64,000 nt of DNA, taken from NCBI RefSeq assembly GCF_910593725.1, contig NZ_OU343031.1:1054001-1118000 (forward strand), written 5' to 3'. The DNA comes from Candidatus Vallotiella hemipterorum (GTDB lineage Bacteria; Pseudomonadota; Gammaproteobacteria; Burkholderiales; Burkholderiaceae). This document shows positions 1 to 64,000 of the stretch, in pieces. The notes under the pieces were generated by a model. The model had not been told where the DNA came from and did no database searches. It saw only the letters and a list, made by a program, of their open reading frames with translations. The translations under genes and the position numbers were made by a program. Position 1 is the stretch's first letter, and the number at the start of each line of letters is the position of its first letter.

Positions 1-404
1 TGCTCTTTTACTCCTATATTATAGTTGCCGCGACCATCAAATGCTCGGCCCGAAATACCTCGAAAATCCCGAACGCGCGGCAAAGCAATTGTTACAAAAC
101 GATCAAGGAATTCATACATAATACGGCCACGAAGCGTAACCATTGAACCAATAGGATAGCCCTGGCGGATCTTAAATCCTGCGATTGCTTTGCGCGCTTT
201 TGTCACAATTGGTTTTTGCCCAGAAATTTTTGCTAGGTCATTGACTGCGCTATCAATAATTTTTTTATCAGCAACCGCTTTACCAATACCCATATTTAAG
301 GTGATCTTGGTAATTCGGGGCACTTCCATAACAGACTGGTACCCGAACTTTTGAGTAAGTTCAGAAATAATTTTTTCTTTGTAAACTTTCTGTAAACGTA
401 CCAT
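1..404 (-). CDS. rplE: 50S ribosomal protein L5, 3' end beyond window
   Basis: Large-subunit protein that binds 5S rRNA and sits in the central protuberance. The gene is read from an ATG at 404-402 and stays open to base 1, so about 134 of the usual 179 residues are here and the C-terminus lies outside the window. Recognisable L5 segments are the start [11 protein letters not shown], then [25 protein letters not shown] and [18 protein letters not shown]. It follows rplX by 13 bases, as in standard spc operons. Certain as to family; only the missing end is unknown. Confidence 0.96.
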
Positions 405-417
405 TTTGTCCCCAAAC

Positions 418-726
418 TCAGGCGCTTAATATAGCACTGGTGGTTTTTAGGAAACGTACTTTTTTCCCGTTTTTTACTTTTGTTCCTACACGTGTAGCAC
501 GACCGTTTGAATCGGACAACGAAACGTTAGAAATATGTAGCGGCATTAGTTTACTGACTATACCGCCAGTAGCGTTTTTTATAGGGTTTGGCTTGCAGTG
601 CTTTTTTACACAATTAATACCCTCAACCATCACATAGTTGCCAGAAATTGTCAGAACCGCACCATGCTTACCTTTATCTTTACCAGAGATAACGATAATT
701 TCATCACCTTTACGAATTTTATTCAT
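418..726 (-). CDS. rplX: 50S ribosomal protein L24
   Basis: Early assembly protein of the 50S subunit that binds the 5' part of 23S rRNA. At 102 residues it has normal length. The KOW motif is visible near the N-terminus ([17 protein letters not shown]), and the family stretch [11 protein letters not shown] is present. It lies 8 bases after rplN and 13 before rplE in the spc order rplN-rplX-rplE, so it is surely co-transcribed with them. Confidence 0.97.
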
Positions 727-734
727 GCGATTCC

Positions 735-1103
735 TTACAATACTTCTGGCGCGAGTGAAACAATTTTCATAAAACGCTCACCTCGCAATTCACGAGTGAC
801 TGGCCCAAAAATACGCGTGCCAATTGGCTCAAGTTTGTTATTTAACAGTACAGCTGCATTACCATCAAACTTGATTAGTGAGCCATCTTTTCTACGAACA
901 CCTTTAACTGTTCGAACTACTACTGCGCTGTAAACTTCGCCTTTTTTGACACGCCCACGCGGCGTAGCTTCTTTAACGCTTACCTTAATAAGGTCACCAA
1001 TACGTGCATAGCGACGCTTTGAACTGCCGAGCACCTTAATACATAACACTTCTCGTGCACCTGTATTATCAGCCACTTTTAGCCGAGATTCGGTCTGAAT
1101 CAT
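735..1103 (-). CDS. rplN: 50S ribosomal protein L14
   Basis: Conserved 50S protein at the subunit interface. It is 122 residues long, exactly the family length, starting [18 protein letters not shown] and containing the L14 signature region around [15 protein letters not shown]. It is the first gene of the spc cluster here: 283 bases with no gene separate it from rpsQ, while the genes after it are tightly packed. That gap may hold the spc promoter, but I could not pick out a convincing -35/-10 pair. Confidence 0.98.
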
Positions 1104-1386
1104 GATTTATTTTCCACAACTTAATCCGGATGCTATTATAAAACGCTCGGTTAGTCTTGGTTTTGTTGGCCGATTTACTGACCGTATTAGAAAAGAGGCG
1201 AATGCGAAAATAAGATATCGAAACTTGAAATTTTCACGGCGAAATAAAAGCATATTTATAGCGCAGAGCCAATTTATTTTTACTACTTAGTGGCTACTTG
1301 CTTTTAATATTAGGCAAGTTTAATATTATATCAAATAATTATGGACTTGCAATAATTTTTAAAAATTATATAAATTTATACTATTC

Positions 1387-1659
1387 TTATTCACATAATT
1401 TTCCTTTAGCTAAACTAGATACAGTCCAGGCTTTTGTTTTTGAAATTGGACGATTTTCTTGAATTTCAACGAGATCGCCTTCATTGTATGCATTTTCCTG
1501 ATCATGCGCATGATACTTTTTCGAACGTATTACGTACTTACCATAGATTGGATGCTTCACGCGATGTTCAACGAGAACGGTCACAGTTTTATTCATTTTA
1601 GAGCTAACAACCCTTCCTACTAGGGCCCGCTTAAGCGATGTTTTAACATTCTTTTTCAT
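1387..1659 (-). CDS. rpsQ: 30S ribosomal protein S17
   Basis: Primary 16S rRNA-binding protein of the small subunit. It has 90 residues; the S17 core is visible as [19 protein letters not shown] and [18 protein letters not shown]. Its ATG overlaps the TGA of rpmC by four bases (ATGA), so the two are translationally coupled. It is the last gene of the S10 cluster; a 283-base spacer follows. Confidence 0.97.
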
Positions 1660-1850
1660 TTTTGGTTCGCCTTTTCAGTCAACACTGTACGCACACGTGC
1701 GATATCGCGGCGGACTTTTTGAAGCTGACTGGTATTTTGCAGCTGCTGGGTTGCAAGCTGCATACGTAGCCCAAATTGGGATTTTAATAGATCCGATAAT
1801 TCCTTATTAAGCAGATCTTTGTTCTTATCGCGAAGCTCAAAAGCTTTCAT
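1656..1850 (-). CDS. rpmC: 50S ribosomal protein L29
   Basis: Small helical 50S protein at the peptide exit tunnel, near the docking site for trigger factor and SRP. It has 64 residues, the usual length, starting [18 protein letters not shown] and containing the L29 helix [19 protein letters not shown]. It overlaps rpsQ by four bases and follows rplP by 11. Confidence 0.97.
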
Positions 1851-1861
1851 TACTCAGCTCC

Positions 1862-2278
1862 TTAAACACCAATTTGTCGAGTCACAAATATTGTTTTTAA
1901 CGACAATTTTGCTGCTGCTAGACGAAAAGCTTCACGTGCTAATTTTTCGTTAATGCCATCCATCTCATATAATACTTTACCAGGTTGAATTTCGGCAACG
2001 TAGTACTCGGTATTACCTTTACCATTACCCATCCGAACTTCAGCAGGCTTTTTTGAAATCGGCTTATCCGGAAAAATGCGAATCCAAATGCGACCTCCAC
2101 GCTTGATATGACGAGTCATTGCTCGACGTGCCGCTTCAATTTGACGCGCGGTTAAGCGACCACGCCCAATCGATTTTAGACCAAACTCGCCAAATGACAC
2201 TGTATTGCCACGTGTTGCAATACCGGTATTACGGCCTTTTTGCTCTTTACGATACTTTCTGCGTTTTGGTTGCAGCAT
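1862..2278 (-). CDS. rplP: 50S ribosomal protein L16
   Basis: 50S protein that contacts tRNA in the A site region and organises helices near the peptidyl transferase centre. It has 138 residues, full length, beginning [17 protein letters not shown], with the L16 signatures [18 protein letters not shown] and [18 protein letters not shown]. Only two bases separate it from rpsC, consistent with coupled translation in the S10 operon. Confidence 0.98.
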
Positions 2279-2280
2279 AT

Positions 2281-3036
2281 TTATGCCCCACTCTTTACGT
2301 TGCCGCCAACAACAAAGCTGCCACGGCGCGCGCGTCGATCACTTGGCCGGATATTACGGCGTGTACGTTTATCTTCCCGAGGCTCTTCAGTAGTTAATAG
2401 ATCGCTTCGATTAAGCGAATCACCTTTGTAGACCCATACTTTAACGCCGATAATTCCATAAGTCGTCTTCGCTTCTGAAGTTGCATAGTCAATGCTAGCA
2501 CGTAGCGTATGAAGTGGTACACGACCTTCTCGATACCATTCTGTTCGGGCAATTTCGATGCCGTTTAGGCGGCCTGCACTCATAATTTTAATTCCCTGTG
2601 CACCTAGACGCATCGCGTTTTGTATCGCGCGCTTCATTGCTCGACGGAACATAATCCGGCGCTCAAGTTGCTGTGTAATTGAATCAGCAATTAGTTGGGC
2701 ATCAGTTTCTGGCTTACGGACCTCTTCAATATTAACGTGAACTGGAACACCCATACGTCTTTGTAATTCGGTTTTTAACGATTCGATATCCTCGCCTTTT
2801 TTACCAATTACAACACCCGGGCGCGAACTAAAAATTGTAAGACGTGCATTTTTTGCTGGACGCTCGATGACAACACGGCTCACTAATGCATTTTTTAGCT
2901 TTTTCTTTAGATATTCACGAACACTAATATCTTCTTTAAGCATCCCAGCAAATTGAGCGTTATTTGCATACCAACGCGATGCCCAGTTATGGCTAACAGC
3001 TAAGCGAAAGCCAGTCGGATGAATTTTTTGTCCCAT
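2281..3036 (-). CDS. rpsC: 30S ribosomal protein S3
   Basis: Small-subunit protein lining the mRNA entry channel. It has 251 residues: [14 protein letters not shown] at the start, a KH domain with [14 protein letters not shown], and the C-terminal S3 domain with [20 protein letters not shown]. The basic tail after about residue 215 is rich in Arg and somewhat shorter than the tails I recall from free-living Burkholderia S3; this tail is variable in the family and is unlikely to matter. Confidence 0.97.
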
Positions 3037-3047
3037 CGTGTGATCCT

Positions 3048-3377
3048 TTAATTCCCGATCGTCACAGTGATGTGACAGGATTGCTTCTCAATGCGGTTAC
3101 CACGACCCTTCGCTCTCGCAAAAAAGCGCTTTAGCGAAGCTGCTTTGTCAATACAAATAGTCGTAATTTTTAGACTATCGATATCAGCACCTTGATTGTG
3201 CTCTGCATTGGCAATTGCTGATAACAGTACTTTTTTAAGAATACCAGCCGCTTTTTTTGGTAGAAACGTTAAAATATTGAGTGCCTTGTCAACCGGTAAA
3301 CCGCGAATTTGGTCGGCCACAAGACGTGTTTTCTGCGCTGAAATACGAGCGCCCCGATGAATTGCTTTTACTTCCAT
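3048..3377 (-). CDS. rplV: 50S ribosomal protein L22
   Basis: Protein whose beta-hairpin reaches into the polypeptide exit tunnel. It has 109 residues, normal length: [20 protein letters not shown] at the start and the hairpin segment [20 protein letters not shown] at the end. It lies between rpsS and rpsC as in every S10 operon. Confidence 0.97.
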
Positions 3378-3389
3378 TGTAATGGTCTC

Positions 3390-3665
3390 TTATTTTTTGG
3401 CTTTTTTATCAGCTGCGTGTCCCTTAAATGTACGGGTTAACGCGAATTCGCCGAGTTTATGGCCCACCATGTTTTCTGACACGTATACCGGAATATGCTG
3501 GCGTCCATTATGGACAGAGATGGTCAAGCCGATAAAATCAGGCAAAATAGTTGAACGACGAGACCAAGTTTTAATCGGTTTTTTATCACGTAAAGATACG
3601 GCTACCCCAACTTTCTTTAGCAAATGGGCATCGCAGAAAGGACCTTTTTTAACAGAACGTGCCAT
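3390..3665 (-). CDS. rpsS: 30S ribosomal protein S19
   Basis: Head protein of the 30S subunit that forms a complex with S13. It has 91 residues, full length: [19 protein letters not shown], and the S19 signature [17 protein letters not shown] near the C-terminus. Spaced 10 bases after rplB and 12 before rplV. Confidence 0.97.
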
Positions 3666-3675
3666 TGCCTACTCC

Positions 3676-4503
3676 TTAACGCTTATGGCGGCGCTGGACG
3701 ATCATCGTCCTTGTGCGCTTATTGCGACGCGTGCGGAAGCCTTTTGTTGGCTTACCCCACGGGCTTACAGGATCACGACCCGCTGCAGTACGCCCCTCCC
3801 CGCCACCATGCGGATGATCAATCGGATTCATTGCAACGCCGCGAACTGTTGGACGAATACCACGCCAACGATTTGCACCAGCTTTACCAATCTGGCGCAG
3901 ACTGTGCTCTTCATTACCGACCTCACCAATCGTTGCGCGGCATTCAATATGTACACGTCGGATTTCGCCTGATCGTAATCGAAGCTGTGCATATGTGCCT
4001 TTTCGGGCTAATAGCATGACTGACGATCCAGCTGAGCGAGCGATTTGTGCTCCTTTACCAGGTAATATTTCAACGCAGTGAATAGTTGTACCTACCGGAA
4101 TATTTCGGATTGGTAGCGCATTACCTGGCCGAATTGGCGCTTCTGAACCCGATAATAGCTGAGCGTGTGGCATTATACCTTTCGGCGCAATAATGTAGCG
4201 TCTCTCTCCATCAACATAGCATAGAAGGGCAATATTCGCGCTGCGATTAGGATCGTATTCAAGACGTTCAACTTTTGCCGGAATACCATCTTTATTTCGG
4301 CAAAAGTCAATTATACGATAGTGATGCTTATGACCCCCGCCTTTATGTCGTGTTGTGATATGACCGTGATTATTTCGACCAGCGGTAGAAATTTGCTTTT
4401 TTAGAAGTGCCGCATAAGGCTTGCCTCTATGTAGCTCTCTGTTAAATATTTTTACCATCGCGCGACGGCCAGGCGAGGTTGGCTTAAGTTTAATAAGCCC
4501 CAT
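3676..4503 (-). CDS. rplB: 50S ribosomal protein L2
   Basis: Core 50S protein needed for subunit association and peptidyl transferase activity. It has 275 residues. The catalytically important C-terminal region is intact, with [15 protein letters not shown] containing the conserved His of the HPHGGG loop, followed by the basic tail [18 protein letters not shown]. Two bases separate it from rplW. Confidence 0.98.
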
Positions 4504-4505
4504 AA

Positions 4506-4820
4506 TTACTTAGCCTCCGCTTCAAAGTTAATCTCCTGACCTGGCTTCAAATTTACATATGCTTTACGTATTCCCTTTCGGCGGCCTATAAAACGACCGG
4601 AGCGCTTAACTTTGCCTTTTAAGTTAAGCACGTTGACCGAATCTACCTCAACCTTGAACAATAACTCTACCGCTGCCTTAATCTCTTTCCTTGTAGCATC
4701 TGGTGCAGCATTAAATATAACTTGCTCATTTTTATCGGCTATCAACGTTGCTTTCTCAGAAATTACTGGCGAAAGCAGAATCTGCATTAAACGATGATTA
4801 TTCCGGCAAATATCACTCAT
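4506..4820 (-). CDS. rplW: 50S ribosomal protein L23
   Basis: Exit-tunnel protein that docks trigger factor and SRP. It has 104 residues with the L23 core [20 protein letters not shown] and [17 protein letters not shown]. The short leader before residue 12 ([12 protein letters not shown]) resembles the one in Burkholderia L23, so the upstream start is kept; it overlaps the end of rplD by four bases (ATGA). Confidence 0.96.
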
Positions 4821-5437
4821 GAGAGTAACTCCTCGATTTGCATAACCGCAGTTTTCGTAATTAGTACTTTTTTAAAGTAAATTAACGATAATGGGTCGGC
4901 ATAACGTGGTTCAATCACTGCTACATATGGTATGTTGCGCGACGCAAGATATAAATTTTCATCAATAACATGGGTAATCATAAGCACCGACTGAAGTCCC
5001 ATGGCCCTAAATTTAGTTAAAAGTAACTTTGTCTTCGGCGCCTCGATTTTGATATCCTCAATTACTAATAGACGACTTTCTCGGACAAGCTGTGACAGGA
5101 TCGTGCAGATGCCAGCACGAAACATTTTTTTATTAACTTTTTGGCTAAAATTTTCTTCTGGAGAGCTTGGGAAGATACGGCCACCACCACGCCATAATGG
5201 GCTCGATGACATACCGGCCCGGGCACGGCCTGTACCTTTCTGTCGCCATGGTTTTCTAGTTGTATGCTTTACTTGCTGGCGATCTTTTTGCGCGCGGTTT
5301 CCACTACGTGCATTTGCTTGGTATGCAACAACGATTTGGTGAATTAGTGCTGCATTATAAGCACGACTAAATATAAGGTCTGATGCGTTTACACCGACAC
5401 TTTCCTGACCTTGGTCGCTGAGAAGCCTTAGTTCCAT
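4817..5437 (-). CDS. rplD: 50S ribosomal protein L4
   Basis: 50S protein with a long loop in the exit tunnel; in gammaproteobacteria it also represses the S10 operon. It has 206 residues, usual length. The extended loop is seen as [20 protein letters not shown] with the conserved RQKGTGRAR motif, around residues 64-85. It overlaps rplW by four bases and lies two bases after rplC. Whether it autoregulates here cannot be told from the sequence. Confidence 0.97.
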
Positions 5438-5439
5438 TG

Positions 5440-6096
5440 TTATGCTCCTTTCTTTATGAGAGCCTTAACAGCTGGTGTCACAAAAACTTTTCCGCCTTTT
5501 GAGCCAGGCACTGCACCCTTAATAAAAATAAGCTCGCGTGCTGTATCGACTCGCGCAATCTCAAGATTTTGAGTAGTAACCATAACATTACCAAGGTGAC
5601 CAGTCATGCGCTTACCAGGGAATACACGACCTGGGTCCTGCGCCATGCCGATAGAGCCTGGCACGTTATGTGAACGTGAGTTACCATGCGATGCTCGACC
5701 TGAACTAAAATTGTAGCGCTTAATTGTACCAGCATAACCTTTACCAATAGAGACGCCTCGCACATCGACTTTCTGACCTACCTCAAACAAATTAATATTA
5801 ATTAGTTTTCCTAGCAACAGTTCAGCCGTTTTATTCGCCTCAACCTGAAATTCTTTAAGAGTCTCACCAGCCTGAACGCCAGCTTTAGAAAAATGTCCTG
5901 CCTGCGGTTTAGTGACTCGTGAGGGACGACGTTTTCCAAAGGAAACTTGAACTGCTGTATAGCCATCCGTTTTAATGGATTTAATTTGTGTTACCCGGTT
6001 GTTTGATACGTCTAACACAGTCACAGGAATCGAATCACCGTCATCCGCGAAAATTCGGGTCATTCCAACCTTGCGACCTATGAGTCCAAGGCTCAT
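5440..6096 (-). CDS. rplC: 50S ribosomal protein L3
   Basis: 50S assembly protein near the peptidyl transferase centre. I place the start at 6096 because [16 protein letters not shown] is the standard L3 N-terminus and a strong GGAG ribosome-binding site lies directly upstream; the reading frame stays open 15 more codons upstream to 6141, but those residues ([15 protein letters not shown]) are not part of the family and contain the binding site. This gives 218 residues. The L3 loop with [18 protein letters not shown] is intact. Confidence 0.96.
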
Positions 6097-6300
6097 GTTT
6101 TTCTCCATTTCCGACTGCGATTGGTCGGGGCTAATTGCCAATTACTAGTAAGTGGGGAATATCGTAACGCTTTCCAGTTACATTAATTTTTTTAAAACGC
6201 AAATACTAAAGAATTTTAACGGAATTCTCATTTTTTTGAAAGAAATAAATGACTTTCGAGCCATGCTCGATTACTATGTAAAGTGCGTTACAAGGCAATA

Positions 6301-6612
6301 TTACTGCAGCTTTATTTCGACGTCGACACCGGCAGGTAAGTCAAGCTTCATCAGCGCATCAACAGTTTTGTCTGTCGGATCAACGATATCTAGGAGGCGT
6401 AGGTGTGTTCGGATTTCTAGCTGATCTCGCGATGTCTTATTCACGTGTGGTGAACGTAGAATGTCAAAGCGCTGGATACGCCGAGGCAGTGGAATCGGTC
6501 CGACAAGAACTGCTCCAGTACGCTGTACCGTCTCGAAAATCTGGCGTGCAGATTGATCGACTAGCTTGTAATCGAAAGCTCTTAGCCGAATACGGATTTT
6601 CTGCTTTTGCAT
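6301..6612 (-). CDS. rpsJ: 30S ribosomal protein S10 (NusE)
   Basis: 30S head protein that also acts as the transcription elongation factor NusE, pairing with NusB on boxA RNA; boxA sites are present in the rRNA operon of this window. It has 103 residues with the S10 signature [20 protein letters not shown]. First gene of the S10 cluster, preceded by a hairpin-bearing spacer after tuf and followed by 204 bases without a gene before rplC. Confidence 0.98.
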
Positions 6613-6669
6613 GACTTTTCCTGTAAAGAGCGAAGCGATATTACATCGCTATAATAAAAGAACATAAAG

Positions 6670-6701
6670 CAGCCCCCCTCATAGAAAAAAAGGGGGGGCT
6701 G
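6670..6701 (-). terminator. C/G-rich hairpin between tuf and rpsJ
   Basis: A 9-base-pair stem (6670-6678 with 6693-6701) built of CAG plus a run of C against a run of G, with a 14-base A-rich loop. On the minus strand it is followed by a moderately U-rich stretch. It could end part of the str-operon transcripts after tuf or attenuate entry into S10; the poor U-tract leaves this open. Confidence 0.5.
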
Positions 6702-6726
6702 ATCAAGCTACTGAGATATATTTCTA

Positions 6727-7935
6727 TATCAAAATTCACGATTTTATTTAAGAATCTTGGCCACAACACCGGCACCAACAGTACGACCACCCTCGCGGAT
6801 CGCAAAGCGTAGTCCTTCTTCCATAGCAATGGGCGCAATCAACTTGACTGTGATTGATACATTATCACCTGGCATTACCATTTCCCTATCTTCAGGTAAC
6901 TCAATTGATCCCGTCACGTCTGTTGTGCGGAAATAGAACTGCGGTCGATAGTTATTAAAAAACGGTGTGTGTCGTCCACCTTCATCCTTACTTAGTACAT
7001 ATACTTCTGCTGTGAAGTGCGTATGCGGTGTAATTGTTCCAAGCTTAGCAAGCACTTGGCCACGCTCCACATCTTCGCGCTTAGTTCCGCGTAGCAGAAT
7101 ACCTACGTTGTCACCAGCCTGGCCCTGGTCTAGTAGCTTTCGGAACATTTCTACGCCAGTACATGTTGTCTTTAATGTATTACGGATTCCTACAATCTCG
7201 ATTTCTTCACCGACCTTGATTACCCCACGCTCTACCCGTCCAGTAACTACTGTACCTCGACCAGAAATCGAGAAAACATCTTCTACTGGCATAAGAAATG
7301 TGCCGTCTATCGCACGCTCAGGTGTTGGAATGTAAGCGTCTAGCGCGTCAGCTAGACGCATCATTGCCGCCTCACCTAACTCGCCTTTATCTCCCTCCAG
7401 CGCTAGCTTCGCTGAACCCTTTATAATCGGCGTGTTGTCACCAGGGAATTCATACTTAGATAACAGCTCTCGCACTTCCATTTCGACTAGTTCAAGCAGC
7501 TCCTCGTCGTCTACCATATCGCATTTATTTAAGAAAACAACGATATACGGTACACCTACCTGACGCGCTAGCAGAATATGCTCGCGTGTTTGAGGCATCG
7601 GGCCATCTGCGGCTGACACCACTAAGATCGCTCCGTCCATCTGCGCTGCACCCGTTATCATATTCTTTATGTAATCCGCATGACCCGGGCAGTCTACGTG
7701 TGCATAGTGACGCTGCTCTGTCTCGTACTCGATGTGAGCTGTATTGATTGTTATACCGCGCGCTTTTTCTTCTGGTGCCGCGTCAATCTCGTCATACTTC
7801 TTTGCTTCGCCACCAAACCTCGATGAGAGCACTGTTGCGAGTGCCGCCGTCAGCGTGGTTTTTCCATGGTCAACATGACCGATCGTACCTACGTTCACGT
7901 GCGGCTTGGTTCGTCTAAACTTGCCTTTGGCCATT
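6727..7935. repeat. Duplicated tuf block, copy 1
   Basis: These 1209 bases recur without any change or gap at 26837-28045, at a constant offset of 20110. The block covers the whole tuf coding sequence, 17 bases past its stop codon and one base before its start. Flanks differ completely, so identity ends sharply at the gene. Confidence 0.9.
6744..7934 (-). CDS. tuf: Elongation factor Tu, str-operon copy
   Basis: GTPase that brings aminoacyl-tRNA to the ribosome. It has 396 residues, full length. The P-loop is GHVDHGKT (residues 19-26), followed by the switch I threonine region [20 protein letters not shown] and NKCD; domains 2 and 3 are complete ([21 protein letters not shown]). It lies 44 bases after fusA in the classical str order. 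Its sequence is identical to the second tuf at 26854-28044, which implies recent gene conversion. Both copies appear intact, which is notable in a shrinking genome. Confidence 0.99.
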
Positions 7936-7978
7936 GTCTTTTCTTTTTAAAGTGTTTCGTAAATATCTTATTAACTAA

Positions 7979-10081
7979 TTATTTTGTCTTTGCATTAATA
8001 ATCGTATCAGACACGTTTCGTGGAGCCTCGGTATAATGCTTGAACTCCATGGTATACGTTGCTCGGCCTTGCGTTAGAGATCGTAGAGACGTCGAGTATC
8101 CGAACATTTCAGACATCGGCACTTCAGCACGGACAATCTTACCGCCCCCGACCATATCTTCCAGGCCTTGTACGATACCGCGGCGGCCCGATAGGTCACC
8201 GATTACATTGCCCATGTATTCCTCTGGAGTTTCAACTTCGACGGCCATCATTGGCTCCAGAATTACTGGATTTGCCCGGCGCATCGCCTCCTTGAACGCT
8301 ATTGATCCGGCTATCCGGAATGCATTTTCGTTTGAATCTACGTCATGATATGAACCGAACGTTAAATGCACCGTTACATCGACGACCGGAAAACCAGCTA
8401 GTACGCCGCTTTTTAGCGTTTCTTGAATACCTTTATCAACTGCAGGGATATACTCACGCGGAATTACACCACCCTTGATCTCATCAAGGAATTCATATCC
8501 CTTGCCCTGCTCATTCGGCTCTAATGTAATAACCGCATGACCGTATTGACCACGACCGCCGGATTGCTTTATAAACTTGCCTTCGATATCGGCTGCTGAA
8601 GTGCGGATTGTTTCTCGGTAAGCAACCTGTGGTTTACCCACCGTCGCCGCAACGTTAAATTCTCGCCGCATTCTGTCGACCAAGATTTCTAGGTGCAACT
8701 CGCCCATGCCGGAGATGATCGTCTGGCCAGATTCCTCGTCAGTATGCACGCGAAACGAAGGGTCTTCTTGCGCTAGGCGGTTTAATGCAATACCCATTTT
8801 TTCCTGGTCGGCTCTTGTTTTTGGTTCGACAGCCTGTGAGATAACCGGCTCCGGGAAAGACATACGTTCAAGCACAATTGGGTTAACTAGAGCACATAAT
8901 GTGTCACCAGTTGTCACCTCTTTTAGACCGACTGCAGCAGCAATATCGCCAGCGCGTACCTCTTTAATTTCCTCACGCTGGTTTGCATGCATCTGTAGAA
9001 TTCGTCCGATACGCTCTTTCTTACCCTTTGTTGAATTTAGCACTGTATCGCTAGAATTAACGACACCTGAATATACCCGGAAAAAAATTAATTGGCCGAC
9101 AAATGGGTCTGTCATAATCTTGAAGGCTAGTGCTGAGAATTTTTCGTCATCAGCTGCGTGGCGCTTAATATCCTCGCCGCCCTCGGTTTCGCCCTTAACC
9201 GGGGGAATATCGACTGGTGATGGCAGAAAATCGATTACCGCATCCAGCATGCGTTGTACACCTTTATTCTTAAATGCTGTTCCACATAACATAGGCTGAA
9301 TTTCGCAGGCAATTGTACGATCGCGTAACGCGCGGATGATCTCGGTCTCGCTTAATATTGCGCCACTCAGATACTTCTCCATAAGAGCCTCGCTCGCCTC
9401 AGCCGCTGACTCTACTATCTTCTCTCGCCACTTTTTACATACACCTAAGAGTTCGGGTGGAATATCAGTATATTCAAACTTCGTGCCCTGCGAAGCATCC
9501 TCCCAAATAATTGCTTTCATCTTTAACAGATCAACCACACCCCTGAACGATTCTTCTGCACCAATCGGCACGACAATCGGTACGGGATTAGCTTTTAGGC
9601 GTGTCTTCAACTGGTCATACACCTTGAAGAAGTTTGCGCCAGTACGGTCCATTTTGTTAACGAATGCAAGCCGTGGCACCTTGTATTTATTAGCTTGGCG
9701 CCATACTGTTTCCGATTGAGGCTGAACACCGCCGACTGCGCAGTACACCATGCATGCACCATCGAGCACACGCATTGATCGCTCAACCTCGATCGTGAAA
9801 TCTACATGACCTGGCGTATCGATAATATTAATACGGTGTTCTGGGTAGTTATTACCCATGCCTCTCCAAAAAGCCGTCGTCGCAGCGGACGTGATTGTAA
9901 TACCACGTTCCTGCTCTTGCTCCATCCAGTCCATCGTCGCAGCACCATCATGCACTTCGCCGATTTTATGATTTACACCAGTGTAAAATAAGATGCGCTC
10001 TGTTGTCGTCGTTTTGCCAGCGTCAATGTGAGCGCTAATACCGATATTACGGTAACGCTCAATAGGAGTCTTACGCGCCAC
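7979..10081 (-). CDS. fusA: Elongation factor G
   Basis: Translocase GTPase that moves tRNAs and mRNA after peptide transfer and helps recycle ribosomes. It has 700 residues, normal length. GTP-binding motifs are AHIDAGKT (residues 17-24), DTPGHVDF and NKMDRTGA; domain IV includes [13 protein letters not shown], and the C-terminus has [16 protein letters not shown]. It lies between rpsG and tuf, as expected for the str operon. Confidence 0.99.
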
Positions 10082-10207
10082 TTTAATCTCTCAAGAGGAT
10101 TGCGCAGCGGGAGGACCGCGATACGCTTTAACACAAACGGGCGAGGCGCTTCGGCAGCGCACCCGCCCGAAATTTTCGCTTACTATAGTTTCTAAGCTAG
10201 ACAGCCA

Positions 10208-10678
10208 TTAGAAACGGAAATGCGAGAAAGCTCGATTTGCTTCCGCCATTCTATGTACTTCATCGCGCTTTTTCATCGCGCCTCCCCGACCTTCTACAGC
10301 CTCGAGCAATTCACCTGCTAGACGTAACGCCATAGACTTCTCGCTACGTTTCTTCGCAGCTTCACGTAACCATCGCATTGATAATGCCATACGGCGTGAT
10401 GGACGTACTTCGACTGGAACCTGATAGTTTGCACCGCCAACACGACGGCTCTTTACTTCAACTACCGGCTTTACGTTGCTTAGTGCGACCGTAAATACCT
10501 CTAGTGGGTCTTTCCCACTTTTTCCCTGTATTTGCTCAAAAGCCCCATATACGATGCGTTCAGCGATTGATTTTTTGCCTGAAAGCATTAGTACATTCAT
10601 GAATTTTGCAACATCAACATTACCAAATTTTGGATCTGGCAATATGTCCCGCTTAGGAATTTCGCGACGACGAGGCAT
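10208..10678 (-). CDS. rpsG: 30S ribosomal protein S7
   Basis: Primary assembly protein of the 30S head, near the E site; in enterobacteria it represses str-operon translation. It has 156 residues: [20 protein letters not shown] and [20 protein letters not shown] with the S7 signature. The 126-base spacer before fusA carries a GC-rich bulged inverted repeat (about 10138-10169) of unknown role. Confidence 0.98.
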
Positions 10679-10839
10679 GTTTCTTCCTTTGACTATTCAA
10701 TTAAAGCGATTTTATTCCTCCAGCGGCTATCCACTAAATCTCGATTTATCTTACGATTAACCGGCTCAACCACGTAAACTTTTACTTGATAAGGCTGATT
10801 AATTCAGTACTACCGCTTTTGAATCGTCAGCAGAGCTAC

Positions 10840-11220
10840 TTATTTACTTACAATAGCACGCTTAGCGCCGTATTTTGAGCGGGCTTGTTTACGGTTCTTG
10901 ACGCCCTGGGTATCTAGAGACCCTCGCACTGTATGGTAACGCACACCCGGCAAATCTTTAACTCGGCCACCGCGAATTAGAACAACTGAGTGCTCCTGAA
11001 GATTATGACCCTCACCACCAATATATGAGATAACTTCAAAGCCGTTTGTCAAGCGAATTTTAGCGACCTTACGAAGAGCCGAGTTTGGTTTTTTAGGGGT
11101 TGTTGTATATACACGAGTACATACACCGCGGCGCTGTGGACAGTCCTGCAAAGCTGGGCTTTTGCTTTTAGCATGCTCCGAAGCGCGGCCTTTGCGAACC
11201 AATTGATTGATGGTTGGCAT
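10840..11220 (-). CDS. rpsL: 30S ribosomal protein S12
   Basis: Decoding-centre protein. It has 126 residues: [12 protein letters not shown] at the start, [18 protein letters not shown] with the conserved Lys at the usual streptomycin-resistance position unchanged, and [16 protein letters not shown] with the second such Lys also unchanged. This is the wild-type, drug-sensitive form. It is the first gene of the str operon; a 161-base spacer separates it from rpsG. Confidence 0.98.
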
Positions 11221-11879
11221 TATTAATTCCTGGAAGTAGTCAAAACCGGACTACGCTGGCTCGGGCAGCGGTCATGCTGGCAATAGCCGGCTTAGATATC
11301 GAGAGATCGGCCAGCAATGCATATGCAGTCTCGCCGAGAGAACAACCTGTTATTTTATTTCAGAATTTTTAAGTACGTCAACAAATTTCGGAATTTTCTC
11401 GCGCTAACGGAATAGCTACCGCTAAAGTTCTACTTACCTCGAGAAACTGGTTATTCAAGCACTTATGTTTTAAAATTCTATTTATTCTAGTATGCTGGGT
11501 AATTATCCTCAATATAGTTTAGGATCGGCTCACCTAATATTATATTGAGTAATCACATAGCACTGCTGTATGCTTTAGCCTTAGCACTCTCGCTAAGATA
11601 GGTATTCATCGGCTCCTAGCATTCGTCCCAGATAGCTATATAGCTATATTGGTAATGCATGAGTACTTTATATCGTATATATACGACCCCCCCTTAGGGC
11701 ACCTCGCTGAAAGTTAGTATATTAGCGGAGTGTAATATTACGCCCCCCCCTTAACACCGACTTACTTAATTCCGCAAGGAGTAGTATACCGCAGCTCTTA
11801 TGATCTATAGCAAGCAGACCTAGCGCAAGCAATTGGCGAAAAATCGCTTGCCATTGCGCTGCCGATAAAGACGCATTAA
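11221..11879. other. Non-coding spacer upstream of rpsL
   Basis: No gene-like reading frame is seen. The part next to rpsL should contain the str-operon promoter and leader, but I cannot fix a -35/-10 pair. Two runs of C (7 at 11687-11693 and 8 at 11743-11750) stand out in AT-rich sequence. The left part of the recQ gene probably once reached into this region. Confidence 0.6.
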
Positions 11880-13271
<1,392 letters not shown>

Positions 13272-13322
13272 GAAACTCCAGGGAGTGGAATAGCAAGCGC
13301 CGTGCTCATTTCAACCAATACA

Positions 13323-13364
13323 TTTTTTAGCCATAGAGATAATATTTTCTCTATGGCTAAAAAA
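13323..13364. terminator. 17-bp perfect hairpin upstream of recQ remnant
   Basis: Perfect inverted repeat 13323-13339 with 13348-13364, loop of 8 bases, with six T at one end and six A at the other, so it looks like an intrinsic terminator on both strands. It lies between the recQ remnant and the end of the rpoBC operon, about 1.1 kb beyond rpoC, and may have been the real operon terminator before sequence decay, or the terminator of a lost gene. Confidence 0.6.
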
Positions 13365-14425
13365 GCTATCGATTAGTTATTAGTTATTTAGGCAACCCTG
13401 AGCACTTATCATTGTGTAGCTAGCTTTATTTTTAATCTACAGTACTTGTGAATCACATTAGCTCAAGAAGAGAAATTTTTTAAGCAAGCTATAAATAATT
13501 ATATCTAGATCGATCCTTATATCTTTATGTATAGTGATATTACGCTTAACATTTATCTGTTAATAGGGCTATTGTAGCGATACTTATTTTTTACTAGAGA
13601 TATACAATAGCTCTTATAAAAATATATTAATATAGAATATTATATAGAACAGAATTATGTGATGCATATAATATATTAATATTATTTGAATTTTACTAAA
13701 ATTTAAATAGACTGATTTTAATATAGTTATACCAGTACAGTATGAGTACTGTTTATTTAAATAGAAATTTTTACTTTTTCCTGCAGTAATAAACAGTACA
13801 ACTTTGTTGTATAGTATAGATACTATGTCTGTATATTATCTGGGAACTCCTCTTAATTTTACTTTTTGGGCAACGCGCACGATAAGCATCTGCGTAATCG
13901 ACTAGATAAATGTAAGTTATTCTGATAATTAACTAAGAATACTAAGTATATTTCGAGAGCTATGTGATCTCTGCTTAACGAGCTCTATTTATTTTACTAG
14001 CGACAGAGGCGCAGAGTGCGGTATTTATAATAATAGTTTTGCTGATTTTCGTAGCGCTGTTAAGTACATCTTGAACCCAGCTATAAGTAGAGACTGATAT
14101 TATGCTAGTCAATTTGTTATTACTAACCTTGCTCTTGGGGGGGGCGTTAAAACTTTCCCAAACAGCTACACAAAAACTTTAATTTCTTTATTAAGAAGAA
14201 TACAAATTCTTGCTCATACACTAACTTTATAAGTTAATTAGCATCTATCTAAGTATAAAATGACCGACCCCTACTCTGTAGTAGTAATAACTTTAGTGAA
14301 AATATATACTAGCTCTGCGTGCAGATCATAAGGCTATAGTTTCTAAAATTAATATCGGCAAGAGTCTATGTATCCACTCAAAGTCTTTATTGTTATAGAA
14401 TAGTCTTCTTCAAGTAGTAAATAGT
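13365..14425. other. AT-rich stretch without genes
   Basis: About 1.06 kb between the recQ hairpin and the rpoC end. I see no reading frame, RNA gene or repeat that I can name. A run of eight G lies at 14137-14144. The composition is clearly more AT-rich than the flanking genes, as expected for an eroded gene space. Confidence 0.6.
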
Positions 14426-14466
14426 TATAGCCTGCCAGCACCTCGACTATTTGCTAGCAGGCTATA
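14426..14466 (-). terminator. Hairpin just after rpoC
   Basis: Ten-base-pair stem (14426-14435 with 14457-14466), extendable by three more pairs past a mismatch, beginning five bases after the rpoC stop codon. The sequence following on the minus strand has only short T runs, so this is a weak intrinsic terminator candidate for the rplKAJL-rpoBC transcript. Confidence 0.5.
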
Positions 14467-14470
14467 TACG

Positions 14471-17400
14471 TTACTTGTTTTCAGAAAAAGATTGTTTTAC
14501 CAGTGTTTTCTGTATAGTAAAGTCAAATGGGCTTATGTTCTCCTCTTCTGCCTCAATCTGCTGAAAACGCTCTCGGTCGGCTATCTCTTTGCTTTTTCTA
14601 GCTTTGTGAAAGGCAAGTCCTGTACCAGCCGGGATTAGGCGGCCAACGATTACATTCTCTTTTAGACCACGGAGGTCATCACGCTTGCCCATAATAGCAG
14701 CCTCAGTTAGCACGCGCGTTGTTTCCTGGAACGAGGCGGCTGAAATAAATGAATCAGTTGATAGTGACGCCTTCGTAATACCAAGTAGCACATTTTCATA
14801 TGTTGCTGGTTTCTTACCTTCCGCAATGATTTGATCATTTTCGTCAAGCATATCAGAACGCTCCACTTGCTCTCCTAGTATAAACCGTGTATCTGCATTA
14901 TCTATGATCTGCACACGTCTCAACATTTGGCGGACAATCACTTCAATATGCTTGTCATTAATTTTTACACCCTGCAAGCGATATACGTCTTGTACTTCAT
15001 CAACAATATAGCGCGATAGAGCTTCGATTCCTTGCAGGCGCAGTATATCGTGCGAATCAGCAGGCCCATCAACAATTATCTCTCCTTTGTTGACAACTTG
15101 ACCGTCATGTACAAGAACTTGCTTTTCCTTCGCAATTAAAAATTCATGTTGATTTCCATCCAGGTCTGTGATGATTAAGCGTTGCTTGCCTTTTGTATCT
15201 TTTCCAAACGATACAGTTCCAGTCACTTCTGCTAGAAAGCCCGCATCCTTTGGTGAACGGGCCTCGAATAGCTCGGCAACTCGTGGTAACCCGCCAGTAA
15301 TGTCGCGAGTTTTTTGAGACTCGGTCGGAATCCGTGCCAGAACCTCACCAATCTGGACCTGCTGACCATCTTTAACCGTGATTAGTGCGCCGACCTGGAA
15401 ACCAATTTGCACCGCATGCTCTGTTCCTGGAATCTTTACTTCATCACCGCTCTCACAAAGCATCTTCACTTGTGGGCGCACACTTTTAGTGGATTGAGAG
15501 CCACAGTGCTTTGCGTCAATCACAACAAGAGTCGATAAGCCCGTTACTTCATCAATCTGCTTAGCGACAGTTACGCCCTCTTCAACGTTTTCAAATTTTA
15601 CTGTGCCACCGTACTCTGTGATAATCGGACGTGTCATTGGATCCCATGTTGCAAGCTGCGTACCCGCCTTAATTTGTGTGCCATCTAACTGCAGGAGCGT
15701 TGCACCATACGGAATTTTATGGCATTCACGCTCACGGCCATGGTCGTCTGCGATAATAATTTCTCCGGAGCGAGAAATAACAATTTGCTCGTCCTTTGCG
15801 TTTGTAACATAGCGCATTGTTGAGGTGAAGCGTGCAGTTCCGTTAGACTTCGCTTCGACGCTGGAAGCTATAGCTGCCCGTGATACCGCACCACCAATAT
15901 GGAATGTACGCATCGTTAGCTGAGTACCCGGCTCACCAATTGATTGCGCAGCGATTACACCGACCGCCTCACCTACATTTACTAGCGTACCGCGCCCAAG
16001 ATCGCGGCCATAGCACTTCGCACATAAACCATAACGTGTTTCACAGGTCAGTGGCGTGCGAACGCGCACTTCATCGATACCGAGGTGCTCAATTTCTTCA
16101 ACTGCAGTTTCATCTAACAGCGAACCTGATTCGTATAAAGCTTCCTGAGTTTCTGGATTAATAATCTCAGCTACTGCTACCCGGCCGAGAATTCGATCGC
16201 GTAGCGCTTCGATGACTTCACCGCCTTCGACAAGCGCCTTCATTGCTACGCTCTGGCTAGTACCGCAATCGTCCTCAACTACTACCAAGTCTTGTGTTAC
16301 GTCAACTAAACGACGGGTTAGATAGCCTGAGTTTGCAGTTTTTAATGCAGTATCTGCTAATCCCTTACGGGCACCATGTGTTGAAATAAAGTACTGCAAT
16401 ACATTTAAGCCTTCTCGGAAGTTCGCGGTAATTGGCGTTTCAATAATTGAACCATCCGGCTTAGCCATAAGCCCGCGCATACCCGCTAATTGGCGAATTT
16501 GTACCGCCGAACCACGAGCACCAGAATCCGCCATCATATAAATCGAGTTAAATGACTCTTGGTGCGTCTTATTACCGTTTCGATCAATAACTGGTTCGGT
16601 TGATAGTCTCTGCATCATCGCCTTACCAACTAATTCAGAGGTTGCCGACCAAATATCAACTACATTGTTATAACGCTCCTGAGCAGTAACTAGACCTGAC
16701 ATGTATTGTCGATCATATTCCTTAACTTTTTTAGCAGCTTCACCTACGATCGTTTCTTTTTGTGCCGGAACCAGCATATCATCAACGCAAATCGAGATCC
16801 CGGCCCGGGTAGCTAGTCGGAAGCCTAACTGCATAAGCTGATCTGCAAAAATTACTGTTTCTCGTAAACCGCAACAACGGAAAGCAGTGTTAATTAACCG
16901 AGAGATTTCTTTTTTCTTCAGCGGTTTATTTAGCACGCTGAAGGGCAGGCCCGGTGGTAAAATCTCCGAGAGGATTGCACGACCTACCGTGGTTGCATGT
17001 AGTAAGATCTTAGGTACAAATTTTGGCGAATCATTAGAGCGATGATCCCCATTGGCTACCATTTCAGTAATGCGTACATTGACGCGCGAGGCTAGTTCTA
17101 CTGTCTTATTCTCATACGCTCGAAGAACTTCTCCTACACCAGTAAAAGTCATTCCCTCGCCCTTCGCATTAATTGCTTCGCGCGTCGCGTAGTATAAGCC
17201 TAGTACGATATCCTGCGATGGAACGATTGATGGATCGCCATTAGCCGGGAACAAAATGTTATTAGACGCAAGCATTAGCGTGCGCGCCTCCATCTGTGCT
17301 TCGAGCGACAGAGGTACATGTACAGCCATCTGGTCGCCATCAAAATCAGCATTGAATGCAGCACACACTAGTGGGTGTAGTTGAATTGCTTTGCCTTCTA

Positions 17401-18721
17401 TTAGTACCGGCTCGAAAGCCTGAATCCCAAGACGATGCAGAGTTGGGGCACGATTTAGCATCACTGGATGCTCGCGAATCACTTCTTCTAGAATATCCCA
17501 TACGATGGGTGTCTGACTTTCAACTTCCTTCTTTGCTGCTTTGATTGTTGTCGCGACGCCTACTACCTCTAGCTTGTGAAAAATGAATGGTTTAAACAAT
17601 TCAAGCGCCATCAACTTAGGCAATCCACACTGGTGTAGTTTAAGAGTTGGACCGACGACGATCACTGATCGGCCAGAGTAGTCAACGCGCTTACCCAGCA
17701 AATTCTGGCGGAAGCGACCACCCTTGCCTTTAATCATATCGGCAAGCGACTTTAGAGGTCGTTTATTAGCGCCGGTCATTGCTTTTCCACGACGTCCATT
17801 GTCGAGCAACGAGTCGACTACCTCTTGCAACATCCTTTTTTCATTGCGAATGATGATCTCGGGCGCTTTCAATTCAAGTAGACGCTTTAATCGGTTATTA
17901 CGATTAATAACGCGACGATACAAGTCGTTTAGATCCGACGTCGCGAACCTACCGCCGTCTAGCGGTACCAGTGGACGCAACTCCGGTGGTAATACAGGTA
18001 ACACCTCAAGGATCATCCACTCTGGCTTAATGCCGGAACGCTGGAATGCCTCCAGCACCTTTAGGCGCTTTGCATACTTTTTGATTTTTGCTTCGGATCC
18101 AGTATTCTTTAACTCAGCACGAAGTTGTTCAATTTGCGCATCAATATCAATTGAGCGCAGTAGCTCACGTATACCTTCTGCGCCCATTTCTGCCCGGAAC
18201 TCTTCACCATCTTCTTCGGCTTTATAGTAATCCTCTTCGGTTATAATCTGTCGCGTTTTAAGCTGTGTTATGCCTGGATCGATCACGACATACGCTTCGA
18301 AATAAAGTACGCGCTCAATATCGCGTAATGTCATATCGAGTACCATACCTAACCGTGATGGCAGCGACTTTAGAAACCATATATGTGCGACTGGAGAGGC
18401 AAGCTCAATATGGCCCATACGCTCGCGGCGTACTTTCGTGAGCGTTACTTCAACGCCGCATTTCTCGCAGATTACGCCGCGATGTTTTAGACGTTTATAC
18501 TTGCCGCAGAGACACTCGTAATCCTTGATTGGGCCAAAGATCTTTGCGCAGAATAAACCATCTCGCTCAGGTTTGAAGGTGCGGTAGTTAATAGTTTCCG
18601 GCTTTTTTACTTCACCAAACGACCAAGATCGGATCTTGTCCGGTGAGGCTAGACTTATCTTAATGGCATCAAAAACTTCTTCTTGTTGGACTTGCTTGAA
18701 TAGATCGAGCAAAGCTTTCAT
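14471..18721 (-). CDS. rpoC: RNA polymerase subunit beta'
   Basis: Catalytic subunit of RNA polymerase. It has 1416 residues, the length usual in betaproteobacteria. The N-terminal zinc site is formed by C70, C72, C85 and C88. The absolutely conserved Mg-binding loop [12 protein letters not shown] lies near residue 460. The second zinc cluster is seen around [18 protein letters not shown], and the trigger-loop/bridge-helix regions ([24 protein letters not shown]) are intact. It starts 21 bases after rpoB and ends the operon; a weak hairpin follows. Confidence 0.99.
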
Positions 18722-18742
18722 CGCTTCTCTCCAGTAGTCCGA

Positions 18743-21700
18743 TTAGTTCCGGTCTAGGTCGATATCGATACCGAGCGACCGTATTTCTTTCACTAGCACG
18801 TTGAATGACTCTGGCATGCCCGCATCGATCACGTGATCACCCTTGACAAGATTCTCATACACTTTCGTGCGACCTGTTACGTCATCCGACTTTACCGTTA
18901 ACATTTCCTGTAACACGTAGGATGCGCCGTATGCCTCTAGCGCCCACACCTCCATTTCCCCAAAGCGTTGGCCACCAAATTGTGCCTTACCGCCTAACGG
19001 CTGCTGCGTTACCAGTGAATATGGGCCGGTCGAGCGCGCATGCATCTTATCATCCACTAAATGATGGAGCTTTAACATATGCATGTAGCCTACTGTTACT
19101 GGACGCTCGAAAGCCTCGCCAGTACGCCCATCGTATAGTGTCACCTGGTTTTTCGACTTTGTCATTCCTAGCTGCTGGGCCACCTCGTCTGGAAACGCTA
19201 AATCCAGCATATACGAAATCTCTCTCTCGTGCGCGCCATCAAATACTGGTGTTGCAAATGGCACACCTTCTTTTAAGTTTTGTGCAAGCTCGATAATTTC
19301 ATCATTAGACATCTCATCAATTGACTCTAAACGACCCGACTCATTATAAATCTTCATCAAAAACAATCTCAGATCCTGGACTAGGGTCGATTTTTTAGCC
19401 TGTAACATTTCACCTATACGCCACCCTAAACCCTTTGCAGACCAGCCTAAGTGGGTTTCAAGGATCTGGCCGACATTCATTCTCGACGGCACCCCCAGTG
19501 GATTTAATACAACATCGCATGGGCGGCCATCAGCCATATATGGCATATCTTCAATCGGAACGATTTTTGAGACGACACCTTTATTACCGTGTCGGCCCGC
19601 CATTTTATCGCCAGGTTGCAATCGCCGCTTGACTGCCAGGTATACTTTAGCCATTTTTAACACACCTGGAGGCAATTCATCTCCCTGTGTTAGTTTCTTT
19701 CGCTTTTCTTCAAACGCGAGGCTAAATTGATCACGCTTCTGCTCGATTGATTCTTTAATTGCCTCTAGTTGCGCTGCTGCGTTCTCGTCGGAGAGGCGAA
19801 TATCGAACCAGTGATAATGAGCTAAATTATTTAAGTATTCGCGCGTAATCTTCGAATTTTTTGCAAGTTTTTTTGGACCACCGTTCACAAGCTTACCGTT
19901 GAGCATTCGAGCTAATCGCTCGAATGCATCGCTTTCGACGATGCGTAACTGGTCATTTAAATCTAATCGATAGCGTTTAAGTTCATCATCGATAATCTGT
20001 TGTGCACGTTTATCACGCTGGATTCCTTCACGTGTAAATACTTGTACGTCGATTACCGTTCCGGTCATGCCTGATGGGACGCGCAGAGACGTATCTTTTA
20101 CATCAGAAGCTTTCTCGCCGAAGATTGCGCGTAGCAGCTTTTCTTCCGGAGTTAGTTGAGTCTCGCCTTTCGGAGTTACCTTACCAATTAATACATCGCC
20201 AGTCTCGACCTCAGCACCGATATAAATAATTCCTGATTCATCTAGACGACCTAGCTGCACTTCAGCTAGATTAGAGATATCTCTCGTAATTTCTTCCGGG
20301 CCAAGCTTTGTATCGCGTGCTACAACATTGAGTTCCTCGATATGGATCGAGGTATAGCGGTCATCGGAGACAACGCGCTCAGAAATTAAGAGTGAATCCT
20401 CAAAGTTGTAGCCATTCCACGGTGTAAACGCGACTAGCATATTCTGGCCGAGCGCAAGCTCTCCTAGATCGGTTGATGCACCATCAGCAATTACATCGCC
20501 ACATGCGACACGATCTCCAACCTTCGCGATGGGCCGCTGGTTAATATTCGTATTTTGATTTGAGCGCGTATATTTAATTAAATTATAGATATCGACGCCA
20601 ACCTCACCGGCTACCGCCTCGTCATCGTTCACGCGAATTACCACACGGCTAGCGTCAACATAGTCAATCACCCCACCACGGCATGCCTGCACCGTCGTAC
20701 CTGAGTCTACAGCAGTCCTACGCTCGATGCCCGTACCAACTACTGCTTTTTCCGGCCGCAGGCAAGGCACCGCCTGACGCTGCATGTTTGAGCCCATAAG
20801 TGCTCGGTTTGCATCATCGTGTTCGAGGAACGGAATTAGTGACGCAGCTACAGACACAATCTGTGATGGTGCTACATCCATATACTGGATTCGGTCTGGT
20901 ATAACCATCAGCGTTTCACCAGCTTCGCGAGCCGAAACTAGCTCGTCCACTAGCCGACCTTCGTCGTCAATCGCTGCATTTGCTTGAGCAATTACATACT
21001 GACCTTCCTCGATCGCAGACAGATAGTCTATCTTATCAGTTACCTGACCATTAATCACCTTCCGGTAGGGCGTCTCGAGGAAACAATATTCGTTTAAGTG
21101 AGCATACAGCGCGAGTGAGTTAATTAGACCGATATTTGGACCTTCCGGCGTTTCGATCGGGCATACACGACCGTAGTGTGTCGGGTGAACGTCACGCACC
21201 TCAAATCCAGCACGCTCACGTGTCAATCCTCCTGGTCCTAGCGCTGATACGCGTCGCTTATGCGTAATCTCAGATAGAGGATTAGTTTGATCCATAAACT
21301 GCGATAGCTGTGAGGAGCCGAAGAACTCGCGAATCGCTGATGAAATTGGTTTTGAATTAATTAGGTCATGCGGCATTAAATTCTCACTCTCCGCCTGACC
21401 AAGGCGCTCTTTAACTGCGCGTTCTACACGCACTAAACCAGCGCGAAACTGATTTTCAGCTAACTCACCGACGCAACGCACACGACGATTACCAAGATGG
21501 TCGATATCATCGGCCTCTCCTTTACCGTTGCGCAGCCCAACTAAAATCTTAATTGCCGCAAGTAGATCATCATCGGTCAAGGTCATCGGACCATGAATCT
21601 CATCACGACCGACTCGACGGTTAAACTTCATTCGACCAACTTTCGATAGATCGTACGTATCCTCACTATAAAAAAGACGATTAAACAACGACTCAACCGC

Positions 21701-22855
21701 ATCTTCTGTAGGTGGCTCGCCCGGCCGCATCATCCGGTAAATTGCGATTCTCGCAGCAGCCTTATCGGTAGTTTCATCAATATGAAGCGTAGATGATATG
21801 TACGGACCCTGGTCTAGATCGTTTGTATATAAGGTCTGGATTTTTTGTACACGTGTTTCTCTGAGCTTATCAAGCAGAGCCTCGGTCATCTCCTCGTTTG
21901 CATTGGCTATTACCTCACCAGTCTCGGTATCAATCACGTTCTTCGCAAGAACGCGGCCAATCAAATAGTCATCTGGCACCGAGATATACCTCGTTTTTGT
22001 GCTCTGAAGATCACAGATATGCTTAGCATTAATCCGTTTGTCTTTTTGGACAATAACCTTTCCATCTCGATCAATAATGTTAAAACGTGCAACCTCGCCT
22101 CGTAATCGATCCAAAACACATTCCATCTGTGCGCCTTCGTTGGTCAACATAAAGTTATCGAACACGAAGAAATTCGCCAAGATCTGCTCTGACGTCAAGC
22201 CAATAGCTTTTAGTAGGATTGTTACTGGCATTTTACGGCGACGATCAACTCGAAAGTATAAGATATCTTTCGGATCGAACTCAAAATCTAGCCAGGAGCC
22301 GCGATAGGGAATAATACGAGCCGAGAATAATAGCTTACCTGAGCTATGCGTTTTACCCTTGTCATGTTCAAAGAACACACCTGGTGATCGGTGTAGCTGT
22401 GAAACGATTACACGCTCAGTACCGTTGATTACGAACGAGCCGGTTGGTGTCATAAGCGGAATTTCGCCCATGTATACTTCTTGTTCTTTTACCTCTTTAA
22501 CAAGCGGCTTAGTTGAGGATTCCCTATCGAAGATTACTAGGCGAACCTTAGCCCGCAATGCAGAGCAATAGGTTAAGCCGCGCTGTTGGCACTCCTTAAC
22601 GTCAAACACCGGAGATGACAGCGCATAGCTGACAAACTTAAGCTGGGCAAAACCATTATGCGAGACGATTGGAAAAACTGATGTAAAAGCAACTTGCAGC
22701 CCTTCCGGTTTACGTTGTGCAGCAGGTACATCCGCCTGTAAGAAAGCACTAAATGATTCAAGCTGAGTAGCCAGCAGAAAAGGAACCGGGTGAACGATAG
22801 GGCGTTTCGCAAAACTCTTGCGAATGCGCTTCTTCTCGGTGAAGGAATATTGCAT
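18743..22855 (-). CDS. rpoB: RNA polymerase subunit beta
   Basis: Second large subunit of RNA polymerase. It has 1370 residues, full length. The rifampicin-binding region ([20 protein letters not shown] and [10 protein letters not shown]) carries wild-type Asp, His and Ser. Other conserved blocks are [33 protein letters not shown] and the C-terminal [19 protein letters not shown]. The 330-base spacer to rplL contains a strong hairpin that may set the ratio between ribosomal and polymerase messages. Confidence 0.99.
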
Positions 22856-23130
22856 ACGATCTCCGAATCACGGCGTGATAGTTCATTGCTCCAACGGCAG
22901 CGAACAAAATTACCCAAGTGTTCACCGACTGAAACCCTGTAGTCGTTCAAGCGTTTGAACAGACTAAAAAGCTTGGTGGTTGGCCGCGCTACCAACCGTT
23001 GGCTGACAGCAGCGGTTGCCAATGTTTCCCGCTACCCGGACCAAACTTGCCTTCTGCAGTCGCTTCAAAAGGCAAAGCTATGAAGATTACAGTACTACCT
23101 AATAAATAAAGCGCTTACTAAATCCATAAA

Positions 23131-23171
23131 GCGCGAAGGGCTGACAGTTTGGAACCGCCAGCCCTTCGCGC
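23131..23171 (-). terminator. Attenuator-like hairpin between rplL and rpoB
   Basis: Perfect 13-base-pair stem (23131-23143 with 23159-23171), GC-rich, 15-base loop, starting 14 bases after the rplL stop. A T-rich stretch with interruptions follows on the minus strand. The same position in E. coli holds a partial terminator and an RNase III site; the placement suggests a similar attenuator here. Confidence 0.65.
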
Positions 23172-23184
23172 AAATCGCTGAAAA

Positions 23185-23562
23185 TTATTTAATTTCAGCT
23201 TTTGCACCAGCGTCTTCAAGCTTTTTCTTCGCTTCTTCAGCGATATCTTTTGTCACCGCCTCTTTAACGGGCTTAGGTGCGCTGTCGACTAAATCTTTAG
23301 CTTCTTTTAGACCAAGACCAGTAAGTTCACGAACAGTTTTAATAACCGATACTTTATTCGGACCGACTTCTAGCAGGTTTACTGAAAATTCCGTCTGCTC
23401 TTCTACTACCGCGGTAGAATTACCTGAACCAGGCGGACCCGCAATAGCAAGCGCAGCAGCCGATACACTAAACTTCTCCTCGAAAGCTTTAACTAGCTCA
23501 TTTAGCTCGAGGACTGACATCGCGCCAACGGCTTCTAGGATGTCTTCTTTTGCGATTGCCAT
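23185..23562 (-). CDS. rplL: 50S ribosomal protein L7/L12
   Basis: Stalk protein that recruits translational GTPases. It has 125 residues: an N-terminal dimerisation domain ([20 protein letters not shown]), a short Ala/Gly/Pro-rich hinge (about residues 35-50), and the C-terminal factor-binding domain with [20 protein letters not shown]. It follows rplJ by 74 bases and precedes a hairpin. Confidence 0.98.
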
Positions 23563-23636
23563 TTAAATACTCCTAACTTGGAATTTGGATTTTAGCTAAC
23601 GATCCAGGGCTAACCGGGCTTATACCCGGCTACCTG

Positions 23637-24134
23637 TCAGGTGGCTTCACTTTGCTGCTTTTCGGCCAGAATAGCCAAAGCGTATGCAAAGCCAGAAACA
23701 GGTGCCTGCATAACACCTAGCAGCTTCGCAAATAGTTCCTCGCGGCTTGGAATGGAAGCTAATGCCTGCACATCAGCCCTGTTCATCACCTTACCATCAT
23801 AGAAGCCAGCCTTAATTACAAGCTTATCGGTAGTTTTACCAAAGTCATGAATAACTTTAGCCGCCGGAATTGCGTCGTCTGAAATGCTATAAATCAAGGG
23901 ACCTGTCATATGCTCAGCGAGCAGAGCAAATGGTGTATTTATGACCGCGCGACGGGCAAGCGTATTTTTTAATACGCACAGATACACCCGCTGCTCGAAG
24001 GCCCTCGCACGAAGATTAGTTAGATCGCTAACCGAAATTCCACGATATTCAGCTAATACAATAGTCTGAGCTTTCGTAACTTTGGCGGAAATCTTAGCCA
24101 CGATAGCTCGCTTATCTTCACGATTAAGCGGCAC
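23637..24134 (-). CDS. rplJ: 50S ribosomal protein L10
   Basis: Base of the L7/L12 stalk. It has 165 residues: [19 protein letters not shown], the conserved [10 protein letters not shown] region with LKNTLARRA, and the C-terminal helix that binds L12 dimers. A 300-base leader without a gene precedes it, as in bacteria where L10 with L12 represses its own mRNA. Confidence 0.97.
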
Positions 24135-24435
24135 GTTTAACCTCCAGATTTAGTCCGTTAGAGGGTCGTTCCGACCACATCGCGCACCGCGTTTATAAAC
24201 GGTGCCCGAGATTGTTGGGAATATTTCTTCTAGTACAGCTATTACTGTACCTAGCTTCTATTCAGAAAAACTATCTTAGGTTTATTATCTGCTTTAGCTT
24301 TCAATTAAAAACAGGTGCTACAGCCACTTTTTGGCAGAAATTTTTGATAATTACTTATGTTGTTTTACTGTTTACTATTAATATATAGGAATATAGCCTA
24401 TATACAGCAAGGAAGCATAACTACTAGCACGCATC
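24135..24435 (-). promoter_or_regulatory. Probable L10 leader region
   Basis: A 301-base gap between rplA and rplJ in an otherwise tight cluster. By position it is the place for the rplJ promoter and the L10(L12)4 autoregulatory leader known in E. coli. A 6-base-pair hairpin (24184-24189 with 24200-24205) with a palindromic AT loop lies about 50 bases before the rplJ start. I cannot confirm the L10 binding fold by eye. Confidence 0.4.
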
Positions 24436-25149
24436 TTATTGCGTTGCTACTTTTTCTGCATTAATAGTGCTTAAGTCAACTCGTATACCGATACCCATCG
24501 TACTTGACATTGCAATTTTACGTAGATAAATTCCTTTACTGGCGGCTGGTTTAGCCTGTTGGAGGGCACCAACTAACGCAATAAGATTAGCTTTTAAAGC
24601 GGTCGATTCAAATGACGCGCGACCAATGGTCACATGAATAATTCCAGCTTTGTCAACACGGAACTGCACCTGACCAGCTTTCGCATTCTTTACTGCTGTT
24701 GCTACGTCTAGCGTCACTGTACCCATTTTTGGATTCGGCATTAAACCCCTTGGACCAAGGATTTGACCAAGGGCGCCAACTACACGCATTGTATCCGGCG
24801 ATGCAATTACGCTATCGAAGTTTAGATTACCTGCTCTCACTTGTTCAGCTAAGTCTTCCATCCCGACAATGTCAGCGCCCGCATCTTTAGCTTGCTCTGC
24901 TTTGTTACCTTGCGCAAATACAGCAACACGCACGCTTTTTCCAGTACCGGCTGGTAATACAACTGAGCTACGAACTACTTGATCCGATTTTTTTGCATCA
25001 ATACCAAGCTGTACAGAAATGTCAATTGACTCATCAAACTTAGCAGTTGCACACTGCCTCACAAGCACAAGCGCATCATCTATAGGATATAGCTTCAGGT
25101 GATCGACTTTATTTTTGAGCACTTTTAGGCGCTTTGAAACTCTACCCAT
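24436..25149 (-). CDS. rplA: 50S ribosomal protein L1
   Basis: L1-stalk protein acting on E-site tRNA release; in E. coli it also represses the rplK-rplA mRNA. It has 237 residues, close to the family length. The L1 signature lies in the [15 protein letters not shown] region near residues 131-145. Its start overlaps the rplK end by 8 bases, apparently because rplK has gained a base near its stop codon. Confidence 0.98.
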
Positions 25150-25582
25150 CTACACACCCCTCCACAGTAATTCCCATCGAACGAGCAGTACCAGCAATCG
25201 TCCGAACTGCCGCATTAAGATTGGCCGCGGTAAGATCTGGCATTTTTGTCTTAGCAATTTCTTTAGCTTGCTCGTATGTGATATTACCTACTTTATCTAT
25301 ATGTGGCTTATTCGAGCCTCTATCAACTTTTGCTGCTTTTTTAATAAGTACAGCTGCAGGTGGAGTTTTTAGAACAAACGTAAAACTTTTATCTGCATAG
25401 GCAGTAATTAAAACTGGCGTTGGCAAACCTGGCTCGAGGTTTTGAGTTTGAGCGTTAAACGCTTTACAAAACGCCATGATATTTAAGCCTCGCTGACCCA
25501 GTGCTGGGCCTATAGGCGGCGAAGGGTTGGCTTTACCCGCAGGAATCTGCAACTTAATAAAGCTAATAATTTTTTTTGCCAT
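25142..25582 (-). CDS. rplK: 50S ribosomal protein L11
   Basis: GTPase-associated-centre protein, target of thiostrepton and needed for the RelA response. It has 146 residues: [29 protein letters not shown] split over the N-terminal domain with the conserved PP loop, and an RNA-binding C-terminal domain with [15 protein letters not shown]. The last residues read CVDG, whereas Burkholderia L11 ends GITVEGV to my knowledge. Removing one G from the GGGG at the junction would restore GV and a stop directly before the rplA ATG, so this looks like a one-base insertion. Confidence 0.97.
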
Positions 25583-25742
25583 TTAAAACCTTGGGTGAAC
25601 GCCTAACGTTCGGCGAGTGATAACGCGCTTTTTAGCAAACTGTACCAGTGATTTTTAATAACTGACAAACATACAAAAAATACTCTAATGCTTACTATAA
25701 CTTTGTTACGTAACATACATGCGTCAAGCATAAGACTCAGTC

Positions 25743-26300
25743 TTAAACTTTTTCAACCTGGCCAAACTCCAGCTCAACAGGAGTAGCTCTACCAAAAATT
25801 GTCACTGAAACACGAACACGCGACTTCTCATAATTAACTTCTTCAACGCTGCCATTGAAATCCGTAAATGGACCTTCTTTAACACGAATGAGCTCCCCGA
25901 TTTCAAAAAGAGTTTTTGGCCGTGGTTTTTCAACACCCTCCTGGATTTGGGACATAATCTTATTAACTTCATGCTTTGAGATAGGACTTGGCCGATTTCG
26001 AGCGCCACCGACAAACCCTGTTACTTTGGCAGTATTTTTTACTAAATGCCATGTTTCGTCAGTCATGATCATTTCTACCAGTACATAGCCTGGAAAGAAC
26101 CTGCGCTCGGTTAGAGATTTATGTCCACCCTTAATCTCGACGACTTCTTCAGTTGGAACTAAAATCCGACCAAATTTACTTTGCATGCCAGCACGCTCGA
26201 TACGCTCCTGAAGCGTACGCTGAACGCTTTTCTCCGTACCAGAGTAAACATGCACGACATACCAACGATTATCACTTGATAATGATGCGCTATCATTCAT
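25743..26300 (-). CDS. nusG: Transcription elongation/antitermination factor NusG
   Basis: RNA polymerase-binding factor that suppresses pausing, couples transcription to translation through S10 and supports Rho and rRNA antitermination. It has 185 residues: an NGN domain starting [31 protein letters not shown], and a C-terminal KOW domain with [16 protein letters not shown]. It directly follows secE with one base between, and is separated by 160 bases from rplK. Confidence 0.98.
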
Positions 26301-26301
26301 A

Positions 26302-26682
26302 TTATTTCCAACCTAGAATTAGCGAAAAGATAACCCATTCAATAGTCTTATCGCTAATCCAAAGATAGATTGCCATCAGTAGCACAAAACCAAATACAAC
26401 CATAGTTGTTTGGACGGCTTCTTTTCGAGAGGGCCAAACAACTTTATTAATTTCACGATACGAATCTTTCGAAAATGCAATAAAGCTTTTACCTAAGGTT
26501 GAAGACAGCTCTACGGCAATACCTGTAGCAATACCAATGACTAAAACTAAGCTACGCACGTACCAATTATGCATCTCCAGCAAATAAAAGCCAGCAATCC
26601 CGGCGATAATAAGCAATATGCTTAGCGCCAGTAATAGTCTATTTTTTATAATACTTACAGTTTTAATAGATGAATTCGCCAT
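26302..26682 (-). CDS. secE: Preprotein translocase subunit SecE
   Basis: Essential small subunit of the SecYEG channel in the inner membrane. It has 126 residues and, like the E. coli protein, three membrane segments: about residues 13-33, 41-57 and 94-116. The conserved amphipathic stretch [20 protein letters not shown] before the last segment is clear. It lies between tRNA-Trp and nusG, the standard order. Confidence 0.96.
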
Positions 26683-26721
26683 AACACTCTAAACAAATAC
26701 ACCGTATAATTAGTGCTGTAT

Positions 26722-26797
26722 TGGCAGGGGCAGAGGGCGTCGAACCCCCAACCTTCGGTTTTGGAGACCGATGCTCTACCGGTTGAGCTATACCCCT
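26722..26797 (-). tRNA. trnW: tRNA-Trp (CCA)
   Basis: Complete cloverleaf read on the minus strand, with anticodon loop CTCCAAA, T-loop GGTTCGA and encoded 3' CCA. It lies between the second tuf and secE, as in many betaproteobacteria, and is probably cut out of a common transcript. Confidence 0.96.
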
Positions 26798-26836
26798 AAA
26801 GACTATTATTGCAGCGATAGCTTTTGCTACTACAGT

Positions 26837-28045
26837 TATCAAAATTCACGATTTTATTTAAGAATCTTGGCCACAACACCGGCACCAACAGTACGACCAC
26901 CCTCGCGGATCGCAAAGCGTAGTCCTTCTTCCATAGCAATGGGCGCAATCAACTTGACTGTGATTGATACATTATCACCTGGCATTACCATTTCCCTATC
27001 TTCAGGTAACTCAATTGATCCCGTCACGTCTGTTGTGCGGAAATAGAACTGCGGTCGATAGTTATTAAAAAACGGTGTGTGTCGTCCACCTTCATCCTTA
27101 CTTAGTACATATACTTCTGCTGTGAAGTGCGTATGCGGTGTAATTGTTCCAAGCTTAGCAAGCACTTGGCCACGCTCCACATCTTCGCGCTTAGTTCCGC
27201 GTAGCAGAATACCTACGTTGTCACCAGCCTGGCCCTGGTCTAGTAGCTTTCGGAACATTTCTACGCCAGTACATGTTGTCTTTAATGTATTACGGATTCC
27301 TACAATCTCGATTTCTTCACCGACCTTGATTACCCCACGCTCTACCCGTCCAGTAACTACTGTACCTCGACCAGAAATCGAGAAAACATCTTCTACTGGC
27401 ATAAGAAATGTGCCGTCTATCGCACGCTCAGGTGTTGGAATGTAAGCGTCTAGCGCGTCAGCTAGACGCATCATTGCCGCCTCACCTAACTCGCCTTTAT
27501 CTCCCTCCAGCGCTAGCTTCGCTGAACCCTTTATAATCGGCGTGTTGTCACCAGGGAATTCATACTTAGATAACAGCTCTCGCACTTCCATTTCGACTAG
27601 TTCAAGCAGCTCCTCGTCGTCTACCATATCGCATTTATTTAAGAAAACAACGATATACGGTACACCTACCTGACGCGCTAGCAGAATATGCTCGCGTGTT
27701 TGAGGCATCGGGCCATCTGCGGCTGACACCACTAAGATCGCTCCGTCCATCTGCGCTGCACCCGTTATCATATTCTTTATGTAATCCGCATGACCCGGGC
27801 AGTCTACGTGTGCATAGTGACGCTGCTCTGTCTCGTACTCGATGTGAGCTGTATTGATTGTTATACCGCGCGCTTTTTCTTCTGGTGCCGCGTCAATCTC
27901 GTCATACTTCTTTGCTTCGCCACCAAACCTCGATGAGAGCACTGTTGCGAGTGCCGCCGTCAGCGTGGTTTTTCCATGGTCAACATGACCGATCGTACCT
28001 ACGTTCACGTGCGGCTTGGTTCGTCTAAACTTGCCTTTGGCCATT
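26837..28045. repeat. Duplicated tuf block, copy 2
   Basis: Identical to 6727-7935. The shared part stops 17 bases beyond the tuf stop codon and one base before the start codon. Confidence 0.9.
26854..28044 (-). CDS. tuf: Elongation factor Tu, tRNA-operon copy
   Basis: Second copy of the aminoacyl-tRNA delivery GTPase, 396 residues, identical to the product of 6744-7934 at both protein and DNA level. It follows tRNA-Tyr, tRNA-Gly and tRNA-Thr and precedes tRNA-Trp, which is the tufB-type context known from E. coli (tyrU-glyT-thrT-tufB). The ribosome-binding site differs from that of the str copy (AGGAG-type here), so expression may differ even though the protein does not. Confidence 0.99.
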
Positions 28046-28105
28046 TTTGACTCCTAACAGGGGGCGTGATCTGTTTCTTCGCGCGCAAACGCATTACTGA
28101 GACAT

Positions 28106-28180
<75 letters not shown>

Positions 28181-28195
28181 AAACACTTAAAACGT

Positions 28196-28269
28196 TGGAG
28201 CGGGTGAAGGGAATCGAACCCTCGTCATAAGCTTGGAAGGCTTCTGCTCTACCATTAAGCTACACCCGC
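28196..28269 (-). tRNA. tRNA-Gly (TCC)
   Basis: Full cloverleaf on the minus strand with anticodon loop CTTCCAA (anticodon TCC) and encoded CCA. It lies 15 bases upstream of tRNA-Thr in the Tyr-Gly-Thr cluster. Confidence 0.95.
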
Positions 28270-28304
28270 AAAATAGTTTTGTCTCATACTGCTACCGCAA
28301 ATCT

Positions 28305-28392
28305 TGGTGGAGGAGGTTGGATTCGAACCAACGTAGGCGTATAAGCCAACAGATTTACAGTCTGCCCCCTTTAGCCACTCGGGCACCCCTCC
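28305..28392 (-). tRNA. tRNA-Tyr (GTA)
   Basis: Class II tRNA with a long variable arm, anticodon GTA in the stem-loop CAGACTGTAAATCTG, and encoded CCA. It is the first gene of the tRNA-tuf transcription unit; its promoter should lie just above 28392. Confidence 0.95.
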
Positions 28393-28836
28393 GGTATAGA
28401 ATATATATTGTCAGCTAATTAGGTGCGAGTGTCAACCGCCCTATCATTAATCCCTAGCTTAGTAAACATTAGTTTTTATTTAATACGGCTTATCTTTATT
28501 TCAAGGGCGTAACTTTGGTTGTGTAGCTTTTATGTTACAACCCTAAAGGTTAAAAGCTTTAAGTGAGCTAATTATAAATTATCTATAGCTTTTGCTTGAG
28601 TAGAAATTTAGCAGACTTAACAATATATTAGTCGGCTTTTACCTGGTTCTAAAAATGTTTTTAAAGAAATTATTTTTCTGGATTTAATACTAACCTTAGT
28701 AGTATTTATATTTAGATTTCAGATATGTTTAAAAACGGCTAATTATATTTTTATTTTTTATATAAATTATTTAGGTAATACAAAATGTTAGGAACTATAG
28801 TTAGTGAACTAAGTAAATTAAATCCGCTAATGATCG
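28393..28836. other. AT-rich spacer between rRNA operon and tRNA-Tyr
   Basis: Nothing gene-like is visible in these 444 bases. By position it must carry the promoter of the tRNA-Tyr/Gly/Thr-tuf unit, but the AT-rich sequence offers many weak candidates and I do not choose one. Confidence 0.5.
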
Positions 28837-28912
28837 GTACTGTATTTATTAATTAAACTCGTTAATTAATAAATACAGTACGCCCGTTTCTATATCTGAA
28901 ACGGGCGTACTG
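28837..28912 (-). terminator. Two overlapping perfect hairpins after 5S rRNA
   Basis: The first stem met by polymerase is 28876-28890 with 28898-28912: 15 perfect base pairs, GC-rich core, 7-base loop. The second is 28837-28856 with 28862-28881: 20 perfect pairs, AT-rich, 5-base loop. They share bases 28876-28881, so both cannot form fully at once. The first is followed by a T-rich stretch on the minus strand. This is most likely the rRNA operon terminator, 14 bases after the 5S end. Confidence 0.75.
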
Positions 28913-28925
28913 GCACAAAATAAAA

Positions 28926-29040
28926 GCCTGACAATTACCTACTTTCACACGGGCAATCCGCACTATCATCGGCGTGAAGTCGTTTCACGGTCCTGTTCGG
29001 GATGGGTAGGAGTGGGTCCAACTTACTATGGTCATCAGGC
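28926..29040 (-). rRNA. rrf: 5S ribosomal RNA
   Basis: About 115 bases with complementary ends (GCCTG against CAGGC) and the conserved 5S internal segments. It follows 23S by about 120 bases and is the last gene of the rRNA operon. Ends are placed by the terminal helix and may be off by one or two bases. Confidence 0.95.
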
Positions 29041-29149
29041 AAAAAGAAAAGAGTTAGTTATTGTTTGATTCTATACAGCATATAGTACAACAAATCTGGA
29101 GAAAAGCAGTCGGTAGAGGTTAGCATAAATTAACGACAAAACATTAAAA

Positions 29150-29163
29150 CGGACTAGTTATAG

Positions 29164-29171
<8 letters not shown>
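29150..29171 (-). other. 23S processing stem, 3' strand
   Basis: 22 bases at the 3' end of 23S that pair with 32041-32062 at its 5' end with one mismatch. Such a stalk is the known RNase III substrate in pre-rRNA maturation. Confidence 0.75.
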
Positions 29172-32040
<2,869 letters not shown>

Positions 32041-32045
<5 letters not shown>

Positions 32046-32062
32046 ATCCTATAACAAGTCCG
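32041..32062 (-). other. 23S processing stem, 5' strand
   Basis: Pairs with 29150-29171 (21 of 22 bases) to bring both ends of 23S together for RNase III cleavage. Confidence 0.75.
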
Positions 32063-32354
32063 TTTTTAATAGACTTGTTAAAGTCTAAGTTTTGTGTTGT
32101 GCAATACTTTTTAAGTATTTTAATTAACTTAAAAAGTAAATGATTCTACCCATCTATTTTTACATCTATTTTAAGATGTATTTAATAGATAGACTGCTTT
32201 TCCAGATTGTTAAAGAACGCTACAGTCGTATAAATATTTTTATACACTGCTTAATTACTAACATTTAGGTTTAAATATTAGTAATTAAGCAGTGTGGAGG
32301 CAGACGGAATCGAACCGACTGAGCTACAGACCCTTTGTCTGTCCCCGTAACTTT
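32063..32354 (-). other. 16S-23S internal spacer
   Basis: The spacer holds no intact tRNA. It carries an antitermination boxA at 32207-32220 (minus-strand GCGTTCTTTAACAA), a 12-base-pair perfect hairpin (32105-32116 with 32127-32138), an 18-base-pair perfect hairpin (32244-32261 with 32278-32295), and a 39-base chimeric tRNA remnant at 32295-32333. In Burkholderia this spacer usually has tRNA-Ile and tRNA-Ala. Confidence 0.75.
32295..32333 (-). pseudogene. Fused tRNA-Ile / tRNA-Ala remnant
   Basis: On the minus strand the first part, GGGTCTGTAGCTCAG, is the acceptor 5' strand and D-arm start of tRNA-Ile(GAT). It runs straight into TCGGTTCGATTCCGTCTGCC, which matches the T-arm and acceptor 3' strand of Burkholderia tRNA-Ala(TGC) with a couple of changes. 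Both anticodon arms and the 3' CCA are missing. A deletion from within tRNA-Ile to within tRNA-Ala explains this, since tRNA-Ile lies before tRNA-Ala in the usual spacer. It cannot work as a tRNA. Confidence 0.8.
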
Positions 32355-32376
32355 ACAGCCGATAAGTGTGAGTACT
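32355..32376 (-). other. 16S processing stem, 3' strand
   Basis: 22 bases downstream of the 16S 3' end that pair with 34096-34117 upstream of its 5' end with a single mismatch, the expected RNase III stalk. Confidence 0.8.
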
Positions 32377-32397
32377 TGTAGTACAGACATTTCGCTC

Positions 32398-33933
<1,536 letters not shown>

Positions 33934-34095
33934 AACCTGTTACTTATTTTAGCTTTTTAGGCTTTGTCGCTCAACTCAAAATATTGATAATTTTTAAATT
34001 TCTAAAAATTACTTTAATTTTGCATGAGACTTGATTATTTTCTTTGCTTTTTACACTTTATATTTTATGTAAAGTGTAGTTTTGCCTGACCATCA

Positions 34096-34117
34096 AGTAC
34101 CCACACTTATCGGCTGT
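34096..34117 (-). other. 16S processing stem, 5' strand
   Basis: Pairs with 32355-32376 (21 of 22 bases). Between it and the 16S start lies a small hairpin (34052-34060 with 34070-34078). Confidence 0.8.
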
Positions 34118-34120
34118 TAC

Positions 34121-34134
34121 TTTTTTAAAGAGCA
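34121..34134 (-). promoter_or_regulatory. rRNA leader boxA
   Basis: Minus-strand TGCTCTTTAAAAAA, close to the bacterial boxA consensus TGCTCTTTAACA, in the leader just before the processing stem. It is the binding site for NusB-S10 in rRNA antitermination; nusG and rpsJ are both in this window. Confidence 0.8.
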
Positions 34135-34210
34135 TCGCGCTAAATTAGCTTTAACTTATTTGAGCTAAAGATTTTTTTGCGTTTTATTGTGTTAACAACA
34201 AAGAACTAGC

Positions 34211-34239
34211 ATTCTCGGTGTAATTCTACGAAACGTCAA
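34211..34239 (-). promoter_or_regulatory. rRNA operon promoter candidate
   Basis: Minus-strand -35 TTGACG (34239-34234), a 17-base spacer and -10 GAGAAT (34216-34211). The sequence above the -35 is AT-rich, like an UP element. Transcription would begin about 270 bases before 16S, leaving room for the boxA and processing stem seen downstream. Position and spacing are good, though the -10 matches the consensus at only four of six bases. Confidence 0.6.
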
Positions 34240-36808
34240 GAGCTTTTTAGAAAATTTCTTAGTCTTAGTAACTACTTACTGTTTTACTATATTCATTTAT
34301 GATGATAACTTTATATATTATTTTTTGTCTAGTAATTTGTAGAATATTATTAATTCTAAGTTTACGTTATAGGCTATTTGTTGGTTATCATACCGTTGAT
34401 AGCTACTATAACTATAGGCGATAGTAATCGACGTCTAGATATAATATTACTTTTACTACTCTGGTCGGTTATACTAACTTAAGCTGCACTGGATTGCTAG
34501 AACACGATACCGCCTAGTATGATCATGGCATCAGTACACTTGCTGCATGTTAATTATCTATAAACACTCTAACTTGTCGGGTAGGCTGCGACAGATTTAT
34601 AGCCAACGCATATTATAATAAATGGGATCGAGTCAACGGTCGTATTTATTGTATGCCTATTTAATACCCTAGCCAGGGCGAGTTAAAGATGTGAGATTAT
34701 CGTTTACTATATAGGACTGGGACCAGTAATACTGCGATCGCTAGTAAAAGACTTACTGGGCCTAGTATTGCTCGTGTTTAAGAAGTTTAGATACTTATAT
34801 AAGGGGGCCACCTACTAGCGAATTTTAGATTCAAACTAATAAACCGGCTAGCACGCCTCTTCCAAGTGCAATATCTTTGATAAAGACTTCTCCTGTCTAT
34901 ACCATCTTTCTATTTATTAGGTGTTCTTGAAGAAAATTGAATATAAAACTCTGGAACGAAATGCTTTAATATCTATTAATAATATACCGCTAATTCAGAA
35001 AGTCTCTCGGAGCTCATATTCTACTCTCTCTAGAGTTTTACCTGAATGACACAAAATCAGTCGTGCTGAGATATGACAACAAAACATAATCTTACCGCCA
35101 AGGTGCAAAACAGAGGTTCGGGGACTATATCCGTATAGCGTTATGGGAACGATCAGCATAGAGCGTGCGGATTAACGCATCTCATGCTACACCGCAGCTG
35201 CAGTCAGTGATGCCACCATACTAAACAAGAGCTCCTATTGCGTGCACGTATGATGTTTATAGATTTATAGTGCCACTAACGCTAAGATTTTATATATCAC
35301 TTATTAATGCCTATAAATATCTTGATATAATTTCTAACTATAATACTGGCCATAAAACAGATGGACTTAGTGCTATCTACTAAGTCCCGATATATATCAA
35401 GTAGATATCCGGCGAGCTAGTATTCTCGATACTATGCTGCTCGATTAAGACTTCAAATAGAACAAGGATTCTAACCTTCCGCGACTAAGTATTATAATAA
35501 ATATATATAGTAGATAGTTCTTGGTCAGTAGCCAAGACGGACCCTTTTAAAACACACAACTTAAACCGAATAGGGACCCAGAACCGGGTAGGTGGTGTAT
35601 ATACTTAGCTATTTGAAGCTAAACTGGTTCTCAGCACAATTAATATAAAACAGAATTAGTAGTGACTTGCTAGCTATACGTTTCTGGAGGGCCAAGTAAT
35701 AATTCTTGGCGTGTCAGCGCAGTAGTGACACTCGGATAATCCATACTGTTAGCGGACATATATCCGCTAACAGTATGGATTATCTCCCACCCTGCCCCTT
35801 TTTATTCCTCTCAGCACTTTACATATATATTAGATGAGAATATGAACCTTAAGGAAAAAAGATGTAACCTCTAGAATTTTAGAGGTCTCGTCGAGACTAG
35901 CATAGTTATCAACTATATCGCTTTCGCTTTATAAAAAAACATGTATAACTACGTTTATATAAGTAGTATTTAAGGCCTCATATAGGGATCGACCCATAGT
36001 TCGACAAAAACGCAACTTATCAGCTAACCCGAATACTACAAGATAGATTGTCCAAGTATCGCGATCTGGTATACCGGGCGAATGTAGTGAAAGCCAGCCG
36101 ATATCTATATATGCACAAAATTATATTTAAACGCGAATCGAATGACAATCTAGCGGTTACCATCGTCTAGAAATCGTATAAAATTACCTGATCCTAGTGT
36201 CAGGCGACACTATGCCACGATGCGTGGTACATCAAAATTCCGCTGTATATTTCTTAAGCAAACGACTTTAGCAGAGAAGCTTGAATAGTTTGTCGCGTTA
36301 TGGCGGAATATTAACACTCTCCTACGATAGTAACTAGGCTTCTAGCCTAATAGGCTTAACTCACTAATATTTAAAGTACATAGCTTTCTTAGATTAGATT
36401 CTGAAAATTTTTTTTTGAACATAATTATACTGGAATTATGCTTATATAAGCCACCCTTTCCCCGGTATTACTGGCTTGCTAGCCAATGGCTAATCGGCAC
36501 TACTATGCGTTCCAGTTGTGAAGACACTAATTTAGCCGCCTTGAGATATCCTGCTTTATGCATCTTGTATAGCTTCCGGGCATTAATGACTACGTACGCT
36601 GCTTGAGGCGTAAGCAAGGGGACATTCAGTTCAACTAATTAAACACCCGCTATTTTAGAGAGTAGCCGAAAGCTTAAGGAACTTTTAATTACAGTAATTT
36701 GTAGTGATAGGCAAGAGTATTACTCTATCATGATTTATTTATAGTAAAGCGTATATTTATATAAAATGAAATACAGTAGAGATAAAATTTGCAATCCTAA
36801 ATAACTAC
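34240..36808. other. Gene desert between rRNA operon and pyrE
   Basis: About 2.6 kb of mostly AT-rich sequence without a credible gene. Open frames are short and have no family character. Visible structure is limited to hairpins: a striking one at 35735-35784, a 9-base-pair one at 35363-35387, and two small ones at 36195-36226. Genes probably once lay here and have decayed beyond recognition. Confidence 0.6.
35735..35784. repeat. 22-bp perfect inverted repeat
   Basis: Arms 35735-35756 and 35763-35784 are exact reverse complements, with a 6-base loop. On the plus strand a C-rich then T-rich stretch follows (CCCCTTTTTATTCC), so it could terminate plus-strand transcription. No gene lies within 1 kb on either side. 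Its perfect state in decayed sequence is unusual. Confidence 0.75.
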
Positions 36809-36814
36809 TTGACA
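36809..36814 (+). promoter_or_regulatory. Possible pyrE -35 element
   Basis: A perfect TTGACA lies about 130 bases upstream of the pyrE start. No good -10 is found at 16-18 bases spacing (the best is GAGTAA), so this is only a candidate. Confidence 0.25.
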
Positions 36815-36942
36815 AATAGCTAGTTCCTACTGAGTAACTCAGAGCACGGTTAAGCCATATAGTATCTTATTAATTTATAATGGCGGGTTGTACGCAAAGT
36901 TTAATCTTATACAGACTACCCTATATTTTAAGGAATTTCTTA

Positions 36943-37632
36943 ATGAAAATTATAAATCAGCAAACAATTGCCGATGCGACCGCTAAAATTCTACTCGAGA
37001 TCCAGGCTATTCATTTCAACGCTAAAAAACCATATATCCTCACGTCTGGATGGGCTAGCCCAGTCTATGTCGATTGCAGAAAGCCAATTTCCTATCCACG
37101 CGTGCGCAATGCGTTGATGGACATGGCCGAAGCAGAAATTTATACCCGTATTGGATTCGAAAAAATTACTTCTGTAGCGGGCGGAGAAACTGCTGGCATC
37201 CCGTTTGCTGCATGGATTGCCGACCGCATGGGCTTACCAATGCAATATATTCGCAAGAAGCCAAAAGGTTTTGGCCGTAATGCGCAGATCGAAGGGGTTT
37301 TACTAGAGGGTTCGCGGGTTTTACTGGTCGAGGATCTAACGACCGACGGTCGCAGCAAGCTCAATTTTATTAATGCATTACGCACTGCTAATGCGGGCGT
37401 CGAGCACTGCTTTGTATTATTCCACTACAATATCTTTAAAGAAAATGTGTCGGCTCTTAAGGATGCTGGGGTCGCTCTACACGCATTAGCGACTTGGTGG
37501 GACTTACTACGCGTAGCTAAAGATGAGGGGTACTTCGACACTAAAACACTAGATGAAATTGAGAAGTTTCTACATGCTCCCGCTCAATGGTCAGCAGAGC
37601 ACGGAGGCGCGATGTCTGTACCACCACAGTAA
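36943..37632 (+). CDS. pyrE: Orotate phosphoribosyltransferase
   Basis: Makes orotidine 5'-phosphate from orotate and PRPP, the fifth step of UMP synthesis. The chosen start ([17 protein letters not shown]) has an AAGGA ribosome-binding site 8 bases upstream and matches the family N-terminus; 21 extra codons back to 36880 are open but look unrelated. It gives 229 residues. The PRPP loop [11 protein letters not shown] lies at 129-139, and the substrate region with [13 protein letters not shown] at 35-47. The gene stands alone between two deserts and seems intact, so pyrimidine synthesis is probably kept. Confidence 0.96.
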
Positions 37633-39921
37633 AACCCATCGAAGTAAAAAAAGCCTTCAAGTATGATCATCAAAACATGCCCAGCTTGTAGGAATAGCTG
37701 GCCTTATTACGGGCTTTTCGGCTTTAGCTAGTCACATCCTGGTTAAGTTATACTACGCTGGCCGTGTCTAACCGTTTACTTTAAACACGAGTTTATATTT
37801 GCAATCTCCCTGCTTCAGCAGCTACTTTGCTTGTAACATCGAGTATCCAGCTATTTTTATATTTATGTGTTGAAGCCTCTTTATCTTATACTAGATATTT
37901 ACTACTTACGCGTCTTCTAAGCGGGAGACGGAGAACAAAATATCTAATAGTCTATGAGAATTAGGTTAGCGCTATATAAATAGTTTGTCTTCTGCGCAGC
38001 GTAATAAGAAGCACCTTAACTAAGACAGGCAACACACACATCTAAAAACGTACATAGTGAATTGAACAATTCTTCCTAGATTTGTTATATTGTTATATAC
38101 TGCTACCCAAGATTCTTACAATAGACACATCTTCCCTATATATTATAATACTCTATTATTTAAAACTTTTAACAATTTTGGAGAAATACTAGCTTATACA
38201 GACCAATAGAGTGGGTCGCTATGTCGTGCTATACATAATAATGTACCTAATTTCTATATACTACAGGACATCTGGGCGCTATGTATGTAACATTACATTC
38301 ACTTAGAAGCTGATACTAGTCGGTGTAACATATACTGGATAATAGCTTTTTAAAGCGTCACATATACGACGTGTCTATATAAATTTTTTGTGCTTAAGCA
38401 CAACGTAAATTTAGAATAACAACAAAAGTTTTTGTTAATAGATAGGATAGTCCGGCTAGGTTCAAAACCAATAAATACCTTTTAAAGCGATGTAATATTA
38501 AGGTATTTCGCGCTGATAAGGCGCAGCGTAAAATCCTAATAGGCGCTGGCAGCTAATTAATGCTTCTAACGTTGCATGCCCTGCCTACCAGATATTAAGT
38601 CGTGCTACTCCGTATCTCTAGTTGTAAAAATAAGTATGTGGTTATATTGGGATGCCAGCATAATGTTCCGAATGCAATGGGACGGGTCGAACGAGTGACC
38701 TAAGCTAAACCAAAACAACGGAAAAATTGCGCTTGAGTAGGCGCATCGCGGTACGTGTATTATATATTCATCGACGTTTGTACCGGATATTGTACCAGCT
38801 GGTTTTAGCAAAACCGCGTATTTTATTATCAGATACAGTGATAGCAGCAAAATTGATCGTAACTTACGGGGAGCACTTTAGTGCCGTATTATCAAGTCCG
38901 CACCCCTACATTCTCACGCCAAGGCTTGTATACCTACCAGACATCAAGGTTTTTTATTCGGCCTAACGATGATTATGGCACTCAGGCCAATCGTCGGCAC
39001 CTTCTATTCAGTCGTAATACACCTACGTTCTTACTGAACTAAATACTGCGCCGGCAAATCATGTTTGCAGGTTATACTATTCCGTTCGCTCAAAACCCGG
39101 ATGATGCATGGTAATGTATAAGCTAATAATATCGCTCATTGTATTAACCTACTTGGCATCAGGAATGATGGGGGTAAATCATCGCGATCGTGCCACTCTA
39201 TAACCGTGAAAAAGTGCATCAGATACTGCCTTATAGAGTACATGAACTTGCTATCAGCGTAAATTAGTAGATCGGATAATCTCGCAACATCACGAGCGCG
39301 CTTATGGAAAACACCTTCTACTGAGCAGCGCTATTATGCTGGTATAGCCAAACTATATTGACTTTGTTACGGTGCATTACATTATTCAGTATCAATTTTC
39401 CTTAATTGCTACTAACCTATATAACGTTAGTGTAATCTCTAAATCTTAGACAGCTATAAGATTTAATATCTCTTTATTTTATATAATTGAACATATAAGT
39501 TTATAACTCTAGTTTCAAAAACTATATGAGCTACTAGCAGTTAAAATATTAGTTCTTATAGAAGAGTTCAGCGCGATATCTAGCTCAATAAGCGCCCTGC
39601 TTAAAGCAGCAATTAATACCTTGGAATTAGCACTAATAGAAAACAAGGGAAAACTTACTTTACTAATATGTAGATTTAAACTTTAAGTATTTGAGAAGAC
39701 GAGATTTTGCCTATTTATTCATGTAGGTAATATAATGCGCATAAGGCAAATATCACGTCTATGGTAAAAAGTAGAAGATAGCAGTAACTCTCAATTATAG
39801 ATTGAAAATCTAAAGCTAAACCTGAAGTCGCCTCGAGAACTCTGGGGTATGTATTAATTTTGCTTCTACCGTATTGCTCAATAAGCGATATGAGGGGTGG
39901 CTGTCGAGGATATTTAATCAA
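37633..39921. other. Gene desert between pyrE and glmS
   Basis: About 2.3 kb without a supported gene. Short open frames near 38605-38966 exist on both strands and have no recognisable motif. Just after pyrE a 6-base-pair hairpin (37681-37686 with 37696-37701) followed by CCTTATTACGGGCTTTT might act as a weak terminator. Nothing else is seen. Confidence 0.6.
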
Positions 39922-41739
39922 TCACTCTACCGTCACCGACTTAGCGAGATTCCTCGGCTTATCTACATCAGTACCGCGCGCGCAAGCAGTATGATACGCG
40001 AGCAATTGTAATGGCACTACATGCAAGATCGGTGAGAGCAGCCCATAATGTTCTGGCATTCTAATCACATGCAGGCCTTCATCGTTAACAATTCGTGTAT
40101 CCGCATCAGCAAATACATATAGTTGGCCACCCCGTGCACGGACTTCCTGAATATTGGACTTCAGTTTTTCAAGAAGCATATCATTAGGTGCAACAGTAAC
40201 TACTGGCATTGCTTCAGTCACCAGCGCGAGTGGCCCATGCTTCAACTCGCCGGCTGGATATGCCTCAGCGTGAATATATGAGGTTTCCTTCAGCTTTAAT
40301 GCGCCTTCTAGTGCAATCGGGTAATGCATGCCTCTTCCAAGAAACAGCACATTTTCTTTACTAGAAAATTCTTCTGCCCATGCGATGATCTGCGGCTCAA
40401 GCGAGAGCACGCTATTAAGCGCCGCCGGTAGGTGTCGTAACTGTTTTAAATGCTGTGCCAGAAGACTTGAATCCGCATGACCTCGCAACCATTCCAATGT
40501 TACTGAAAGCACAAACAGAGCGACGAGTTGCGTAGTGAATGCTTTTGTCGAAGCAACGCCGATTTCAGTACCGGCGTGCGTTAGAAAACGTAGTGCAGTG
40601 AGCCGAACTATAGCGCTGCCTTCCACATTGCAAATCGCCATCGTATGCAAGTGTCCGAGCTCATTCGCATGCTTAAGTCCAGCAAGCGTGTCCGCCGTTT
40701 CACCAGACTGGGAAATTACTACAACCAGTGACCGATGATTTGGTACAGAGTCACGATAGCGATACTCACTTGCGATCTCGACTTGTGTAGGAATTTTAGC
40801 GATCGATTCCAGCCAGTATTTGGCTGTCAAGCCAGAGTAATAGCTGGTGCCGCATGCAAGAATCAGGAGGCTGTCAATTTTATTGAATACATCTCTAGCA
40901 CCAGCTCCAAACAGCTCAGGATCGAATGCGTCAATGTGCGCAATCGTATCCGAAATGGCACGCGGCTGCTCAAAGATCTCTTTGTGCATAAAGTGCTGGT
41001 ATGGCCCAAGTTCTACCGCGCTACTATAAGTATTAACGGTATGTACTTGCCGCTGCACAAGGTCCCCGTTACAATCCGCGATCCGAACTCTATCAAGCGT
41101 TAATTCAACTACATCGCCTTCCTTGAGGAAGATAAGGCGATTAGTGCTACCCGCTAGGGCGAGAGCATCTGAGGCCAGGAAATTTTCGCTTTTACCCAGC
41201 CCAACTACCAGCGGCGATCCTCCGCGAGCACAGCATACCAGATGCGGCTGATCTGTTGAAAAAACCGCAATCGCGTAAGCCCCATGAAGCTGCTTTACCG
41301 CTGCGCGCACAGCAGCAAATAAATCATTTTTATATACACTGTAAATTAGGTGGGCAATAACCTCGCTATCAGTCTGCGTTACAAATTTATAACCGTTCTC
41401 GCACAGGCCTTCCCGGAGGATTTCATGATTTTCAATAATCCCGTTGTGAACTAGCGCAATCGTTTCATGTGAAAAAATCGGATGCGCGTTATGCGTGACT
41501 GGTGCTCCGTGCGTTGCCCAACGCGTATGTGCAATACCTGTTTCTCCCAGCAGTTGCGAGTCGAGAATCTTCTGTTCAAGGTCCGCCACGCGCGATACGC
41601 TGCGAGCGCACCGAGCGACTCCATCGACGATGACGGCTACACCACACGAATCGTAGCCACGGTATTCTAGGCGTCGTAACCCCTGAACAAGAACTGGGAC
41701 AATATTACGTTGCGCTACCGCACCAACAATGCCACACAT
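39922..41739 (-). CDS. glmS: Glutamine-fructose-6-phosphate aminotransferase
   Basis: Converts fructose-6-phosphate and glutamine to glucosamine-6-phosphate, the entry step for peptidoglycan and LPS amino sugars. It has 605 residues, full length. The N-terminal glutaminase domain starts MCGIVGAV with the catalytic Cys2; TRWATHG and HNGIIENH follow. Two SIS sugar-isomerase domains come next ([39 protein letters not shown] split), and the C-terminus [16 protein letters not shown] is typical. It lies 55 bases after glmU and is surely co-transcribed. No glmS ribozyme is expected in this group and none is seen. Confidence 0.98.
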
Positions 41740-41794
41740 GATATTTATCCCTGAAAATAGGAGTTCCCAGTTCTACTGGCTTATCGAACAGCGT

Positions 41795-43159
41795 CTATTT
41801 AAGACTTTTTTTAGCTGGTCGCGTATACTCTGGTTTTGCGACCTGTGTTTTCTCATTTAATACTAGCGCCCTAGCGGGCACATTATGCCAAACGGTTGTA
41901 CCCGCTGCGAGCGTCGCACCTGGGCCTACAATAACTGGTGCAACAAGCTGGGTATCAGAGCCTACAAATACGTCATCGCATATAACAGTTCGATGTTTAT
42001 TTATCCCATCATAGTTACAGGTAATTGTTCCGGCACCAATGTTCACGCGCGCCCCGATGTCGGCATCGCCTATATAGCTCAAATGGTTAGCCTTCGCGCA
42101 ATGCCCGAGCACGGAATTCTTAACCTCAACGAAGTTTCCCACATGAACATTTCTGGATAGAATAGTTCCAGAACGTAGCCGTGTATATGGGCCTAATACA
42201 ACATTCTCGCCTAAGCAAGCTCCGTCTACATACGTGAACGCGTTCACCCGTACGCCCGAACCAATAGTCGTTTCTCGGATTATGCAGTTTGGCTCGATAA
42301 TAACGCAGTTACCCAGTACAACGCGTCCCTCAAACACACAGTTGACATCGATTAACACCTCGGATCCACACTCTAAAGTACCGCGTACATCAATACGCGA
42401 CGGATCAACTAATGTAACGCCAGCGTCTAGCAGACGCAGCGCCTCGTTACGCTGGTAAATGCGCTCTAAGTCAGCCAACTGGCGTCTGTTGTTCACGCCG
42501 AGCGCTTCCCAGATATCATCCGGCTGCACACCGATAACCTCAACGCCATCATGTATTGCCAGCTCGACGACGTCGGTTAAGTAGAACTCGCGCTGAATAT
42601 TATCGTTTTTTAACGAGCCAAGCCAAGACTCAAGCCGCCAGCTAGGCAAGATAGCGATACCAGTATTAATCTCACAAATTTCTTGTTGCCATGAGTTAGC
42701 ATCTTTTTGCTCAATGATCCTCACGATGCGTCCAGTGCAATCACGTACAATGCGACCATAACCGCATGGGTTATCTAGCGTGACAGTCAGGACCCCATAG
42801 TGATCATTAGCCGCTACTTCAAACAGCCGTCGAAGCGTCGAAGCTCGCGTGAGGGGCACATCGCCACATAATACTAGTGTGGGCAATGTTGGGTCAATAA
42901 ATGGTAATGCCTGTTGAACTGCATGGCCAGTACCCTGTTGCTCAGTTTGCATTACAAATTTGATATCTGGCGCGCCGATAGCCGTACATACGGCATCGGC
43001 GCCATGCCCGACTACCACGATGATTCGACTCGTCGCTAGTGCACGGGCTGTAGCGATAACATGAGATAGCATTGGCCGGCCAGCTAGTGGGTGTAGTACT
43101 TTCGGGCGCGCCGAGTTCATGCGCTTACCTATGCCGGCTGCAAGAATGATAATATTCAC
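41795..43159 (-). CDS. glmU: Bifunctional GlmU: GlcN-1-P acetyltransferase / GlcNAc-1-P uridyltransferase
   Basis: Makes UDP-GlcNAc, the precursor of peptidoglycan and lipid A. It has 454 residues. The N-terminal pyrophosphorylase domain has the nucleotide loop [20 protein letters not shown] near residues 6-25 and LCGDVPL. The C-terminal left-handed beta-helix has hexapeptide repeats ([20 protein letters not shown]) and [10 protein letters not shown]. It works directly with the next gene, glmS, though PgcA/GlmM is not in this window. Confidence 0.98.
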
Positions 43160-44038
43160 TGCATCAATATCCGGGGATATTTAAAATATAGATAATTTGT
43201 GAATCGGGATTACTGCATTCCATAGCGAAACTAACACTCGGGCAGGCCAGTAATATAGCTCTTCTATAGCTTGTGAAATTCCAGAACTGCAAGGCGCTGC
43301 TACCAGGGTGGAATGCAGTATAGCGTGGAACGCACAATCACCCATGGATCTATCATATCTATAGCATGTTATTCGCCAATGGAAAAATAATAATAAATTA
43401 TTTATTAAGTGTGGATAATACAACTTCGCTAAAGTGCTTGATATATGCCTAATTTTTAGGGGTAACTCTTATTTTTATCCTAGAGTAAGCTCTTTATCTA
43501 AGCAGATTTCAGGTTCGTACTAACTACCGTGCAGATTTTATAGAGCAATCTAAAATTTAGAAAATTACGCATACCTCCACGGACCATATCTGATTATAGA
43601 TAGATAACTAAACTACGGTGTGCTAGCTACTATCACACCGTAGTTTAAGCAGTACACCTTTAGTATTGCAACTGTAGAATATATTTAGCAGGACAACTTG
43701 TAGGGCTCTATCCATATAATGGACCATAATCTTGGTCATCTAAACTTACTCGCAGTACCTTATACTACATAGAGTACTACGCTAAAAATTCTAGAGCATC
43801 GCTCTACCTTTCGGCATCAAAATATAGATGTACTGTACGTATCTTAATTTAATTTTAATGTAGACTCTTTACCAAAATTCAGTATACGGCTTAAGTAGCA
43901 TCTTCCTACAGTAGGATATATAGAAACGTATATCTATCTTATCTATTAGATAAGTGCTAGTACTCTGCTTATGCACTTCGATTATTCTATTTAGAACAAT
44001 AGTTTTACTTACAGCGGGCTCGGGATTTCTAGATACAT
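43160..44038. other. Spacer between folB and glmU
   Basis: About 880 bases of AT-rich sequence with no supported gene; an 80-codon frame on the minus strand (43181-43423) resembles nothing I know. In Burkholderia I recall ttcA (tRNA 2-thiocytidine synthesis) between folB and glmU, so this may be its grave, but no remnant can be read. A hairpin lies at 43609-43647. Confidence 0.5.
43609..43647. terminator. 14-bp hairpin between folB and glmU
   Basis: Perfect stem 43609-43622 with 43634-43647, 11-base loop. There is no real T-run on either side, so it may be a terminator after the folB unit or just a surviving inverted repeat. Confidence 0.45.
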
Positions 44039-44452
44039 TTACATCAAGACCTCCTTCATACGGAGAATTTCGACGCCTACCGAATCGCAGTCTGGGTAGA
44101 CGTCTGGCTTTTCTGTCGATACCCGAACCGCTCTGACATTCTGATGCGATAGCATAACCTCAGCAATGTCATCACATAACGTTTCTTGCAAATTAAGATG
44201 CCCCCGAGAGACTCGTTGTGCAATTGTCGAACGCATAAAATCATAGTCAACAACTTCAACTAACTTATCTGTACGCGGCGTCGACTCGGCCAGCGGTATA
44301 AACAGATCAATATTAATAATGACACGCTGTTCAGCGTATTTCTCACAATCATGCACGCCGATATTGATATAGATCTCGTAGTTTCGTAAGAATAATCGTC
44401 GACAGTTTATTAGTCTTGGATGAGAAATCTCAGAGAGCATAAAGTAGTCCAT
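44039..44452 (-). CDS. folB: Dihydroneopterin aldolase
   Basis: Folate biosynthesis enzyme that cleaves dihydroneopterin to 6-hydroxymethyl-dihydropterin and glycolaldehyde. It has 137 residues. The N-terminal RLFLRNYEIYINIGVHDCEK contains the catalytic Glu at about 37, VVDYDF the conserved Tyr at 70, and STEKPDVY the catalytic Lys at 115. The extended start (MDYFMLSEISHPRL) resembles Burkholderia FolB proteins; the Met at residue 5 is a possible alternative start. It indicates that folate is still made. Confidence 0.93.
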   Translation of the reverse strand: MDYFMLSEISHPRLINCRRLFLRNYEIYINIGVHDCEKYAEQRVIINIDLFIPLAESTPRTDKLVEVVDYDFMRSTIAQRVSRGHLNLQETLCDDIAEVMLSHQNVRAVRVSTEKPDVYPDCDSVGVEILRMKEVLM

Positions 44453-45040
44453 GTAAAAATAGGGTAACGTTTAGGTAGCATACTATTTCCATCGTATGTT
44501 CAGGTATTATAGTCAAACTACTTATATAAACATTATAGGTCGCACTAGCAGTATGAAGTAACTGCCATCGATCAGTAATGTCGCACGTGTCGCATATCTT
44601 TTATAGTAGTACACACCACATCAATTGCATTAGCTAGATCGATTAAGTAACACACGCCACTGTGTTTCGACAAAACCTTTATTAGGTCAACTACCGGAGT
44701 ACCTGGTGAGTCCGATTTCAACTAGCACGGTTCTTGGATGTAAAGCCGGTACCCTAAGCCTACTTAGAAATAAGGCTTACAGGAGCGAATATGATAATTG
44801 TGCAAATTATTTTATACAGCCCTTTCCTAACGATAAGGCTTATCACCGGCTCGAGTAATGTTCTATTTAGTGCGTATAGTCCCATTTCATGAGCCCGCAT
44901 GCGGTAATAATACCTAAACTAAGCACCACACCGCACCCGCCCTTAACGGGGACACGCTCTATGCAGAGCGACAATGAATACTGTGCATTATGGAGTCGGA
45001 TACTTATGCGCACGATAGATTGCTAATTTACGATACCGGG
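44453..45040. other. Spacer between folB and methyltransferase gene
   Basis: About 590 bases between two divergent genes. No gene seen. Three copies of the word AAGGCTTA or its complement occur at 44755-44779 and 44832-44839, two of them forming a 7-base-pair hairpin. The promoters of folB and of the methyltransferase gene should lie here. Confidence 0.45.
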
Positions 45041-46231
45041 ATGAAAACCAATATAATACAGAGAGATAGCTTACCTATTCCTAACGATGCTGCGATTGCG
45101 CACTTGTATGCGCTAGCGCAGCATATAACCCAAAAAATCGCTTCAGCCGGAGGTTGGTTACCATTCGATAGATATATGGAGCTTGCTCTCTATACGCCCG
45201 GTCTTGGGTACTATAGCAGTGGCACGGTTAAGTTTGGTCGTAGTCCAGACGACGGTAGTGACTTTATTACCGCCCCGGAACTCACATTGCTGTTTGCTCA
45301 GGCCTTTGCCAAACCAGTGGCCGAGATATTTTATGCCACTGGCACTCGCCATGTAGTCGAATTTGGGGCTGGAACAGGTAGATTTGCTTCCGGCTTACTG
45401 CGCACTCTAGATGAGCTTGGTGCTAGATGCTCGAGCTACACCATCGTAGAGTTGTCTGGAGAGTTGCGCAAGCAGCAGCGAGCATGTATTGAAGAAACCG
45501 CGCAGCAGTTTGCCCCCTGCGTTCAGTGGATCGATACTATTCCGGGACGCGTAGATGGTGTGATCATCGGAAATGAAGTGCTTGATGCAATGCCGGTGCG
45601 TCTTTTTGCACGTCAGAATAACTTATGGTACGAACGCGGCGTCGCTATGACAGACACGGATCGATTTGCATTCTCTGATCGACCGCTGACCGCTATCACC
45701 TCGCCAGCTATACTTGCGCATGTCCCTGGCGTGCACGACTACGTGACTGAGACACATGAAGCGGCAGCTGCATTCGTACACACGGTGTGCTCGGTGCTCG
45801 GTTGCGGCGTTGTGTTGTTTATCGACTATGGTTTTCCGGCGGCTGAGTATTACCATCCGCAGCGTACGGAGGGCACACTGATGTGCCACTATCGACATCA
45901 TGCTCACGATGATCCATTTCTCTACCCGGGCTTACAAGATATTACCGCACACGTACAGTTCAGCGCCATTGAACAGGCAGCTCGTAGTGCAGGCGCACAT
46001 TTGCTCGGATACACGTCGCAGGCGCACTTCTTGATAAATGCAGGTATCACAGACTTACTGATGAAACTAGATCCAACTAACTCGGCCTGCTTTTTGCCCG
46101 AGGCCAATATGGTACAAAAGCTGCTATCCGAGGCTGAGATGGGTGAGTTATTTAAGGTAATTGCACTTTGCCGAGGCTTTGACGGTAGACTTGGCGCTTT
46201 CAAGAGTGGCGACCGCTCGCATACATTGTAA
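45041..46231 (+). CDS. SAM-dependent methyltransferase, MidA/NDUFAF7 (DUF185) family
   Basis: Class I methyltransferase of the family whose mitochondrial member NDUFAF7 methylates an Arg of complex I; the bacterial role is not well fixed. The family N-terminus AGGWLPFDRYMELALYTPGL is followed by GYYSSG, KFGRSPDDGSDFITAPELT, and the SAM motif VEFGAGTG at residues 106-113. GNEVLDAMPVRLF is the family's conserved acidic post-motif. From the chosen start it has 396 residues; an upstream in-frame ATG at 44990 would add 17 that do not look conserved. Neither start has a good binding site. In Burkholderia this gene neighbours folB, as here. Confidence 0.88.
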   Translation: MKTNIIQRDSLPIPNDAAIAHLYALAQHITQKIASAGGWLPFDRYMELALYTPGLGYYSSGTVKFGRSPDDGSDFITAPELTLLFAQAFAKPVAEIFYATGTRHVVEFGAGTGRFASGLLRTLDELGARCSSYTIVELSGELRKQQRACIEETAQQFAPCVQWIDTIPGRVDGVIIGNEVLDAMPVRLFARQNNLWYERGVAMTDTDRFAFSDRPLTAITSPAILAHVPGVHDYVTETHEAAAAFVHTVCSVLGCGVVLFIDYGFPAAEYYHPQRTEGTLMCHYRHHAHDDPFLYPGLQDITAHVQFSAIEQAARSAGAHLLGYTSQAHFLINAGITDLLMKLDPTNSACFLPEANMVQKLLSEAEMGELFKVIALCRGFDGRLGAFKSGDRSHTL

Positions 46232-46490
46232 CTTGTGAGGCTAGCCCGTATATGTTCTGCTAGTTGATAACTAGCCGCTAAATTTTCGAGGACTATCTAT
46301 GCACATTACGCCAGGGCCGATTTAGGGGGGTTACGTTATTTACGTGTAGCTAACGCACGACTGTAGCTATGCTAGATGTTTATATCGGAGATATTTTATG
46401 AGGTATAGTAAATAATACGTTACCTAATTTCTAGGAGCTAGGCTCTGTCATTGATCCGCTTTTAACGATCACTAATCCTGTTGAAACAGC

Positions 46491-47261
46491 ATGAGCACTT
46501 TAACCCAACAAACTATTCTCAGCGTACATCATTGGACTGATAAGCTTTTCAGCTTTACTTGCACGCGCGATCCAGGCTTTCGTTTCGATAATGGTCAATT
46601 CACGATGATCGGCTTAGAGGTGGATGGTAAACTGCTGCTGCGCGCATATAGTCTTGTAAGCGCAAACTATGAGGAGCACCTTGAATTCCTAAGCGTTAAA
46701 GTGCAAGATGGTCCACTTACTTCTAGGCTACAGCATTTGAAAGTGGGTAATAAAGTCTACGTCGGTAAAAAATCAACTGGCACGTTAGTGGTCGATAACC
46801 TCCTACCAGGTAGAATGCTATGGCTATTGTCTACTGGAACCGGTCTGGCTCCGTTTTTATCGATTATCAAGGATTCAGATATCTATGATCGTTACGAGAA
46901 AATCGTGCTCACGCATACTTGCCGGTTTATTAATGAGCTCGCATACAAAGAGTACATTACTCTACACTTGCCGATGCACGAGCACATAGGAGAAATGATC
47001 CGAGAGAAACTAATATATTTCCCAACCGTGACGCGTGAGCCATTCCAGAACTGTGGCCGCATCACAGAATTAATCGAAACAGGTAGATTATTTTCATTGC
47101 TTGGTATGCCACCATTCTCCAATGAGAATAGCCGAGTTATGTTATGTGGAAGTCCACATATGCTACATAAAACACGGCAACTGCTTGATAGCCTTGGTTT
47201 TGCTGAAGGTAGTAATTCAGCCCCAGGCCACTATGTTATTGAAAAAGCTTTTGTTGATTGA
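46491..47261 (+). CDS. fpr: Ferredoxin/flavodoxin-NADP+ reductase
   Basis: FAD enzyme that transfers electrons between NADPH and ferredoxin or flavodoxin, supplying reductant to Fe-S cluster assembly and radical enzymes. It has 256 residues. The FAD motif RAYSLVS is at 51-57, the NADP-binding STGTGLAPF at 114-122, CGSP near 222, and the C-terminus ends YVIEKAFVD, the long bacterial subclass type. It is preceded by about 260 bases and followed by a desert. Confidence 0.94.
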   Translation: MSTLTQQTILSVHHWTDKLFSFTCTRDPGFRFDNGQFTMIGLEVDGKLLLRAYSLVSANYEEHLEFLSVKVQDGPLTSRLQHLKVGNKVYVGKKSTGTLVVDNLLPGRMLWLLSTGTGLAPFLSIIKDSDIYDRYEKIVLTHTCRFINELAYKEYITLHLPMHEHIGEMIREKLIYFPTVTREPFQNCGRITELIETGRLFSLLGMPPFSNENSRVMLCGSPHMLHKTRQLLDSLGFAEGSNSAPGHYVIEKAFVD

Positions 47262-48769
47262 TGGTAGCTCTGGCGGATGAACTCGTTAAGAAGACTCGTA
47301 TACCCCATGACTATAGGGTAATAGTAAAGTATCCAGTATCTTACAACTGGATAGAGCTTTCGCCGAGCAGCCTTGGCAAGGGGAAATCTAAAATACTTAA
47401 AACCCATTATATAATATATATTATTAGCTCGGGCAATGCCATGTCCGCGATAACTCCTGAATTAGTATACTGCCTTCCCTACCTAGCCACTACGCCTTTC
47501 TTAGAGAGCGATATGCATCGCTCAGCTTCAGACTAAAATAGCAGAAACTAAACTACAAAATAGTGCTACTGGTATTTGATTGCTGCTTTCTTTATAAGAA
47601 AGAGGACCAAGATTAGAGTTTTAATTATTAGGTATTGCCACTAAATGACTCTTTATCAAGGTCATATAGCGTAATTGATAGTCATCGTATTTAGATGTAC
47701 CTGTTAATCAATGTATTGAGTATGAGATATAGATATGGCTTACAAAATAAACTACGTACTGTATCAGTAAATACAATAACGACGCCAATTTTTATTAGAT
47801 TCGGGCCAAATAGGGCTGTATATTACGTCTCTAGTAGTAGATAGGGGAGTTGGATTTAATCCCTAATATAAAACTATATCTTATAAATATACTCTGCTTA
47901 TCTGCTAGATCGCTAAACTGCTTAAACGCTTACACAACTACGTTGCCGATTTAGCGTCATCTTACTTCTAATATTGCCAAGTCTCAAAAGAGTAGTTAAT
48001 TATCAGACCCCCCCTATACTAAGGCATGCTTACTACACACAAAGTACATGTATAGCGCCTTATAAATATATACCTATAACTACTAATTTTATATATAAAA
48101 AGCAACTTATTCTTTAAGACGACTTAAAATGCTGCTTAAGGAATATGCATAAATATCTCTTATCCAAGGATAGGTAATGTTTATGCATACTAAAACCATG
48201 TCCGTAAAATACTAGCGTTAGCTATTATTTGGTATGCAACATATTATTAATATCGTTTATCTTAAGCTTAAAATTATTTTTTTGGATGCTTTGTATTCAC
48301 TTCATATAGGGTATCTTGCCTGAATAAGGCGCCATGAAATAATATTAGCAGTTATCCAGCTTTAATACTCTTATACGTTGAGCGCATATTGTTGATGTTG
48401 ATTTAGTACTAGATTTATTTTATGTAGAGCAGGGTTGTACTAACTAACAGGTGCAACTAAGGTATATAACCAGGTTAGCTGGTATTTGCGATATATAGCT
48501 GCAAATCACGCGCTTAATAAATACACGTAACCTACACAAGAACAGCCGGCATTATATGAATGCTTAATAAGACTTATAAATAGGAGCTAATAAAGACTTA
48601 TCTTTTATGAGACTGTTGGTAATTTATTAAAAAGTAGATATTAATAATATAAATATGCTTTCAGCTATAAATCTACTGTTCATAATTAAAACTTTATTAT
48701 TAGCTGGAATAGAGGTTCTACTGTAATAAGGTATTTTAATAGGATAATTTAATTAATAAAATTAGTTTT
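47262..48769. other. Gene desert between fpr and tRNA-Arg
   Basis: About 1.5 kb. A 92-codon frame beginning directly after fpr (47258-47536) has no recognisable features and I do not call it. Small hairpins occur at 47586-47602 (7-base-pair stem, possible fpr terminator) and 48144-48189 (10-base-pair outer stem). A C7 run lies near 48007. Nothing else is visible. Confidence 0.55.
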
Positions 48770-48845
48770 TGGTGCGCCCGGCCGGGATTGAACCAGCAAC
48801 CACTGCCTTCGGAGGGCAGTACTCTATCCATTGAGCTACGGGCGC
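48770..48845 (-). tRNA. tRNA-Arg (CCG)
   Basis: Complete cloverleaf on the minus strand; acceptor GCGCCCG, anticodon loop CTCCGAA (anticodon CCG, reading CGG), encoded CCA. It stands alone in a gene desert. Many strongly reduced genomes drop this tRNA, so keeping it fits only moderate reduction. Confidence 0.95.
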
Positions 48846-49655
48846 TCGGCATTTAATAGCATTATGCATAAATACTAAAGAGTTTATAAACTATAATATA
48901 CTTTAACCGCATTGTCTATCTAATGCATAAGAATGTTACTCCCTGACTATCGCTACCTTATATTGATACTGTTATACACCCTTTAACCTCTTAATTTTTT
49001 AAGTAGGTAGATGATATAAATGAGGGTATTTACCCATGTAAACTTATCGATTGGGGTATGTAAATATTATATTAATAGCAAGTATTCCTATTTCTAGGAG
49101 GCAATAAATATAAGGTTTTTTCTAGTTGTTTTCTGCACCCTATCGCATCTATTATTAAAGGAAGAACATAGTATGCGTAAGCATATAAAGCTTAGATCAA
49201 GAGTATAAAATCGCATTATGTCTATAATTATCAGATTTATGCTTATAAATAACATTTTAAGTTACTTTCAACTACAGCCATAAAACTACCTGTGTACTAG
49301 TTCTAAGAACTATATTTTTTTAGGTAAGTAGATTTCTTCCTGTCGTATAACTTTACCTGTACTAAGGTGCCTGAAATACTTATGAGTATATAATATTGAT
49401 ACATCTCCAACATGTTTACTACTGCTGAGGTCTATAAGACAAAGGACCCATATAGGTATGTAACTAGTATAGTTTAGTATTAATACTTAGTTATAAAACA
49501 GCCGAAATGCTTTTAGCAATCACATGCAGATAGGATAGCACTATGCGCACCTCTTGAGGTACAAAAAGCTACTTTTAGGTCATCTATGACGCACTGCTAT
49601 CATGTTAGCATCTCGGGTTCCCGTCGGCGTTTGTCGGCACTTTCTGCTACGCCCT
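48846..49655. other. AT-rich stretch upstream of rep
   Basis: About 0.8 kb between tRNA-Arg and rep, which must include both promoters. I see no gene or repeat worth naming. Confidence 0.5.
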
Positions 49656-51803
49656 ATGTATGGTCTAAACCCTCCGCAAAGTGCTGCGGTTATGTACTGT
49701 GACGGCCCATGCCTCATTCTTGCTGGTGCGGGCAGTGGTAAAACTCGCGTCATTACGCAGAAGATAGCTCATCTAATCGAAGCACAAGGCTTTGAGCCAC
49801 ATCACATTGTGGCGCTTACTTTTACAAATAAGGCGGCAGCCGAAATGCGTGAACGGGCTAGCCAACTGCTTAAGGGAAAAAAGCTGACGATATCTGGAAA
49901 GGAAGGCCGAAGAGTGCCTATTAATCAGCTGCAGATATGTACATTTCATGCTCTTGGTATGCAGATCTTGCGGCAGGAGGCAATACATGTTGGCTTAAAG
50001 ACACAGTTTTCTATTATGGATGCGGACGATTGCTTCTCCCTGATTCAGGAGACGGTTAGAACGACAGACCAGGAACTAATTCGCAGAATACAGTCGATTA
50101 TCTCGCTATGGAAAAGCAGTACAGTTACGCCAGAACAGGCTAGTGTATTCGCACAAAATAAAGAAGAGATGCAGGCAGCGGCCGTGTTTCATAATTATGT
50201 GGCAACTCTGCATGCGTATCAGGCGGTAGATTTTGATGACTTAATTTTATTGCCCACAAAATTATTTCGAAGTAATAAACTAGTACACGAAAAATGGCAG
50301 AATCGTTTTCACTACTTTTTAGTAGACGAGTACCAAGATACGAATATATGCCAGTATGAGCTACTAAAGTTGCTTACCGGCTCACGCGCAGCATTTACAG
50401 TGGTAGGAGACGATGATCAAGCTATTTATAGCTGGCGCGGCGCGACATTAGAAAACCTCGCTCAATTGCAGATAGACTTCCCTCATCTGAGGATTATTAA
50501 ACTTGAGCAAAACTACCGCTCGACAGTACATATTTTAAACGCTGCGAATAGTGTAATTACACAAAACCCTAAATTGTTTGAGAAGAAATTATGGTCCGAG
50601 TATGGCATAGGCGATACCATTACTGTAACGCCATGTAATGATGAAGAGCATGAGGCAGAATCGGTAGCGTTCCGTTTGTCGGCGCACAAATTTGAACGGC
50701 GTGCGCAGTTTAGGGACTATGCGATTCTTTATCGAGGCAATTTTCAGGCTCGGATCTTAGAGCAGGTACTGCGACGCGAGAGAATCCCATACCTGCTCTC
50801 TGGCGGACAATCTTTCTTCGATCGAGCAGAAATTAAAGATATCTGCGCCTATCTTAGGCTTATCGCTAATCATGATAATGATCCAGCTTTTATCCGTGCG
50901 ATAACAACACCTCGACGTGGCGTAGGCAATACGACACTACAGATTTTAGGTTCGTTTGCTAGCCAGGCAAAAGTATCATTATTCGAGGCGGTCTATATGG
51001 GCGGCGTTGAGACACGGATATCACAGCGTCAAATCGAACCGATGAGGGTATTTTGCGACTTCATTCAGCGTATTGCGGCACAAGCTATCACTGATTCAGC
51101 AACGTCGTTACTAGATTATTTAATGGAGTCTATTCAGTATGAACAGCACTTGTATAATACCCTTGACAATCGCCATGCCCAAATTAAGTGGGTAAATGTG
51201 CTTGAGTTTATAAAGTGGCTTAAAAAAAGGGGTACGAAACCAGAACTAAATGCTATAAAGCTTAATATTACTGTTAGTAAAGCCGACAGGTCAGGCGTTA
51301 ATAACGCTAACGATAATGAGCAATATAAATATATCTCTGATAATTCAGATAAACTAGCCGATTCTGGTAAGAATCTACTTGAACTAATTCAAATCGTTGC
51401 ATTAATGTCGGTGCTAGATGGAAAAGATGAAAATCCAGATGCGATACGTTTATCAACTATCCATGCATCGAAAGGACTGGAATATTCACATGTATTTTTA
51501 GTGGGCGTCGAGGAAGGCATTCTTCCTCACTACGGTAGCACCGATGATAAGTTAATTAAGCCCACACAAATCGAGGAAGAACGCCGCTTGATGTATGTTG
51601 CGATCACACGAGCACGGCGCAGCTTACACCTTAACTATTGTAAGAAGAGAAAGCGCGCAAAAGTAACGAGTGTATGCCAACCATCCCGCTTTATTAAGGA
51701 AATGCATCTAGATAATGCGCTACCATCTATGCCGGATGAAATCCCTATAACTCCCAAAGAGCGCCTAGCGTGCTTGAAAGCTCTGCTACAAAAGAAAAAG
51801 TAG
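49656..51803 (+). CDS. rep: ATP-dependent DNA helicase Rep
   Basis: Superfamily 1 3'-5' helicase that removes proteins ahead of the replication fork and works with PriA-type restart. I start at 49656 (MYGLNPPQSAAV), which matches the Rep N-terminus; 18 extra upstream codons to 49602 are open. It has 715 residues. Walker A is AGAGSGKT at 23-30, then LTFTNKAAAEM (Ia), DEYQDT (II), GDDDQAIYSWRGA (III), LEQNYRS (IV), STIHASKGLEYSHVFL (V) and EERRLMYVAITRA (VI). A polar Asn/Asp/Lys-rich linker lies at about 540-580. Confidence 0.94.
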   Translation: MYGLNPPQSAAVMYCDGPCLILAGAGSGKTRVITQKIAHLIEAQGFEPHHIVALTFTNKAAAEMRERASQLLKGKKLTISGKEGRRVPINQLQICTFHALGMQILRQEAIHVGLKTQFSIMDADDCFSLIQETVRTTDQELIRRIQSIISLWKSSTVTPEQASVFAQNKEEMQAAAVFHNYVATLHAYQAVDFDDLILLPTKLFRSNKLVHEKWQNRFHYFLVDEYQDTNICQYELLKLLTGSRAAFTVVGDDDQAIYSWRGATLENLAQLQIDFPHLRIIKLEQNYRSTVHILNAANSVITQNPKLFEKKLWSEYGIGDTITVTPCNDEEHEAESVAFRLSAHKFERRAQFRDYAILYRGNFQARILEQVLRRERIPYLLSGGQSFFDRAEIKDICAYLRLIANHDNDPAFIRAITTPRRGVGNTTLQILGSFASQAKVSLFEAVYMGGVETRISQRQIEPMRVFCDFIQRIAAQAITDSATSLLDYLMESIQYEQHLYNTLDNRHAQIKWVNVLEFIKWLKKRGTKPELNAIKLNITVSKADRSGVNNANDNEQYKYISDNSDKLADSGKNLLELIQIVALMSVLDGKDENPDAIRLSTIHASKGLEYSHVFLVGVEEGILPHYGSTDDKLIKPTQIEEERRLMYVAITRARRSLHLNYCKKRKRAKVTSVCQPSRFIKEMHLDNALPSMPDEIPITPKERLACLKALLQKKK

Positions 51804-53471
51804 CTAGAATAAATATTTGCTATACGGAGGACTATGTACGAAATCCCCTCCAAACGGAGCAAAATCAAGATATATGATAGTATGCGAGTTGCATACTGAC
51901 TTGCTTGTCTCTAATAGACTCAGCGACAATAAAGCCAAATCGCTTCTCTTCTTAGGCTAGAACTTTCTAGCCTATCTCCCTACTGAGTAATCAGGATAAA
52001 GATGTGTTACTACACACGCATGTATAATGTCGATTAACGGCTCAATTAAGTATAGCTTGAGACGTATAAAAGACAAATCTCGGGTACAGGCTTCCTTGTA
52101 GGTTATTGCAAATTTGGCAACAGCTTACTTGGGTAATGACGCACTAAATAATAGTGTCGAGCTATCCTTCGACTATTAAGCATCAAGATGTTCTACATAA
52201 GAAAAGCTCTAGTCTAATAAAGAATACTGTCTATCAGTTACAGAATCTGTGATTAAGCTAGAGGATTTAGTACTTCCCAAGAAAGCGGGCAAAAGGTGCG
52301 CAGTAACCCTGAGACGCCCAGACTTTGTACTAAAAACTTATTAAGGTTTGTTTTTGTTAACTACCAAGACTGACGCATCCCAATCTGGATCTACATAGAT
52401 ACAGAATTCTTCATATACAAACTGCTTATCGTCCTAACAATTAGGGCCATATTTATAGCGTGATAGCGCGCACATTATCATGTAGCTGTTAAGGCTCGCC
52501 CGTTTAGCCTTTTTGCAACTACTATTAAGCGCATAAAAGGTATTTTACAACAGTCTCTCAGATAAGACTATATTCGCTATATCAGCAACTTACTCTAGTG
52601 TTTATGCGCTTTTCTTAACATAAAATACTAGAGAATAATAAATCTGATGCCGCTTATATAAGCTTATTAGTAATCGAGATTCTTAAAATTAGCTTTTTAC
52701 TGATTTAGTAATAACTACATGATAGCCTAACCTCGGAATCAGAGGAACTTTCAACTAGGTATATTAGCGTAATGCCCTCTTAGCTAGATAACTAGACTTA
52801 TTAACAACCTTTTATATATAACGCAATAAATACCTGTATATTTTTAGATAGATGTGCTGCCAGGACTATCTCTTAGATTAAGAATAGCACTTATTTAATA
52901 CAGGGAATTTCTAGCCGTAGATTTTAATTTTAGCTGAACATTTTAACAAAGTTTTAGGAAAAGATACTATAGTAGATGTCAGCAATTTTATATATAACTA
53001 ATCTTAGTAGGTAACGTACCTCGCTATATTTTTTCTAAATATACTAATTACTTAATTAGCTATTTGGTATGCACCATAAATATAGAACCTTAGATTTAAA
53101 AGCTTCTTAGAACATAGAATATTAATTCTAAATCTAGATACGTAACTATATTTTTATCGGCAGTATCGCTTTAAAAATGCACTACATTTACTTTTAATAC
53201 CCTAAATCTTTTAAATTTTTTAGCGGCAAGACTTCTCTATTAGAAAGCAATAAGACGGAGCAAGAAGAATCGCATGTGTCGTGTAGAAAGATGCATTAAC
53301 TGCTGGGTAAGTAGTATCAGATACTAGACACGCTAATACCAAAGCAATGAGAAAATATTGAGAGATATAATATACTTAAAATTTTCAGTAAAAATTCTTA
53401 ATTTGTTAAGATTTAGAACATAAATAGACTTCCTTTATCGAAATTAAAGGATAAAAATCTTATTATATAAT
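51804..53471. other. Gene desert between rep and priA
   Basis: About 1.7 kb between converging genes. A 9-base-pair hairpin (51953-51961 with 51966-51974) some 150 bases after rep may be part of its terminator. I see no supported gene. A short minus-strand frame near 52350-52430 contains VLVVNK, faintly like a pseudouridine synthase, but is too short to call. Confidence 0.55.
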
Positions 53472-55781
53472 CTAAATATTTAGGGGATCAACTTCTATAT
53501 TCCAGTAATTCACACTTTTAAGTGTGCGTAACCGTGGCACCCAAGCACGTAGCGCACTTTGTAGTGCTACACGCGAAATGCTTTCAAGTAGCAGCTGTGC
53601 ACGGTGCACGTGCATTACTTTAACAACATGTAAAGGTACTGGATCATAGCGTGTTACACACTCAGCACCAGGTACTGCATCGAGCATTGTAGATGCTTCC
53701 TTTAAAAATCGTAGCGCATCATCTAAACTATATGAGTCGGCTCGCAGTAAAGCCTGAAAAACGAAGGGAGGCAGATACGCATCACGTCGCTCGGCTAGCG
53801 TTGCCTTGGCGAATCCGATATAATCATGTCTTACTAACGCCGCATATAACGGATGCTGCGTATGCTTAGTCTGAATTAATACCTCTCCATGATCGCCTGC
53901 CCGACCAGCTCGTCCTGAGACCTGTATTAACTGGGAAAATAATCGCTCTCCAGCCCGAAAATCATGCGAAAACAATGCGGAATCTGCATTTAACACACTA
54001 ACGAGGGTGATCCGTTGAAAATTATGTCCCTTCGCGATCATTTGCGTACCAACCAGAATATCGATATCGCCAGCGTGCACCTCTGACAATAAGGTATGTA
54101 CACTGCCTTTTCGCCGTGTATTATCGGCATCAATACGCAATACCCTTGCATTAGGCATGACAGCACTGAGCACCTCTTCGACACGCTGCGTACCGGGGCC
54201 AAATATTGTCAGATTGACACTGCTACACATTGGGCATGCCTGCGGAATATAACCCCCCCCCCCACAGTGATGGCATCGCATACGCTGCTCACTCTTGTGC
54301 AGCACTAAATATGTGCTGCAGCGCGAGCAGCCCATAACCCAGCTGCAAGTATCGCAGGTTAAAATCGGCGCGTAGCCCCGGCGATTTAGAAATACTAAGC
54401 TTTGTTCACCACGAGCTAAACAGTCTTTTAATGCTTTTACAAGTGACATCGATAATCCATCAGATCGATAGCGACCCACCTGTTTTTCTATTTCCATATC
54501 TATTAGACGAACTTTAGGCAACATTGCATTCCCTACCGCTCGTCTCGATAAAACTAATGTTATATAGCAGCGCTGACATGCATGCCACCATGTTTCAAGT
54601 GATGGCGTAGCTGATCCAAGCACAACAGGAATGTTTAGCTGCTTAGCTCTCCATACCGCCAGATCTCGTGCCGAATAGCACAGTCCTTCTTGTTGCTTAT
54701 AAGCGGGTTCATGCTCCTCATCAACGATAATTAGTGCTAGCCGTGGCAATGAAGCAAGTACCGCCATGCGCGTACCCAATATAATCCGAGCTCTCCCGGT
54801 ATGTGCTGCTAGCCAATTTCTAGCGCGCTTACCGTCTGCTAAAGCACTGTGCAAAGTTACAAAAGCAGTAGACGGCCAACTAGAAAAATGCTCCCGGAAT
54901 ACTGCTTCAAACTGTAGTGTTAGGCTAATCTCCGGTACCATTACCAGGGCCTGTGCATCAGGCCTGCGAATAAATAAATCAACTAATCCCTGCAGATATA
55001 CTTCAGTTTTACCACTGCCGGTTACCCCATATAATACAAATGTCGTAAAGCCACGTGCAGAGTTAATGGACCTGATAGCCGCACGCTGTTCATCATTGAG
55101 ATTAGCCCCCCCCTTATTTATCCCCTTATATTGGTTTAGTTGTGATGCGATATAAGCGCGCTGACACCCACCGACTAGATTAGTTGTACCGCCTGTTCGC
55201 AGCGCCTCGACGTCGCTACGCCATTTTACCTGTACCCAGCCGCGCTCTCTCCACTGATCAAGTGTTACAGCAGCTTTAGCATAAAGAGTTCGGGCATCAA
55301 ACGCGCTAAGCGTATTTGTCTGCAAAAATGCTTGGGCAAGCCGGCGCGCCCCTATAGCTCGAGACGGCAATGCGCCCAGCAATGTATTACGTCCAGCCTC
55401 CGTTAACTGATATAATATCTCCTGGGTAAATAACCTAGGCCAACGAGCGGCATCACGCAGCGCCCGAGGCAACGCTGGTAATGCTACCTCCCCTAGACTA
55501 CGATGGTAGTAGTTCGCAGCAAAGGTAATTAATTTAAGCCAGTCTTTGTTTAGCGGAGGACAATCAATACACGTATTTTGAATATTTCGCAATCGATTCT
55601 GTGGCACGTTAGTCGTATCCACGACCTCGACAATTAGTCCTACTGTTTTTCGATGCCCAAATTGTACTTGGACAAGCATACCAGGCAGTGGCTGTAATGG
55701 CAGAGCCCAGCGATAATCATACGGTGCTGAATAAGGACAGTCTAGCGCGACTCTAACATAACAAAAAAGAGGCGGTTGCAT
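53472..55781 (-). CDS. priA: Primosomal protein N' (replication restart helicase PriA)
   Basis: Recognises stalled forks and reloads the replisome. It has 769 residues. The N-terminal DNA-binding domain starts MQPPLFCYVRVALDCPYSAP. The helicase core has Walker A GVTGSGKT at 252-259, DEEH with HEPAYKQQEGLCYSARDL, and GTQMIAKGHNFQ and QVSGRAGRAG motifs. The zinc-binding region has CDTCSWVMGCSRC, CHHC and CPMC. Four Gly codons after CHHC (residues 507-510) come from an 11-G run; the loop length equals that in E. coli PriA, so the frame is right. An 8-G run occurs near residue 224. Confidence 0.95.
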   Translation of the reverse strand: MQPPLFCYVRVALDCPYSAPYDYRWALPLQPLPGMLVQVQFGHRKTVGLIVEVVDTTNVPQNRLRNIQNTCIDCPPLNKDWLKLITFAANYYHRSLGEVALPALPRALRDAARWPRLFTQEILYQLTEAGRNTLLGALPSRAIGARRLAQAFLQTNTLSAFDARTLYAKAAVTLDQWRERGWVQVKWRSDVEALRTGGTTNLVGGCQRAYIASQLNQYKGINKGGANLNDEQRAAIRSINSARGFTTFVLYGVTGSGKTEVYLQGLVDLFIRRPDAQALVMVPEISLTLQFEAVFREHFSSWPSTAFVTLHSALADGKRARNWLAAHTGRARIILGTRMAVLASLPRLALIIVDEEHEPAYKQQEGLCYSARDLAVWRAKQLNIPVVLGSATPSLETWWHACQRCYITLVLSRRAVGNAMLPKVRLIDMEIEKQVGRYRSDGLSMSLVKALKDCLARGEQSLVFLNRRGYAPILTCDTCSWVMGCSRCSTYLVLHKSEQRMRCHHCGGGGYIPQACPMCSSVNLTIFGPGTQRVEEVLSAVMPNARVLRIDADNTRRKGSVHTLLSEVHAGDIDILVGTQMIAKGHNFQRITLVSVLNADSALFSHDFRAGERLFSQLIQVSGRAGRAGDHGEVLIQTKHTQHPLYAALVRHDYIGFAKATLAERRDAYLPPFVFQALLRADSYSLDDALRFLKEASTMLDAVPGAECVTRYDPVPLHVVKVMHVHRAQLLLESISRVALQSALRAWVPRLRTLKSVNYWNIEVDPLNI

Positions 55782-57318
55782 AGATTATAGATTAATAAAA
55801 GCCGTTATGGTGGGCTAAGATGACAAAGCGAAGTATCACCCAAAATAAGAAATAGAAAATCATAGAACAAAAAGTGGCAGAATTGTTACTTAGCTATAAA
55901 TTCATCTAAAAATTTATGCTAGACAGCTACCCTGTTGATAATTTTGTGCAAAAGCATACTTTTATCCCTATCAAAAAAGCTAGGCTAAGCAATTTTTAAT
56001 AAAATTAAACATTGTATAAGTAATGTTGCTTTTTTAAAAAAACTAAAAATTTGTTTAAATTATGAACACGTTATACTAGTGTTCTACACATAAAATATAT
56101 GGTCCAATAAAATCCAAAAAGAATATATATAGGTAGCTTACCTATAGCTTTCAAACAGTCAAATTAACATACCATGTTAATAAGTTTTAGTGAGAGGTAT
56201 ATTTAGCCTCTATATTGATATAGACAATCTAATTAGCGGCGCATACTGCCCACGGCACTGTTGAGGTTTATTAGTTCTCGACGTATCTGAATAATTAAAG
56301 TAGTAATATCCATACATATTATTAATGATAAGTACTGCTAGCTAAGTAACATTAAAATTAACTATATATGGTGCATATAAATGCCTCCTTTTCTAAATCC
56401 GAATTCAAGTTTTAACTCTATTGCATTAGGAATTGTTGGAATGACTGCACATAGAATTACATAAAATATGGAGACTGTAGTGTCATCTCGGTCGCATAGT
56501 GCGACTGCCTAACGTAATAATGTTCCCAAACACGTGCTGATCACTTTATACTTAAGTAAGTAATATCACATTAGGCATATTAATTAGATTAATTTATACT
56601 TATTTTTTCATAACATGAGTAAAAAACTTTTAGTAAAAATATAGGGAGCGGTCCAATTTTTAGGAGAAAAATTATTTTTCATATACTAGCTATATCTAAC
56701 ACTAGGCCAGCGTTACCCCTACTAACAAAACTAAGATTTTGAAAAACCGTTAACCTACTAATCACATTAAAAATAACTATAAAATCCGAAAAAACTTTAT
56801 TAAAATACTATTCTTAGTAAGAATAGTATAAAAACTTTTAATAGGTTCTCGGATAACTAAAATAACAAAAATTAGATAAGCACTATGTGTGTATGGCTAA
56901 TACTGAATAATTATAGTAACTAAATAGAATGCTACCCATAAATATTATTTATATATATATTTATAAATCAGAATTATTCTGAGATATTTATCTAATCTTA
57001 CTAAGATGAATTAGTAGTTTCTTCTTATTTAATTTTATTAACTTTCGAAATTAGGTGTGCACTTTTCGTGATTTTATAAAAATAAAATAAGAAGCATACG
57101 CAGTGAAATTTTTTAAGGAATATTAAAATATGTTCTAATCGATAGACTTAGGTTTTTTTAAAAAGCAATGATGCTTATAATTTTAGATACTATAATTAGT
57201 TATTTGATATTTTATATTAAAATAATAAACTTTAACTTAGCAGTTATTTAATTAACCCTACGCAATAATTTATACCATGCCTAGTTTATAATCAGCATAT
57301 ACTCTAATTTGCTGCACT
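55782..57318. other. Gene desert between priA and the atp operon
   Basis: About 1.5 kb of the most AT-rich sequence in the window. In free-living Burkholderia hemE and another gene lie between atpC and priA as I recall; no remnant of HemE can be read here. Inverted repeats are frequent, notably 56805-56829 (12-base arms around a single base) and 57021-57036 with 57079-57094 (15 of 16 paired). Confidence 0.55.
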
Positions 57319-57363
57319 CTATTGCTCAACGGCGTTGCCTACGACAACGTAGTTGAGCAATAG
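57319..57363 (-). terminator. Long hairpin across the atpC stop codon
   Basis: Outer perfect stem of 12 base pairs (57319-57330 with 57352-57363) and an inner one of 5 (57333-57337 with 57345-57349). The atpC stop codon at 57328-57326 is inside the 3' arm, so the structure includes the last ten or so codons. No T-run follows. It probably marks the end of the atp transcript and protects it or terminates it. Confidence 0.6.
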
Positions 57364-57751
57364 CTGCGAGTTTAGCGGTAGCATAGGCTAGTTCAGCCTG
57401 AGCCGTAGCATACTCAATATTTGAGTTTGTATTTCGCAAAGTCTCTTCGGCGCACTTACGCGCATGCTCGGCTTTTACCTCGTCTAATTCTGCACAACGG
57501 ATCGCAGTGTCTGCAAGTACCGTTACCGTTCCAGGCTGCACCTCAAGGATACCGCCAGAAACAAACACAAACTGCTCATGGCCATTCTCGTCTTCAATAT
57601 GCACGGAGCCCGGTCGAATACGCGTAATAAGTGGCGTATGGCCCGGTAGAATACCAAGTTCACCCAACTCTCCTGGAAGAGAGATAAATCTTGCATACCC
57701 AGAAAAAATACTTTCCTCTGTATTAACAACGTCTACTTTAATAGTTGCCAT
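57326..57751 (-). CDS. atpC: ATP synthase F1 subunit epsilon
   Basis: Rotor-stalk subunit that also inhibits ATP hydrolysis. It has 141 residues: N-terminal beta-sandwich with [40 protein letters not shown], and a C-terminal helical hairpin ([18 protein letters not shown]). The last residues are very basic (RCRRQRR) and are encoded by the 5' arm of a hairpin. Last gene of the operon. Confidence 0.96.
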
Positions 57752-57826
57752 ATTAATTTAAGGTTAAGTATCAAGCTCTAAACTCTATTAGTACAAATAT
57801 ATGCTGCACTAGCAGTAGAAAACTAC

Positions 57827-59236
<1,410 letters not shown>

Positions 59237-59281
59237 TTAATTTTTCCAAGCGCGTGGTTTAGGGCTTTATCCGCATAACGC

Positions 59282-60166
59282 TCAGATTGCCGCTGCACCG
59301 CTGATGATTTCTGATAGTTCTTTAGTAATCGCCGCCTGACGGCCCTTATTATAGACAAGCTGAAGGTCGTTAATAACCGTATTCGCATTATCAGATGCAG
59401 CCCTCATCGCTACCATACGAGCTGATTGCTCAGATGCTATGTTCTCTACGACAGCTTGGTATACAAGTGTTTCTACATAGCAGACCATCAAGTCATCAAT
59501 TACTAACTTCGCGTCGGGCTCGTAGATGTAGTCCCACAACGATTTGGGTAGGACGTCTGCATCTAGATTCTTCTCGAAACGTTCATTTGTTAATGGCAAT
59601 AGTTGCTCGATTACCGGCTCCTGCTTCATCGTATGAATAAAACGTGTATAGGCTATATATACCGCTAATAATTTGCCCTGAGAATACCGGTCAAGCTGTA
59701 TCTTAATCGCACCGATCAACTGCCCTAAGTGTGGGGTATCTCCAAGCTGGGTAACCTGAGAGAGGATCTTACTGCCACAGCTGCTTAATAAAGCGATTCC
59801 CTTACTACCGATTACGGTCGACTCTGTTTTTATGCCTTGTGTAGAGAAATTTTTAAACTTCTGCACTAGTGCACGTAACATGTTTGTATTCATGCTACCG
59901 CACAACCCCTTATCAGTAGTTACTGCAATAATACCTACTGTCCTTTTGCCTGTATTCTTCACCATAAAGGGATGATAATATTCTGGATTGGCCTCGCTTA
60001 TATGCGCAATAATATCCCGAACTTTATGGGCATACGGACGAGCTGCTTTCATACGTTCCTGCGCTCGTCTCATCTTCGATGCGGCTACCATTTCCATGGC
60101 TTTTGTGATCTTTCGCGTGTTCTGCACGCTGCTGATTTTGCCGCGGATTTCTTTTATTCCAGCCAT
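59282..60166 (-). CDS. atpG: ATP synthase F1 subunit gamma
   Basis: Central rotor shaft. It has 294 residues: the N-terminal helix [20 protein letters not shown] with [30 protein letters not shown], and the C-terminal signature [20 protein letters not shown]. Full length and properly placed between atpA and atpD. Confidence 0.98.
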
Positions 60167-60244
60167 TGCTTGCTCCCTATCTGAACAGCATAGCCAATTA
60201 TTACAAGGTAAAATATAGACTGTATGCTATCCGTGTTCCTGAGA

Positions 60245-61786
60245 TCAGTAAGCGCGAGACTTCTTAAAGTCCTTGATCACCGCATGCAGCGCAGACTCAT
60301 CATCCTTAGTTAGATCTTTTTTTTCTTCTATACGCTTAATCACTGCGGTATGATTAAGCTTTATAAATTCGTTTAGGCTCTTTTCAAAAAGCAGTACATT
60401 TTTTACTTCTAGATCATCTAAGTAGCCATTATTGACAGAGAACAGTGCGACCGCTAGTTCATGAACCCGCATCGGCTGATACTGCGGCTGCTTAAGTAGT
60501 TCCGTAATTCGACGGCCACGCTCTAGCTGCTTTCGGGTCGCCTCATCTAGATCCGACGAAAATTGAGCAAATGCCGCAAGCTCACGATACTGCGCTAAAT
60601 TAGTACGGATGCCACCGGACAGCTTTTTAATTACTTTTGTTTGTGCCGCCCCACCAACCCGAGACACCGAAATCCCAACGTTAATTGCTGGGCGAATACC
60701 GGCATTAAATAAATCAGTTTCCAGGAAGATCTGGCCATCAGTAATTGAAATAACATTAGTTGGTACGAACGCAGTCACGTCACCAGCCTGCGTCTCAATG
60801 ATTGGCAGGGCAGTCAGTGATCCACTCTTATGCTTTATTTCGCCATTGGTAAACTTTTTAACATATTCTTCTGACACGCGCGCTGCCCGCTCAAGCAGAC
60901 GAGAATGTAAATAGAATACATCGCCCGGATATGCTTCTCGGCCCGGCGGACGACGCAGAAGAAGTGAGATCTGACGATACGCCCATGCTTGCTTTGTCAA
61001 ATCATCATAAATAATTAGAGCATCTTGACCACGATCACGAAAGTACTCTCCCATAGTACAACCGGTATATGGCGCAATAAATTGCATCGCTGCAGAAGCG
61101 GATGCTGAGGCAGCTACAACAATTGTATTGTCCATTGCCCCATGCTCTTCAAGCTTGCGAACAACGTTCATGATAGATGACGCTTTCTGGCCGATCGCAA
61201 CATAGATACATGTCAGTTTTGTACCCTTTTGATTAATGATCGTATCAAGGGCCAGGGCGGTCTTTCCAGTTTGCCGATCGCCGATAATAAGCTGTCTCTG
61301 ACCACGACCAATCGGCACCATAGAATCGATAGACTTTAGTCCTGTCTGAACTGGCTCAGATACTGACTTACGCCAGATTACTCCGGGAGCGATTTTTTCG
61401 ATCGCATCAGTGCTTTTTGCGTTGATTGGACCCCTGCCGTCAATCGGATTTCCTAGCGCATCAACGACGCGTCCAATTAATTCCGGGCCGATCGGCACCT
61501 CGAGTATTCGGCCTGTTGTTTTAACGGTATCTCCCTCGGAAATATGCTCGCATTCACCGAGAATCACTGCGCCAACTAAATCTCTCTCTAGACTCAGTGC
61601 TAGGCCAAAGGTATTGCTAGAAAACTCTAGCATTTCACCTTGCATCACATTAGATAGACCGTGTATTCGGACAATACCATCTGCTACAGATATTACAGTT
61701 CCCTGATTTTGGATATCAGCATTAGCCGATAGTCCCTGGATCCGATTCTTAATTAGCTCACTTATTTCAGTGGCGTTAATTTGCAT
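60245..61786 (-). CDS. atpA: ATP synthase F1 subunit alpha
   Basis: Regulatory nucleotide-binding subunit of F1. I use the ATG at 61786 ([11 protein letters not shown]), which has AGGAG five bases upstream and gives 513 residues, the exact E. coli length; a GTG two codons upstream is less likely. P-loop GDRQTGKT is at 169-176, followed by [31 protein letters not shown] and the conserved Arg region [12 protein letters not shown]. Confidence 0.98.
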
Positions 61787-61852
61787 AATCACTCCTAATG
61801 TTTAATGCTGTTGCACGGCACCTTAGCTTGATGCAGCCAGATCATAATTTGG

Positions 61853-62389
61853 TTATGCAATCAACGCCGCCTGCATCTCCGAAAGCCGTGCACGGATGGA
61901 GGTATCATGCACTTTATCACCGACTATTACTCGAACGCCGCCAATTAGTTTAGGATCAATCTTCACTATCGGTTTTAACCTGCGCTGGAACTTACGCTCA
62001 AGCGCTACGACAAGTTCAGAAAGCCTATCTCCATCGATCGAAAACGCACTTTCAATAGTTACATCAGCCAAACCTTCTTGTGCATTATTTAATATAGAAA
62101 ACTGGGTGGCGATTTCAGGTAATAACTGAACTCGGTGAGTTTCTACGAGCATCCGTACAAAGTTTTTCGTAGCAGATGCTGTCTTTAGCGGTGACGTTAA
62201 TTCTGAAATTAGCAGGTCAACAATTTGTTGGCACCCAACCTTTGGACTTGATATAACTGAGAGAACTTCTGGAAGATGTGCAACCTGAGATAACTCTCGC
62301 ACTAATGCAAGCCAGGAAGTACGATTAGTTGACGCGACATCTAATAGAGCTTTAGCATACGGACGGGCAATAGTTACTAGTTCAGTCAT
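61853..62389 (-). CDS. atpH: ATP synthase F1 subunit delta
   Basis: Peripheral-stalk subunit joining F1 to the b subunits. It has 178 residues, beginning MTELVTIARPYAKALLDVAS and carrying the C-terminal signature region VRVIVGDKVHDTSIRARLSE. Two bases separate it from atpF. Confidence 0.96.
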   Translation of the reverse strand: MTELVTIARPYAKALLDVASTNRTSWLALVRELSQVAHLPEVLSVISSPKVGCQQIVDLLISELTSPLKTASATKNFVRMLVETHRVQLLPEIATQFSILNNAQEGLADVTIESAFSIDGDRLSELVVALERKFQRRLKPIVKIDPKLIGGVRVIVGDKVHDTSIRARLSEMQAALIA

Positions 62390-62391
62390 AG

Positions 62392-62862
62392 TTAAAGCTC
62401 GTTTTTTAGCTTGTTTAGTAGCTCTATATGAGCGTTTTCGTCGATCTCGCGCCTTAAAATCTGCTCAGCACCTTTAACGGCTAATGCAGCAACATCTCTG
62501 CGTAATGTGTCACGTATCTTAATTACTTGCTGCTCAGCCTCTATCTTCGCTCGTCTAACAATCCCTATCGCCTCAGATTGTGCGTTACGCTTAATCTCGT
62601 CAGCTATGACCTGGGCGCGTTCTTTAGCTTCCGAGATGCGTTGCTGCCCTTCATTACGCACGCTTATCCACTCCTCTTCAATCTGCCTATGTACCGCCTC
62701 AAACTCTGCCTTGCTCTTATCAGCAGCAGCAAGCCCGTCGGCAATCTTCTTTGAACGTTCATCAAGCGTGCTAATTAGTGGCGGCCAAACGAATTTCATC
62801 GTGAACCATGCAAGGATCAAGAATACGATCATTTGTGCAATCAAAGTTGCGTTTAGATTCAC
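62392..62862 (-). CDS. atpF: ATP synthase Fo subunit b
   Basis: Peripheral stalk. It has 156 residues, the usual b length: one N-terminal membrane segment (about residues 5-27, [20 protein letters not shown]) followed by a long charged coiled-coil rich in Glu, Lys, Arg and Ala to the end. It forms a dimer that holds F1 through delta. Confidence 0.97.
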
Positions 62863-62983
62863 GGCGTTTCCTCAACAACTATAGCGTTCCCAGAATTAAA
62901 AATAGGCACATTTTCGCAATACCTAGCGAAGATTTTACCTATTTTTTATACGAAGCGCAGCGCGCGGTGCATGCTTAAAAACT

Positions 62984-63265
<282 letters not shown>

Positions 63266-63315
63266 TTAAAAGACTTAAGAACTTGAAATCCAAACTTTTT
63301 TAGGCCCGTGGGAGC

Positions 63316-64000
63316 CTAATGAGACTCATGTGCCTGGCCAAGGTAGACTAGTGTTAACATCATGAAAATAAAGGCCTGTAACAACACGATCAGGATATGG
63401 AAGATTGCCCATACGCTACCAGCAAGTACGTGACCGATAAAGCCAAGCACTGTTGTATCCGCACCAAAGCTCCATATGCTACCTAGCAACGCAATTAGTA
63501 GGAATAGAAGTTCGCCCGCATACATATTCCCGAATAGCCGCATGCCAAGCGAAATAGTTTTCGCAAGAAACTCAATTATATTAATTAATATATTTGGCAC
63601 CCAAAGAAACGGGTTTGAACCAAATGGAGCCGATACTATCTCGCGCATAAAGCCCTTAAGCCCTTTTATCTTGACGTTGTAGTACAACATCAAAATAAGT
63701 ACACCAAGCGCGATACCTAATGTGCCATTTAGGTCGGCGGTTGGCACAAGCCGATGATGCGGAATTATATTTGATAACCCAATCCATGCGATAACACTTC
63801 CAGGCAGATCAACCGGAATAAAGTCTAGAGAATTCATTAGTGTAACCCAGAGGAATAGGGTCAGAGCTAATGGCGCGATAAAGTGTCGATTACCATGAAC
63901 AATAGCCTTAGACTGGTTTTCAACCATCTCGACCAACATTTCAATTGCGCACTGGAAACGACTCGGAATACCTGGTGTCACGGTGTAAGCAGCGAAAGCT
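63316..64000 (-). CDS. atpB: ATP synthase Fo subunit a, 5' end beyond window
   Basis: Half-channel subunit of Fo. The frame is open to base 64000 and residues before the Met at 63981 ([14 protein letters not shown]) continue like subunit a, so the true start is outside the window and about 228 residues are present. The essential Arg is in the [15 protein letters not shown] helix; [15 protein letters not shown], and the last helices [19 protein letters not shown], are typical. Confidence 0.96.

Follow-up and report, generated by a model that had tools for sequence, protein, structure and literature searches.

Deletions between short direct repeats (short homologies) are known from reduced symbiont genomes. 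In Clostridioides difficile, length variants of the 16S-23S spacer without tRNA genes occur within one genome, and for these spacers slipped-strand mispairing and recombination were proposed, with at least one tRNA copy always being left (PMC4164361). The rRNA operon analysed here comes from 'Ca. Vallotia tarda', a symbiont of larch adelgids that is close to Mycetohabitans and whose published genome, a chromosome plus a plasmid, has three rRNA operons and contains 9 rRNA genes and 41 tRNA genes in all (PMC8692619). As in C. difficile, the spacer tRNAs of V. tarda are found in some operons of the genome and missing in others. However, the tRNA-less spacers of C. difficile are standing block variants seen in many strains, whereas that of V. 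tarda is one lineage-specific deletion, and one that leaves both outer tRNA ends in place. The loss resembles the symbiont deletions in being exact, in lying between short repeats and in affecting a redundant locus of a host-restricted bacterium, but differs from them in its target, an rRNA operon, the copies of which are kept identical in other respects.

The genome consisted of two contigs (1,196,295 bp in total), namely a chromosome of 1,123,864 bp and a second replicon of 72,431 bp, and the window, that is, the whole 64,000-bp stretch analysed, corresponds to positions 1054001-1118000 of contig 1 (the chromosome). A genome search found 41 tRNAs and three 16S rRNA genes, each with a model score of 1553.5 bits. 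Three rRNA operons were present, one of which lies in the window (Table 1).

Table 1. Positions of the features discussed (window coordinates unless the chromosome is named)
Feature	Position	Strand	Remark
16S rRNA gene	32401..33932	-	identical to other two copies
Fused remnant, 39 bases	32295..32333	-	tRNA-Ile 5' acceptor strand and 5' half of D-arm, running into tRNA-Ala T-arm and 3' acceptor strand
Deletion junction GTCGGTT	32313..32319	-	7-bp direct repeat; tRNA-Ile D-loop and tRNA-Ala T-arm
Hairpin, uninterrupted 24-bp stem	32244..32295	-	after tRNA-Ala, now starting at discriminator base A73
boxA-like element, presumably for antitermination, GTTCTTTAACAA	32207..32218	-	kept in window spacer
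23S rRNA gene	29162..32048	-	identical to other two copies
5S rRNA gene	28926..29039	-
tRNA-Tyr(GTA), tRNA-Gly(TCC), tRNA-Thr(GGT)	28106..28392	-	downstream of window operon; marker for matching operon in congener
Spacer tRNA-Ala copies with lost C	chromosome 429637-429709 and 992878-992950; window 32295

Neither ARAGORN nor Rfam detected a tRNA in the 16S-23S spacer of the window, in agreement with the original prediction, which had been made from the window alone. On the minus strand the remnant reads GGGTCTGTAGCTCA-GTCGGTT-CGATTCCGTCTGCCTCCA. Its first 21 bases were identical to the 5' end of the intact tRNA-Ile(GAT) of the same genome and its last 25 bases to the 3' end (T-arm, acceptor strand and A73) of the intact tRNA-Ala(TGC), and the two parts overlapped by 7 bases, which are the shared repeat. 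The remnant has no anticodon arm, though it is identical to parts of functional tRNA genes. These exact matches confirm that the 5' end and D-arm of tRNA-Ile run straight into the T-arm and 3' end of tRNA-Ala, as had been read from the letters, and that the fusion is real.

The spacers of the other two operons were identical to each other, and each carried an intact tRNA-Ile(GAT) and an intact tRNA-Ala(TGC); the original prediction had expected such copies in a second rRNA operon, and they were found in two more, giving three operons in total. Apart from the deletion, the operon copies were 100% identical, also over about 350 bp of leader ahead of the 16S rRNA gene, and no other sequence difference sets the window operon apart. 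When one block of 165 consecutive bases was removed from the intact spacer, the window spacer was reproduced exactly, its length between the chosen markers falling from 517 to 352 bp. Such agreement is far beyond chance and bears out the proposal that a single deletion joined the two tRNA genes. The deletion has 8 equivalent placements because GTCGGTT stands at both of its ends: in the intact spacers this motif occurs once in tRNA-Ile and once in tRNA-Ala, 165 bp apart, and one copy is left in the window. A junction repeat of at least 7 bp was found for only 199 of the 132,355 possible deletions of the spacer (0.15%), and since junction repeats of this length are so rare, the GTCGGTT repeat was very probably causal. 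GTCGGTT is not the longest repeat available, as longer shared stretches, of 8-9 bp, occur in homologous parts of the two tRNAs at a distance of about 130 bp; deletions between those stretches would have yielded full-length hybrid tRNAs.

For comparison, 13 spacers were read from five congeneric genomes: every spacer found in G002, G004 and G005 (1.1-1.2 Mb; three each), a further three from G003 (3.8 Mb) and a single one from G007 (3.6 Mb). Both tRNAs were present at full length in 13 of 13. The spacer is likewise intact in a G004 rRNA operon that is followed by the same tRNA-Tyr-Gly-Thr cluster as the window operon (the three tRNAs of G004 being named by their order, spacing and score). Since all congener spacers read, including that of the operon with the same neighbours, are full length, the 165-bp deletion is derived in the V. 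tarda lineage. It had been set out beforehand that a failure of related intact tRNA genes to match the two halves would speak against the fusion; the related spacers matched both halves, and the claim survived.

A pattern for a D-arm running into a T-arm, looser than the fused motif GTAGCTCAGNNGGTTCRANYCC, was applied to 399 genomes of the order. Besides the window it matched at one place, where an unrelated insert separates the two motifs and which was taken as chance; the 398 other genomes contained no genuine equivalent. Fusions whose D- or T-arms are more divergent would escape this pattern as well as GTAGCTCAGNNGGTTCRANYCC. A scan of the collection for GTAGCTCAGNNGGTTCRANYCC itself gave 8 places, seven of which, judging from the sequence around them, look like random matches that do not lie in tRNA genes. 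The remaining one lies in a Selenomonas ruminantium MAG (L071:6121), where the 5' end and D-arm start of tRNA-Arg run directly into the T-arm and 3' end of tRNA-Pro. This scar (L071:6084-6175), which looks like a 45-bp tandem duplication between tRNA-Pro and tRNA-Arg, is a chimera of the D-arm-to-T-arm type like the V. tarda remnant; unlike it, the Selenomonas scar seems to stem from a duplication between adjacent tRNA genes, is not in an rRNA spacer and has both of its parents intact. Searches of the open-access literature gave no direct precedent for tRNAs that survive truncated or as remnants in the rRNA spacers of bacteria; reports in subscription journals may exist.

We consider it highly likely that a repeat-mediated loss of 165 bp in one of three operons left an inert scar that drifts as a nearly neutral variant. 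Slipped-strand replication or repair between the two GTCGGTT repeats would have removed the anticodon and T arms of tRNA-Ile, the inter-tRNA spacer, and the acceptor 5' strand, D arm and anticodon arm of tRNA-Ala, and the product would be a non-functional 39-base scar within the transcribed spacer. As the leader, the rest of the spacer, the boxA-like element and the rRNA genes are unchanged, the window operon probably still works and should produce 16S, 23S and 5S rRNA, while tRNA-Ile and tRNA-Ala would be supplied by the other two operons. With rRNA output kept and both tRNAs coming from two operons, the deletion would be nearly neutral and could drift in a small, host-restricted population. 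Relaxed selection and drift have been described in host-restricted genomes (PMC8692619), and the deletion is probably a recent case of ordinary decay of a redundant operon copy. It would represent a clean, polarised single event in a transitional symbiont with three identical rRNA operons that is starting to lose redundant spacer tRNAs, and suggests that a one-copy deletion can persist while other changes in the operons are homogenised.

We also weighed whether the remnant is kept for a function, for example as a minihelix RNA released by processing or as a signal for the processing of the spacer. It keeps the whole T-arm of tRNA-Ala, A73 and a possible G3.U70 pair, G3.U70 being an identity element for AlaRS, and it is presumably transcribed together with the rRNA. 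However, a tRNA-like minihelix, when forced, had an energy of +0.4 kcal/mol against -8.0 kcal/mol for an unrelated minimum, and its acceptor stem contained two mismatches and three wobble pairs, as expected from the earlier argument that ends taken from different tRNAs should not form a normal acceptor stem. The minimum itself was no better than that of shuffled sequences (mean -7.85 kcal/mol, z = -0.06), so the short processed RNA that the original prediction had thought conceivable was not supported, and no relative, nor any of the other genomes of the order searched, keeps a true equivalent of the remnant. A retained function is accordingly very improbable. Still less credible is the specific version in which processing of the rRNA precursor releases the remnant as a minihelix with a CCA tail that keeps G3.U70, can be charged with alanine and forms a small tRNA-like by-product of one operon. 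A functional armless or minimal tRNA was rejected on the grounds that there is no anticodon and that the acceptor strands come from different tRNAs and form no stable stem, and the fold energies led us to reject a hidden functional RNA as well. The best explanation of the remnant is a tRNA pseudogene, a dead leftover of a deletion by strand slippage or between short repeats.

The main rival reading is that the deletion is an artefact, produced either by a polymerase jumping between tRNA hairpins during library preparation or by a wrong path of the hybrid assembly among three near-identical operons. The junction is indeed a short repeat inside two structured tRNA genes, identical sequence in the three operons otherwise extends over more than 5 kb, which makes assembly difficult, and the short-read assembly was fragmented before long reads were added (PMC8692619). 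On the other hand, the final assembly was made with Unicycler from Illumina and Nanopore reads at 323x with a closed chromosome (PMC8692619), and a collapse would be expected to erase differences between the copies, not to introduce an exact junction in one of them; a template that was chimeric or carried a deletion could in principle introduce such a junction. Given the deep hybrid assembly, we regard an artefact as unlikely. The short spacer could also have been gained from another bacterium by recombination or be an ancestral spacer type, and mosaic spacers with and without tRNA genes are reported elsewhere, for example in C. difficile (PMC4164361); but flanks 100% identical to the sister operons contradict this reading, and such a spacer occurred in no congener read, which leaves it with hardly any probability beside a deletion within the V. 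tarda lineage.

The 3' ends of the tRNA genes offer a second sign of change. The spacer tRNA-Ala of V. tarda has lost one C of its encoded CCA (CCACCAC to CCACAC) in each of the three copies, whereas this C is retained in the congeners read. As the C loss is shared by all copies and the 165-bp deletion is confined to one, other changes appear to have been homogenised between the copies, and the deletion probably arose later. The encoded CCA was missing in 7 of 39 distinct V. tarda tRNAs (Ala-GGC, Ala-TGC, Arg-TCT, Lys-CTT, Ser-GCT, Ser-TGA and Val-TAC), in 6 of 29 tRNAs examined in G004, and in 0 of 27 examined in the large-genome relative G007 (3.6 Mb). Loss of encoded CCA is documented in reduced proteobacterial genomes, with retention in initiator tRNA genes (PMC5143459; PMC6581868); in line with this retention, CCA was kept in 3 of 3 tRNA-Met(CAT) genes of V. 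tarda. Judging from these gene sequences, the encoded 3' CCA ends of the V. tarda lineage are eroding along the known reduced-genome trend, at an early stage, and this loss together with the spacer deletion would mark an early stage of tRNA gene decay.

Two proteins with a PolyA_pol nucleotidyltransferase domain are kept in V. tarda, both with open reading frames, one probably being the CCA-adding enzyme and the other a poly(A) polymerase. No RNase Z scored above the NCBIfam cut-off in the genome, although the encoded CCA is missing in several tRNAs; a weak match was located at chromosome 374099-374209, inside an open frame of 294 aa. The 24-bp hairpin that follows tRNA-Ala is the same in all three V. 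tarda copies; in all congeners read, tRNA-Ala is likewise followed by a hairpin, irregular in form and kept although the sequence has changed. With its stem starting at the discriminator base of tRNA-Ala, the V. tarda hairpin might affect 3' trimming.
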